In this document: positions 1 to 44,231 of the stretch, piece after piece
Numbering within the stretch: position 1 is the stretch's first letter
Layout of the letters: each line of letters opens with the position of its first letter
IMG/VR virus record: IMGVR_UViG_3300031367_000001
Location: 1-44,231 of that record
Length of the DNA: 44,231 bases
Source: a virus
Reading direction: 5' to 3' (one strand)
The notes under the pieces: model-generated
Told to the model about the DNA's origin: nothing
Seen by the model: the letters and a program-made list of their open reading frames with translations, nothing else
The model's database searches: none
Made by a program: the position numbers and the translations under genes

Positions 1-127
1 CAAAGCGCGGACGCAATAGCGCTGTCTTCTGCTGGAAGCCTTTCGATAGATGGTGCTTTTCAGGCGCAGACTGCAGACTCAGTAGCGCTCGCCCAGGCCA
101 ATTTGCTTGCGGTAGCGAACGCTCTTC
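1..127. repeat. Terminal redundancy, left copy (circle junction)
   Basis: Bases 1-127 are identical to 44105-44231. The tail-fibre reading frame continues without interruption across the joined copies, which supports a circular molecule of 44,104 bp. The length 127 equals a common assembler k-mer, so this is probably assembly overlap of a circular or permuted genome, not a biological direct terminal repeat. The repeat lies in a gene with 66-bp tandem units, so the unit number could be collapsed. Confidence 0.93.
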
Positions 128-762
128 ATACACAGAGCGCCGATGCGGCGGTGCTTTCTTCTGCTGGGAGTCTTTCGATAGACGGGGCCTTCCAAGCGCA
201 GAGCGCAGATTTCTTTGCACTCACCCAGGCCAATCTGCTGGCGCTAGCTGATGCTCTGCACGGGCAGACCGCGGACCCTGTCGTGCTCAACCAAGCGAAC
301 CTACTGGCCATCGCCGATGCCGCGCAGGCGCAGAGCGCGGACGGTGTGGTGTTAGAGTCCGGCCTGACCCTGGCCATAGCATCGTCTCTGCAGGCGCAAT
401 CTGCTGGCACTCTCGCGCTCACACAGGCTCATGTGCTAGCCCTGGACGATGCCGCGCATGCCCAAAGTGCAGACTCTCCGGTACTCGTGCTCGGATTTTC
501 ACTGGCGCCGGATGATGCGCTCCATGATCAAAGCGCAGATAATGTGGCGCTCAATGTCGATTGGCTTTTATCCGTCGCGAGTGCGGCACATGCGCAAACA
601 GCTGAGAATATTGACCTATCAGCTCATTCGACCATTGTTCTCGCAAGCGCTGAACATTCGCAATCGGCCGACACTCTTTTTCTTATCACCGGAGTTCCGG
701 TCACGGCGTCGTCTCGCGTGCTTGTGGTTTCTGCTGATGATCGCACCCTAACCATTCATTAG
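1..762 (+). CDS. Tail fibre with 22-residue repeats, C-terminal part
   Basis: This is the 3' part of the fibre gene that starts at 43178 and crosses the circle junction in the same frame (927 nt before the junction, 762 after it; 562 residues in all). This part is almost wholly tandem repeats of 22 residues with consensus near HAQSADxVALTQANLLAVADAL. Every unit has the core Q(S/T)A(D/E) followed by a hydrophobic strand and an Ala/Leu-rich strand. Units near the junction are close copies of one another; the last ones are diverged, and a half unit is followed by a short tail ending at the TAG. Repeats like this usually build an elongated fibre shaft. The role in host adsorption is inferred from position among tail genes. 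The TTG at 103 is not a start. Confidence 0.85.
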   Translation, partial: QSADAIALSSAGSLSIDGAFQAQTADSVALAQANLLAVANALHTQSADAAVLSSAGSLSIDGAFQAQSADFFALTQANLLALADALHGQTADPVVLNQANLLAIADAAQAQSADGVVLESGLTLAIASSLQAQSAGTLALTQAHVLALDDAAHAQSADSPVLVLGFSLAPDDALHDQSADNVALNVDWLLSVASAAHAQTAENIDLSAHSTIVLASAEHSQSADTLFLITGVPVTASSRVLVVSADDRTLTIH

Positions 763-771
763 GAGTAAGTG

Positions 772-987
772 ATGCTTATCGAAATTTTAGAGGTCGTGAA
801 GTCTGGCGACTACATTTGCTCGCCCGGCGAGGTTCGCGAGATCGAGGACGAGACCGCGAAAAAGTGGTGCGCGCGCGGCTGGGCACGCGATCCGGCTGGC
901 GTAGTTCCCACCGGGGCGCGCGTGGTGCTGAACGCGAAGCTTGATGTTCAGCCGTCTTCTCACGGGCAGACTGCGCAGGAGGTCTAA
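772..987 (+). CDS. Small phage structural-module protein (DUF7210-like)
   Basis: A 71-residue protein starting at the ATG that lies 6 nt after AGGAG (761-765); the GTG at 769 is less well placed. The N-terminal half has the pattern of short phage proteins that read 'hydrophobic strand, GxxYxPGEV, Asp/Glu, W/L, ARGWA', as in the DUF7210 group, but this is judged by eye only. It follows the tail fibre by 9 nt and precedes 991 with a second clear AGGAGG site, so it belongs to the late operon. The function is unknown. Confidence 0.7.
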   Translation: MLIEILEVVKSGDYICSPGEVREIEDETAKKWCARGWARDPAGVVPTGARVVLNAKLDVQPSSHGQTAQEV

Positions 988-990
988 CCG

Positions 991-1365
991 ATGGCTACGA
1001 CGAAATGGGCGAATGACGACGTGATGGACGCTGCCCTCGATGAAATTGCGACATCCGTCATGCTGCGAGTGTGCTCGGGTTCAAGCTCCCCGGCGGACCG
1101 GGCTGCAGCTATCGCTGCGACGCTGGCTTCTGTGACCATTGACAGCGGCGATTTCTCGAAGGCCGATGGTGACTCAAGCGGCCGCAAGATCACTGTTGCG
1201 CAGCAAAGCGATATCTCGATCACTGCCAGCGGCGACGCTACGTGCGTGACGCTGGATGATGGCACACTGCTTCAATATGTCACGACGTGCACTACGCAGT
1301 CGCTGACCAGCGGCGGGACCGTCACAGCTCCGGCCTGGGACGTGGAAATCGGTGACCCGAGCTAA
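991..1365 (+). CDS. Putative virion protein upstream of fibre-tail adaptor
   Basis: A 124-residue protein with an AGGAGG ribosome site just before ATG 991. The N-terminal third is helical (WANDDVMDAALDEIATS), followed by a Ser/Thr-rich beta region with alternating hydrophobics. Proteins of this type occur beside fibre-tail adaptor genes in many phages. The precise role is unknown; I infer a tail-fibre attachment or decoration part because both neighbours are fibre-module genes. Confidence 0.7.
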   Translation: MATTKWANDDVMDAALDEIATSVMLRVCSGSSSPADRAAAIAATLASVTIDSGDFSKADGDSSGRKITVAQQSDISITASGDATCVTLDDGTLLQYVTTCTTQSLTSGGTVTAPAWDVEIGDPS

Positions 1366-1370
1366 TCGCC

Positions 1371-1673
1371 ATGCCCCAAGCGCGCACATGGGCTGACACT
1401 ATCGCGCGGATGCCGCTGAAGGACCCGGATTCGATCCTCGACTACAGCGAGGATTGGTCCGATTGGCTGGCGACCGGTGAGACGCTCTCGACGGCCGTGT
1501 GGACAGTTCCAGCCGGCCTAACGAACGTCGCTGAGGCGCTGGGCGATAGTGCAGCGACCGTGTGGGTTTCTGGCGGAACAGCGGGCACGACATATACAGT
1601 GTCGTGCCTGATAACAACAACGGATGGACGAACTGACAGGAGGTCGTTTTCAATTGGGGTGGAAGTTCGATGA
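1371..1673 (+). CDS. Fibre-tail adaptor-like protein (Gp77-like)
   Basis: A 100-residue protein. It begins with a KDPDSILDYSEDWSDWL segment (residues 17-33), then WTVPAGL, then GGTAGTTYTVSCLITTTDGR, and ends with RSFSIGVEV. This order (KDPxxxLDY..DW, WTVPAGL, G.AG..Y.V...ITT..GR.D.RSF.I) is the signature I associate with phage fibre-tail adaptor proteins, small Ig-like proteins that join fibres to the tail. It overlaps the next gene by 4 bp (ATGA). Confidence 0.72.
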   Translation: MPQARTWADTIARMPLKDPDSILDYSEDWSDWLATGETLSTAVWTVPAGLTNVAEALGDSAATVWVSGGTAGTTYTVSCLITTTDGRTDRRSFSIGVEVR

Positions 1674-2401
1674 GACCGTTCAACATATTCGACGCATTCG
1701 GCGCTATTCGCGGCGTAGGATCAGGGGCTCGCTGGCCTTCCGATGCCTTCGTTATGACTGTGGCGACGAGCTCCGACGGACAGACGTTCGAATTCGAGAT
1801 GAATGCCATGGGCGGGACGATTGACTGCACGATTGATTGGGGCGATGGAACGAGTTCAGCTATCACTGCGTACAACGACACGAATTTGTCCCATGCCTAC
1901 GCCACTGCCGGCAATCATCAGATAATACTGCGCGGCAGTTGGACTGCACCGTATTTCAATGGTAGCGCCGACGCACTGCTTGTTACATCTATCGATCAAT
2001 GGGGGAGCAATTATGGAACTCTCTGGCGGCGATCTCTGAATGGATGTAGAAATCTAATAACAATTGATGGCAATTCATTTGGAGCTGGCGTCACCGATAT
2101 GAGCCAGATGTTTTACCGCTGCAACTCGTTTCCTGGCTCGCTGACTATGATTGACGGGTGGGATATGTCCGACGTGACTGATCTCACAGATTTTCTTAGC
2201 CTCTGCGTCGGTTTTTCCCAGACAAATTATGACGCTCTTTTGATTTCGCTCCAGTCGAAAGGACTTGCCGGCGACCTGAATTCAGGCCTGACTTTCGGCG
2301 GTCCGCCTTGTCATTACACGGCTGGCGGCGATGCAGAAGCGGCGCACGATTATCTCACGGGAACCCTTGGCTGGACGATTACTGATGGGGGGCCAGCATG
2401 A
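1670..2401 (+). CDS. PKD/BspA-like (DUF285-type) tail-associated protein
   Basis: A 243-residue protein. Residues about 38-88 form a PKD-like Ig fold with the hallmark DWGDGT (56-61) and HxYxxxGxH (75-83). Residues 141-154 (VTDMSQMFYRCNSF) and 165-179 (DMSDVTDLTDFLSLC) are the short repeats of the DUF285/BspA leucine-rich surface protein family. The C-terminus HYTAGG..AAHDYLTGTLGWTITDGG is common to phage-borne members. Such modules bind surface polymers or proteins, so a receptor-binding accessory role is inferred. It starts at an ATGA overlap with the adaptor gene and ends in an ATGA overlap with 2398. Confidence 0.75.
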   Translation: MRPFNIFDAFGAIRGVGSGARWPSDAFVMTVATSSDGQTFEFEMNAMGGTIDCTIDWGDGTSSAITAYNDTNLSHAYATAGNHQIILRGSWTAPYFNGSADALLVTSIDQWGSNYGTLWRRSLNGCRNLITIDGNSFGAGVTDMSQMFYRCNSFPGSLTMIDGWDMSDVTDLTDFLSLCVGFSQTNYDALLISLQSKGLAGDLNSGLTFGGPPCHYTAGGDAEAAHDYLTGTLGWTITDGGPA

Positions 2402-2496
2402 CCATTCAGACAATCTCTCTTCTCGCGACATTCATCGCGGGAACGGTCTGCGGTGCCTTCTGTCTGTTTGTATTCAACATCTGGAGGCAGAGATAG
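2398..2496 (+). CDS. 32-residue single-pass membrane peptide
   Basis: A very short gene with start-stop overlaps on both sides: ATGA with the BspA-like gene, and TAG overlapping GTG of the next gene. The peptide has polar ends and one hydrophobic segment (about residues 5-27) with two Cys residues and a basic end (WRQR). Its length fits one transmembrane helix. The tight coupling on both sides supports translation. The function is unknown; a small accessory lysis or membrane protein is possible. Confidence 0.55.
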   Translation: MTIQTISLLATFIAGTVCGAFCLFVFNIWRQR

Positions 2497-2765
2497 TGGC
2501 AACGGTGAACATTGACCTTTCGGCGGACTGGGTGAAGATCGCCGAAGATACGGATGATCCGTTTTGTGCCCAGTGCATCACAAACTGCATTGCGGAGGTT
2601 GCGGCAGTAGCGACGGATACTGATCCGACAGTCTCCGGGATGCGATTGATTGGCAATGACGGTCCGAATCCGATGGCCGTGAGCCGCAACACGCACCCAA
2701 CCGGCTTCGTCTTCGCCAAGATTCTCTCCGGACCCGCGGCAGCGGTCATGGTGGTAAATACCTAA
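2496..2765 (+). CDS. Putative small virion protein
   Basis: An 89-residue protein; the GTG at 2496 is chosen because it overlaps the preceding TAG and has GGAGG about 9 nt upstream (2482-2486). The sequence is a compact beta-rich protein (INIDLSADWVKIAED, then Cys-x2-Cys near residue 27, ending with FAKILSGPAAAVMVVNT). Small proteins with this 'W..IAE...PF..Q' start and hydrophobic end are found in phage head-fibre and tail regions. Stop overlaps the next ATG (TAATG). Confidence 0.65.
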   Translation: MATVNIDLSADWVKIAEDTDDPFCAQCITNCIAEVAAVATDTDPTVSGMRLIGNDGPNPMAVSRNTHPTGFVFAKILSGPAAAVMVVNT

Positions 2766-3103
2766 TGAGCCAGATCACAATCAATACTCACCGCACCTTC
2801 GTCACGGACGTGGAATTCACCGCCGAGGACGAGCATGGCGCACCGCTGAAGGCCAAGATCCGCGCGAAATATCGCATCCTGCCGCAAAACGAAATTGATC
2901 AGTTCGCGGCCGAAAACCCAACGGCCAAGGTGCTCGATCCGATCCTCGTGAGCGTGGAAGGGCTGAGCCTTCTCGACATCGACGGGAAGCCGCTAAGCGG
3001 CGAGGACTTCCTGTTCGCGCTGAAACAGGACCCAGTTATCAGCTCGGCGCTTTGGTTGAGATACCGGGAGGAAGTCAGAAAAAAGTCTGGCCTGGCGGCC
3101 TAG
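2765..3103 (+). CDS. Tail assembly chaperone, short product (gpG-like)
   Basis: A 112-residue protein before the tape measure gene, the usual place of the siphovirus tail assembly chaperone. It contains beta strands (DVEFTAEDEHGAPLKAKIRAKYR) and a C-terminal helix. Near its end the zero-frame codons are AGA AAA AAG TCT, giving the canonical -1 slippery heptamer A AAA AAG at 3079-3085. Ribosomes that do not shift end at TAG 3101-3103. In lambda the corresponding protein coats or guides the tape measure during tail assembly. Confidence 0.82.
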   Translation: MSQITINTHRTFVTDVEFTAEDEHGAPLKAKIRAKYRILPQNEIDQFAAENPTAKVLDPILVSVEGLSLLDIDGKPLSGEDFLFALKQDPVISSALWLRYREEVRKKSGLAA

Positions 3104-3474
3104 TCGAATTTGCTAGCTGGCTGCATGGCGAGCGCGAGATCGAGGACGACGATCTGGTCGAGGAGCTGAAGGCGTGGGGCGTCGATCCCAAGACGATTGC
3201 GGAGTACCGCGCACAGCAGCAGCGTGCGGCCGAGGAGGCAGATTTCGATGTCCTCGAGGAGCTGTGGCCGCCAATTGAGTTTTACCTGCGGTGTCGGACC
3301 CAGTGGGTCCATGCCGGTATGGATGGCGTCAAAGTTGGGCTCAATTATGGCGGGGTGCGGCTTGTCATGGAGACCTACGGCTATGATGCCAGGGCCTTCG
3401 AGGGGCTGCAGATCATTGAGGAAGCCGCTCTGAACGCCATGCATAAGGCGCGCATGGAGAATGCGACGACATGA
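2765..3474 (+). CDS. Tail assembly chaperone, -1 frameshift product (gpGT-like)
   Basis: Slippage by -1 at A AAA AAG (3079-3085) joins the first 107 codons to the frame ending at 3474, giving about 236 residues. The extension has no sensible start with a ribosome site of its own. It carries the pattern AWGVDPKTIAEYR ... FDVLEELWPPIEFYLRCRTQW ... GLNYGGVRLVM typical of DUF1799, the T-domain partner of such chaperones. The stop overlaps the tape-measure ATG (ATGA). Frameshift efficiency is unknown. Confidence 0.82.
3079..3085 (+). promoter_or_regulatory. -1 programmed ribosomal frameshift site, A AAA AAG
   Basis: The heptamer A AAA AAG is in the correct phase (A | AAA | AAG in the gpG frame), the same sequence as the E. 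coli dnaX slip site. The gpG frame stops 16-18 nt further on, while the -1 frame stays open for 129 codons and shows a DUF1799-like protein. Confidence 0.85.
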
Positions 3475-6400
3475 GCATCATAGAAGAAGGCTTGCGAATC
3501 ATTTTCTCCGGCCGCGATCAGGGCCTCACCGGCATGGTGAGGGGCGTCTCCGACCGTCTCACCGACCTGAACCACAGCGCCAGCGCGGCGACCAGCGGCA
3601 TCAAGTCATTCGCGGAAGCGCTTGGTGTCGCAGTTGGTGGCGGATCGATCGTTGCCGTATTTAAGGCCATCGTCAACCAGTTGGACGATATGGCCGATTC
3701 CGCGCAGAAGGTTGGGCTGACGGTCGAGCAGCTCTCGGCACTTGCGCATGCCGCTGATTCATCCGGTGTGAGCTTTGAAAATCTGCAGAACGGTCTGCAG
3801 AAATTCGCGAAACGGCTGGCTGAGAGTGCCACCGGAACGGACAAAGCGTCTAAGCTCATGCGCGCGCTTGGGATTGATGCAAGTCAGGGCACCCTGCCGG
3901 CCTTTGAGCGGCTTGCTGACGTTTTCGCGTCGACTGAGGATGGTGCGGCCAAAGTAGCAGCGTCTGCAGAGCTCATAGGCCAACGTATGGGGCCGGAGCT
4001 GATTCCGCTGTTGAATAGCGGCAGTGATGGCATAAGGCGCATGATGGAGGAGGCCAAGCGGCTGGGCCTCGTCATGACAACAGATGCATCGGATGCGGCC
4101 GGAGACTTCAACGATGGCATCCAGCTCCTGAACGACAGCATACATGGACTCCTCATTGAAGGGCTTGGACCGACAATTAAGTTTCTTGGTCAGTTATCGA
4201 GTGCTTTCCTCACTGCGGCGCATGAAGGTACTGGCCTGGCCGGTGCAGTCACAAATCTGGAGGCTTCGTTCTATGGACTAAATATTGAGCTGACCAAAAA
4301 TGATGCGCTCAATTTGATAGGAAAAAAGATCGGAACAATCAAGACGCAGCTCGCTGAGATTCAGGGGACCAGCGGTGGCGCATTGCAACAAGGAGCAAAT
4401 TGGATTGAACGCACCTTGGCACCCACGGCAGTCGGCCAAAAAGTCGACGAGCTGAAAGGCAAATTGAAGGACCTGGAGGTTGAGCGGCAAAAGGTCCTCG
4501 AACAATACGGACATTCTGGCGATGCTGTAGAAAGGTATGAGAAACGAATCGCTGATCTGAAGAAATTATTGGGTGAACTCGGAACGACACATCATAAAAC
4601 AGGCGCAGCCGTAAAGGACCACACCAAGGAGATCAAGAATCAGGAAAAGGCCACCCTGGCGCTTGCCGCCCGCTACGGCAGCAGCGTGGCCCAGCAGGAG
4701 GTCTATCGGCAAAAACTCCAAGAAGTCACGGAGGCCATGCAGGCGCAAGGGGCCACCGCAGAAGAGTTGGCCGCTGCCCAGAAGAAGGTTTATCAAGAGG
4801 TCTTCGGCGACAAGGCGACCAAGCAAGTAGACGCCTGGGCCACGATCACCAAGCAGGCGCTGAAGCGCGTTGATGACAGCTTCGTGACCATGTGGAAATC
4901 GGTGATCTCGGGCACGGGCAACGCGATGGACTCGCTCAAGAGCCTGGTAACCGACACCCTCGCGGAGATCGCTCACGAGCTGATCACAAAGAAGCTGGTG
5001 GTCTCCATCGGGGCAGTCCTTGGCGTGAATAGCGCCGGGGCGGCAGCGTGGACTGTAGGCACAACGGGCGGCTCTGGCAGTTCTCTCGGTCTACTTTCCA
5101 GCTTCGGAAACATGCTGACGGGCACCTCGATCGGCGGAGGGATCGCGAATACCCTGTTCGACGCCGGTAGCCTTGCAGGCATCGCGCCGGACACCCTGGC
5201 CAATGGATTGAGCGGCATCGCCGGGACATCGAATCTAGCGTTTGGCATCAGCGGCATCGCCGGCGCCCTCGTCGGGCACTTCCTCGCGCATAATCAAGCC
5301 GGTCAAATCGGCTCGGCCATCGGCGGTATAGCGGGCACTCTCGGCGGGTCAGCCCTTAGCGGAACCATCGCCGCGGCGGCGACATCCGCTGCCGGGGCTG
5401 CTGCCGGGGCTGCTGCCGGGTCAGTCGTTCCCGTGGTCGGCACGATCATCGGCGCGGCCATCGGGGCGCTTGCGGGAAATGCCTTTGGAGGCGTGAAAAT
5501 ACCCGAGGTGACTGTTGCCGCGCGGGGCGGGGGCATCGTGCCGGTCAGCGGTCATAACCTCTCTCAGCAGCAGTATACGCAGGCCATCAATACGATCGAC
5601 GCCGTAAATCAACTGGTCACGGGTCTGGTAGGAGCCTTCGGACCAGAAGGGCAGAAGGCCGTCGCCGCGGTGAATCTCTCCGGGACCAAGAGCGGCCCGG
5701 GGGATTTAAACGCCGAGGCCAAAAACTTGCTGAAGACCGACATCCTGGCCGCAGCCGGGGCGGGCGACCAGATGGCTCAGTATGTCGCCGACCAGCTCGG
5801 GGATTTCAATGACTCGCTCGAGGACACAGCCAACGAGATCGGGAAGGCCGTCGCTGAGTTTCAGGCACTGCAGCAGATCGTCACGAACTTCGACGCGCTC
5901 GGAGTCTCACTGGGCGCCACCGATGAGGCCGCGATCGCGGCGGCCAAGCACATGGCGGAAGCCGCCGGGGGCGTGAGCCAGCTCGCCAGCGCCCAGGCAT
6001 ATTATGCGCAGAATGTGCTTTCAGACACTGACCGGCTGACCGCCGCTTATCAGAACGTCCAGAAGCCGATTTCCGACTTCAACAGCGCGATGGGGCTTTC
6101 TGGTGATTCCACGATCACCACCACGAATCAACTCAAGGCGTTCGTCGACGGTCTCGACCTGACCACATCAGCCGGGCAGGACGCATATGTCGCGGCCCTT
6201 CAGGCGGCTCCGGCCATCGTCATGGCAAGCGATGCACTCGGAAAGCTAACCGCCGCTGGCAAGGAGCTGGATGGCCTCGCCGACACCTTCCGCGCGCTCG
6301 GCGAGAGCATCGGCAGCACCAGCGATGCGGCCCGCAAAGCGGTATCCGACCTAGCGGATCTTGCCGGTGGAACCAGCAAGCTCTCTTCCCTGCAAAGTAG

Positions 6401-7706
6401 TTTTCAGGCCAATTTCTTCTCCGAAGCGGAACGATACAGTCAGGCCGAGGACGCAATCACGGCCTGGAATGAGAGTGTCGGGCTGGCGGGTGATGCGGCG
6501 ATCCGCAGCAAGGACCAACTGCGCAGCTACATCCAATCCCTGGACCTGACCACCGAGGCTGGACGCAAGGCATACATCAGCGCCATGGAAATGGCGGACA
6601 CGTTCGTCGCGGTCGCCGACTACCAGCAGTCGCAGGCAGACGCAGCGGCTCAAGCGCAGGCCCAGGCGGCACAGGAAGCAGCGAAGGCGGCGGCGGATGC
6701 GGCCAAGGCCCAGGCGGAGCTGAACGCTAAGCTCTCCGTCTTCGTCGACTCGCTGGGGGAGCTTGACAAGCATCTCGCAGAGACTGACGACGGGGCTCTG
6801 AGTGCCGCAAGCCGCATGTCGGACTTAGCCGGCGGTATCGACGCGCTCACCACGGCTCAGGCCTTCTACCAGCAGCATTTCTACTCCTCCACCGAGCAGA
6901 GCACGCTGGCGTTGGCAAAAGCGACGCGGCAGATCGACGCTTTCAACGAGCAGCTCGGCCTGGGCGGGGAAACCGCGGTCACGACCAAGGACCAGCTGCG
7001 CGATTTCGTCGACAGCCTCGATCTCACCACGAGCTCCGGTCAAAGCGCCTATGTCGCGGCACTCCAGGCGGCGCCAGCCCTGCAGTCTGCGGCCGATGCG
7101 CTGGATCAGCTCGGGCAGAGCGCGAGCAGCACCCTGGATGCTACGCGCAACTCCATTCAAACGTTCGTTGACGCCCTCACCTCGATTCAGGACAGCCTCG
7201 ACGAGACGCGCCAGGGAATCGAGGCCTTCGGCCTGACGAACGAGGAGCTGTACAAGCAGGATAAGGCGCAGGCCGATGCGCTGGCCGCCGCCCTCGCGCA
7301 CATGACGGACCCCGCCCAGATCGAGGGAACGGTGCAGAGCATCAACGCGCTTATCAATGACGGCTGGCAGCAGCTCTCTGACGAGCAAAAGGCGGTGCAG
7401 AAGGCGAAGATGTTGAGCTACATCGACGAGGTGGAGCAGCTCGCCGAGGCGCGCCTGGGAGCTGGCGCAGCACCTCTGATGGGTAAGGGGAACGTCAGCT
7501 TCTCCGGAACCCTCACCGATTTCAGCGTCGCTATGGGAAATCTCAGCACGCGCTGGCAGAGCTCGGCTGCGAATATGGAGAGCGCTTCTGGCCAGCAGAT
7601 GGCCGCGGCTCAGGCGATGATAGCGGCGGCCGCCAATATGAGCCGGGCCGCATCGGCGATCCCTACCGGGATCACCGTCGTCCTGCAGCCGAGTGAGGTG
7701 GCTTGA
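3471..7706 (+). CDS. Tail tape measure protein
   Basis: A 1411-residue protein, the longest in the genome, directly after the tail chaperones. The N-terminus (ISEEGLRIIFSGRDQGLTGM-like start, then SAEALG.. VGLTVEQLSALAHAADSSGV) has the usual tape-measure helix pattern with residues about 80-150 like TP901-type minor tail proteins. Residues about 330-400 and 400-450 are coiled coil. Residues about 520-690 are Gly/Ala rich and hydrophobic. Residues about 807-930, 940-1060 and 1090-1215 are three copies of a roughly 125-residue repeat ending in SLDLTT..GQ.AYVAALQAAPA. By the usual 0.15 nm per residue rule, the tail would be about 210 nm long (inference). Confidence 0.92.
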   Translation: MSIIEEGLRIIFSGRDQGLTGMVRGVSDRLTDLNHSASAATSGIKSFAEALGVAVGGGSIVAVFKAIVNQLDDMADSAQKVGLTVEQLSALAHAADSSGVSFENLQNGLQKFAKRLAESATGTDKASKLMRALGIDASQGTLPAFERLADVFASTEDGAAKVAASAELIGQRMGPELIPLLNSGSDGIRRMMEEAKRLGLVMTTDASDAAGDFNDGIQLLNDSIHGLLIEGLGPTIKFLGQLSSAFLTAAHEGTGLAGAVTNLEASFYGLNIELTKNDALNLIGKKIGTIKTQLAEIQGTSGGALQQGANWIERTLAPTAVGQKVDELKGKLKDLEVERQKVLEQYGHSGDAVERYEKRIADLKKLLGELGTTHHKTGAAVKDHTKEIKNQEKATLALAARYGSSVAQQEVYRQKLQEVTEAMQAQGATAEELAAAQKKVYQEVFGDKATKQVDAWATITKQALKRVDDSFVTMWKSVISGTGNAMDSLKSLVTDTLAEIAHELITKKLVVSIGAVLGVNSAGAAAWTVGTTGGSGSSLGLLSSFGNMLTGTSIGGGIANTLFDAGSLAGIAPDTLANGLSGIAGTSNLAFGISGIAGALVGHFLAHNQAGQIGSAIGGIAGTLGGSALSGTIAAAATSAAGAAAGAAAGSVVPVVGTIIGAAIGALAGNAFGGVKIPEVTVAARGGGIVPVSGHNLSQQQYTQAINTIDAVNQLVTGLVGAFGPEGQKAVAAVNLSGTKSGPGDLNAEAKNLLKTDILAAAGAGDQMAQYVADQLGDFNDSLEDTANEIGKAVAEFQALQQIVTNFDALGVSLGATDEAAIAAAKHMAEAAGGVSQLASAQAYYAQNVLSDTDRLTAAYQNVQKPISDFNSAMGLSGDSTITTTNQLKAFVDGLDLTTSAGQDAYVAALQAAPAIVMASDALGKLTAAGKELDGLADTFRALGESIGSTSDAARKAVSDLADLAGGTSKLSSLQSSFQANFFSEAERYSQAEDAITAWNESVGLAGDAAIRSKDQLRSYIQSLDLTTEAGRKAYISAMEMADTFVAVADYQQSQADAAAQAQAQAAQEAAKAAADAAKAQAELNAKLSVFVDSLGELDKHLAETDDGALSAASRMSDLAGGIDALTTAQAFYQQHFYSSTEQSTLALAKATRQIDAFNEQLGLGGETAVTTKDQLRDFVDSLDLTTSSGQSAYVAALQAAPALQSAADALDQLGQSASSTLDATRNSIQTFVDALTSIQDSLDETRQGIEAFGLTNEELYKQDKAQADALAAALAHMTDPAQIEGTVQSINALINDGWQQLSDEQKAVQKAKMLSYIDEVEQLAEARLGAGAAPLMGKGNVSFSGTLTDFSVAMGNLSTRWQSSAANMESASGQQMAAAQAMIAAAANMSRAASAIPTGITVVLQPSEVA

Positions 7707-8041
7707 TGAGCGACTACCCGACAAGTCCGGCCTACTCAAACGGGTCGCAGCTCACGCCAGTCACGGGCAAAGAAACAGACTTCGCCGAGGATGGTACGGT
7801 GCGCGGGAGGTCGCTCTACGCGGCGTCAGGCTATCGGCTCACGCTGCCCTATTCGTATCTCACTGCGACAGAGCTCGCGTCGTTGACGGCGCATTTGGCA
7901 GCCAATCTCGCGGCCGCGTTCTCCATCACTTATCAGGGCGTTAGCTACACCGTTCAATACGAAGATCCTGGCCTGGAGTGGCGCCATTTGGGCGGAGACT
8001 GGTATAGCGCCACGGCGCATCTGATCGGGAAGGCGGCCTGA
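7706..8041 (+). CDS. Minor tail / tail-tip protein
   Basis: A 111-residue protein starting at ATG 7706, which overlaps the tape-measure TGA (TGATG); the upstream in-frame TTG at 7703 is not needed. It contains strand-rich segments such as RLTLPYSYLTATELASL and ends with GDWYSATAHLIGKA. Its place just behind the tape measure matches the lambda gpM / distal tail slot. It ends in a TGATG overlap with the next gene. Confidence 0.7.
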   Translation: MSDYPTSPAYSNGSQLTPVTGKETDFAEDGTVRGRSLYAASGYRLTLPYSYLTATELASLTAHLAANLAAAFSITYQGVSYTVQYEDPGLEWRHLGGDWYSATAHLIGKAA

Positions 8042-8577
8042 TGCCACGCAGCCTATCCACTGCTCTCGCCACCGCCGTCGGTCAGCCCGTCACGCAGCCT
8101 GGATATCTGATCCAGCTCGATTCGGCTACGCCGATCCGACTCTCGACACGTGGCACAGTGCTCTACGACGGACAATGGTTTCTCGAAGGCGCCGCAGTTT
8201 CCGGGCTATCCCAGTCAGCAGCAAGCACGCCAACGGTCACGATCCCGAATCAGGACAACAGCGGATCTGCTCTGTTGCTCGGGGACCGTCTGATCGACGT
8301 GCGTGCGCGCATCTGGGGATATGACGCAGGGGCGCCTGACGACGCCATTCTGCTGTTTGATGGAGTAATCGACGGGGCTGCAAACATCGGCCCGTTGACC
8401 TGCGGTATCCAGCTCGCGCAAACAAGCCGTGCCCGCGGCCGCTATCCCAACCTGGTCATCGCGCCGCCGCTTTGTAACTACATCACGCCGGCCGGCACCG
8501 TGTTCTACATTCAGCAGGTCCCGCACCTGGTGATCAATCAAGATCAGCCAGAGCTTGGCCCGTATCTGGGCTGGTAA
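8041..8577 (+). CDS. Tail-tip / baseplate hub protein (DUF2163- or gpL-like)
   Basis: A 178-residue beta-rich protein. It has the arrangement 'GYLIQLDSATPIRLSTRG..LYDGQWFLEGAAVSGLSQSA' and a later 'LLGDRLIDVRARIWGYDAG' and 'ILLFDGVIDG', which is common in hub-domain tail proteins placed between the tape measure and the J-like protein. Assignment to DUF2163 or gpL is by order and pattern only. It overlaps the next start by one base (TAATG). Confidence 0.65.
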   Translation: MPRSLSTALATAVGQPVTQPGYLIQLDSATPIRLSTRGTVLYDGQWFLEGAAVSGLSQSAASTPTVTIPNQDNSGSALLLGDRLIDVRARIWGYDAGAPDDAILLFDGVIDGAANIGPLTCGIQLAQTSRARGRYPNLVIAPPLCNYITPAGTVFYIQQVPHLVINQDQPELGPYLGW

Positions 8578-11231
8578 TGACTTCCGTCACGGTTCCCGTC
8601 TATCCCAGCTGGTACGCGATTCAATCCGCGGTGGTTCCAGCTGCGGCATTGCCGAATGTCGCGCAGCCAAAGGTGTCCGCCACCGGCCCGACGACGGCGC
8701 TTGGCACCGTGGCTCCGATTGTCTACGGCATGGCCAGAGTCGTCGGCCTGCTGGGCGCATCCGCACAGAACCAGCCATACAAAGAATACTCATCCGAGAT
8801 TCTGGCGCTTGGGTATACCCAGCGAACCACCGAGAAGGTGACATGGGGCGTCACGCTTCCTCCGTACCCGAACGCCTTTCAGCTCGTTCTGCAGATGATC
8901 TGGGCCGAGGGTCCGATCACATCCGTCGAACAGCTGTGGTGCAGCAACGCGTATCGGCAGGACTACCTGGGCACGGACAGCCAGGATGTCGACCCGCTGC
9001 TTGCGTGGTCGATCGACGGCTATGCCGACACGGCTCGCAGCAGCCTGGGTGCACTGGCCTATTCGGCCCTCAGCCCGACCATTACCACCTGGACGGACGC
9101 GGCGGCTCTGATAAAAGGTCGCGCATGCTACGACCCGCGCACCGACAGCACGGCATGGACGGACAACGCCGCGCTGGTGCTGGCCGACTTCATGACTCGG
9201 GCCGGAATGAGCATCGATTGGAGCGGATCGGAGCCGGCGTTCGACCGTTGCGATGACGACGTTGGGGGTCAAGCCAGGTGGACCTGCAATCTCGTCATGG
9301 ATTCGCCGCAGTCCGTCGATGCCTGGATCACCACGCTGCGGGCCTACGCTCATTGTTTCCTCGCGTCCACGGATGCTGGTTGGCGTCTCGTTCCTGATGC
9401 ACCGGTCGACGCGGGGGACGTCATCAGCATTGACCCATCGCAGATAGTCGCTGGCAGCCTGAAGCTGGCAAAGGCTCCGCGCCGCCAACAACCGACGGTG
9501 GTCACTGTCAACTACACCAAGCCATTGATGACTGGCTCATATTATTGGATCGATAAGGCTTGGTCCTCCGACAACCAGGCGACGGTCCTGACTGATGCCG
9601 TGGTCGCCGGGACAGAGACCTACCGGGCATCGACCGTTTCGCTGCCTGGCATCCTTAGCTATGGCGAAGCCTATCGGACGGCAGTCGAGCGGCTGAACCA
9701 CTTTACGCTGTGCGATCTCTCCGGCTCGGTCACATTGTTCGACGAGGGTCTGGAGGTGCTTGTCGGCGACGTATTGGCGCTGACTCATCCGATCGGCCTG
9801 TCGGATAGACTGGTCCGCGTCACCGGGGCGCAAAGCGACAGCCCGGGGCGCTGGAAGATCAGCTTCGAGGAGTATGACCCTGCCGTCTATAGCGACACGG
9901 CGCAGTCGGAGCCGACCATTGGAGACACGGACCTTGGCGACCCGACCGCAATCCCAGCGCCAACAGGCTTGACGGCTATCGAGGAAGTTTATCAGCGCAG
10001 CGATGGCGGATTCTCTTCGCGCTTGCGTATCACATGGGAGCCGCTCGCGGACTTCCCGTTCTCGCACAGCTATTCCGTTCGGGTGAGCGCGGACGGGTCC
10101 ATCGTCTGGTCCGCTGAACCACCAACGGAAACCTATGTCACGGGCGCGCTGCAGGAGGGCGAGAGCTATACGGTGACGGTTGCTGCCGTCGGGACTGTGG
10201 CCACCAGCTCCGAAATCAGCGTCTCGCTTACGGCGCAGGGCCGTCTGCTGCCTCCTGGCGACGTGCCTTCAATGGCGGGTATAGAGGTCGCCGGCACGGT
10301 GCGACTCTCATGGCCGCCCGCGGAGGACATCGACATTTGGCGTTATGAGCTGCGGCGCAGCGGGCTGGGGGCCACTACCGAAACCTGGGATGACATGGCA
10401 TTGGTGGACCGCTTCCTGGGCCTCCGGGCCACCGTGCAGGACCTGGCGCCAGGCGATTATCGCTTTGGGGTGAAGGCCCTCGACAGTGTCGGGAACTACT
10501 CCGCCAACGCGGCCTATATCACGATCGCTGTTACGCTCGACAATCGGGCCTTTTTCGTCGGGCAGGAATCCGTTGGGCTATCCGCTGGTGATGCGACCAA
10601 TATCTTCAGCGCGAGCTATCTCGATGGCGCGGACGAGGACTTCACGGAGATTGGAACAGCGGTCGATACCCTGTTTTCAAACGCCGCGGATACCTACACC
10701 GACCCGTTCTTTTCCTATGACAATTCCGCTGCATCCGAATGGATCAGCGAGGTTTGGGACGCGGGAGCCAGCTACTCTGGGACGTGGCGGGCGGACGTGT
10801 CAGGCGTCTCGGCCATTGCCGGAACCATCACCGGCTATTTGGAGCTCGCGGACAGCCCAACTGGCTCCTGGTCGTCCTACTCGACGCTCTCGGTAGTTGC
10901 GGCCGCGCGATACGCCAGGGTGCGCGTTACCGCCGCATCCGGATCTAGTCTCTTGGTCGCTACCGACCCGACCGTGCGCCTGGACGTTGTGGCCCAGGAA
11001 GAGCGCGGGAGCATTACGACCAGCGCCACGGCGGCCGCTACGGTTACCCTGGGAAACAGCTACACCTATGCAAAATCCATATCGCTGAGTGCTGACGCGG
11101 CCGGCACGCCCGAGGCGCTTAGCGCTGTCTTTGACAATGTCGACCCGTCGTCCGGGTTCGATGTGTACTGCTTCGACAGCTCCGGCGCACAGGTGAGCCG
11201 CACCGTGAGCTGGGTATTCAATGGAGTCTGA
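8577..11231 (+). CDS. J-like central tail fibre / tip attachment protein with FN3 domains
   Basis: An 884-residue protein in the position of lambda gpJ. The N-terminal half has the J-like landmarks ACYDPRTDSTAWTDNAALVLADFMT (about residues 183-207, quoted in part) and a hub-like region to about residue 450. Residues about 463-555 and 560-650 look like two fibronectin type III domains (ending SYTVTVAAVG and DYRFGVKALDSVGNYS). The last 230 residues are beta-rich and would form the distal end. J-like proteins bind the receptor and trigger DNA ejection; receptor identity cannot be read from sequence. Confidence 0.85.
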   Translation: MTSVTVPVYPSWYAIQSAVVPAAALPNVAQPKVSATGPTTALGTVAPIVYGMARVVGLLGASAQNQPYKEYSSEILALGYTQRTTEKVTWGVTLPPYPNAFQLVLQMIWAEGPITSVEQLWCSNAYRQDYLGTDSQDVDPLLAWSIDGYADTARSSLGALAYSALSPTITTWTDAAALIKGRACYDPRTDSTAWTDNAALVLADFMTRAGMSIDWSGSEPAFDRCDDDVGGQARWTCNLVMDSPQSVDAWITTLRAYAHCFLASTDAGWRLVPDAPVDAGDVISIDPSQIVAGSLKLAKAPRRQQPTVVTVNYTKPLMTGSYYWIDKAWSSDNQATVLTDAVVAGTETYRASTVSLPGILSYGEAYRTAVERLNHFTLCDLSGSVTLFDEGLEVLVGDVLALTHPIGLSDRLVRVTGAQSDSPGRWKISFEEYDPAVYSDTAQSEPTIGDTDLGDPTAIPAPTGLTAIEEVYQRSDGGFSSRLRITWEPLADFPFSHSYSVRVSADGSIVWSAEPPTETYVTGALQEGESYTVTVAAVGTVATSSEISVSLTAQGRLLPPGDVPSMAGIEVAGTVRLSWPPAEDIDIWRYELRRSGLGATTETWDDMALVDRFLGLRATVQDLAPGDYRFGVKALDSVGNYSANAAYITIAVTLDNRAFFVGQESVGLSAGDATNIFSASYLDGADEDFTEIGTAVDTLFSNAADTYTDPFFSYDNSAASEWISEVWDAGASYSGTWRADVSGVSAIAGTITGYLELADSPTGSWSSYSTLSVVAAARYARVRVTAASGSSLLVATDPTVRLDVVAQEERGSITTSATAAATVTLGNSYTYAKSISLSADAAGTPEALSAVFDNVDPSSGFDVYCFDSSGAQVSRTVSWVFNGV

Positions 11232-11234
11232 TCT

Positions 11235-11621
11235 ATGACCTACGCCGCCTTTGACCCCACCAAGCCGGACGGCAGCAGCCAAACGCCCGGTGAGATGGGT
11301 GTGTCCATGCGGGACAATGCATTCGCGATTGCCCATGCCATGATCTCCGGGGTCGGCTGGATGCCTGGCTGGTCAATGCAGCCCCAGGACACGGATGGGT
11401 CCTACCCGCCGTCTGACACGGAAACCCCAGGTCAATGGCTCGCCTACAGCGGCACCTATCGGGTCAAGGTGACCCCGACCTGGAACGGCTCGGTGGACGG
11501 ACAGCTCGATAGCGTGGCTGTCTCCTACAGCGCCAATTCTGGCTCTTCATATGACACAATCGGAACCGCGAGCTTCACCTATGATGCGAGCGGCGACTGG
11601 ATTCAGACCACCTGGAGCTAA
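11235..11621 (+). CDS. Tail-tip accessory protein
   Basis: A 128-residue protein 3 nt after the J-like gene, with GGAG 8 nt before the ATG. The start, FDPTKPDGSSQTPGEMGVSMRDN, is the short 'xPTxPDxSQTxxExxxSxRxN' segment I have seen in proteins that attach to phage tail fibres; the rest is beta-rich (YRVKVTPTWNGSVDGQLDSVAVSYS). An accessory fibre role is inferred from position. Confidence 0.65.
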   Translation: MTYAAFDPTKPDGSSQTPGEMGVSMRDNAFAIAHAMISGVGWMPGWSMQPQDTDGSYPPSDTETPGQWLAYSGTYRVKVTPTWNGSVDGQLDSVAVSYSANSGSSYDTIGTASFTYDASGDWIQTTWS

Positions 11622-11623
11622 TC

Positions 11624-12481
11624 ATGGTCCCGGCACTTCTCGGCCTCGTCTCGAAGGTCAATACCCTGCTCACCCGCGTCTCAGCCACGCTGGTCAGCAC
11701 CATCTCCACGAACCTCGACACCACGGTATCAAGCCGCGCAGCCGCCTCCACCTGGACTAGCGCTCGGGCCTCGACCCTGGATACCGTCGGTACCAATGTC
11801 GGTACCATCCTTTCGCGAGTAGACGTTACGGTGTCGTCCCTGGGGCGGCGGCAATTGGAAACCTTAACCACGGCTGGCGCGGTGAGCTGGACGCCGACTT
11901 TTACCGGCCTGGCGCTCGCGACCCTTGTGGGCTCAGGCGGTGGAGGTGCAGGCGCAAGCTCCAGTTATGGAGGCGGAGGAGGATCAGCAGGTGCGACTCT
12001 ATGGCGCATGCCGATTGCCTGCACGAGCGGAGTGGCAATTACGGGGACGATTGGGACCGGCGGGACCGGCGGGATAGGCGGATCAACTGGCTATGACGGG
12101 AACGATGGAGAAGCGACGACTTTCGGATCGCTGTCGGCGCTCGGTGGCGCCAAGGGACTGACCGAGTCTTCTGGCGGCGCTACGACGGGAACAAGCTCCG
12201 TTATCTCTTTCATCGGCGGAAGCGGCGGCGTAGCAGGATATTCAGGCGGGGCTGCGGGCGATGGAGAAGACGTTGTGTCGTTTTCCGGCGGCAGCGGAGG
12301 CGGCACCAATAATGGCGGAGGTGGTGGCGCTTCCGCGTTTGGCAGCGGAGGAGACGGGGGAACGACCGGTGATTTAGTGGGGCATAGCGCTACCGGATAC
12401 GGCGCCGGGGGAGGTGGCGGCGGCCACGGCGGAGGTTATGGCGGCGACGGGGCCGACGGCTATATCCAGATCGAGTATTGA
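11624..12481 (+). CDS. Glycine-rich tail adhesin
   Basis: A 285-residue protein. Residues 1-80 are helical and Ser/Thr/Val rich with coiled-coil character. From about residue 105 the protein is dominated by Gly runs broken by short Ser/Ala/Thr segments (GGGGAGASSSYGGGGGS, later GGGGGASAFGSGGDGG and AGGGGGGHGGGYGGDG), ending in a conserved-looking ADGYIQIEY. This resembles the polyglycine-sandwich adhesins of T-even gp38 and other phage fibres, which set host range. The fold is inferred from composition. Confidence 0.78.
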   Translation: MVPALLGLVSKVNTLLTRVSATLVSTISTNLDTTVSSRAAASTWTSARASTLDTVGTNVGTILSRVDVTVSSLGRRQLETLTTAGAVSWTPTFTGLALATLVGSGGGGAGASSSYGGGGGSAGATLWRMPIACTSGVAITGTIGTGGTGGIGGSTGYDGNDGEATTFGSLSALGGAKGLTESSGGATTGTSSVISFIGGSGGVAGYSGGAAGDGEDVVSFSGGSGGGTNNGGGGGASAFGSGGDGGTTGDLVGHSATGYGAGGGGGGHGGGYGGDGADGYIQIEY

Positions 12482-12493
12482 ACAATAGTAGAC

Positions 12494-12799
12494 ATGCCAC
12501 GCACTTTTACAGATCCCATTCAGCCCCCGGCGGAAACGCACGGCCGCATCGCAAACGCAGTTTTTCAGGTCGTCTACGACAAGACGACGGGCGCTGCGAC
12601 CGCTGCCAGTTATCTCATTTATAGGGCTGAAATCATGGCCGCGGACGGCACGTTGATGCGTACCGTCACGCAGCGCTTGCCATGGCCGACGATTCCCGCG
12701 GCGCATCAGGCGGAGATACGCTCCATCTTCTCCGCGATCCTGGCTCACGCCGAGCTCAATGGCGTGTTTCCTCCGGGGACCGACACCGGCGACCTTTAA
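12494..12799 (+). CDS. Hypothetical protein at the end of the tail operon
   Basis: A 101-residue protein with no clear ribosome site before the ATG. The C-terminal half (RTVTQRLPWPTIPAAHQAEIRSIFSAI) is helical. It is the last gene of the rightward late operon and its stop overlaps the stop region of the leftward gene at 12796 by 4 bp, so the two operons converge here. No family is recognised; it may be a small fibre chaperone because it follows the adhesin. Confidence 0.65.
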   Translation: MPRTFTDPIQPPAETHGRIANAVFQVVYDKTTGAATAASYLIYRAEIMAADGTLMRTVTQRLPWPTIPAAHQAEIRSIFSAILAHAELNGVFPPGTDTGDL

Positions 12800-13080
12800 T
12801 GCCCGCGCATCAACTGCGCCTTTGCGAGCTCGGCTTTGTTCCACTCGTTGGCTCCGATCGGAGCCCAGAGCATGGATACTAGCCAAATCAGGACACCGCC
12901 GACCGTCCCGAGATAACCAACAAGCAGCAGTCCGAGCAGAATCAATATGAGTGCGTCCGCTGCCCGCAGGTAAAAGGTTCCGAGCGGACCAGCGACCAAC
13001 GCCAGGGCGAACGCGATTATCGCGCTCTTCCTAACAGTCTGCATGTACGCCGCGACTTCTGGTGAGACTTGGTTCGTCAT
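12796..13080 (-). CDS. Small membrane protein, end of leftward operon
   Basis: A 94-residue protein; the ATG at 13080 has GAGG 8 nt upstream and is preferred over the ATG at 13086 and the longer frame. Two or three hydrophobic segments are visible (about residues 20-42, 46-60 and 62-82, including LILILLGLLLVGYLG), followed by a charged C-terminus (NEWNKAELAKAQ). It is the last gene of the leftward operon and converges with the late operon. The function is unknown. Confidence 0.65.
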   Translation of the reverse strand: MTNQVSPEVAAYMQTVRKSAIIAFALALVAGPLGTFYLRAADALILILLGLLLVGYLGTVGGVLIWLVSMLWAPIGANEWNKAELAKAQLMRGH

Positions 13081-13097
13081 TGTCATATCCTCTCTTC

Positions 13098-13274
13098 TCA
13101 AAGTTCCCAGGCATCCAGCGCCCGCCGAATGCCCTCTGCCATGTTCCCGTTGCCGATCCTCTTGGCCAATGCCCAGTGCTCGCGACTGAGCTTCACGGAC
13201 TTCATCTGCGGCCTGGTTCCTTCGACCGGCCTGCGGCCGGCCCCTTCCCTGGGGCCGCCTCGTTTGATTCTCAT
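13098..13274 (-). CDS. Small basic protein with GGPREGAGRRP motif
   Basis: A 58-residue protein. The ATG at 13274 overlaps the preceding TGA (ATGA), which is a better start than the GTG at 13283. The N-terminus KRGGPREGAGRRP is a very common phage motif; the rest (VKLSREHWALAKRIGNGNMAEGIRRALDAWE) looks like a short ribbon-helix-helix or helical DNA-binding segment. It probably acts as a small DNA-binding or accessory protein; the target is unknown. Confidence 0.65.
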   Translation of the reverse strand: MRIKRGGPREGAGRRPVEGTRPQMKSVKLSREHWALAKRIGNGNMAEGIRRALDAWEL

Positions 13275-13432
13275 CTCAGACACTTGAGCGCTTCTTTGAC
13301 CCTCGGGTTGCGGCGCAGGTAGCTTTGTCTCTCCTTGTCCGTTGTCTTCGCGAGGTACCGCGCAATCGTCTTAAGCTCGTTTTCTGAGGCTTCCGCTTTG
13401 TCAGCTATGCGGATGGATTCCGTCTTCGTCAT
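13271..13432 (-). CDS. Small helical protein
   Basis: A 53-residue protein not long enough for simple ORF lists. AGGAG lies 8 nt before the ATG and the stop overlaps the next ATG, both supporting translation. It is highly charged and helical (TESIRIADKAEASENELKTI; then RYLAKTTDKERQSYLRRNP). The leader GGAGAGCAGAG before the ATG is shared with the gene starting at 13724. No family is recognised. Confidence 0.6.
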   Translation of the reverse strand: MTKTESIRIADKAEASENELKTIARYLAKTTDKERQSYLRRNPRVKEALKCLR

Positions 13433-13486
13433 CTCTGCTCTCCTGAGTTAGCCGCGTCCCTGCGGCGCTTGAATCGACTTTCGTCC

Positions 13487-13504
13487 GGCGCCTTCCATGG
13501 CGCC
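13487..13504. other. Perfect hairpin in spacer between small genes
   Basis: GGCGCC-ttccat-GGCGCC. A second stem, GCCGC-gtccct-GCGGC, lies at 13451-13466. Both sit between the stop of the 13724 gene and the ribosome site of the 13432 gene, with no T-run, so they look like mRNA processing or stability elements instead of terminators. Confidence 0.5.
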
Positions 13505-13511
13505 TCCGCAT

Positions 13512-13724
13512 TTACTTGAAGTAAGCGGTCCAGTCATGCCGCTCCCCGTCTTCATCCCACCCCCAAACGTCGATTGGTTTTCCGGTCAGGTCGTCCGCTT
13601 CATATTCACCAGATTGATAAGCTTCTGCATTGAAATCTAAGGACTCGAACGCTTCATCTATCGTCTTTCCGAACGCCTCGAACTTGTCACCGTCGTGGCT
13701 GCTGGCAAACATATAGCTGTTCAT
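13512..13724 (-). CDS. Small acidic protein
   Basis: A 70-residue acidic protein (SSHDGDKFEAFGKTIDEAFESLDF, later DDLTGKPIDVWGWDEDGE). A GGGAGAGCAGAG leader precedes the ATG. It lies directly downstream of a near-consensus minus-strand promoter (13773-13800). Low mass and acidity would suit a DNA-mimic or inhibitor of a host protein, but this is only a suggestion; no family is recognised. Confidence 0.65.
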   Translation of the reverse strand: MNSYMFASSHDGDKFEAFGKTIDEAFESLDFNAEAYQSGEYEADDLTGKPIDVWGWDEDGERHDWTAYFK

Positions 13725-13772
13725 CTCTGCTCTCCCTTCCGGTCGGCGCCCCGTGCGCCTTCCTTGATTATT

Positions 13773-13800
13773 AGTATACTCTTTTCCCGGAAGATGTCAA
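13773..13800 (-). promoter_or_regulatory. Leftward sigma70-type promoter with overlapping direct repeats
   Basis: On the minus strand TTGACA (13795-13800) is followed by 16 nt and TATACT (13773-13778). Upstream and overlapping the -35 is a tandem TTTCGTTGA repeat at 11-bp spacing. This would transcribe the small genes 13724 to 12796 separately from the main leftward promoter. Confidence 0.7.
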
Positions 13801-13816
13801 CGAAATTTCAACGAAA

Positions 13817-14074
13817 CTATCCTACATAAACCTCCTGTCCAGGCAAAAGGCTATCCCAACGGATTAGCTCAGCGGATGCGTAAGGCCAATCTCCAACGTA
13901 TTGTTTCAGCACCTCTGCTATTGCCTGCGAAGAATGTATTTCCTCGCCGAAGAGCGGAGAAAGGAAACAGAAGTCATGATTTTCTTTTGCGTCATATACG
14001 CGCCACGTCTGTTTGATTTTGAATTCGTTTCGAAGCCACGCGCTTGGTGGCTTCATTCCATGCTCACACAGCAT
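13817..14074 (-). CDS. Hypothetical protein, 85 residues
   Basis: The ATG at 14074 has GGAGG about 9 nt upstream. The sequence has no transmembrane segment; it contains a Trp/Tyr-rich core (KQTWRVYDAKENHDFCFLSPL and VLKQYVGDWPYASAELIRWDS). The stop lies just upstream of the 13.8 kb promoter. I do not recognise a family. It is preceded by a 219-bp spacer with stem-loops. Confidence 0.6.
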   Translation of the reverse strand: MLCEHGMKPPSAWLRNEFKIKQTWRVYDAKENHDFCFLSPLFGEEIHSSQAIAEVLKQYVGDWPYASAELIRWDSLLPGQEVYVG

Positions 14075-14293
14075 CTCTCTCTTCCTCCATAGTATCGCTT
14101 TGATATTGGCTGGCCTTTCACCAGCCCGGCGCGTCTCTACCGCGCTCTAACCTCCGGTTTCTGCCGCCGGCTTCCGGGGGCGCCGGCCCTGTCGGGCGAC
14201 TGGTAAGGCCGCCTATTGGAAGATGGCGCCGCCGCCCAGACTACCCTGTCCAAGCCGTGACACAAGAAGTTTGAGTCCGGGAGGCGGCAGTGA
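14075..14293. other. 219-bp structured spacer, no convincing gene
   Basis: The only long frame here is an out-of-frame extension on the minus strand with shadow-like composition. Stem-loops are visible at 14108-14126 (GGCTGG/CCAGCC) and 14129-14145 (GCGCG/CGCGC), and GC-rich self-complementary GCCGGC blocks near 14165-14190. On the minus-strand mRNA these lie just 5' of the ribosome site for the 14074 gene. No T-run is present. Confidence 0.5.
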
Positions 14294-14500
14294 TCATTCA
14301 GCAATAGTCCTTCCAATTGATGCTGCGTCAAGCCATTCAAAATCCTTCTCGCTCTTGTATTTTTCGATGATGAACCCACCCTGATTGTCTTCATGCTCAA
14401 TGCAGAGCCGGTGTTTTTTACAGACCTCGTGGATATCTGCCAAGAATGCATCCACTTTCGGCGAGTCCTTATTTTTGCCTTCTTTGTAGCTCCAGCGCAT
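14294..14500 (-). CDS. Hypothetical protein, 68 residues
   Basis: The ATG at 14500 is chosen because AGAGGA lies about 6 nt upstream and because the longer frame upstream overlaps the Cys protein at 14703. It begins MRWSYKEGKNKDS and contains a helical part (VDAFLADIHEVCKKH) and a beta-hairpin-like end (HEDNQGGFIIEKYK). Similar short phage proteins with 'F..I..VC..H...I..ED..GGFII' occur widely; no function is known to me. Confidence 0.65.
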   Translation of the reverse strand: MRWSYKEGKNKDSPKVDAFLADIHEVCKKHRLCIEHEDNQGGFIIEKYKSEKDFEWLDAASIGRTIAE

Positions 14501-14511
14501 AACAAATTCCT

Positions 14512-14703
14512 CTACCAAGGCCGATAATCTATTACATCGTCGCTTTGGTCCTCTGCGCTGTTCCCGTGAAAGGCGCATGTAGAAATGTCGGACGTACGCA
14601 TTCCGAGCCATGGCCCTTCCGTATTCTGGCACAAGGAATGTCTATCTCCTGGCTTCGGGTCGGCCCAAAAGCGGCAGGTCTTGCAGGTATCGGTTTGGTT
14701 CAT
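14512..14703 (-). CDS. Small Cys-rich (zinc-ribbon-like) protein, CxxCRFW type
   Basis: A 63-residue protein with Cys-x2-Cys-Arg-Phe-Trp at residues 8-13, a third Cys near 25 and a fourth near 43, in the style of many phage zinc-ribbon mini-proteins. It is followed at 12 nt by the 14500 gene. It shares the CxxCR(F/H)(W/H) start with the proteins at 16757 and 28041. Zinc binding is inferred; the function is unknown. Confidence 0.7.
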   Translation of the reverse strand: MNQTDTCKTCRFWADPKPGDRHSLCQNTEGPWLGMRTSDISTCAFHGNSAEDQSDDVIDYRPW

Positions 14704-14708
14704 CGTTG

Positions 14709-14924
14709 TTACCTCGTCTCATGAAGATTGCTTATTACGATCGGCTCTAACACGTCATATGGCGCCCAGGTCCACCACTCGCATTCGCGACCTGATGGAA
14801 GAATCGAGACGCCCTTGAGCTTCACCCATCGATTCACCTGGTCCACCTCTTCAATTTCCCACGAAATTTCTGGCTTATGTTTCAGGCGGATTTTTTGCCC
14901 GACAGTGAATAATGCATTAGTCAT
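14709..14924 (-). CDS. Hypothetical protein, SH3-like
   Basis: A 71-residue protein; ATG 14924 overlaps the stop of the Cys mini-gene (ATGA). The strand pattern VGQKIRLKHKPEISWEIEEVDQ..WVKLKGV..LPSGRECEWWTW is typical of small SH3-like barrel proteins found in phage early operons. The longer frame upstream is occupied by the mini-gene in a different frame. Confidence 0.65.
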   Translation of the reverse strand: MTNALFTVGQKIRLKHKPEISWEIEEVDQVNRWVKLKGVSILPSGRECEWWTWAPYDVLEPIVISNLHETR

Positions 14925-14998
14925 CGGTTGTCCCCATCCTTCGACATTCTTCTGACAATTTCCTCTGCCTCGATCCGAGTGCACCGACATTCCGCCAT
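14921..14998 (-). CDS. 25-residue Cys mini-gene, copy A
   Basis: A tiny frame, MAECRCTRIEAEEIVRRMSK plus five residues, that ends in an ATGA overlap with the 14924 gene. The same peptide core CxCTxIEAEEIVRRM forms the C-terminus of the protein at 15354, and the flanking DNA (AACGCACCATGG) also matches, so this is a duplicated cassette. It may be a leader peptide giving translational coupling. Confidence 0.5.
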   Translation of the reverse strand: MAECRCTRIEAEEIVRRMSKDGDNR

Positions 14999-15014
14999 GG
15001 TGCGTTGTTACCCC

Positions 15015-15167
15015 TTAGATAGGCAAATTGAAAAACTTGCGTACACGCTTCACGGCGCTATCTATGCTACGGAAAATTTCCTCCTTAAAGAACAGGAGTA
15101 AAATCTGGCCAATTAGCCATCCAATAGCTGCGCCCAAAACCACAGAAAAAAATGATTGCTCAGTCAT
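15015..15167 (-). CDS. 50-residue single-pass membrane protein
   Basis: The ATG at 15167 has GGAG 7 nt upstream and overlaps the end of the preceding gene in another frame. A hydrophobic segment (about residues 7-27, VVLGAAIGWLIGQILLLFF) is followed by an amphipathic basic C-terminus (SIDSAVKRVRKFFNLP). One TM with a basic tail suggests a small inner-membrane protein; superinfection exclusion is one possibility among several. Confidence 0.6.
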   Translation of the reverse strand: MTEQSFFSVVLGAAIGWLIGQILLLFFKEEIFRSIDSAVKRVRKFFNLPI

Positions 15168-15354
15168 TAGTTGCTCCCATCCTCCGCACGATTTCTTCCG
15201 CTTCGATCCACGTGCATTTGCACTCAACCATGGTGCGTTCTATCTCCCGCTCATAGGCATTGCGCGCGAGCTCTTCCCGCTCGCCCGCCAGATCGTCTAG
15301 CTCCGGCTCGAGCCGCATCGCCTCGGGAGATCCCATTGGGTAGAACCTGGTCAT
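15160..15354 (-). CDS. Hypothetical protein ending in duplicated CxCTxIEAEEIVRRM motif
   Basis: A 64-residue protein; ATG 15354 overlaps the preceding gene's stop (ATGA). The first 40 residues are charged and helical (ELDDLAGEREELARNAYERE); the end, MVECKCTWIEAEEIVRRMG, is the close paralogue of the mini-gene at 14998. The stop region overlaps the start of the membrane gene at 15167. Confidence 0.65.
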   Translation of the reverse strand: MTRFYPMGSPEAMRLEPELDDLAGEREELARNAYEREIERTMVECKCTWIEAEEIVRRMGATND

Positions 15355-16271
15355 GGGTTGCTCCTCGGGAAGCCCGCTTGTGTCGCTAGCGCGCAAAGCG
15401 CCAGCCAGTTGCCGTGATTGAGTCGCAGGGAATACGTGGCCCATGCGATCACGATTTCATCCTCGGCTACGGTCGCGGTGATGCCACCGCCCAGGTCGCC
15501 TCTGAGAGGGGTGGCCCGGCCCGTATGGAACAGACCCGCCCTATATTCGGTGCGCATGCGGTCGGCCGCTGCTGCTGGATATCCGACCTTGGGCTTCCAG
15601 GGAGGCTGGATCTGGGCCTGCGGCTCCGAGGCTGCCGGCGCTTCGTCAGCGCGGCTCTGTTCTTCCCTGCGCTCTTGCTCCGCGCGCTCCTGCATGCGCA
15701 TCCTGGCAGCCTCGCGGCGCTCCCGCTCCGTCTCCTCGGAGATCCGCGCTTGCTTCAGTGCCTGGTGTCCGCGTGCGATCGCGGCATCTAGGGAGAGCTG
15801 CGCACGTTCTTTGAATTCCTGGAACGAGTCATCTATGATGAATGCCTCAAGCTCCCCCAGCTCCGCCTCGATCTGGTCCGCTGAGCCAGTGAGAGGTTCC
15901 AGGATCGAGCTGATGCGCCGCTCGATCGCTGCTTTGCGCGCTTTCTCGGCTGTTTCCCATTCATCGAGGGGCTGGCGGACCTTCTGCTTGAGATCATCCA
16001 GCCGCTTGCGCATTGCCTTGCGCACGCTATCCACCGATGCCACGCGATCGCGCAGATCGGAGACTAGATCCTTGCCGAGGCCGTCCAGGTAGGTTTTAGA
16101 ACGCGCGACCCTATGGGCCCGGGACGCAATCTCCTTGCGGCCCTTCTCGCTGCCCACGTCGGGCACCAGCGAGAGTGCGTCCTGCTCGACTTTTTCCAGG
16201 ATCTTGTCCAGGCCACCTGGAGCGAAGAGGGTCGGAAGGTCCGGGTTTTGGATTGGTATCAGGTCAGCCAT
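15351..16271 (-). CDS. Coiled-coil protein of the recombination operon
   Basis: A 306-residue protein. Residues about 40-115 (RKEIASRAHRVARSKTYLD ... SVRKAMRKRLDDLKQKVRQPLDEWE) and 140-215 are long charged helices, the latter very Glu/Arg rich. The C-terminal 70 residues are globular. Proteins with the 'IAS.A..VARSKTYLD..GK.LV..L' start occur beside RecT/RecE-type genes in many phages, so a role in recombination or nucleoprotein handling is inferred. It follows a GTG-started small gene directly and ends in an ATGA overlap. Confidence 0.7.
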   Translation of the reverse strand: MADLIPIQNPDLPTLFAPGGLDKILEKVEQDALSLVPDVGSEKGRKEIASRAHRVARSKTYLDGLGKDLVSDLRDRVASVDSVRKAMRKRLDDLKQKVRQPLDEWETAEKARKAAIERRISSILEPLTGSADQIEAELGELEAFIIDDSFQEFKERAQLSLDAAIARGHQALKQARISEETERERREAARMRMQERAEQERREEQSRADEAPAASEPQAQIQPPWKPKVGYPAAAADRMRTEYRAGLFHTGRATPLRGDLGGGITATVAEDEIVIAWATYSLRLNHGNWLALCALATQAGFPRSNP

Positions 16272-16517
16272 TCAGATCAACTCCAGATCGTCTCGGTGAA
16301 ATGTGAGCGTTCGTGCCGGTAGGCAGCGGCTCTCGTCGATGTCGGAGCGCCCATCCATCAGCACGAGCACGCGGATGAGTCGAAAATCCGCGGAAATGAT
16401 CGTCCCATCCTCGCCATGATATCGTCCCCTGATCGAGGCAGATGGATACCGATTCGTGCGTATCCTCACCCTTCTGCTCACGAGACTGCCTAGCGGAATC
16501 ATTTTCGTGATGTTCAC
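16272..16517 (-). CDS. Hypothetical basic protein, 81 residues
   Basis: The GTG at 16517 has GGAGGGC 7-8 nt upstream and is preferred over the overlapping longer frame. The stop abuts the ATG of the coiled-coil gene. The sequence is basic and beta-rich (RRVRIRTNRYPSASIRGRY, then FRLIRVLVLMDGRSD, then RTLTFHRDDLEL). No family is recognised; the order suggests an early small protein co-translated with the coiled-coil gene. Confidence 0.6.
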   Translation of the reverse strand: MNITKMIPLGSLVSRRVRIRTNRYPSASIRGRYHGEDGTIISADFRLIRVLVLMDGRSDIDESRCLPARTLTFHRDDLELI

Positions 16518-16532
16518 GCTTCGCCCTCCATA

Positions 16533-16757
16533 TCACCCACTCCAATCCTGAAATACAGGGCATCCGCTCTCATACTCGAATGTCAAACCAGATCGTTCGC
16601 GCTTGCTGGCAATCGAGACAAGTTCGGTGCTGACATGCCATCGACAGAAGCCGAGTTCAGCCCGCTCAAGCAGACGATCGCCGCGAAGCTCACGACTTGT
16701 CTGATCCCAGTGTCGGCAGTTACCACAGAAATTTCTCCCGCCATCTCTCTTTTCCAT
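16533..16757 (-). CDS. Small Cys-rich (zinc-ribbon-like) protein, CxxCRHW type
   Basis: A 74-residue protein; ATG 16757 follows a GAGGGG box by about 8 nt. It has FCGNCRHWD near residues 10-18, a third Cys in FCRWH and a fourth in SGCPVF, so four Cys could bind one zinc ion. It follows recT by about 58 bp and belongs to the same operon. The CxxCRxW start is shared with 14703 and 28041 proteins. No function is assigned. Confidence 0.65.
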   Translation of the reverse strand: MEKRDGGRNFCGNCRHWDQTSRELRGDRLLERAELGFCRWHVSTELVSIASKRERSGLTFEYESGCPVFQDWSG

Positions 16758-16814
16758 TCCTGGTTCCCCTCGTCTGCATTTCCATGCCGGGCCACGCGGC
16801 CCGGCCACGGGTCA

Positions 16815-18053
16815 TTATCCTTTCAGGATATCTTCGATCGTCTCCCGCTCGGCGTCGGAGAGATTCGACGTGCGCATGAGGTCACGCACCTCATCACGCA
16901 GCACATCGGTATCAGCGAACCGTGCTTCCTCCAGCAAGGCCGCATAGCTGAAGCCGGGACCAAAGGACCGTGTTTCAGTCGTAACACCATCTTGCCCTGT
17001 GATTATGATGCCCGTTCCGCCAGATTCGGTAGGCGGCGGATTCCGCGGATCGGTCTCCGCGGGCGGCTGGTCAGTCTCCCAGGGCGCTGTCTCTTTCTTC
17101 TCGTCCAGCTCCGCCAGACGGCCCGCTACGTTCGCTTTGGCCTGGTCCTCCAGCCGCCGCAACAAATCCGGGTCAACTCCGCGCTTGCGGCGCCAGGTGC
17201 CATCATCGTTCCATGTGCGGTTTGCGCTATGCACCACTGGAATCCATGGCACGCCGTTTGTATCGACCACGATTCCGAGTGCATTCGGCTCCGGCCTTGG
17301 TCCGGATGGCTCCGCGCCGTCCGGCGCAGATGGCTGTTGCTCTGCCTGGTCCTCCTCCTGCTCCAGCGCCTCGGGCGGGTCGGTCGATTCCTCGGCTTCG
17401 GATTGCGCTTCGCGCCTCCTCGCTTCCGCGAGGAGCTTTTCCGTGGCGCTTTGGCCGACATCTATGCCCGCCTCGACTACCTGCCCCATATATTGCTCGG
17501 ACTGCCCTTCGAGCTCCTCGCGTGCGTAAAGCCCTTTCAGCACGTCTGGAAATCCATCGCGCAAGCAGAACCCGCGGGCACGCATCTGCAGCATCCGTCG
17601 AGGGTATTGCTGCCATGGGCCAGGCTTGCCCCAGAGCTGGGCGCGCTTCGCATCCTGAACCGAAAACCTGCCGATGATAGGGTTATCTTCTCCACGTCGC
17701 CATGCCGAGCAGATGGCGGTGGTTTGGTCGCTTTCGCCGACGAACTCTTCTTTGATGGCGTCCAGCAATCCAGATGCGCGTACCAGGCCGAGCATGGCAT
17801 CTCCCCAGATCGCCGGCCTGCCATTGATTGGCGCAATGTTCTGGACTGACTGCATCGGACTTAGGCCAACCTCCAGTCCGAACTGGACCGCGACGAAAAC
17901 GGACTCGACGCGCTCCATGCCCTTCGGCATGAAACCGCTTGCGGCCATAATCTGGGCCATTCGCCAGAGCCCTTCGAAGTTTTGCGGAGCTAGAGCTCCA
18001 TTGCGCATTGCGATCTGCGCCGTTGCTTTGATATCGCTCATTTCATTTGCCAT
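16815..18053 (-). CDS. recT: RecT-family single-strand annealing protein
   Basis: A 412-residue protein. Residues about 55-85 (VQFGLEVGLSPMQSVQNIA, then INGRPAIWGDAM) and 140-175 (WGKPGPWQQYPRRMLQMRAR, then GFCLRDGFPDVLKGLY) are the core blocks of the RecT-type annealing proteins. The last 200 residues are low-complexity and acidic (Glu/Ala/Pro rich) with a structured C-terminal end, which is longer than typical 270-residue RecT. It anneals complementary single strands made by the exonuclease encoded upstream. Its start has AGGAAA upstream. Confidence 0.85.
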   Translation of the reverse strand: MANEMSDIKATAQIAMRNGALAPQNFEGLWRMAQIMAASGFMPKGMERVESVFVAVQFGLEVGLSPMQSVQNIAPINGRPAIWGDAMLGLVRASGLLDAIKEEFVGESDQTTAICSAWRRGEDNPIIGRFSVQDAKRAQLWGKPGPWQQYPRRMLQMRARGFCLRDGFPDVLKGLYAREELEGQSEQYMGQVVEAGIDVGQSATEKLLAEARRREAQSEAEESTDPPEALEQEEDQAEQQPSAPDGAEPSGPRPEPNALGIVVDTNGVPWIPVVHSANRTWNDDGTWRRKRGVDPDLLRRLEDQAKANVAGRLAELDEKKETAPWETDQPPAETDPRNPPPTESGGTGIIITGQDGVTTETRSFGPGFSYAALLEEARFADTDVLRDEVRDLMRTSNLSDAERETIEDILKG

Positions 18054-18174
18054 TTTCTATTTCCTCATTGGTCTATTGTTGGGTGCCCTAGCTTGCTGCC
18101 GCTATGCGATACGGAGCTCAAGTTGCGATCTTGATCAGCAAGCATCGGGCATTGATAATGCGGCCCAGCAGCCG

Positions 18175-19104
18175 CTACCCCATCCGCTTCCCTGGATTGT
18201 GAACGGTCCGCACGATGAGCGGCTCTTCCGGATAGCCTGGCCAGATACCGGTTGCGAAGGCGTATGCAAACATGCGAAACGCTCGCTTGCAGTCAACCTC
18301 GGAAGCCCGGCGGTCCTCCTCGCTGAACTCCACCAGCCGCACGCCGTAGGGTGGGGTGTCCTCGACAGCGATGTGCAAGAATTGCTTATCCATTCCATTT
18401 TGGCGCCCGGCCCACGGATATAGCCATTCTTGTAGCCGATATCGGTATGTGCGGCAGGAGCGCGTATAGGCGTCCTCGCCGGCATTCTGCGTTTTCTTGA
18501 TATCTCCGATTATGTTGTGGCCCAAGCTGTTGATGTCCCAGCGAGTTTTTACCGGGCACCCGGTTTCCGGATCGCGTGCCAGCACTGTAAGCTCGGTCTC
18601 GCAGTCCTCGATCAGGAGGCGGGCAGGGGTGAAGGCCATCACGGCTTCACGAATGATATTCGCAGCCTCGTTTTGCTCATGCGTTACGACGTAGCGGTCG
18701 GCGTCATAGACCATTTCGAGGAGCGCCGTCAGCTCGTCATCCAGGATCTTTCCGAGCGCTTTCCCCTCGAAATGGGGTAGGTCGAGCTCCAGCGCGTCTG
18801 CCAGGCTGCGGACGTAGAGCTCTTTTGCCGCGTTCGAGTTTTTCGCGGCCCCCTCGGCCAGCACGATGTAGCGCTTCGCCTCTGGCTCCAGGATTTTCTC
18901 ATGGGCGAGGGTTCCAAGCCGCATGCCTGGGCTTTCCACCCGCTCGCCGTATTTCACATGCGCCATGCTCTGGTCGAGCGCGACTTTGATGCCGCTCGCA
19001 TTCGCGGCTTCAAGCTCGAAATAGGTGTCCTTGTCTAGGTCACGCATGACCGATGGGAATGCGAAGGCGTCCGCCTGCTGGGTCATGACCGTGCCTTCGT
19101 TCAT
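18175..19104 (-). CDS. RecE-like PD-(D/E)XK exonuclease
   Basis: A 309-residue protein. The motifs GTLAHEKILEPE (His68), CETELT (Glu170/172), TRWD (Asp190), DIKKT (Asp201, Lys203) and YRYRLQEWLY (Gln225) match the RecE/YqaJ order H-E-D-DxK-Q. It should resect double-strand ends 5' to 3' and hand the single strand to the RecT protein encoded next. The ATG at 19104 overlaps the upstream stop (ATGA). Confidence 0.83.
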   Translation of the reverse strand: MNEGTVMTQQADAFAFPSVMRDLDKDTYFELEAANASGIKVALDQSMAHVKYGERVESPGMRLGTLAHEKILEPEAKRYIVLAEGAAKNSNAAKELYVRSLADALELDLPHFEGKALGKILDDELTALLEMVYDADRYVVTHEQNEAANIIREAVMAFTPARLLIEDCETELTVLARDPETGCPVKTRWDINSLGHNIIGDIKKTQNAGEDAYTRSCRTYRYRLQEWLYPWAGRQNGMDKQFLHIAVEDTPPYGVRLVEFSEEDRRASEVDCKRAFRMFAYAFATGIWPGYPEEPLIVRTVHNPGKRMG

Positions 19105-19352
19105 AGCTGCTCACCGCCCTCCATCCGCTTCAATAGTATGCCGGCCACATAGCGCCGGGCGTCGATGAGATTCTGATCACCGCGCTGGTCTGGCTCGGCG
19201 AGGGCCTTCAGATAGCCGAGGCGGTCCTTTTCCTGCAGCGCGCGTCGCGCAATCACCTCGGACGCAGTGGGTGGCTCATGACGATCCATATCGATCCGGC
19301 AGAGAAATTGCCAGATTGGGTCGATTTGCGTCTTTGGTAGTTCAAAATCCAT
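19101..19352 (-). CDS. Hypothetical protein, 83 residues
   Basis: A charged, helical protein (TASEVIARRALQEKDRLGYLK, later RRYVAGILLKRMEGG) between the 414-residue unknown and the exonuclease, overlapping both neighbours (4 bp with the exonuclease and 11 bp with the upstream gene). The overlap pattern argues that all are read from one mRNA. No family is recognised. Confidence 0.65.
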   Translation of the reverse strand: MDFELPKTQIDPIWQFLCRIDMDRHEPPTASEVIARRALQEKDRLGYLKALAEPDQRGDQNLIDARRYVAGILLKRMEGGEQL

Positions 19353-20586
19353 TGTAGTCTCCGCTTAGCCTGGTCAACCTCGACGTTTCAAGATTTCCGG
19401 ATATATCCTGCTGCTGCGCAAATGCCATTTGTCGCAATAGGTCACCGGCCGCTTTGTCTATCTCGCTTAGATACGTCGCCAATAGGGCGATGAAACGCCC
19501 ACGGCCAAGAGTGCTTGGTTCTGACACCTTAAGCTGTCGATCGAGATCCTGCCAAAGGTGAAAGCAAGTCACTGCAAGATCGCGCGGGTAATCCTCAGGA
19601 TGGGAGATGAATGACGCAGGAGGCCAGACGACTTTACCGTGAACAAGGATCGCGTCGCCAGATTCAGACGTTTGCGTTGATGCATGCGGGGGATTGATCG
19701 TCACGTCAACCGCCTTGCGATGGAGCACGTTGTCAATCCACCAGCGGTTGCATTGCTCCATTGTTTTGCATCCAGCGTCTCGCATTGCAAGGAAGTGGTC
19801 GCTGTCGGCGAGAAGTGCGTTGATCTGCCGATTTTCAGTTGGCTCAAAGCTGCGGCCTCGGGTCCATTCTTTCGGGAGTTCCGGAACTAGCACGCGAGCT
19901 GAAACTTTCTTTTGGAACGATCCCTTGTTCACGACGCCGAACTTTCCGCTTCCGATTTTTTCGACAAGAGCGAGAAGCTGGTTTTTGCCCATGCGCCCGA
20001 GCGTTTGCCTGGTTTGCTGGTTCGGGTAATGATTGAGTAGCACGAGGGCATCCGCTTCCTTTAGCTTCTTGACCAGCAGCATCCGGACATTCAGCTTTTC
20101 CGGAAGATCCGCATTGTGTCCAGCACGACTTTCAGGAATTGGCTCAGGCGCTGATTCCTGTGGTTTCGGCTCGACAGGTGTGGCTTCTGGTTCGGATGTG
20201 CATGCTGTCTCGGCGTTGTCCACTGAATGGACAACGGATCGTGTTGACGTGATCCATTCCGGGAACTGCTCGCGGCAACGGTTCTCCAGGGTCGCAGGAT
20301 GGATCGCGGTCGGGTTGTACTGGCGCAGGGTGTCGAGCTGATCCGCATCCAGGGACGCGAGCCACATGGCCGCCTTGCGATGCTGGCGCGTGAGATCGAT
20401 CCCGTGTGCCTGACAGGCGGCGCCGAAGTCCTGGTTGGCTGGATGGTGCCCGCGCAGCAGATTCAATTGTTGACCAAGCTCGATCCAGGCCGCGAAGAGT
20501 TCTCCTTCCTTGCGCTGGATGATCTCGAAGGCAATTCTGGCCTTGTCCCAGCTCACAGTCGGATGTTCGTAGACGTTGGTGCTCAT
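19342..20586 (-). CDS. Hypothetical phage early protein, 414 residues
   Basis: GGAGGA lies about 9 nt before the ATG. The N-terminal part, about residues 17-85 (FEIIQRKEGELFAAWIELGQQ, then LLRGHH, then HRKAAMWLASL), resembles the DUF3102-type helical domain found in phage and plasmid proteins. Residues about 130-160 are Pro/Glu rich linker. The C-terminal 240 residues (NQQTRQTLGRMGKN, then FEPTENRQINALLADSDHFLAM, then WIDNVLHRK) are globular and unfamiliar. It sits between a ParB-like gene and the recombination genes; a DNA-associated role is inferred. Confidence 0.6.
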   Translation of the reverse strand: MSTNVYEHPTVSWDKARIAFEIIQRKEGELFAAWIELGQQLNLLRGHHPANQDFGAACQAHGIDLTRQHRKAAMWLASLDADQLDTLRQYNPTAIHPATLENRCREQFPEWITSTRSVVHSVDNAETACTSEPEATPVEPKPQESAPEPIPESRAGHNADLPEKLNVRMLLVKKLKEADALVLLNHYPNQQTRQTLGRMGKNQLLALVEKIGSGKFGVVNKGSFQKKVSARVLVPELPKEWTRGRSFEPTENRQINALLADSDHFLAMRDAGCKTMEQCNRWWIDNVLHRKAVDVTINPPHASTQTSESGDAILVHGKVVWPPASFISHPEDYPRDLAVTCFHLWQDLDRQLKVSEPSTLGRGRFIALLATYLSEIDKAAGDLLRQMAFAQQQDISGNLETSRLTRLSGDYNGF

Positions 20587-20636
20587 GCTTCATTCCTCCA
20601 GAAAAAGGGGCGGCCGAAACCGCCCCAGGAAAGGTG

Positions 20637-21599
20637 TCAGGCGGCATCCTCCATCAGCTCAGGAGGATTGATCGAAGGCCATGACTCCTTCTTCTGGTTC
20701 CAGCGGATCGAGCGGACGGACTTGTTCTCACTCCAAAGCTGCGCACCCTTGAGCGCGAGTGCCAGCAGCTCCCATTTGCCAATCTTGTCCTTCCTCTGCT
20801 GGGACAGCTTGGCGCGCATGAACTGACGGGAAAGATCCACCGTCGGAGCCTCCGGGTAGGTTGCAACGCCCTGCTGAATCGACGCGACGAACCCAACGAC
20901 CTGCTGGTGTCCCCAGCCGCCGAGCAACATCAACAAGGCGATGCTCGATGCCTGCGCCTTGTTCAAGCAGGGGTCGGAGATGTTCTGGTCAGAGCGATGG
21001 CCAATCTCCACAGACTCGGTGAGAACGGGATCATGATCAAGGCACCAGCTCTCGATCTGCACATCAGTGAACTTCTCAGATGTACGATCATGCTTGGCGA
21101 TGTAGGTCATTGCGGTTTGCCCGATCGCTGCCTTGACCTTGCCGTTGCTGATACCGAGCATCTGCAAGCCTTCCCCGGCCGTCCTGCGCTTGCTACGGTC
21201 GATAACGTCGATAGCCTCCCGCTGAAAGTTCGGCGTGACCTGGAACTCCTGGGTCGTCTCCGAAAGTGCCACCGCCGCCATGCGATGCTGACCATCCGCA
21301 AGAGTCCCGTCCGGGTAGAAGGCAATGCCCTGATGGTGATACTTCCATTCGCCCCGCTTCATGGAAGCGGAAAAGTCGTAGCACTTCGAGAAGGTCACTT
21401 GCCGGTTCATCTTGTTGTGCTCAAGAAAGAGCACAGCTGCTATGGCCGGATTGATTCGTGCATGCTCAACGACTGTCATTCCCTTCGCGATCTTCCCGGC
21501 GCCTTCGATGTCTTTTTGGTCAGCAGTGGCGCGTATGGCATCAATGGCCGTGCGGAACTCTGACTCTATTTTCGTCGGCTTATTTTGTAGTTCGGTCAT
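20637..21599 (-). CDS. ParB/sulfiredoxin-fold-like phage protein
   Basis: A 320-residue protein. Residues about 82-115 (RGEWKYHHQGIAFYPDGTLADGQHRMAAV, quoted in two parts) carry the DGQHR motif (102-106) of the ParB/Srx-like fold, followed by 'IDVIDRSKRRTAGEGL' typical of phage and plasmid members. In related proteins the (D/N)GxHR motif binds nucleotide and the protein acts on DNA. A role in replication control or genome maintenance is possible; no CTPase or ParA partner is visible in the window. Confidence 0.72.
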   Translation of the reverse strand: MTELQNKPTKIESEFRTAIDAIRATADQKDIEGAGKIAKGMTVVEHARINPAIAAVLFLEHNKMNRQVTFSKCYDFSASMKRGEWKYHHQGIAFYPDGTLADGQHRMAAVALSETTQEFQVTPNFQREAIDVIDRSKRRTAGEGLQMLGISNGKVKAAIGQTAMTYIAKHDRTSEKFTDVQIESWCLDHDPVLTESVEIGHRSDQNISDPCLNKAQASSIALLMLLGGWGHQQVVGFVASIQQGVATYPEAPTVDLSRQFMRAKLSQQRKDKIGKWELLALALKGAQLWSENKSVRSIRWNQKKESWPSINPPELMEDAA

Positions 21600-21702
21600 T
21601 TCAATTTACCTCGATTCCTTGATGGGCAACATGCCCCGAAAACCGCCCGCGTGGAGCGGCTTTTAGTGCTTGTCGCTTTTCTTTTCGCTTACTCTCGCAG
21701 TT

Positions 21703-21861
21703 TCATCCAAACGTCGAATACCGATCCGTAAACGGCCACACGCTCCTGCGATCCCGCGGCTTTTCACGCCGTATTCTGATAATCCTTTTCGGTTTTTCGA
21801 CGTTAGACAGAATAAAGAGAATTATCAATGCCATAGCGAAGAGAAAAAGCAAAAATGTCAT
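21703..21861 (-). CDS. 52-residue membrane protein
   Basis: Found by reading the minus strand in the gap between 21600 and 21875. The ATG at 21861 has GGAG 8 nt upstream and lies 14 nt after the stop of the previous gene. Residues 2-20 are strongly hydrophobic (TFLLFLFAMALIILFILS), followed by a basic tail (KPKRIIRIRREKPRDRR). One TM anchor with a cationic cytoplasmic tail; function unknown. Confidence 0.6.
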   Translation of the reverse strand: MTFLLFLFAMALIILFILSNVEKPKRIIRIRREKPRDRRSVWPFTDRYSTFG

Positions 21862-21874
21862 CGCTGTATCTCCG

Positions 21875-22087
21875 TTATCCTGCTTGCGGCCGAAGCAACA
21901 TCGACATGCGCTTCGGAGACTCTACCGCGACCAGACATAAGCCGTTTGGATTGTCTTTGGTGACAAACCGCGTGTCCGGCAAGACCTGAAGGCGCCGGTC
22001 CAGGGTCGCCATATCCGAGGCGATATCTAGGACATGGGTGTCTTTGGGGTATCGGATCGTGATCTCGATGTAATCTGACTCGGCCAT
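21875..22087 (-). CDS. First gene of the leftward early operon, unknown function
   Basis: A 70-residue protein with a strong GGAGGAGG site before ATG 22087, directly downstream of the leftward promoter. It has beta-alpha-beta character (DYIEITIRYPKDTHVLDIASDM; then VLPDTRFV; then GLCLVAVES). First-position early genes are often host-takeover or regulatory proteins, but no family is recognised. Confidence 0.65.
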   Translation of the reverse strand: MAESDYIEITIRYPKDTHVLDIASDMATLDRRLQVLPDTRFVTKDNPNGLCLVAVESPKRMSMLLRPQAG

Positions 22088-22144
22088 AAATCCTCCTCCG
22101 GTCTGCGTCTCGCTGCGTCTGGGGGTTGCGTCCTCGTGGGGAGC

Positions 22145-22175
22145 ATTGTAAACCCCACTTTTACCTACGTGTCAA
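22145..22175 (-). promoter_or_regulatory. Leftward early promoter (PL-like)
   Basis: On the minus strand TTGACA (22170-22175) is followed by TTTACA after 17 nt (22147-22152), or TACAAT after 19 nt (22145-22150). An inverted repeat GTAAA-7-TTTAC (22148-22164) overlaps the -10 and spacer and is an operator candidate. It faces away from the rightward promoter at 22231. Confidence 0.6.
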
Positions 22176-22221
22176 CAAGAAATTTGCGACGGAAGCATTT
22201 TTTTGCGCTGGGAACCAAAAT

Positions 22222-22258
22222 AACCGAAGGTTGACACAAAATTACAGGGGGGTATATT
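22222..22258 (+). promoter_or_regulatory. Rightward early promoter (PR-like) with inverted repeat
   Basis: TTGACA (22231-22236), spacer of 16 nt, TATATT (22253-22258), leading to the Cro-like gene. AACC-gaa-GGTT (22222-22232) overlaps the -35 and is a candidate operator half-site pair. The leftward and rightward -35 regions share GTTGACAC. Confidence 0.68.
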
Positions 22259-22296
22259 TGGGCGCAACGAGGCACAGAACTGCCCAGGAGCAAGAA

Positions 22297-22578
22297 ATGT
22301 CGAAAGCTTCACCCCGTGGACGGCGCAACCCGATCGTGCGGGCCTGCCAGGTGCTGGACTGCACCCAGGCGGAGCTGGCGCGCCAGCTGGGATGCACCCG
22401 GGCGGCCGTGAGCAAGGCGAAGGGGCTCGGGGAGGTATCCTGGTCGATGGCGCTGGATCTAGAACGCATCACGGGCGGGGAGATCACCAGGTACCAAGCC
22501 TGTCCAAAAACCTACGGCCCCGCGCCGGCCGCGCCGCTTTCCCTCCCCCGTAAGCAGGTACCCGCGGACGCCGCCTGA
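22297..22578 (+). CDS. Cro-like HTH regulator
   Basis: A 93-residue protein. The ATG at 22297 is preceded by CAGGAG at 6-7 nt spacing; upstream in-frame codons lie within the promoter region and are rejected. Residues 23-42 (TQAELARQLGCTRAAVSKAK) form a clear helix-turn-helix of the Cro/YdaS kind; the C-terminus is Pro rich and disordered. It lacks a C-terminal cleavage or oligomerisation domain, so it is Cro-like in form, not CI-like. It likely controls the divergent promoters next to it. Confidence 0.8.
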   Translation: MSKASPRGRRNPIVRACQVLDCTQAELARQLGCTRAAVSKAKGLGEVSWSMALDLERITGGEITRYQACPKTYGPAPAAPLSLPRKQVPADAA

Positions 22579-22609
22579 TTCGGGTGGTGCCAGGATGCAC
22601 ACATGGTTT

Positions 22610-22677
22610 CGAGAGGTCGCCGAGCGATCGGGGAGAGTTCCATCGCGCCTCACCCGATCGTGTACGGTGACCTCTCG
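22610..22677. other. Long imperfect hairpin after the cro-like gene
   Basis: The arms CGAGAGGTCGCCGAG-CGATCGGG (22610-22632, written in two blocks) and CCCGATCG...GGTGACCTCTCG (22653-22677) pair over about 20 of 24 positions, with a 20-nt loop and a small internal bulge. It lies in the 170-nt gap between the cro-like stop and the terminator at 22747. It may be a small RNA, an antitermination element or a protein-binding palindrome. Confidence 0.6.
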
Positions 22678-22746
22678 CCCCAAACGCCGCCTGCCAGCCC
22701 GGCGGCTTCAGTAGGGCTGGACCTTCTGGTGTATCCTCCTGAGATT

Positions 22747-22779
22747 GCCCGCGCACTGAGCCTGCGCGGGCTTTTTTTT
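22747..22779 (+). terminator. Rho-independent terminator after cro-like gene
   Basis: Stem GCCCGCGCA / TGCGCGGGC (9 bp, perfect) with a 7-nt loop, then eight T residues (22772-22779). It would end the cro transcript and separate it from the replication genes, as tR1-type terminators do in lambdoid phages; readthrough would then need antitermination or a second promoter. Confidence 0.88.
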
Positions 22780-22801
22780 GGCGAGAGGCAGAGAGTCAGC
22801 C

Positions 22802-23008
22802 GTGCACATTGAGAAGCGGGGATACTCATCGGAGCCATGGAGGCTCGTCGACAGCCAGGGACGCGAGGTGGACAGACAAATGGCGTTTGATCACCCGGAG
22901 CTTGGGTCAACGCCGATCATGCATCCTGTGTGCGGAGCAACGCGGAAACAATGCGAGGCTGCGGCATTGGCGCTTCTGGAACGCCTATTGAGTGCTAGCG
23001 CCTTGTGA
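22802..23008 (+). CDS. Hypothetical protein, 68 residues
   Basis: GTG 22802 is a likely start because the longer frame overlaps the terminator T-run. It contains 'YSSEPWRLVDSQGREVDRQM' and a later helix (CEAAALALLERLL), a pattern seen in small phage proteins of unknown role. It ends in a GTGA overlap with the next gene. A ribosome site is weak (GAGAG). Confidence 0.55.
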   Translation: MHIEKRGYSSEPWRLVDSQGREVDRQMAFDHPELGSTPIMHPVCGATRKQCEAAALALLERLLSASAL

Positions 23009-23265
23009 CCATCATCATCGCAACGTTCGTTGCCGTTTTCGGCCGCGCTATCCAGCAGCTAAACGTGGTCGGCGGCCATTACCTGGCAGCCGCCCTGACG
23101 CCGTTTCTGATCGCGGCCGGTGACGTGTCGCTCGTTCTGCTGGTGGTAGACCGCGGCTGGTCTTCAATCCCGTTCTCCGGGCTCGGTGGGGCAATCGGTG
23201 CGGTCTCTGCGATGTGGCTTCACGGTCGGGTACGAGCGCATCTGCGAGCGCAGGAGAAAACGTGA
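23005..23265 (+). CDS. Small membrane protein with about two to three TM segments
   Basis: An 86-residue protein from GTG 23005 (GTGA overlap). Hydrophobic segments lie at about residues 3-20 (IIIATFVAVF), 28-48 (AAALTPFLIAAGDVSLVLLVV) and 58-72 (GLGGAIGAVSAMWL), with a basic end (HGRVRAHLRAQEK). The final codons overlap the next gene start. Proteins of this kind sit beside early replication genes in several phages; no biochemical role is known to me. Confidence 0.65.
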   Translation: MTIIIATFVAVFGRAIQQLNVVGGHYLAAALTPFLIAAGDVSLVLLVVDRGWSSIPFSGLGGAIGAVSAMWLHGRVRAHLRAQEKT

Positions 23266-23909
23266 ACAACGAGACTTTTCATATTGGTCTGGTGCGTTAT
23301 GACGCGATGTGCAGAGCCATTGCCGAAGCGCACGCAGTCGATGAGGTGAAGGACATCCGTGACAAGGCAATGGCATGTGAGCGGTATGCCCAGCAAGCCA
23401 TGAACATGGAGGCAGAACGCTACGCGCGTGAGATCAGGTTACGTGCGGAGCGGCGAGCCGGTGAGTTACTACGCAACATGGAACAGACCCGGGAGCGGGC
23501 GACGAGGGGAAGCGATGCTTTCAGGGGCAATCAACACGCTAAGGTGATGTCGCGCCACGCGACATCACCAAGCCTCTCCTCTCTAGGCATCTCCCGCGAT
23601 CAATCGAGCAAGTGGCAGAAGCTCGCGGGCGTGCCAGAGGATCAGTTTGAGGACGCCTTGCGTGACCCTGAGCACAAGCCGTCAACAGCCGGGATTCTCC
23701 GCAAGTCAAACGGCAGCCAGGAGCAGATGAACCCGCATGCTCTTTGGCTTTGGGGACGTTTGCGTGATTTCGAGCGAGATCGCGTGTCAGAAACAGCAGC
23801 GCATGATTTGCTCGGAGAGATGACAGAAACCATGATCGCTGATGTAGCTCGGATTGCGCCTATTTTCGCGAGCTATCTAAATTCATTAGAGGATCATATT
23901 AATGAGTGA
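23262..23909 (+). CDS. Hypothetical phage protein of the 'AHAVDEVKDIRDKA' family
   Basis: A 215-residue protein from GTG 23262 (GTGA overlap). Residues about 18-80 (AEAHAVDEVKDIRDKAMACE, then AERYAREIRLRAERRAGELL) are a long charged helical block that recurs in many phage and prophage proteins, sometimes described as DNA-associated. Residues about 85-140 hold SSLGISRDQSSKWQKLAGVP, a possible HTH with 'QSSKWQ' recognition helix. The C-terminal part is helical. A regulatory or replication-linked role is inferred. Confidence 0.72.
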   Translation: MNNETFHIGLVRYDAMCRAIAEAHAVDEVKDIRDKAMACERYAQQAMNMEAERYAREIRLRAERRAGELLRNMEQTRERATRGSDAFRGNQHAKVMSRHATSPSLSSLGISRDQSSKWQKLAGVPEDQFEDALRDPEHKPSTAGILRKSNGSQEQMNPHALWLWGRLRDFERDRVSETAAHDLLGEMTETMIADVARIAPIFASYLNSLEDHINE

Positions 23910-24339
23910 GACAACTCAGCTTCAGGACCTGCTGCGGAAAGCGCTGTCAGAATATTCCGCAGATATGCCGGTTAGTGCGGAGACGTTAGCCGGAGTTGTA
24001 ATTGATGAAATTGATGAAAAACATTCAGCGCCGATATTGGTCAGATGGGGCTGCGTGCTTGAGCTTAGACAATTAGCGAGGCCAATGCTGCGTAGGGAAT
24101 TTGAGGAAGAAGTGGAAGATACGCAGCAAGACTTATTCGGGGGACTGCAAGACCGCTATCCGGGATATGGAGGACACAAGGGAATGTATATCCCTAGGCA
24201 GAAGATGACAGCCGAAGACTACGCGGGAAATATTGCAAGGCTTGGCCGTGAAGCCGATGCGAAACAGAAACACCGCGATGCGCTGCAAGCTGAATTCGAC
24301 GCAAAGATGGCAGCAGGATTATTCGCTGCTACGGCATGA
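23902..24339 (+). CDS. Hypothetical protein, 145 residues
   Basis: It overlaps the previous gene by 8 bp. The N-terminal part has 'LAGVVIDEIDEKHSAPILVRW' and 'LELRQLARPMLRREFEEE'; the middle 'DLFGGLQDRYPGYGGHKGMYIPRQKMT' is a pattern seen in other phage proteins that lie before replication genes. The C-terminus is a long helix. The function is unknown. Confidence 0.7.
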   Translation: MSETTQLQDLLRKALSEYSADMPVSAETLAGVVIDEIDEKHSAPILVRWGCVLELRQLARPMLRREFEEEVEDTQQDLFGGLQDRYPGYGGHKGMYIPRQKMTAEDYAGNIARLGREADAKQKHRDALQAEFDAKMAAGLFAATA

Positions 24340-24539
24340 CCGCCTGGAGACCACGCCCGCCCGTGTGCGAAATCTGCCATCAGCGGACATGGGCGAGTGG
24401 GAGAGTCCGTGAGATCAACCCGTGTCACAACTGCATGACCTGGATGTGCGTGGCTTGCTGGAGCAGGCACTACGACAACGGTAACTACCAATGCCAGTCT
24501 TCCAATACCAGCTCACCGACAAGCCAGGCGTCTGGTTGA
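24336..24539 (+). CDS. Small Cys-rich (zinc-ribbon-like) protein
   Basis: A 67-residue protein from an ATGA overlap. CEICHQ (11-16), CHNC (30-33) and CVACW (38-42) give three Cys pairs or near pairs, and the Ser/Thr-rich tail is disordered. It probably binds one or two zinc ions. It overlaps the next small gene at 24491 by 49 bp. Confidence 0.55.
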   Translation: MTAWRPRPPVCEICHQRTWASGRVREINPCHNCMTWMCVACWSRHYDNGNYQCQSSNTSSPTSQASG

Positions 24540-24661
24540 ACATGATCTCCACAAGCGACGATCTCGACGAGGCCGGCGAAGAGCTCGGGCGCATATTCGG
24601 CCCGGGGCGGGTGGTCGACGTGCGCCCCATGGCGGAGGACCGCCGAGATGACGACGACTAG
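24491..24661 (+). CDS. 56-residue acidic protein
   Basis: The ATG at 24491 lies in the end of the zinc-ribbon gene in another frame and the stop overlaps the replication gene by 14 bp. It contains 'DDLDEAGEELGRIFGPGRVVDVRPM' and an Asp-rich end (DDDD). Acidic short proteins of this size can be DNA mimics or translation-coupling leaders, but no evidence favours either. Confidence 0.5.
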   Translation: MPVFQYQLTDKPGVWLNMISTSDDLDEAGEELGRIFGPGRVVDVRPMAEDRRDDDD

Positions 24662-25658
24662 GCGACTTCACGTGGTCGATATGTCCGCTGCTCCAGAGCC
24701 GCCGTATCCATCTAACACGCAGGCCGGCGCGTTCCCGTTTGAGCTGGATGTAAACCGGCTGATGTCGAGCGATACCTGGGATCTTCTTCCGCCAGAGATT
24801 CGCCCCTGGTGGGTGCTGTTGCTCGTCGTGAGCTGGCGCCAGACGCCTTGCGGGGCCTTCCGCAACGACGTGCCACTGATCGCGGCAAAGATCGGGGCCA
24901 ACGAAAAGTTCGTGCGTGTGCACTGGGACGAACTGATGCGAGGGTGGTACTTATGCGCTGATGGCCGCCTTTATCACCGCGTAATCACGGAAAAAGTCTG
25001 CAAGTTTCTTGGCACTCGTCGTAAGTGGCGTTCTAATAAAAACAAGGATATAGGACCAGATTCCACCATAGTTCCACCGGGCTTCCACCCTAGTTCTTCG
25101 CCTTCTTCTTCTTCTTCTTCTTCTTCGGAGACTTCGTCTCCTCCCCCCACTGACCCCCCCTCACGGGCGAAGGCATCGACTGCGGCATCCGCCTCGGCGC
25201 GCTGGTGTCTTCCCGCGGGGATAGACCAAAAGCTATGGGAAGATTTCGAGCAGCATCGCCGCGAGATTCGTAAGCCACTCTCCGACCGAGCTAGAACCCT
25301 CAATGCACACGTGCTGCTGCACCTCAACCCGGAGCAGCAGCGCCAAAGCGTAGAAGACACGATCCGCAACCGGTGGACAGGTCTCTTCGTGCCGAAGCCA
25401 AGCAACAATGGGAGTAACGCCAATGGCAACGCAACAAGCACTCGACCGCTCAACAGCTCGCAACGAGCCGAGCTCGCGCGACAGGAGCTCAAGGCACGAC
25501 GAGCAGCTGAGCGAATTTCTGGAGTGGTTCCAGCGGAGGCTGGAAGCGGACTACGGCGGGATGTTCACGAGCCGGGTGGACAGCATCGAGAAACAGGCCG
25601 CATGGGAATCACTCTGGACGCAGACTTTCAGCGGGAAGACGCCGAGCCGGATTCGTAA
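24648..25658 (+). CDS. DUF1376-type replication initiator-like protein
   Basis: A 336-residue protein; GGAGG lies about 9 nt before the ATG. Residues about 28-120 (AFPFELDVNRLMSSDTWDLL, then PWWVLLLVVSWRQTPCGAF, then LMRGWYLCADGRLYHRVITE) match the DUF1376 winged-helix-type domain found in phage replication genes at the lambda O position. Residues 140-180 are a Ser/Pro tract coded by a (TTC)8 microsatellite. The middle DNA carries three 11-bp repeats (25061-25089). The C-terminal 78 codons overlap the next gene in another frame. Confidence 0.75.
   Translation: MTTTRRLHVVDMSAAPEPPYPSNTQAGAFPFELDVNRLMSSDTWDLLPPEIRPWWVLLLVVSWRQTPCGAFRNDVPLIAAKIGANEKFVRVHWDELMRGWYLCADGRLYHRVITEKVCKFLGTRRKWRSNKNKDIGPDSTIVPPGFHPSSSPSSSSSSSSETSSPPPTDPPSRAKASTAASASARWCLPAGIDQKLWEDFEQHRREIRKPLSDRARTLNAHVLLHLNPEQQRQSVEDTIRNRWTGLFVPKPSNNGSNANGNATSTRPLNSSQRAELARQELKARRAAERISGVVPAEAGSGLRRDVHEPGGQHRETGRMGITLDADFQREDAEPDS
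25030..25089. other. Candidate replication origin: AT-rich stretch plus three 11-bp iterons
   Basis: TTCCACC occurs at 25061, 25072 and 25083, an exact 11-bp period, next to an A/T-rich stretch (25031-25052). An 11-bp period is not a multiple of three, so codon repetition does not explain it. Lambda ori also lies inside its O gene as phased iterons beside an AT-rich block. Confidence 0.45.
25103..25126. repeat. (TTC)8 microsatellite
   Basis: Eight perfect TTC repeats within a longer pyrimidine tract (25094-25126), read as a run of Ser codons. Such tracts can vary in length by slippage and can form triplex DNA. It lies directly beside the candidate origin iterons. Confidence 0.85.
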
Positions 25659-26070
25659 AGCGCTGGACGCGTGCTTCGCGAGCTACAAGGAGGCGCCGTT
25701 TACGACCGCACACTTCGAGGAGCAGTACCGGGCACTTCCGGCCGATGAGCCTCCGCAGCTGCAGCTCGCCAGGCCAGAGCCAAGTGATCGTGAGGTCGCG
25801 CAGGAATACCTGGAATCACTGCGTGGAATCTTGCGCAAACGAGGCACCGTCCGCACTGAGCGCAACATCGCGAGCGGCGAATGGACGAACGAGATGGAGC
25901 GCAGATTCCAGCGAGATCTGGCCATCACCGGCTTCGGGAAGCCGAGGATTTCGGCCGTCCCGTTCGCCGGCCACGTCTGTGCTTATCCTGACTGTGATAA
26001 CACCGGAATTTTCTCGGCGAGCGTGACGGGATCGTCTACCTGGTACTGTACGAGGCATTCGAGGAGATGA
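25423..26070 (+). CDS. Lambda P-like replication partner (helicase-loader position)
   Basis: A 215-residue protein; GGGAG (25410-25414) is 8 nt before ATG 25423, favoured over 25408. The core 'EFLEWFQRRLEADYGGMFTS' and 'KTPSRIRKALDACFASYKEA' with 'PFTTAHFEEQYRAL' has the helical repeat of P-type replication proteins that deliver DnaB helicase. The C-terminus has HVCAYPDCD and WYCTRH, a likely C2CH zinc site. It overlaps the upstream gene by 236 bp in another frame. The P-like call is by position and pattern. Confidence 0.62.
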   Translation: MATQQALDRSTARNEPSSRDRSSRHDEQLSEFLEWFQRRLEADYGGMFTSRVDSIEKQAAWESLWTQTFSGKTPSRIRKALDACFASYKEAPFTTAHFEEQYRALPADEPPQLQLARPEPSDREVAQEYLESLRGILRKRGTVRTERNIASGEWTNEMERRFQRDLAITGFGKPRISAVPFAGHVCAYPDCDNTGIFSASVTGSSTWYCTRHSRR

Positions 26071-26288
26071 GGGATTGGAGCCCGAGCGCTAAGGTCAAGC
26101 AGATCATCAATGACTGGTGGCCGAACGGAATGCAGCGTATCAGTGATCCGCATGCATTCATGCGCAACATGGCGGCATTGCAGGCAGATTTGATAAGGCA
26201 CAAGTTACCGTCGATGGATAACAAAACGGGAATGCGAGCCATCAACACGCTGCAATCGCTTGATCGCCGAGCAAATGGGCTTGAGTAA
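26067..26288 (+). CDS. Hypothetical protein, 73 residues
   Basis: The ATG overlaps the stop of the P-like gene (ATGA). Helical and amphipathic (SAKVKQIINDWWPNG, then FMRNMAALQADLIRHKLP, then AINTLQSLDRRANG). It could be a small partner of the replication proteins. No family is recognised. Confidence 0.6.
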   Translation: MRDWSPSAKVKQIINDWWPNGMQRISDPHAFMRNMAALQADLIRHKLPSMDNKTGMRAINTLQSLDRRANGLE

Positions 26289-26290
26289 CT

Positions 26291-26503
26291 ATGCCAATAT
26301 TCAAATGCGAGAAATGCGAAGCGGTAGAAAATACCGCGTGTTGTAATTTCTGGACGCGCAGGTCAAATGGGCAGCCTCTGCTATGCTCAGAATGCGATCC
26401 GGATATAGGCGAATGGCATAACCTCTTCGAGAAGCGAAATTATCGTGAAGCGCTGTACGTTGAAACGCCAAGCGGTTTTCTTGAGCCAGCAGCGGAGGAA
26501 TAA
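26291..26503 (+). CDS. Small Cys-rich protein (FKCEKCEAVENTACCNFW type)
   Basis: A 70-residue protein. The N-terminal FKCEKCEAVENTACCNFW and LLCSECDPDIGEWHNLF segments place six Cys in CxxC, CC and CxxC arrangement; this form is widespread in phages as a short zinc-ribbon protein. The C-terminus is acidic. Two nucleotides separate it from the previous gene. Confidence 0.72.
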   Translation: MPIFKCEKCEAVENTACCNFWTRRSNGQPLLCSECDPDIGEWHNLFEKRNYREALYVETPSGFLEPAAEE

Positions 26504-26605
26504 ATGGACCCTTTATTTTCGGATGACGATGCGAAGGCGCTAATGAAGGCCGTGGCCGTAGTCGCGGTATTCGCGGTTGTGCTTGGCATTGTTTTGCACT
26601 TTTGA
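26504..26605 (+). CDS. 33-residue single-TM peptide
   Basis: Directly after the stop of the Cys protein, with a strong GGAGGA site before ATG 26504. The peptide has an acidic start (DPLFSDDDAKALMK) and a TM helix ending in VVLGIVLHF. The last seven residues are identical to the end of the DUF433-TM protein at 26888 and the DNA is also similar, so the two share a duplicated membrane segment. Confidence 0.55.
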   Translation: MDPLFSDDDAKALMKAVAVVAVFAVVLGIVLHF

Positions 26606-26624
26606 AAATGGAGAGCGTAAAACG

Positions 26625-26888
26625 ATGAAGACAAGCCAATACATCTCATCCAATCCTAGAATAAATAGAGGCAGATCAATGCTAAAGGGGACCAGCGTCG
26701 CGACAGGTGAGATTGCTGCCAGCTTTGCGTCCGGTAAATCTATCGATGAAGTGATGGCGGACTACGAGTTATCGTGTCAGCAGGTCGAAGCGGCATTACG
26801 GTGGGAGCTATTGGATCGCATATGGATAAAGGCCGTCGTTATCGTTGTGATATGTGCGGCTATGCTTGGCATTGTTCTGCACTTCTGA
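26625..26888 (+). CDS. DUF433-domain protein with C-terminal membrane anchor
   Basis: An 87-residue protein from ATG 26625 (GGAGAG upstream). Residues 6-60 (YISSNPRINRGRSMLKGTSV, then ATGEIAASFASGKSIDEVMA, then DYELSCQQVEAALRW) match the DUF433 antitoxin-like HTH pattern. Residues about 68-86 (WIKAVVIVVICAAMLGIVL) form a TM helix. DUF433 proteins are usually soluble antitoxin-like regulators, so a membrane anchor is unusual. No toxin gene is next to it. Confidence 0.72.
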   Translation: MKTSQYISSNPRINRGRSMLKGTSVATGEIAASFASGKSIDEVMADYELSCQQVEAALRWELLDRIWIKAVVIVVICAAMLGIVLHF

Positions 26889-26898
26889 GAGATGAGCA

Positions 26899-27105
26899 AT
26901 GAAATGCACTTGCATATCCTGCCCTGAGTGCAATGGAGCCGGAACCGTATGGTTTGCCTTTCATGGCGAATATCTTGGTAGCTATCGATGCGATGATATG
27001 GATGATTTGCAGATCTGCCAGGAGTGCGAAGGATCGGGCATCACGGAGGTGTGCGCGTACTGCGAGGACCGTCTGGAACAAGAAGCAGACGAGATGTATG
27101 GCTAA
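26899..27105 (+). CDS. DnaJ-type zinc-finger mini-protein
   Basis: A 68-residue protein with CPECNGAGTV (8-17), CQECEGSGITEVCAYC (about 40-55), i.e. CxxCxGxG repeats of the DnaJ central zinc domain without a J-domain. Phages often have such stand-alone zinc modules. It overlaps the next gene's start by 8 bp. Confidence 0.75.
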   Translation: MKCTCISCPECNGAGTVWFAFHGEYLGSYRCDDMDDLQICQECEGSGITEVCAYCEDRLEQEADEMYG

Positions 27106-27712
27106 CGACGGACGGCTTGTCAGCGCGCTATTTGTGCAGCGCGGAGGGGTATATTGGGACCTTGATGGGGTCGACCCATGGGACGAAGCGCGAGACGCAC
27201 GACGCTATCCAGGACGGAACCCGGTTGTGGCCCATCCGCCATGTGAGCGCTGGTGTCGGCTTGCCGGTCTGGTGGAAGCGAGATGGGGACACAAGCGAGG
27301 CGACGACGGTGGAACCTTTGCCGCGGCGCTGGCACATGTACGGAAATGGGGTGGCGTGCTTGAGCATCCCGCATATTCCGACGCATGGCGCGTGCATGGG
27401 CTGAATATGCCGCCAACCGGAGGTGGTTGGGTTAATGCTGACTTTGACGGAGGCTGGACGTGCTATGTGGAGCAGGGACGATACGGGCACCAGGCGAAAA
27501 AAGCGACTTGGTTGTATGCCTATGGCGTGGATTTGCCGTCGCTGCGATGGGGATGCATACCTGATGCCGAAAGCAAAGCGCTGGTGTCATGGTGCGGGAA
27601 TCGGTTGCGCAATGGAGAGATACGTCCGAGAGTCGGTAAGGATGCGGCCTCGAGAACACCCGTGGCGTTTCGCGACGCGTTGATTGACATGGCGCGGTCC
27701 ATGGCGCGCTAA
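27098..27712 (+). CDS. Cytosine-methylase-like fold protein (HPPC...EHP)
   Basis: A 204-residue protein; ATG 27098 lies at the end of the zinc-module gene. HPPC (46-49) and LEHP (88-91) resemble the PPC (catalytic Cys) and ENV motifs IV and VI of C5-cytosine methyltransferases, followed by RYGHQAKKATWLYAYGVD. But the protein is shorter than any full methylase and the SAM motif (FxGxG) is not obvious. Homologous phage proteins are widespread. It could modify phage DNA or be a related non-catalytic protein. Confidence 0.6.
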   Translation: MANDGRLVSALFVQRGGVYWDLDGVDPWDEARDARRYPGRNPVVAHPPCERWCRLAGLVEARWGHKRGDDGGTFAAALAHVRKWGGVLEHPAYSDAWRVHGLNMPPTGGGWVNADFDGGWTCYVEQGRYGHQAKKATWLYAYGVDLPSLRWGCIPDAESKALVSWCGNRLRNGEIRPRVGKDAASRTPVAFRDALIDMARSMAR

Positions 27713-27733
27713 CATTAAGCTTAGGAGGTTCTT

Positions 27734-28006
27734 ATGTGCAATTGTAGAGATTGGTGCCGCGTATTTGGTGCGGAAGGCTATGACCCGAGCTTACCATTCA
27801 GTGATCATCACCCAAATTGCGAAGATTACGAGCTGGAGCGGTTCGCTCGAATCACCTATTCGACAGGCTCTTCGTGCATCGTCGAAGCGAGCGACGGCGA
27901 CCTTTATGATTTTGAGGTAGATGAAGAAGACGATCCGCCGAAAGTCGAGCCATGCTGGATGACGAGAGATCAATACGATAGGCTCGAAGAGTTCGACGGT
28001 CCGTAA
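27734..28006 (+). CDS. Hypothetical protein, 90 residues
   Basis: TAGGAGG lies 7-8 nt before ATG 27734. The start CNCRDWCRVFG and PFSDHHPNC show Cys/His residues that could bind a metal. The middle 'CIVEASDGDLYDFEVDEED' is acidic and the end 'WMTRDQYDRLEEFDG' is a common phage-protein motif. The function is unknown. Confidence 0.68.
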   Translation: MCNCRDWCRVFGAEGYDPSLPFSDHHPNCEDYELERFARITYSTGSSCIVEASDGDLYDFEVDEEDDPPKVEPCWMTRDQYDRLEEFDGP

Positions 28007-28040
28007 CGATTAAAATATTAAGACGAAGATCTTATGACTC

Positions 28041-28223
28041 ATGGATAATGTGAAACGCTGTGATATCTGTCGCTTTCACAAGTACTGGCCGAAAAGCCCA
28101 GTAGGCGACGAAACTACCGGGCACAAATGCCAATTGAATAGACCGGCGTGGCCAGATGGTACCGATTGCTCCCGGTATGAGCGTGAGCCGGGCAGCGATG
28201 ATGATCTTGGTGAGGAGGAGTAA
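28041..28223 (+). CDS. Small Cys-rich (zinc-ribbon-like) protein, CxxCRFH type
   Basis: A 60-residue protein with RCDICRFH near the N-terminus, then HKCQLN and TDCSRYE, giving four Cys in the usual zinc-ribbon spacing. It shares the CxxCRxx start with the proteins at 14703 and 16757, which lie in the opposite operon. The C-terminus is acidic. Confidence 0.68.
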   Translation: MDNVKRCDICRFHKYWPKSPVGDETTGHKCQLNRPAWPDGTDCSRYEREPGSDDDLGEEE

Positions 28224-28226
28224 GCC

Positions 28227-28670
28227 ATGAGTCGCGCAGTAGCCGAACGCCTAAGCCAGGCCAATGCCAGGGCAAACAAGGACAAGCACGAGGTGCCGAT
28301 GGCCATCCAGGTGCGTGCCGCCGGATTGCCTGAGCCTGAGCGGGACTACCGCTTTGGGGCGATTGCCGCTGGGGGCGTGGGCAAGGGCATGCGTGCGCGC
28401 CTGGCCAAGGCCAAGCTCCGGGACTGGCGTTTCGATTTCGCCTGGCCGGAGCATCACGTAGCGCTAGAGATCGAAGGCGCAGCAGGCCGCGGGCGCCACA
28501 CGACAGCGAAGGGCTACAAGGAAGATTGCCGCAAGTACAACGAGGGCACGCGGCTCGGCTGGGCTGTCTATCGCGTCACCGGTGATATGGTTCACAGCGG
28601 CGAGGCTCTTAATCTGCTGATCCATGTCTTCCCGCCTAACATCTCAATTCAGGAGGCCACTCACGAATGA
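28227..28670 (+). CDS. PD-(D/E)XK / Vsr-like nuclease
   Basis: A 147-residue protein with GAGGAG before the ATG. The core WRFDFAWPEHHVALEIEG (67-84) provides Asp70 and Glu81/Glu83, followed by GRHTTAKGYKEDCRKYNEGT (88-107, quoted in part) with His91 and Lys103, and 'GWAVYRVTGDMV'. This is the phage family of small restriction-like or Holliday-junction-type nucleases found near packaging genes. It may resolve recombination branches before packaging. Confidence 0.75.
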   Translation: MSRAVAERLSQANARANKDKHEVPMAIQVRAAGLPEPERDYRFGAIAAGGVGKGMRARLAKAKLRDWRFDFAWPEHHVALEIEGAAGRGRHTTAKGYKEDCRKYNEGTRLGWAVYRVTGDMVHSGEALNLLIHVFPPNISIQEATHE

Positions 28671-29002
28671 AATATACGCGCGGTAGCGTATCCGAGTCGA
28701 TGCTGTCGTTAGAGCGCTTAGGCATATACAGTCAGTGGGATTTGCTTGCGCTGGCTGAAAAAGCCATGCCCCCGGATGAGCAACCGCCGGAATCAGAAGA
28801 ATGGTGCGCGGATATCGACTTTGTTGTCGATGGCTGGATTGTGCGCATCTTCTACGACGCTGGTGAGCTTGACTACATCGCAGAGTTCATCGGACCAGAC
28901 GGAACAATCTTTGACTTTTGGGAGTGGCCGGATGGGCATCCATGGAAGCGTGACTTGATAAATTGGAGTGGTGTTGGAGACGTGGAGCGCTGGCGAGCAT
29001 GA
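28667..29002 (+). CDS. Hypothetical protein, 111 residues
   Basis: An acidic protein (PPDEQPPESEEWCADIDFVV, then VRIFYDAGELDYIAEFIGPDG, then FDFWEWPDGHPWKRDLINWSG). ATGA overlaps join it to both neighbours. The fold looks beta-rich with Trp-rich loops. No family is recognised, but similar proteins occur with nucleases near late genes. Confidence 0.65.
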   Translation: MKYTRGSVSESMLSLERLGIYSQWDLLALAEKAMPPDEQPPESEEWCADIDFVVDGWIVRIFYDAGELDYIAEFIGPDGTIFDFWEWPDGHPWKRDLINWSGVGDVERWRA

Positions 29003-29535
29003 GCGCTACCATTGAGATTCAAGGGATGAGGGAAGTTCAGGATTTATTTCATTCCTTTCCGCAGCGGGCCAAAACGATAATTAGCCGATCGCTTAACGAC
29101 GCGGCAAAACACACCGTAACTGACGCAAGCCGGCGAGTGCGTCAGACATGGAACCTCAGCGTCAAAGAAGCAAAAGCGGGTTACATCGTTGTCAAGTCGA
29201 GTCCACAGACTCTCGAGTCGCGCGTGATCGTAAAGGGTAATCCAGTCCCGTTGATGGCATTCAAGCCTCGTCAAACGAAGAAAGGAATCAGCGTAACGAT
29301 AAAGAAAGGCCATCGTACAATGCTGAAATCGGCGTTTATCGCGCAGATGCCGTCATGGCATATAGGGGTATTTAAGCGCGTTGGCCGCAGAAGGTTGCCG
29401 ATTCGTGAGTACAACGTGGTCAGCTATCCAGTGATGGTGCGTGGACAGTGGGAAGAGATAAAGATCGAAGCGCGGCGCTATCTTTTGACTAGATTACAGC
29501 AGCAGATTGCGAGAGCGTTGGAGCGGAGACGATGA
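28999..29535 (+). CDS. gpZ-like minor tail protein
   Basis: A 178-residue protein from ATG 28999 (ATGA overlap). The sequence SLNDAAKHTVTDASRRVRQTWNLSVKEAKAGYIV (helix then basic) and 'VKGNPVPLMAFKPRQTKKGISVTIKKGHR' matches the lambda Z / prophage minor tail protein Z family that completes the tail before joining to the head. In lambda it lies between head and tail genes; here it is upstream of the terminase genes. Confidence 0.75.
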   Translation: MSATIEIQGMREVQDLFHSFPQRAKTIISRSLNDAAKHTVTDASRRVRQTWNLSVKEAKAGYIVVKSSPQTLESRVIVKGNPVPLMAFKPRQTKKGISVTIKKGHRTMLKSAFIAQMPSWHIGVFKRVGRRRLPIREYNVVSYPVMVRGQWEEIKIEARRYLLTRLQQQIARALERRR

Positions 29536-29633
29536 GGATACCTGTCGGGTCCTTCTGCCGCCAGAACCACGGGCCCCAAGCTGAGGCAAGGTTCTCCGTT
29601 GTTTTTCTACCACACATAGGCGTTTGCTAGTCC
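29532..29633 (+). other. Gap before small terminase; candidate cos/pac region
   Basis: About 100 nt between gpZ-like and terminase genes. A 32-codon frame (29532-29630) overlaps the gpZ stop (ATGA), but its composition is not convincing and it has no ribosome site. A GC-rich stretch with CGGGTCC...GGGCCCC lies near 29553-29577. In phages with Nu1/GpA terminases the packaging site is usually immediately upstream of the small subunit, so I mark this as a candidate only. Confidence 0.35.
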
Positions 29634-30128
29634 ATGTCGCTTGAAGTCGTCACGTCGGATCATGTCCCTCCAGAGCGGACTGGCAACAAAGCCGATTTGG
29701 CCAACTGGTTTGGCGTTGCGCTGACGACGGTAGACCAGTGGCTTCGGCGTGGATGTCCTTATCTGCAGCGCGGTGAACGCGGAAAGCAATGGAAATTCGA
29801 TTTTTTGGCCGTTTCCAAATGGCGCTATGGCGCTGAGGAAAAGGACGAAGACGATCCCGAGAAAATGCCGGCAAAGGAGCGCCTGGACTGGTATCGAGGA
29901 ACTCGCGAACGCACAAGGCATCTGCAGGAATGTGGTGAACTGCTACTCGCAACCGACTACGAGCGCGAGCTGTCAAACGCGGCCAAGATCGTTGGAACGG
30001 TGCTAGAAAGCCTACCGGACCGTGCTGAGAGAGATGCCGGTGCATCTCCCGAGGTTGTTGAGCTGATTCAGCACGTCGTTGATCAGCTACGTGAAGAGCT
30101 ATACCGCAGGTTGTCGAAAAGAGCCTGA
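29634..30128 (+). CDS. Terminase small subunit (Nu1-like)
   Basis: A 164-residue protein. Residues 18-60 (ADLANWFGVALTTVDQWLRR, then GCPYLQRGERGKQWKFDFLAV) are the winged HTH of Nu1-type DNA packaging proteins. The C-terminal half is helical (RERTRHLQECGELLLATDYERE) and would bind the large subunit. It recognises the packaging site and starts packaging. The stop overlaps the large-subunit ATG by one base. Confidence 0.87.
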   Translation: MSLEVVTSDHVPPERTGNKADLANWFGVALTTVDQWLRRGCPYLQRGERGKQWKFDFLAVSKWRYGAEEKDEDDPEKMPAKERLDWYRGTRERTRHLQECGELLLATDYERELSNAAKIVGTVLESLPDRAERDAGASPEVVELIQHVVDQLREELYRRLSKRA

Positions 30129-32152
30129 TGTACGCTGATGCCGCTGCCATTACGTCCGACGTAGCAGACATTCTGCGTCCGCCTCGACGAGTATCAGTAT
30201 CAGACTGCGCACGTGAGGTGGTGCGCATTGAATCGCCAGGCGGATATTCCGGACCATGGGACCCAGATATCACGCCATATATGGTCGAGCCGATGGACCT
30301 GCTAAAAAGTCGGCGCCATGAGGCCATTGTCTTCGTTTCGCCGTCCAGGACCGGAAAAACTCAGGGATTGCTTGACGGATGGCTGGCTCATTGCGTCGTC
30401 GCTGACCCTGGAGATATTGGCCTATATTTTTCGACGCAAACGCTCGCATACGATTTTCGCAAGCGTCGCCTTGAGCGACTGCATCGCAACAGCGAGCAGC
30501 TTCATGCGAAGCTTTCGACACGCAAGCACGACACAACGATTGAGATGGTCATTTACCGGAATGGGATGATCCTCAATCTTGGTTGGCCGTCGTCATCCCA
30601 ACTTGCACAGCGGGATTTACGCTATGTCGCGATGTCTGATTACGACTCGTTTCCCGACGACATCGGAGGAGAGGGAGAGCCGTTTGGCCTAGCAAAAAAG
30701 CGCGTCCAGGTCGCAATGAGCGCTGGCATGGCGCTGGTAGAATCTAGCCCAAAGCGAGCAATCATCACGAATCAATGGCTGCCTGACGGCAGGCACGCGG
30801 CGCCACCGGTGCATGGCGGAATTCTCCCTCTGTATAATCGCGGAGACCGTCGCCGCTGGTATTGGATATGCATTGATGGCTGCGGGGATTGCTTCGAGGC
30901 GCCGGCGATGCCATTTTATGAGGCAATGCAGGATATTCACGATGCCGCGGCTACTGCGCATGTTGCATGTCCGCATTGCGGCTTGATTTATAGACCGCAT
31001 GATAAACGTAGACTCAATGCGTCAGGAGCATGGCATGCAGAATCGCTAAATGGCGAGCATCACCGTACTATTGCCTCATTTTGGTTGCTCGGTTGCGCCG
31101 CGGCGTTCCAGCCCTGGGAATCGATCGTGGCCAATTACCTGCTCGCTTATCGCGAGATGGAATCAACCGGCGATGAGTCTGCATTACGCCAGACCATCAA
31201 TACGGATCAAGGACTGCCTTATATGCCGCGTGCGATGGCGGAATCGCGCGGAGCAGAATCTATTGAGGCGCGCCTTGAGGCGTCGGAGCGTTATTTCGTT
31301 CCGGATGGTATACGATTCCTGCTTGCTGACGTTGACGTGCATGCAAATCGATTCGAAGTGCTAGTGCTTGGCTTTGGCGTTGGTGCTGAGCGCTGGCTGG
31401 TTGACCGTTACGCGATCAGGGAAACTAAAGACGGAACTCCGCTGCAGCCGGCTGTCATGCGCGAGCACTGGGAAACGTTGACGGAGCGCGTCGTCAACGG
31501 AACATACAAGCTGTCAGACGGACGCGAGATGCGCATATTCCGGGTTGGAGTTGATTCCGGCGGCTATGCACATCGCAAACGCAAAGCCGACTCAACTGCA
31601 CGCGCATATGACTGGTGGCGCCATCTAAAGCGAATAGGTCTTGCTCATCGGGTGAGACTAATCAAGGGAGGGGCTTCCAAGTCTGCGCCGCCGGTGCGAG
31701 AGACATACCCTGACAGTCGCGAGAGATCAGATAGAAAAGCTGGAAGTCGTGGAGACGTTCCGGTGCTTATTCTGAACACAAATAGACTGAAGGATCTTGT
31801 TTTTTCCGACTTGGCGCGCGAGGTTCCTGGCCCCGGCTATATCCACTTGCCGAAATGGATGTCCAAGAAACATAGGGAAGAAATGACAGCCGAGCAACGC
31901 ACAGCAAAAGGATGGGAGCAGATCGGAAATCGGCGTAACGAGACTTGGGATCTTTTCTGCTATGCAACTGCATTATGGCTTTATGTGCGCGGAGATAAGA
32001 TCAGATGGGATGCGCCGCCGCCATGGGCGATGAAGATCGACAAAAACAGCGAGGTGATAAGTAGCGAGCAACGGCGTGAATTAAAGATCAGCAAACAGAC
32101 GATAACGCAAGAACCAACGCGCAAAGGAAGAATCAGGGGGCTTCTGCGGTGA
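30128..32152 (+). CDS. Terminase large subunit (GpA-like)
   Basis: A 674-residue ATPase/nuclease of the GpA family. Walker A-like SPSRTGKTQ (71-79), Walker B region YVAMSDYDSFPD (166-177), Cys248-Cys252-Cys255 and Cys281-Cys284 as a zinc-finger-like insert, and a nuclease domain with FLLADVDVHANRFE (397-410; Asp401/Asp403). The C-terminus WDLFCYATALWLY is typical. It pumps DNA into the prohead and makes the cut. Confidence 0.92.
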   Translation: MYADAAAITSDVADILRPPRRVSVSDCAREVVRIESPGGYSGPWDPDITPYMVEPMDLLKSRRHEAIVFVSPSRTGKTQGLLDGWLAHCVVADPGDIGLYFSTQTLAYDFRKRRLERLHRNSEQLHAKLSTRKHDTTIEMVIYRNGMILNLGWPSSSQLAQRDLRYVAMSDYDSFPDDIGGEGEPFGLAKKRVQVAMSAGMALVESSPKRAIITNQWLPDGRHAAPPVHGGILPLYNRGDRRRWYWICIDGCGDCFEAPAMPFYEAMQDIHDAAATAHVACPHCGLIYRPHDKRRLNASGAWHAESLNGEHHRTIASFWLLGCAAAFQPWESIVANYLLAYREMESTGDESALRQTINTDQGLPYMPRAMAESRGAESIEARLEASERYFVPDGIRFLLADVDVHANRFEVLVLGFGVGAERWLVDRYAIRETKDGTPLQPAVMREHWETLTERVVNGTYKLSDGREMRIFRVGVDSGGYAHRKRKADSTARAYDWWRHLKRIGLAHRVRLIKGGASKSAPPVRETYPDSRERSDRKAGSRGDVPVLILNTNRLKDLVFSDLAREVPGPGYIHLPKWMSKKHREEMTAEQRTAKGWEQIGNRRNETWDLFCYATALWLYVRGDKIRWDAPPPWAMKIDKNSEVISSEQRRELKISKQTITQEPTRKGRIRGLLR

Positions 32153-32406
32153 GTCTCGACTGGCTACAGATCGAGTCAGAATGGGCACGCGACCTGCAGC
32201 AGGTCCTCAGCCCGCAGTTGGCGGAGTTGATGGCGCATCATCTCGCCCAGGGTATGCGCGATCGTTTCGGCGGTCAGCGACACTACATCCCGGCGCGGGC
32301 CATCGATCGCGACCGAGTCCGCGGAGGATTCAACGGCCACAATCTCGATCAGCTATCGGCCGCCTATGGGCTTTCGAAGCGGCATATTCGGAGGCTAGTC
32401 CGTTGA
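32149..32406 (+). CDS. Mor-like HTH protein
   Basis: An 85-residue protein from GTG 32149 (GTGA overlap). The C-terminal half, 'DRVRGGFNGHNLDQLSAAYG' and 'LSKRHIRRLVR', matches the Mor transcription activator HTH (in Mu, Mor activates middle genes). It lies inside a head operon, so it might be a late regulator or have been recruited as a connector. A regulatory role here is not demonstrated. Confidence 0.72.
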   Translation: MSLDWLQIESEWARDLQQVLSPQLAELMAHHLAQGMRDRFGGQRHYIPARAIDRDRVRGGFNGHNLDQLSAAYGLSKRHIRRLVR

Positions 32407-33266
32407 ACTGGAAACGCCGTTGGGACCCATTCATCTGGCAGGACGGTGACGAATGCCACCTTCTTTGTCTTGCGACTCGCCATGGAGCAGGGAATCGCGG
32501 GCAAATCTGGTGGCAGGACGACAACGTCATCCTGCACGCCATCGGTCCAAGCTTTGATGCTCTGACCGAGCACGATGTGGTCACGCCGCCGAAGGGATTT
32601 ATCTGGACGGCGCCGAGCCGGTTTCGTTGCCGCGGTCGAGATTATCTTCTGGCCGGCATCAACTACGATGCCGGACGCCCGAACCAGCGCCTATGGATGG
32701 CGCCTCTGGACGATCCCACGGAGGAGGTCGGTCAGCTCCCGACCGCGGGCCAAGAGATGGGCCGCCCGGGGAGCTTCGCCTGGCGCGACGCGAGCGTGAT
32801 GCGGGTCGCTGAGCAGGAATGGCTGCTGTTCGTGACGACGGGAGGCTTCCGCTGGGGCGGTGCGCCAAACGTCATCCTCTTCCAGGCCGAGGACCCTCTC
32901 GGCCGATGGTGGTCGCGTGGGCCGGTGATAGACCCGACTCTTGCGGTTCTGTTCGCGGAGCTGGAGCGGCCGCAAATCATGCGCATGGATGGTCGCTGGA
33001 TCTGCTGGTGGTCTGTCTGGCCTAACCGACACTTTTTCCGCGCGAAAAGCACCGTCCGGACTCATATCGCGATGTCCACCTTCGATGAGCCGCTATTTTC
33101 GCGTCCGATCGCGCAGCTGAACGGGGCCTACGGCCTACAGATGCATGCCGGCTCCTGGTGCACCGGATGGTACTGGACCGACATCGACCAGGCCGAGGGT
33201 GATGTCCGTATCTGGCGGGATGATGCCCTGTTGGGGCACATTCGGAAATGTATGGAGTCCGCCTGA
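32403..33266 (+). CDS. Five-bladed beta-propeller glycosidase-like protein (GH32/GH68 clan motifs)
   Basis: A 287-residue protein; the TTG at 32403 overlaps the Mor-like TGA and gives the correct start. Blade 1 begins with RWDPFIWQDGDECHLLCLA (Asp8 as nucleophile-like), then SFAWRDASVM (Arg128-Asp129; the RDP-type transition-state pair) and LERPQIMRMDGRWICWWSVW (Glu188-Arg-Pro; acid/base). The D ... RD ... E order and the ERP block are those of the GH-J clan (levansucrase, invertase) and GH43/GH62-like propellers. Repeated WDG.W/DGRW edges suggest propeller blades. Fructan or other sugar hydrolysis is inferred. It is the fourth gene of the packaging/head operon. Confidence 0.62.
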   Translation: MNWKRRWDPFIWQDGDECHLLCLATRHGAGNRGQIWWQDDNVILHAIGPSFDALTEHDVVTPPKGFIWTAPSRFRCRGRDYLLAGINYDAGRPNQRLWMAPLDDPTEEVGQLPTAGQEMGRPGSFAWRDASVMRVAEQEWLLFVTTGGFRWGGAPNVILFQAEDPLGRWWSRGPVIDPTLAVLFAELERPQIMRMDGRWICWWSVWPNRHFFRAKSTVRTHIAMSTFDEPLFSRPIAQLNGAYGLQMHAGSWCTGWYWTDIDQAEGDVRIWRDDALLGHIRKCMESA

Positions 33267-33514
33267 TGTCTTACGGCAAGGCTGATGCGCTTGTCCCGCG
33301 CGATTTTACAAATTGCATGACGGTGCGTGAGCTAAAGGAAATGATCAAAGATTGGCCTGAAACGAATAATTTCGGGGAGGATTGTGAGGTTTGGGTACAG
33401 ACGGGGTTTGCGTCTAGCAGCCCGGTCATAAGAGCCTGTGCGCTGAACCTTCGCGAAGACGATGATGGAAGTCTGAGTGCAGATTTCCTGCTCGGTAGTG
33501 GGCACCGAGCATAA
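33266..33514 (+). CDS. Hypothetical protein, 82 residues
   Basis: The ATG at 33266 overlaps the glycosidase-like stop (TGATG); the longer frame is inside that gene. It contains a helical part (CMTVRELKEMIKDWPETN) and a strand part (CEVWVQTGFASSSPVIRACALNL). Similar short proteins in phages have 'G...VW..TG....SP' but no known role. It may be a partner or accessory protein of the preceding gene. Confidence 0.6.
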   Translation: MSYGKADALVPRDFTNCMTVRELKEMIKDWPETNNFGEDCEVWVQTGFASSSPVIRACALNLREDDDGSLSADFLLGSGHRA

Positions 33515-33569
33515 AAGAGTGACATTTTTGCCCTAGTTTGTCCCTTCGGCGCGGTCCAGAATCCGCGCC
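33515..33569 (+). other. Short gap before the gpW-like gene
   Basis: A 55-nt spacer with a T-rich segment (GTGACATTTTTGCCCTAGTT) and a GGCGCGGtccagaatCCGCGCC hairpin just before ATG 33570. No ribosome site is clear; the stem may hide or stand in for it. Confidence 0.4.
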
Positions 33570-33797
33570 ATGACCCTCGCGGAAGCGACCGCCTACCTCT
33601 CGACGCTCGAGGCCGCTATGCTCAGCGGCGAGCTCTCCGTCCGCTTGGCTGACGGTCGAGCGATCACTTACCAGTCCCTGCCCGAGATGGAACGGACGGC
33701 GGCCAGGCTGCGTCGTGACATCGCCCGGGCGAACGGCACGCCCTCGACCATGACCGTCCGCTGGAATCCCAGCGCAACCAGCGGGACGAGCTATTGA
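33570..33797 (+). CDS. gpW-like head-tail connector
   Basis: A 75-residue protein, 'LAEATAYLSTLEAAMLSGEL' then a beta-hairpin 'SVRLADGRAITYQSLPEMER' and a helix 'TAARLRRDIAR', the alpha-beta-beta-alpha order of lambda gpW family. gpW binds the head after packaging and is usually encoded right before the portal, as here. The stop overlaps the portal start by 4 bp (TTGA). Confidence 0.78.
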   Translation: MTLAEATAYLSTLEAAMLSGELSVRLADGRAITYQSLPEMERTAARLRRDIARANGTPSTMTVRWNPSATSGTSY

Positions 33798-35353
33798 AGC
33801 CCGAAGTTATCTCTGGCGCGGGCGACGCGGCGGACGAGCTCCAGCGCAACCAGTTGGACCGGCTATTGAAGCCCGATCGCGTCCTGCCGCTCAACGTACG
33901 CCAACTCCCGACCGCAAGCTACCAGGCGGGCGATTCCAGCCAATATCACAAGAACCCGGCACCGGTGGGGTCCGGCGACCGCTCCGTTGCGACTGCCTAC
34001 TATCGGCTGCGCGATTGGTCGAGGTGGCTTGACGAGAACCTCGACCTCGTCACAGGCGCCTTCGATAAGTTGGTCAACTTCATCGTCGGCGGCGGCATCA
34101 CAATCGAGCCGACGGTCCGCGACCGCAAGGGCCGGCTCCTGCCAAAAGTCAATGAGCAGATCCGTCGCGCCATCGTCGATGAGAGCTATCCGGATTGTTG
34201 GAGCCGTGACTGCAACGTCACCGGTGAATACACCCGGGGGGAACAGGAGCGGATTGCCTGCCGGTCCTGGTTGCGGGATGGCGAGATCCTAGGCCGCAAG
34301 GTGCCGCGCCAGATCGCCCCCGGCCGCATCCCATACCAGGTCCAACTGATCGAGGCGGACTACCTGGCATTCGAGATGCTGAAACCCCTGCGCGACGGGA
34401 CGGCCATCATCCATGGGGTCGAGAAGGACGAGTGGGGCCGCCCGATCGCGTATCACATCTACCACCAGAACCCGGTAATCGTCTCGGACTTCCGCTGGGC
34501 GACAGGGCTTGATACGACGCCCGTATCCGCCGAGGAGATCAGTCACCTGAAGTTTATCCGCCGCGCCAACCAGACCCGCGGGGTTCCGATCGACCATTCG
34601 ACGATCTTGCGTCTGGATGACGTCGCCGAATATGAGGACGCTCACCGGGCCGGGGCCAGGGCGGCCGCCCAGCTTCTCGGCTGGATCAAGCGTTCGGCGG
34701 ACACCTTCGGCCTAAGCGGCGATGGCAGTCCTTATTCGGCGACCGACGACAAGCGCAAATGGGACCTGGAGGACGCGACGTTCCTGTCGGACCTGCTGCC
34801 CGGCGAGGATGCTGGCTTCTACAAGCCGGAGACGCCGAACCCGGACGCGACCCCTTTCCTGGACGATCAGCTGCGCCGCGCTGCATCCGGCTTCGGCCTC
34901 GGCTACTCGACCTTCGCTGGAAAATACGACAAGGCGTTCTCGGCGGCCCGTCAGGAGCAGTCAGAGAACTGGCCGAACATCGAGCAATTGCGGGGCCAAT
35001 TCATCTCGGATTTCGTGCGGCCTGTCGAATATGAGCCTGCTCTGCGCGCCGCTATCCTCCTGGGCCGCGTGCGAATCCCGCGCGAGGCCGACCCGGACAC
35101 CATCCTTACCGCCGACATCAGCGGGCCGCCACGTCCGACCATCGACGACCTGAAGCAGGTCCAGGCAGATCGCGAGATGAAAGACGCAAGATTCGACTCG
35201 CGCGTTGGCCGCATCCGCGAGCGCGGGCGGGACCCGACGCGGGTGGATGCCGAGATCGAGAATGATCCGCTGGCGGCGCAGCCGGCGTCCGCGGCAGCTC
35301 CGAATCCGCCGCCGCCAAATGGTCCTGCCCCAGATCAGCCGAGTACGCAATAA
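33794..35353 (+). CDS. Portal protein (lambda B-like)
   Basis: A 519-residue protein from TTG 33794. Residues about 60-95 (YYRLRDWSRWLDENLDLVTGA, then FDKLVNFIVGGGI) and later 'SWLRDGEILGRKVPRQIA' and 'IPYQVQLIEADYLAFEM' are landmarks of the lambda B-type portal (Phage_portal_2). The region 'SGFGLGYSTFAGKYDKAFSAARQEQSENW' is the conserved stem/wing segment. It forms the DNA entry ring. The C-terminus is Pro/Ala rich. Confidence 0.9.
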   Translation: MKPEVISGAGDAADELQRNQLDRLLKPDRVLPLNVRQLPTASYQAGDSSQYHKNPAPVGSGDRSVATAYYRLRDWSRWLDENLDLVTGAFDKLVNFIVGGGITIEPTVRDRKGRLLPKVNEQIRRAIVDESYPDCWSRDCNVTGEYTRGEQERIACRSWLRDGEILGRKVPRQIAPGRIPYQVQLIEADYLAFEMLKPLRDGTAIIHGVEKDEWGRPIAYHIYHQNPVIVSDFRWATGLDTTPVSAEEISHLKFIRRANQTRGVPIDHSTILRLDDVAEYEDAHRAGARAAAQLLGWIKRSADTFGLSGDGSPYSATDDKRKWDLEDATFLSDLLPGEDAGFYKPETPNPDATPFLDDQLRRAASGFGLGYSTFAGKYDKAFSAARQEQSENWPNIEQLRGQFISDFVRPVEYEPALRAAILLGRVRIPREADPDTILTADISGPPRPTIDDLKQVQADREMKDARFDSRVGRIRERGRDPTRVDAEIENDPLAAQPASAAAPNPPPPNGPAPDQPSTQ

Positions 35354-35356
35354 GCC

Positions 35357-37567
35357 ATGACCACGCGACGCAAATATGAGATTCGAGCCCAGGGCGACGG
35401 CGAGGCCGAGCTCACGATCTATGGCGCGATCGGCTCGAACTGGTGGGACGAGGAATCCACCGATGCCAAGTCAGTCGTAGCGTGGTTGAAGGACAACGCC
35501 CAGCGCCCGGTGCTAGTGCGCATCAACAGCACCGGCGGCTCGGTGTCCGATGCGCTTGCGATCTACAACGCACTGCGGACGCATAAGGCGGGCGTGCGCA
35601 CCCGCATCGACGGGATCGCCTTCTCGGCCGGTGGCTACATCGCCATGGCCGGAAGCGAGGTAGCGATGCCGGAGAATGCGCTGCTTATGATCCATGCCCC
35701 TTGGGGGCTTGCCGATGGAAACGCTGCCGAGCTCCGGAAGCTCGCCGATCAGCTCGATAAGTGGGCTGCCGCCATGCAGTCTGGATACCGCCGCGGCGGG
35801 AAGGTGGATGCAGCCGACGTGGAGCAGTGGCTAACGGATGGCGAGGACCACTTCTTCACGGCGGACGAAGCCATCGCGTCCGGACTCGCCGATCTGACCT
35901 ATCCGGCCATCGACATGGCTGCGGCCACGCGCGGCATGAATGTGTATCTCCCTCAGATTCTGAAACCGGCGGCCTCCGCCAAACCCCTGGAGAATGAAAT
36001 GCCTGAAAACACTGGCACTCCGGCGGCCCCTGAGCAGCCTCAGGCCGCCAATCCGAATCAGCAGCCCAACCAAGAGCCAGGCCGCGTCGACGTCCTCGGC
36101 GCCGTGGCAAAGCTGAATGCTGACACCCGCCGCGGGGTCGAGCAGGGCGCCACTGCCGAGCGCAAGCGCCAGCGCGAGATCCGCGACCTATTCGCCGAGC
36201 AGCCGAACGACCGGCGCGAATTCCAGACCGTCTTGAACCAGTGCCTGGACAACCCGGCTTGCGACATCAATATGGCCAGACAGGCGCTGATCGACCTCTA
36301 CAGCTCCGGGATCGTGCCGATCATTGATCCCATCTCCCAGGAGCAGGACCAGCACGGCGGCCCCTGGGCGCATACCCAGGCCCCTACCGCCCGCCTCGGC
36401 GCCAAGCAGCAGACCGCTGTGCGGCCGCAGCCCCGCTTCCGTCCCGGAATGGACGCAGGCGAGAAGTTCCGCGAGGGGGCCATTGCTGCGCTATCCGTGC
36501 GCACGGGCCTGGTGACGGAAAAGGAGTTTGTCCGCGCGCAGAATGACAACCCGTTCATGTCCTATTCGCTGGTAGACCTCTGCAAGGAGCAGCTACACGC
36601 TCTTGGGATGTCCGTTGGCGGTTCCAGGGAGTCGGTGGTGAAGCGGGCCATCTATGCCTCGGCCCCCGGCTATGGCTCCGACCATCTTCCCTACATCCTT
36701 GAGAACGTGGCCGAGAAGGCGGTCATGGCCGGCTACGAGGCGGCGGAGGAGACCTGGCAGGACTGGGTCAAGATCGGCACCTTATCGGACTATCGCGAGG
36801 CGAGCCGCATCAATCTGTCGCTGTTCAATGCCCTGGATACGATGCTGGAGTTCCAGCCGTTTACGAGCGGGAAGTTCAAGGACGTGAAAGAGACGATTCA
36901 AGCCTATCTCCGCGGCAAGCGATTCTCGATCACGCTGCAGGCGATGGTCAACGACGACACCGGCATGCTCACTGAGGTGCCGATGCAGTTCGGCGAGGCG
37001 GCCAACCGGACCGTTGGCGATGCAGTGGCCGCGTTGCTCACCAGCGGCACCACCGCGACCATGAATGAGGATTCTGTTGCCCTATTCGACGCCTCGGATC
37101 ACACCAACTTTGTGGCATCCGGGAGCGGTGCGGCGCCATCGACCACCACGCTGAATACGGCATATGGGGCGATGGCTGTTCAGACCGATCCGAACAGCCA
37201 GCCGCTCGGAATTCGTCCGCGTTACATCATCCACCCGGCGGCCCTGCGAATGACCGTGCAGGCCCTGCTGAGCTCCGTCGAAATTCGCAACACAACGGGG
37301 AGCACGATCTATCCGACCAACAACCCGGTCACCTCGCTCAATCTGGTGCCAATCGAGGAATACCGTCTCGATGGCAACAATACCTCTGGCTGGTACCTGG
37401 CTGCGGCCCGCCGCACCATCGAGGTGGCCTTCGTCGGCGGACAGAGCACTCCGACCGTGGACCGGGTGGCGACCAGCGACGTGCCAGGAATCTCCTGGGA
37501 TATCAGCCTCCCGTTCGGTGCCGCGGTGCTGGATTGGCGGACTCTCTATTACAACTATGGCGCATAA
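35357..37567 (+). CDS. ClpP-like prohead protease fused to major capsid protein
   Basis: A 736-residue fusion. Residues 1-190 are a ClpP-like serine protease: INSTGGSVSDALAIYNAL (57-73), IAFSAGGYIAMAG with Ser90, and MIHAPWG with His113. Residues about 215-340 are Gln/Pro/Ala-rich scaffold. Residues about 360-736 are a capsid protein (SRINLSLFNALDTMLEFQPF, then RFSITLQAMVNDD, then WDISLPFGAAVLDWRTLYYN). The joined form is known from related phages. An internal in-frame ATG at 35999 with GGAG 6 nt upstream could make scaffold-capsid without protease. Confidence 0.88.
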   Translation: MTTRRKYEIRAQGDGEAELTIYGAIGSNWWDEESTDAKSVVAWLKDNAQRPVLVRINSTGGSVSDALAIYNALRTHKAGVRTRIDGIAFSAGGYIAMAGSEVAMPENALLMIHAPWGLADGNAAELRKLADQLDKWAAAMQSGYRRGGKVDAADVEQWLTDGEDHFFTADEAIASGLADLTYPAIDMAAATRGMNVYLPQILKPAASAKPLENEMPENTGTPAAPEQPQAANPNQQPNQEPGRVDVLGAVAKLNADTRRGVEQGATAERKRQREIRDLFAEQPNDRREFQTVLNQCLDNPACDINMARQALIDLYSSGIVPIIDPISQEQDQHGGPWAHTQAPTARLGAKQQTAVRPQPRFRPGMDAGEKFREGAIAALSVRTGLVTEKEFVRAQNDNPFMSYSLVDLCKEQLHALGMSVGGSRESVVKRAIYASAPGYGSDHLPYILENVAEKAVMAGYEAAEETWQDWVKIGTLSDYREASRINLSLFNALDTMLEFQPFTSGKFKDVKETIQAYLRGKRFSITLQAMVNDDTGMLTEVPMQFGEAANRTVGDAVAALLTSGTTATMNEDSVALFDASDHTNFVASGSGAAPSTTTLNTAYGAMAVQTDPNSQPLGIRPRYIIHPAALRMTVQALLSSVEIRNTTGSTIYPTNNPVTSLNLVPIEEYRLDGNNTSGWYLAAARRTIEVAFVGGQSTPTVDRVATSDVPGISWDISLPFGAAVLDWRTLYYNYGA
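35989..36001 (+). promoter_or_regulatory. Internal ribosome site and nested start in the protease-capsid gene
   Basis: GGAG (35989-35992) is followed 6 nt later by ATG 35999, in frame with the fusion gene (codon 215). The product would be about 522 residues and start at the scaffold part. Lambda Nu3 uses the same nested-start logic inside its protease gene. Confidence 0.6.
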
Positions 37568-37600
37568 GTCGCTGTAATAACCTGATATTTAGGAGAAACA

Positions 37601-37978
37601 ATGGCTACTGCAACTTTGATTCGCGAAGGCGATCAGTTCGCCAAGGTGACTGCCGCTGGAACCGTGGCGGTCGACGACATCGATGTGGTTGGGACCACCG
37701 CCGGGGCATCGCTCGGAGTCGCCAAGAATGCCGCCGCAAGCGGCGAGGTGGTGATCTATGACGTGAACGGCGAGTACACCATGCCCAAGGTCTCCGCCGC
37801 GGTGATCGCGGCCGGCGAGACCGTGGACTGGGATTCCAGCGCGAACTCCGTCGACGACAACCAGCTTGCGGCCGCCACGGGTGATCTGAGCGACTTCGGC
37901 TATGCCACCGAGGCGGCCGGAAGCGGCGTGACCACCATCAAGGTCCGGCTGCTGCCTGGCAACGGAGCAATAGCCTGA
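37601..37978 (+). CDS. Head decoration protein (DUF2190-like)
   Basis: A 125-residue protein after the capsid gene with AGGAG before ATG 37601. The sequence ATLIREGDQFAKVTAAGTVAVDDIDVVGTT and 'GVAKNAAASGEVVIYDVNGEYTMPK' follows the DUF2190 capsid cement pattern. It probably sits on the outside of capsids to stabilise them. The stop overlaps the next ATG (TGATG). Confidence 0.82.
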   Translation: MATATLIREGDQFAKVTAAGTVAVDDIDVVGTTAGASLGVAKNAAASGEVVIYDVNGEYTMPKVSAAVIAAGETVDWDSSANSVDDNQLAAATGDLSDFGYATEAAGSGVTTIKVRLLPGNGAIA

Positions 37979-38148
37979 TGTATCTGAAGCCAGACTCGGA
38001 CCAACGGCCATCGACCCTTCAGGAGCGCATTGAGGCGCTGGAAAAAGAGCTCGAGGAGCTCCGGGCGGAACGCACGGCGAGGATATCGCAGCAGACGGTA
38101 AAGGGCGTTCCAGAAACGCGCCGGACCGGGCCAGCCGATAAGCCGTGA
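37978..38148 (+). CDS. 56-residue coiled-coil protein
   Basis: Too short for most ORF lists. TGATG overlap with the decoration gene and GTGA overlap with the next gene support translation. A heptad helix (LQERIEALEKELEELRAER) lies at about residues 15-33 with a basic tail. Position between decoration protein and head-tail joining protein suggests a head completion or assembly factor. Confidence 0.6.
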   Translation: MYLKPDSDQRPSTLQERIEALEKELEELRAERTARISQQTVKGVPETRRTGPADKP

Positions 38149-38444
38149 GCTTCTCCACTGCGGCCGCCAGGGTAAACACGGCCTGCCTCGCCACCTTCGG
38201 CGAGGCAGTCACCCTGCGCACGGCCAGCGGGTCTGACAAAGCGCTTACCGCTGCCATATCGCGCTCGGCTATTCCGTACGACATGATCAACGTCCGCGAG
38301 ATCACGGCTCAATGTCTGAGCTCTGAGTACGGGGAATCCGACTACCGTCGCGGCGATAGACTCATCGTGGACGGTGTGTCCTACAGCATCGGGTCCGCGC
38401 GCGATGACGGTTTCGGGATGACGATGCTCGAGCTAGAGCGGTGA
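38145..38444 (+). CDS. Head-tail joining protein (FII-like)
   Basis: A 99-residue protein from GTG 38145 (GTGA overlap). 'FSTAAARVNTACLATFGEAVTLRT' and 'SSEYGESDYRRGDRLIVDGVSYSIGSARDDG' match the FII/Phage_attach order (start helix, 'FG..V', 'GD.l...G..Y.V....dD'). FII-type proteins cap the head and receive the tail. It overlaps the next gene by 4 bp. Confidence 0.76.
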   Translation: MSFSTAAARVNTACLATFGEAVTLRTASGSDKALTAAISRSAIPYDMINVREITAQCLSSEYGESDYRRGDRLIVDGVSYSIGSARDDGFGMTMLELER

Positions 38445-38860
38445 AAATCTGGCCGATCGTCTCGCGACTGCAGGATTCAAGCCGATGTCCGACCCTGCGG
38501 CTCGTTGATCGCGCCTGGTCATCTCAGCAGGTCATGGACTTCGGAGACGGATTCTCCGAGCTTCCCGCGGCGTTCATCGCACTGGAGGCGGAAAGCTCTA
38601 TCGGGCAATACCAGGATTCCTGCGCGAATCAGGTAGTGACAGCGACAGTCACGGTGACGCTCATGGTCGAGGCGCCTGACGCGGACTACGATCCATTCGA
38701 CGCAGCACTCGATGAGATCCGCGCCGCGCTTCTCGGCTGGATTCCAGACGATTGCAATTCTGACCTTGTTCTAATTTCAGGCGCCGCCGGCCTATCTACC
38801 GCGGGCCGTATGATCTGGCGCGACACCTACCAAACAACCTATCTCATCCGGCCCGCATAG
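38441..38860 (+). CDS. Tail terminator (gpU / DUF1834-like)
   Basis: A 139-residue protein from GTG 38441. 'MKIWPIVSRLQDSS' and 'FIALEAESSIGQYQDSCANQ' then 'VVTATVTVTLMVE' and 'FDAALDEIRAALLGWIP' follow the U-type/Gp37 tail terminator arrangement. It ends tail growth and joins the tail to the head. Order (FII, U, tail tube) matches lambda. Confidence 0.72.
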   Translation: MKIWPIVSRLQDSSRCPTLRLVDRAWSSQQVMDFGDGFSELPAAFIALEAESSIGQYQDSCANQVVTATVTVTLMVEAPDADYDPFDAALDEIRAALLGWIPDDCNSDLVLISGAAGLSTAGRMIWRDTYQTTYLIRPA

Positions 38861-38870
38861 GAGTGCCGAC

Positions 38871-39821
38871 ATGCTCACGAAAGCGAAATTCCTTCTAGCA
38901 ACGATTCAGTCAGTCGCCGGCACCCCAGAGGCTCTTGTTGGGACGGATGCCATTTTGACCAACGGCCTCACCATCACGCCGTACGGTGGCAACACGGTAA
39001 GCCGAGACTTCGATCGCGAGACCCTGGGTGCCTCGCCGCAAATCAACGTCAACCCGCAGGTCGGTCTACAATTCGGCGTGGAATTGGCAGGCTCTGGAAC
39101 GGCCGGCACGGCGCCCGGATGGAGCGCTGTGGCACGGGCCTGCGGGCTGGAAGAGACCGTAAGCGCCGGGACGTCTGTCGTTTATGCGCCGCGCTCAACC
39201 GGCTACGAATTCATCACCGCTCAGTATCTGCGGAGTTTGGCCAGCGGCGATCAACAAGTGCATGAATCCCCAGACATGATGGGCAACATGCAAATCAACC
39301 TGGCGGCCGGCGAGCTGCCAATGCTGCAGTTTGACAATTTCCTTGGCGCCTATTCCTCGCCCACGGCCGAGACCGCGGTCACCCCAGATCGCTCGGCCTT
39401 CATCGCGCCGATTGCCGCCACCAAGGTCAACACTCCGACACTGACCCTCGACTCAGTAAGCTTGTGCCTGCAGAGCCTGAACATCAACCTCAACAACGTG
39501 GTTGTGCGGCAGGACAGGCCGGGCTGCGCCGCGACGGCGATCACTGACCGGGCCATTGGAGGGACGATCGTCTTCAAGGCTCCCGATTTGGATGTGAAGG
39601 ACTGGTTCACGAAGGTCGAGAGCCATAGCGGTACATCTTACGTCGCGCTCAATGTCGTCCATGGAACCACCGCGGGCAACATCATCACCATCGCGGCGCC
39701 TCAGCTCCAATTGCTCGGAATCTCCGAGCAGGACCAGAACGGCGAGGTGTTCTATTCCGTCACGTTCAATTCGATTCCCACTGACGCTGGCGACGATGAT
39801 CTGAGCGTCACTCTGACCTAA
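38871..39821 (+). CDS. Major tail tube protein
   Basis: A 316-residue protein with GGAG before ATG 38871. 'KAKFLLATIQSVAGTPEALVGTDAILTNGL' start and 'PYGGNTVSRDFDRETLGASPQINV' are typical of long siphovirus tail tube proteins; the C-terminal half 'TPTLTLDSVSLCLQSLNINLNNVV' holds a second beta domain. It forms the tail tube around the tape measure. It ends the classical head-tail joining set, after which lysis genes follow. Confidence 0.85.
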   Translation: MLTKAKFLLATIQSVAGTPEALVGTDAILTNGLTITPYGGNTVSRDFDRETLGASPQINVNPQVGLQFGVELAGSGTAGTAPGWSAVARACGLEETVSAGTSVVYAPRSTGYEFITAQYLRSLASGDQQVHESPDMMGNMQINLAAGELPMLQFDNFLGAYSSPTAETAVTPDRSAFIAPIAATKVNTPTLTLDSVSLCLQSLNINLNNVVVRQDRPGCAATAITDRAIGGTIVFKAPDLDVKDWFTKVESHSGTSYVALNVVHGTTAGNIITIAAPQLQLLGISEQDQNGEVFYSVTFNSIPTDAGDDDLSVTLT

Positions 39822-39833
39822 GCCATTCAATAG

Positions 39834-39908
39834 ATGACCATGCGGATGGCTCATCTTCTCGCAGAGATCAGGATATCGCGCGGAGAAGCCCGGGAAACTG
39901 AGCGATGA
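39834..39908 (+). CDS. 24-residue mini-gene before the lysis cassette
   Basis: A short in-frame stretch that ends in an ATGA overlap with the next gene. It is basic and helical (MAHLLAEIRISRGEARETE). It may be a leader that couples translation to the following membrane protein, or may be chance. Confidence 0.3.
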   Translation: MTMRMAHLLAEIRISRGEARETER

Positions 39909-40150
39909 GAGCGATGATGACGACTGAAGGGTGGGTTGCAGTTGGATCAATTGCTATCGCGATGAACAGTTTGGTGGGCCTTGTGACGTTGTGGTACTCG
40001 AGACGAACGGAGCGTAATAGTAATTCCATGAAGGATGCGCTGGTTGAAGCGACAAAGTTACACGCGCATGCGCTCGGAAAGCTCGAAGGAATTGCAGAGC
40101 AAAAGGAACAACAGAAAGATGATCTTTCTTGTTCCCTGGATAAGTCATGA
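39905..40150 (+). CDS. Single-TM membrane protein of the lysis cassette
   Basis: An 81-residue protein. The N-terminal TM (WVAVGSIAIAMNSLVGLVTLW, about 10-30) is followed by a charged helix (KDALVEATKLHAHALGKLEG, then QKEQQKDDLS). The arrangement fits a class of pinholin/holin-like or i-spanin-like proteins; its ATGA overlap with the endolysin gene puts it in the lysis cassette. Assignment as holin or spanin cannot be settled. Confidence 0.62.
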   Translation: MRAMMTTEGWVAVGSIAIAMNSLVGLVTLWYSRRTERNSNSMKDALVEATKLHAHALGKLEGIAEQKEQQKDDLSCSLDKS

Positions 40151-40794
40151 CTAACTGGTACTTTGCTATTCGAGGACTGCTTGGCATGACAAAGACTTCT
40201 CCCCAACGACCGCCTGATGTTGATTGGACTAGCGCGCTGGAACGGGCCAGACCAGATGGATGCGGGCCGGAGACGGCCCAGGCAGAGCATGTGCAGCCCG
40301 GGTGCGTCGGCTCCTGTGATATTGCCCGCAGGGACTGGCAAAGACTTCAGGGCCTGGCACGGACCTTCGAACAGGCGGCAGTCAAGCATGATATGCCAAC
40401 GTCGCTGCTGCTGGCAGTGGCCTCGCGCGAGAGTCATGCCGGGGCCGCGCTCGACGCGAACGGCTGGGGCGACCGCGGACATGCCTTCGGCGTGCTGCAG
40501 GTTGACAAGCGTTTTCATCGCATTGCGGGGACTGGGTCCCCTGTCAGCTACGCTCATCTGCTGCAGGGGGCCGGGATCTTGCGCGAGGCTCTGGACCGGG
40601 TAGCGCAAAAGCACCCTGGTTGGCCGTCGGATGCGCAGCTTGAGGGGGCGCTCGTGGCCTACAACAGCGGCGCTCATAACGTGCAGACCCTGGCCGGCAT
40701 GAATCGGGGCACGACCCACAACGACTATGGCGCGGACACACTGGCGCGTGCGCAATGGTATCAGGGGCGCCTCGCTGTGTTGGGGTCCACATGA
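40147..40794 (+). CDS. GH23-type endolysin (lytic transglycosylase/goose lysozyme-like)
   Basis: A 215-residue protein. 'LLLAVASRESHAGA' with Glu95 as catalytic acid, 'GWGDRGHAFGVLQVD' (106-120) and 'ALVAYNSGAHNV' (168-179) are the goose-type/SLT motifs. It would cut peptidoglycan at the end of infection. No signal peptide is clear; the start could also be the internal ATG at 40186. It overlaps the next gene by 4 bp (ATGA). Confidence 0.83.
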   Translation: MTNWYFAIRGLLGMTKTSPQRPPDVDWTSALERARPDGCGPETAQAEHVQPGCVGSCDIARRDWQRLQGLARTFEQAAVKHDMPTSLLLAVASRESHAGAALDANGWGDRGHAFGVLQVDKRFHRIAGTGSPVSYAHLLQGAGILREALDRVAQKHPGWPSDAQLEGALVAYNSGAHNVQTLAGMNRGTTHNDYGADTLARAQWYQGRLAVLGST

Positions 40795-40991
40795 TCGGTC
40801 CAGCGAACATTTTCGAGATCCTGTCATGGCTTCAGGGCGAGTCGGTGCCTCTTTCAGCGGATTGTGAATCACGCGGAACGTCAGAGGACGGTCCTGTTCA
40901 CATTCCATATTCGTCATACAGCAGCACGGGTCGGCTCTCCAACGAACATAGGCATATTTCACCACCGCAGCTCAGAAAGAGGTTTGAATGA
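40791..40991 (+). CDS. Hypothetical 66-residue protein in the lysis cassette
   Basis: ATGA overlaps join it to both the endolysin and the exported Cys protein, which supports translation. It has no TM segment or signal peptide; it is rich in Ser/His (HIPYSSYSSTGRLSNEHRH). No family is recognised. It may be a regulator of lysis or a leader for coupling. Confidence 0.5.
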   Translation: MIGPANIFEILSWLQGESVPLSADCESRGTSEDGPVHIPYSSYSSTGRLSNEHRHISPPQLRKRFE

Positions 40992-41410
40992 GATACATAT
41001 TCAGCATCATTGCTATCCTGCTCGCTTCCTCCGCGCAAGCGGCCACCTATCAACTCGCCGACCGCGGATTTATCTATGACAACGTGAGTCCATGCGCGCC
41101 AGGAGAGGTATACGCATCTCCCGCACCGGACTGCAGCCAAACGCAGCTTTTAGGCGTGCCAATCACCAGTGGGATTGGGACTATCGACGTGGAGCCGCAT
41201 ACGCTGACCATCTCCGGCAATGTCATGGATGCGAACGGGAAGACCCACGGCGTTTCGCTCGACGCACAAATCGTATTCAACCCGGCCCCACGGCAGCTCG
41301 TGGTTCTTGGCGCGGATGGCTCGGTGTACGACGTGGGCCTGAACTGCGACGAAGCTAACTGCTGGGTCTATATCGAGGGCAAGTACGCGCTTCATGGTGA
41401 GGCGCCGTGA
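40988..41410 (+). CDS. Exported four-Cys protein
   Basis: A 140-residue protein with a clear signal peptide (MRYIFSIIAILLASSAQA | ATYQ, cleavage after Ala18). The mature part has Cys36, Cys49, Cys120 and Cys125, enough for two disulfides, and is beta-rich (HTLTISGNVM, LDAQIVFNP). It should act in the periplasm or outer membrane; either lysis accessory or superinfection block fits the position. Confidence 0.7.
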   Translation: MRYIFSIIAILLASSAQAATYQLADRGFIYDNVSPCAPGEVYASPAPDCSQTQLLGVPITSGIGTIDVEPHTLTISGNVMDANGKTHGVSLDAQIVFNPAPRQLVVLGADGSVYDVGLNCDEANCWVYIEGKYALHGEAP

Positions 41411-41925
41411 GCTGGAATGAAGTCGGAGCGTGGCTAAAAGAGAATGCCGGCTCCGGCGCCTCTCTGGTCGGCAGCCTATTGACCGGAAATATCCCAGGCG
41501 CGGTGGCGGCAGGGGTGGCGATGGTGTCCTCTGCCACCGGCCACGCAGATCCGCAGAAGGCCCTGCAGGCCCTGCAGCAGGACCCGGCGACAGTCACCAA
41601 GCTCCGGGAGCTGGCAAACGCGGAGCAGGACTCGATCCGCAAGCACCTGGAGGAGATGACGCGGCTTCAGCTCCAGGACGCGCAATCAGAACATGCCGAG
41701 ACGCAGAAGACCGTCCGCGCCGGCGATGTCGCGGAGGATCCCTTTGTGCGGCGCACCCGTCCTGCTCAGAGCTGGCTGTCATTGATCGCCGGGATCGCGT
41801 TCGTGTTCGCCTACGCCCCTCATCCGGACGCCCAGGTGCTGATGATCCTGTTCGGATTCCCTGCCGCGTACCTTGGCCTGCGCGGGGTCGACAAGTGGCG
41901 CCGGGTCGGTCAGGCGAAGATATGA
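41407..41925 (+). CDS. Three-TM holin-like protein
   Basis: A 172-residue protein from GTG 41407 (GTGA overlap). 'GSLLTGNIPGAVAAGVAMVSSATG' near 22-45 is amphipathic, residues 50-105 are a long helix (ALQALQQDPATVTKLRELAN), and 'RRTRPAQSWLSLIAGIAFVFAY', 'VLMILFGFPAAYLGLRG' give the C-terminal TM pair. RPAQSW is a sign of the three-TM holin family of gene transfer agents and phages. It likely times cell lysis. Confidence 0.75.
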   Translation: MSWNEVGAWLKENAGSGASLVGSLLTGNIPGAVAAGVAMVSSATGHADPQKALQALQQDPATVTKLRELANAEQDSIRKHLEEMTRLQLQDAQSEHAETQKTVRAGDVAEDPFVRRTRPAQSWLSLIAGIAFVFAYAPHPDAQVLMILFGFPAAYLGLRGVDKWRRVGQAKI

Positions 41926-41933
41926 AATGACCA

Positions 41934-42254
41934 ATGCGCTCCAATTGCTTCATTGAGGCGTGGGAGCGCTACCGATCAAACAGGATCAGATGGCTCCATA
42001 TGCGCAAGAGCGACTACAGCCGATGGCATGGAAAGATCCCGGCTCCGTTGCGCTGGCTTGCGCGCATGGCGCTCTACCCGGCCTTCGCACTCTATGCGGC
42101 ACTGCACATGCTCGCATTTGAGACCTGGCCGCATTTTGCATGGTCGAATGATATAGACGAGCACGCCGAGGAATACGTGCCAAAGGATGACAAAGTCAAG
42201 CGCTGGTTTCCGCCGCTCTTTTTCAACGGCATAGTGCGAAGAGTGAAGAAATGA
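41934..42254 (+). CDS. Membrane-associated protein, 106 residues
   Basis: An N-terminal basic stretch (RYRSNRIRWLHMRKSDYSRW), a TM-like segment 'WLARMALYPAFALYAALHMLAF' (about 40-61) and an acidic/aromatic tail. It overlaps the next very short gene by 4 bp (ATGA). Position after the holin suggests a lysis or membrane role. Confidence 0.65.
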   Translation: MRSNCFIEAWERYRSNRIRWLHMRKSDYSRWHGKIPAPLRWLARMALYPAFALYAALHMLAFETWPHFAWSNDIDEHAEEYVPKDDKVKRWFPPLFFNGIVRRVKK

Positions 42255-42346
42255 CCCTATTCGCTTATCTGCCGCTCCTGCCGCTGCCGTGGATGCTCTA
42301 TGCTCCACACGTGGTATGGGCGGTTCCAAGATTAATTTGGTGCTAG
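42251..42346 (+). CDS. 31-residue hydrophobic peptide
   Basis: Starts in an ATGA overlap. The peptide is almost wholly hydrophobic with Pro and Trp (LFAYLPLLPLPWMLY, then VVWAVPRLIW). It could be a membrane peptide such as an antiholin or anchor, or merely a coupling leader. The next gene starts 10 nt downstream. Confidence 0.5.
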   Translation: MTLFAYLPLLPLPWMLYAPHVVWAVPRLIWC

Positions 42347-42355
42347 GAGACCATC

Positions 42356-42685
42356 ATGGCCTATTCAGACGTTTGGACTGCGGCGAATGACGCGGATTTT
42401 CAGGGCCGCTGCATGGCTGGCCTGTGGGACATTGCACAGGCGATCGTGACGAATGCCGGGAATGGGACACTGACCACGCCAACCGGGAATCGTGACCTCA
42501 CCACGGCGGAGTGCGTGAATTTCGCGATGAAGGTATTGCGTGGTGAACAGCAGATCACCCTGCAGCAGCTGGCTGTGCAGATCCTGCGAGATGGGACGAT
42601 TGCGGCCGATCCAGCGACTTCTTCGGATGGGTCGATCCAATACGACATCAAGGATCGCTGGTTCGACTTCATGGCGATAGGATAA
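42356..42685 (+). CDS. Putative tail-fibre-associated protein
   Basis: A 109-residue protein with GGAG (42346-42349) before the ATG. It starts 'AYSDVWTAANDADFQGRCMAGLWDIAQAI' and has 'TTAECVNFAMKVLRGEQ', a helix-rich form that recurs before phage fibre genes. The role is unknown, but it opens the fibre module between the lysis genes and the repeat fibre. Confidence 0.65.
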   Translation: MAYSDVWTAANDADFQGRCMAGLWDIAQAIVTNAGNGTLTTPTGNRDLTTAECVNFAMKVLRGEQQITLQQLAVQILRDGTIAADPATSSDGSIQYDIKDRWFDFMAIG

Positions 42686-42689
42686 GCCG

Positions 42690-43178
42690 ATGGCAACCAA
42701 CCTCCTTTGGACGAGTTACGCTGCAGCCGCGGCTGAGCTGCTCGACAGCGACAACCTAAACTCGCTTGCAACGTCCTGTTGGGCCTCCGCGAACGAGTCA
42801 AGTGACACGATCACAACGTCGATTGACAACACGAGCAATCTCTATACATTCATCGATGTCGGCATCGTGCTTGCTAGCCTGAATATTACGGCGGCGGGAA
42901 CGGTTGATGTTTTACTGCTGCCAATGAACATGGATGGAAGCACATGGCCTTACTTCGCTGTCGATCACTCGACCGCTGGAAATAACAAGGTTCCAACGCA
43001 CAATGGCGTTTACAGCGCTAGCTTCCAGATTTTGAACGGAGCCCAGTCGCAGGTCATAGAACGCGTCCCAATCGGGCCGACAAAGTATCTCGCGGTGGTT
43101 AAAAACAACACCGGGGTCGCGCTGTCCAGCTCTGGCAATCACGCGTATTACCGGGCCTACACCGCGCAAGCCGCCTGA
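42690..43178 (+). CDS. Virion/fibre protein, beta-sandwich
   Basis: A 162-residue protein starting 4 nt after the preceding gene. Alternating hydrophobic strands (LYTFIDVGIVLASLNITAAG, then VDVLLLPMNMDG) and 'WPYFAVDHSTAGNNKVPTHNG' fit a jelly-roll-type virion domain. The stop overlaps the repeat-fibre ATG (TGATG). It is probably an accessory fibre or tail decoration protein. Confidence 0.7.
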   Translation: MATNLLWTSYAAAAAELLDSDNLNSLATSCWASANESSDTITTSIDNTSNLYTFIDVGIVLASLNITAAGTVDVLLLPMNMDGSTWPYFAVDHSTAGNNKVPTHNGVYSASFQILNGAQSQVIERVPIGPTKYLAVVKNNTGVALSSSGNHAYYRAYTAQAA

Positions 43179-44231
43179 TGTCTTCGATCCTCGTCCCGGG
43201 CCGCCATCCGCTGCACACGCTGCTGCGCGAGCCGCGCTTTCTTGCGCCGAGCGGAAAGCCGACCGATTGCCAGCCTACATCCCGGTTTGGGAAGATTCTA
43301 TCTCTCACCGTGGTTGACCCTTCCCGGTCATTGGAACAGCAGGACCTCGCGAGCGGGAATGGCTGGGCGATTACAGGAAGCCCGTCACTCATATCCGGGG
43401 ATTTTAACAGTGGGATCATTACGGCTGGATCGGGGGCTTACCTTTCGCAGCCGCAGCTCGGATTGCCAAGTGCCTTCACGGTAGTCTGCATTTGCTTTCG
43501 TAATACAGCGTCAGACTGCATTTTTGCGTCACGATCATCGGGGGGCACTTTTGATTTTCAAGTTTATTTATCTGCTTCGTCGAATGCTGTATTTGTCCAG
43601 TATGGGGCAGGCGGCGCATCTTTAATAGCCACGGGGTGCCCGATTGGTACGGGCACGCCGGTCAAGATGTACGGCAGATTCAATGGAGCACAAGCGGATA
43701 TATGGGCTAACGGATATCGGGGGGCCACTTCGACATACAGTGGCAGTGGCCTTACTTCTGGCGCAACTAGCTTGTTCTCCGGGTCGTTCTCTAATGGAGG
43801 GGCCGTTGCGCTTGCGGCCATCGTCGATGGCTGCCTTCCTGATTCTGTCTGTCAGCAGATCCTACAAACGCCTAATCTGCTACTGGAGCCTTGCAATAAA
43901 TCCCCGCTGATCTTCGATCTCGGTGGCGGCGGTGGCGGCGCAACACTTTCAGTAAATAATTCCTCTCATACGCAAAGCGCTGACACTATAGCGCTCACCC
44001 AGGCGAATGTTTTAGCGGTAGCCTATGCTGCGCATATACAGACTGCGGATTCAGTAGCGCTTGCCCAGGCCAATCTGCTCGCAGTGGAGAACGCGCTCCA
44101 CGCTCAAAGCGCGGACGCAATAGCGCTGTCTTCTGCTGGAAGCCTTTCGATAGATGGTGCTTTTCAGGCGCAGACTGCAGACTCAGTAGCGCTCGCCCAG
44201 GCCAATTTGCTTGCGGTAGCGAACGCTCTTC
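43178..44231 (+). CDS. Tail fibre with LamG-like domain and 22-residue repeats, N-terminal part
   Basis: ATG 43178 (TGATG overlap) opens the fibre gene that crosses the circle junction and ends at 762 (562 residues). Residues about 1-65 are an attachment segment. About 75-245 form a concanavalin/LamG-like beta-sandwich (FTVVCICFRNTASDCIFASR; then VKMYGRFNGAQADIWANG; then ILQTPNLLLEP), which in phages often binds glycans. A Gly run (about 251-256) links to the tandem 22-residue repeats. The Lam-like domain is a fold call by eye. Confidence 0.82.
   Translation, partial: MSSILVPGRHPLHTLLREPRFLAPSGKPTDCQPTSRFGKILSLTVVDPSRSLEQQDLASGNGWAITGSPSLISGDFNSGIITAGSGAYLSQPQLGLPSAFTVVCICFRNTASDCIFASRSSGGTFDFQVYLSASSNAVFVQYGAGGASLIATGCPIGTGTPVKMYGRFNGAQADIWANGYRGATSTYSGSGLTSGATSLFSGSFSNGGAVALAAIVDGCLPDSVCQQILQTPNLLLEPCNKSPLIFDLGGGGGGATLSVNNSSHTQSADTIALTQANVLAVAYAAHIQTADSVALAQANLLAVENALHAQSADAIALSSAGSLSIDGAFQAQTADSVALAQANLLAVANAL
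44105..44231. repeat. Terminal redundancy, right copy (circle junction)
   Basis: Identical to 1-127; see the left copy. Removal of one copy gives the 44,104-bp circle. Confidence 0.93.

Follow-up and report, generated by a model that had tools for sequence, protein, structure and literature searches.

The window analysed here comprises 44,231 nucleotides (positions 1–44,231) of virus record IMGVR_UViG_3300031367_000001, which belongs to a lambda-like siphovirus. The gene under study, referred to as the propeller gene after the fold predicted for its product, lies in a head gene region with the local order terminase small subunit, terminase large subunit (terL), Mor-like gene, propeller gene, small gene, gpW-like adaptor, portal, and protease-capsid fusion. 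The relevant features are:

29634–30128: terminase small subunit
30128–32152, plus strand: terminase large subunit (GpA type), upstream of the propeller gene (PF20454/PF05876, phrog_15)
32149–32406, plus strand: Mor-like transcription activator, 85 aa (PF08765, 5e-10; phrog_532, 1.7e-9)
32385–32402, plus strand: GGAGG ribosome-binding site, 8 nt upstream of the propeller TTG (read from the sequence)
32403–33266, plus strand: predicted diverged clan GH-J-type beta-propeller glycosidase gene, 287 aa, TTG start, putative triad D8, D129 and E188
33266–33514, plus strand: gene for an 82 aa protein, joined to the propeller gene by a TGATG overlap (PHROG 36159; remote relatives in RaK2-like jumbo phages)
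33570–33797, plus strand: head-tail adaptor (gpW/Ad1-like), downstream of the propeller gene (phrog_2545, 2.9e-12)
33794–35353, plus strand: portal protein (lambda family), downstream of the propeller gene (PF05136, 6.4e-70)

The original prediction had placed the gene between terminase and portal, and this location was confirmed, with terL upstream and the gpW-like adaptor and the portal downstream. Translation of the ORF at 32403–33266 (MNWKRRWDPF...WRDA...AELERPQI) also returned the predicted 287 residues with D8, R128-D129, and E188 all in place. The GTG start of the Mor-like gene overlaps the terL stop, the Mor-like stop overlaps the propeller TTG start, and the propeller stop (TGA, 33264–33266) overlaps the ATG at 33266 of the small gene (TGATG). 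The start-stop coupling proposed for both sides of the gene is thereby confirmed with one correction, namely that the start of the next gene lies at 33266; this ATG is the better start and yields 82 aa, compared with 88 aa for the ORF from 33248. No signal peptide was found at the propeller N-terminus (MNWKRRWDPF). The good ribosome-binding site, the overlaps with both neighbours, and strong purifying selection (see below) show that the ORF is a real gene. The 82 aa protein shares 40–43% identity with hypothetical proteins of RaK2-like Klebsiella jumbo phages. Farther upstream, at 28667–29002, the window encodes a DUF7693-family protein (PF24745, 3.1e-6), which precedes the neck gene and is present in the relative phage as well.

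This relative phage, IMGVR_UViG_3300031256_000003, contains the sole relative of the propeller gene that was found. It occupies the equivalent position, encodes a protein with 90% identity over 287 residues, and has an ATG start where the window has TTG. Pattern scans of viral contigs, with the protein, the alignment, the portal, the capsid, the ERP motif, GH68, and compact enzymes of GH32/68 type as queries, recovered only this one relative, and zero relatives of the propeller protein were detected in the genome contigs searched. Between the two phages, dN was ~0.05 and dS ~0.6 (dN/dS ~0.09), close to the values of the capsid protein. Hence, we conclude that the propeller gene encodes a maintained protein. 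As the comparison comprises only two sequences that are 90% alike, long-term conservation of the active site cannot be used to judge activity.

Nucleotide homology between both phages begins at 32147, exactly at the Mor gene, and extends to 35316. The segment from Mor to portal and the capsid half of the protease-capsid fusion are ~85% identical in both phages; the terminase (window 28963–32152) and the protease half of the fusion (35357–35960) are replaced in the relative. The mosaic joints are sharp, and one lies within the fused gene. The relative furthermore carries 278 extra bases inserted precisely at the junction of the Mor stop with the propeller start. The limits of homology and this insertion site indicate that the block comprising the Mor, propeller, 82 aa, gpW, and portal genes was inherited as a module with gene-exact joints. 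The 278 extra bases of the relative phage contain an additional gene of 88 aa (4738–5004 of that phage); its joint is gene-exact, the overlaps are preserved, and its product had zero Pfam matches.

The propeller protein gave zero matches to Pfam (at E ≤ 10), NCBIfam, and PHROGs, and PDB sequence searches likewise returned zero matches. Small profiles were built from annotated plasmid-borne enzymes and compared by hhalign. For GH68, the profile consisted of nine plasmid sequences and Bacillus subtilis SacB, whose sequence, used as a query, returned a 100% match annotated as sacB: levansucrase. The propeller protein matched this profile with a score of 42.0 (P = 4.4e-5); in the alignment, RDA paired with the catalytic RDP, and ELERP with DEIERP. 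All 500 shuffled queries stayed below this score (maximum 27.1), and neither the reversed query nor any of 13 further proteins from the window scored above 20.5. Scores against the GH32 and GH43 profiles were 27.6 and 25.7, respectively. P values were 2.1e-7 for alphaproteobacterial GH68 with two Paracoccus enzymes, 5.2e-7 for compact GH32/68-type enzymes, and 1.5e-8 for the joint compact and alphaproteobacterial GH68 set (95.5% probability, score 64.0; shuffles: mean 15.8, sd 2.6, maximum 23.5). Independent of these profiles, a tblastn search of 72,556 plasmid records with the raw protein (E ≤ 10) yielded four hits, three of which were annotated as GH68/levansucrase and two of which were the Paracoccus enzymes; GH68 matches are present in only 76 of the plasmid records searched. 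Full-length identity to relatives other than the 90% one was 16–24%.

In the HMM comparison with clan GH-J and GH43 families that had been proposed as a check, the curated Pfam models were silent, and the GH68 and compact profiles built here matched. The profile comparison supports the predicted homology to five-bladed-propeller glycosidases with the triad in the right columns, and we consider it very probable that the protein is a propeller of GH-J type. AF2, run on the two-sequence alignment (90% alike), returned strand pairs only, with a pLDDT of 35. A MAFFT alignment of viral GH32 loci with the propeller protein was off by one blade and was not used for modelling. The PDB chains 8qkw_A and 8qj5_A are both labelled ‘Glutamate 5-kinase’, although a GH68-dominated profile matches them at 1e-129; this label looks wrong.

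Three segments of the gene encode the predicted catalytic residues:

32421–32426, plus strand: W7-D8, predicted catalytic nucleophile (SacB W85-D86); invariant column in alignments A4 and A9, N-terminal block test
32784–32789, plus strand: R128-D129, predicted transition-state stabiliser (SacB R246-D247, RDP motif); hhalign, alignments A4 and A9
32958–32972, plus strand: E186-L-E188-R-P190, predicted acid/base E188 (SacB E340, E342, R343); hhalign, alignments A4 and A9, residue map

In SacB, D86 is the nucleophile, D247 the stabiliser, and E342 the acid/base, while W85, R246, and E340 contact the sugar (PMC2277421). W7, R128, E186, and R189 of the propeller protein fall on further GH68 active-site columns, and W7, D8, R26, H27, W68, R128, D129, E188, and P190 are invariant in alignment A9. 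The N-terminal WD motif lies outside the segment aligned by hhalign and was therefore given a block test of its own, in which WDxxxxxDGDxxHL scored best exactly at W7; 6 of 2000 shuffles scored as high. The triad spacing is D-121-D-59-E, compared with 137–146/58–59 in compact GH32/68-type enzymes and 150–155/58–61 in alphaproteobacterial GH68; the shorter first interval is expected for a trimmed protein. The residue that follows RD is A130, where the RDP motif has proline. SacB R360 and Y411 are not clearly kept, with N208 and W256 at those columns, where the alignment is uncertain. A forced MAFFT alignment put the three acids in place for 5 of 200 shuffled sequences (2.5%), so this alignment alone is weak evidence and the triad assignment rests on the profile and block tests. 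Identity at GH68-invariant columns in MAFFT (10 of 25) was dropped as evidence, as shuffles reach 12. By position, the assignment of D8, D129, and E188 as nucleophile, transition-state stabiliser, and acid/base, respectively, is supported.

In a maximum-likelihood tree, the two phage proteins formed a long branch of their own (2.18 changes per column) within the GH32, GH68, and compact enzymes, split from GH43 at 100/100. Both GH68 (80/91) and the compact group (97/99) formed one side of a branch that did not include the phage protein. The defining features of the listed families were absent as well. PF02435 (GH68) had zero matches in this genome; WDPF, RDA, and ERP stand in place of the GH32 motifs WMNDPNG, RDP, and ECP, and PF00251 did not match; the 99 aa after E188 align with blades IV–V and do not form the GH32 C-terminal beta-sandwich; and PF04616 (GH43) was matched neither in the protein scans nor in the genome of the relative phage. 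We therefore regard the protein as an unassigned lineage that would work like a clan GH-J enzyme. The arginine before the second Asp and the ELERP at the acid/base are GH68-like and place the protein nearest to the GH68/compact GH32-68 side of the clan. It appears to be a very diverged but apparently intact relative, outside the listed families, of the levansucrase- and invertase-type enzymes that degrade or synthesise fructose polymers. A more far-reaching reading is that it represents a new GH-J family or branch, unusually small and part of a late head-gene cassette with the Mor-like regulator and the 82 aa partner, that acts on a non-levan furanoside such as a host surface furanosyl glycan; this we regard as doubtful.

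The compact GH32/68-type enzymes (Paracoccus WP_101754458.1 ‘levansucrase’, 329 aa, and its Paraburkholderia, Curtobacterium, and Streptomyces kin) share with the phage protein the size class, the lack of a signal peptide, a start just before WD, the DGDxxH block, the RH motif, RDP/RDA, LExP(Q), and the second spacing of 58–59. However, the phage protein is only ~20–24% identical to them, is ~40 aa shorter, falls outside their clade, has LERP where they have LEVP, and carries an alanine after RD. The compact enzyme genes reside in host sugar-uptake operons, in contrast to the propeller gene in its phage operon. The Paracoccus enzymes (329–331 aa, without signal peptides) are encoded inside sugar ABC operons and match GH32N best in Pfam, followed by GH43 and GH68; the Curtobacterium gene adjoins LacI and ABC genes. 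A compact enzyme in MT835605.1 (‘Bacteriophage sp.’) was rejected as a phage precedent, since it is flanked by a bacterial fructan operon. This record is a bacterial fructan-utilisation locus with a GH32 levanase, a binding protein, two permeases, the compact enzyme, and LacI. Since the compact enzymes occur with ABC importers, LacI, and in one case a GH32 levanase of extracellular type, they probably hydrolyse imported fructo-oligosaccharides inside the cell. The likeness to the GH68 levansucrases, inulosucrases, and invertases (PF02435; B. subtilis SacB) comprises the equivalents of W85, D86, R246, D247, E340, E342, and R343, the ELERP motif, and an LNG segment, whereas the phage protein has no clear equivalents of R360 and Y411 and lacks their long loops, secretion signal, and GGTxAP region at the C-terminus.

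In our best reading, which we consider fairly probable, the gene encodes a soluble, signal-less, late-made enzyme of the fructofuranosidase type, and with similar, slightly greater confidence we expect the protein to be catalytically active. It would be a minimal soluble five-bladed GH-J propeller without the GH32 C-terminal beta-sandwich and without a signal peptide. Homology suggests that D8 would attack a terminal beta-fructofuranosyl unit at its anomeric carbon, that E188 would protonate the leaving sugar, and that D129 together with R128 would steady the transition state; the fructosyl-enzyme would then be resolved by water or another sugar. The protein would be made from the terminase-portal transcript, coupled to the Mor-like regulator and the 82 aa protein, and because of this transcript it would be expected to accumulate late and to be freed at lysis. 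After lysis, it may trim the slime that surrounds host cells, where this contains fructan or other furanosides, in the manner of phiNIT1 LevP. We put forward this role upon lysis tentatively: the position in a presumably late operon makes it slightly preferable to sugar cleavage inside the cell, whereas the location of the nearest host enzymes in sugar-import operons suggests an intracellular job.

A possible, if less likely, alternative is that the protein serves as an auxiliary metabolic enzyme, which would cleave sucrose or imported fructo-oligosaccharides in the infected cell and thereby feed late virus production. Such a role would agree with the lack of a secretion signal in the phage protein and with the nearest compact enzymes, which are signal-less and encoded in sugar-ABC or fructan loci (Paracoccus, Curtobacterium, MT835605.1), but the phage protein lies outside the compact group in the tree, and a packaging/head operon is expected to be expressed late, when metabolic boosts help least. 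We consider it unlikely that the propeller has lost its catalytic activity and now serves to bind sugar or as a structural part, for instance on the capsid. When activity is lost, catalytic residues are usually the first to erode, and here the three acids are kept together with W7, R128, E186, and R189 under strong purifying selection, even though the very long branch of 2.18 changes per column, the unclear R360/Y411 equivalents, and the location among head genes would fit such a part. Still less likely is an enzyme carried by the virion as cargo or decoration that attacks capsule or slime at adsorption: the gene does lie between terminase and portal, but a gene in the gap between terL and portal is not necessarily structural, the propeller uses up the 287 aa, with no targeting or capsid-binding domain, and the analysis gave no sign that the protein associates with virions.

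The arabinanase option that the original prediction had included is not favoured, and we consider a GH43-type enzyme with arabinan or xylan as its substrate very improbable. Although the GH43 profile score of 25.7 exceeded most shuffles (2 of 500 reach it), this match is weak and register-shifted by blades, the GH68 and compact profiles score 42–64, the RD and ERP motifs are of the GH32/68 kind, and the tree splits the protein from GH43 at 100/100. Equally remote is a chance resemblance, in which an unrelated beta-rich protein has motifs that merely look right; the silent family databases and the AF2 pLDDT of 35 on two sequences would agree with it, but two separate regions match beyond shuffles and the unsolicited tblastn leads point to GH68.

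Clan GH-J enzymes have seldom been described from viruses. Among 4602 viral genomes surveyed in 2015, GH32 was listed in three Bacillus phages (PMC4595243), and our pattern scans of IMG/VR detected two GH32 genes and zero GH68 genes. The Bacillus phage GH32 enzymes, such as the endo-levanase LevP of phiNIT1, are signal-less propellers with an intact triad (D19, D150, E198; PMC4595243, PMC6966330); LevP cleaves host levan, and another phiNIT1 product, PghP, is set free by the burst (PMC6966330). These enzymes and the propeller protein are all phage-encoded, belong to one clan, and lack a signal peptide, but the former are ordinary GH32 with a beta-sandwich and close bacterial relatives, whereas the latter is sandwich-less and encoded in a lambda-like head operon. 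The propeller gene lies in an unusual location and represents a new small form of an enzyme kind already known from a few viruses. That a sandwich-less form of fewer than 300 residues was missed by all family libraries used suggests that diverged phage carbohydrate enzymes are under-counted. If active, the protein would be a compact enzyme for fructan cleavage, and it would offer a testable example of phage-encoded catalysis after lysis or within the cell. A GH32 gene in IMGVR_UViG_3300030503_000109 likewise encodes a clan GH-J enzyme in a phage contig, but this 519 aa protein is an ordinary GH32 with a signal-like N-terminus and canonical WINDPNG, RDP, and ECP motifs. This exolevanase-like gene (2381–3940) adjoins a tail-fibre-like gene and a chitinase/lysozyme-like gene.
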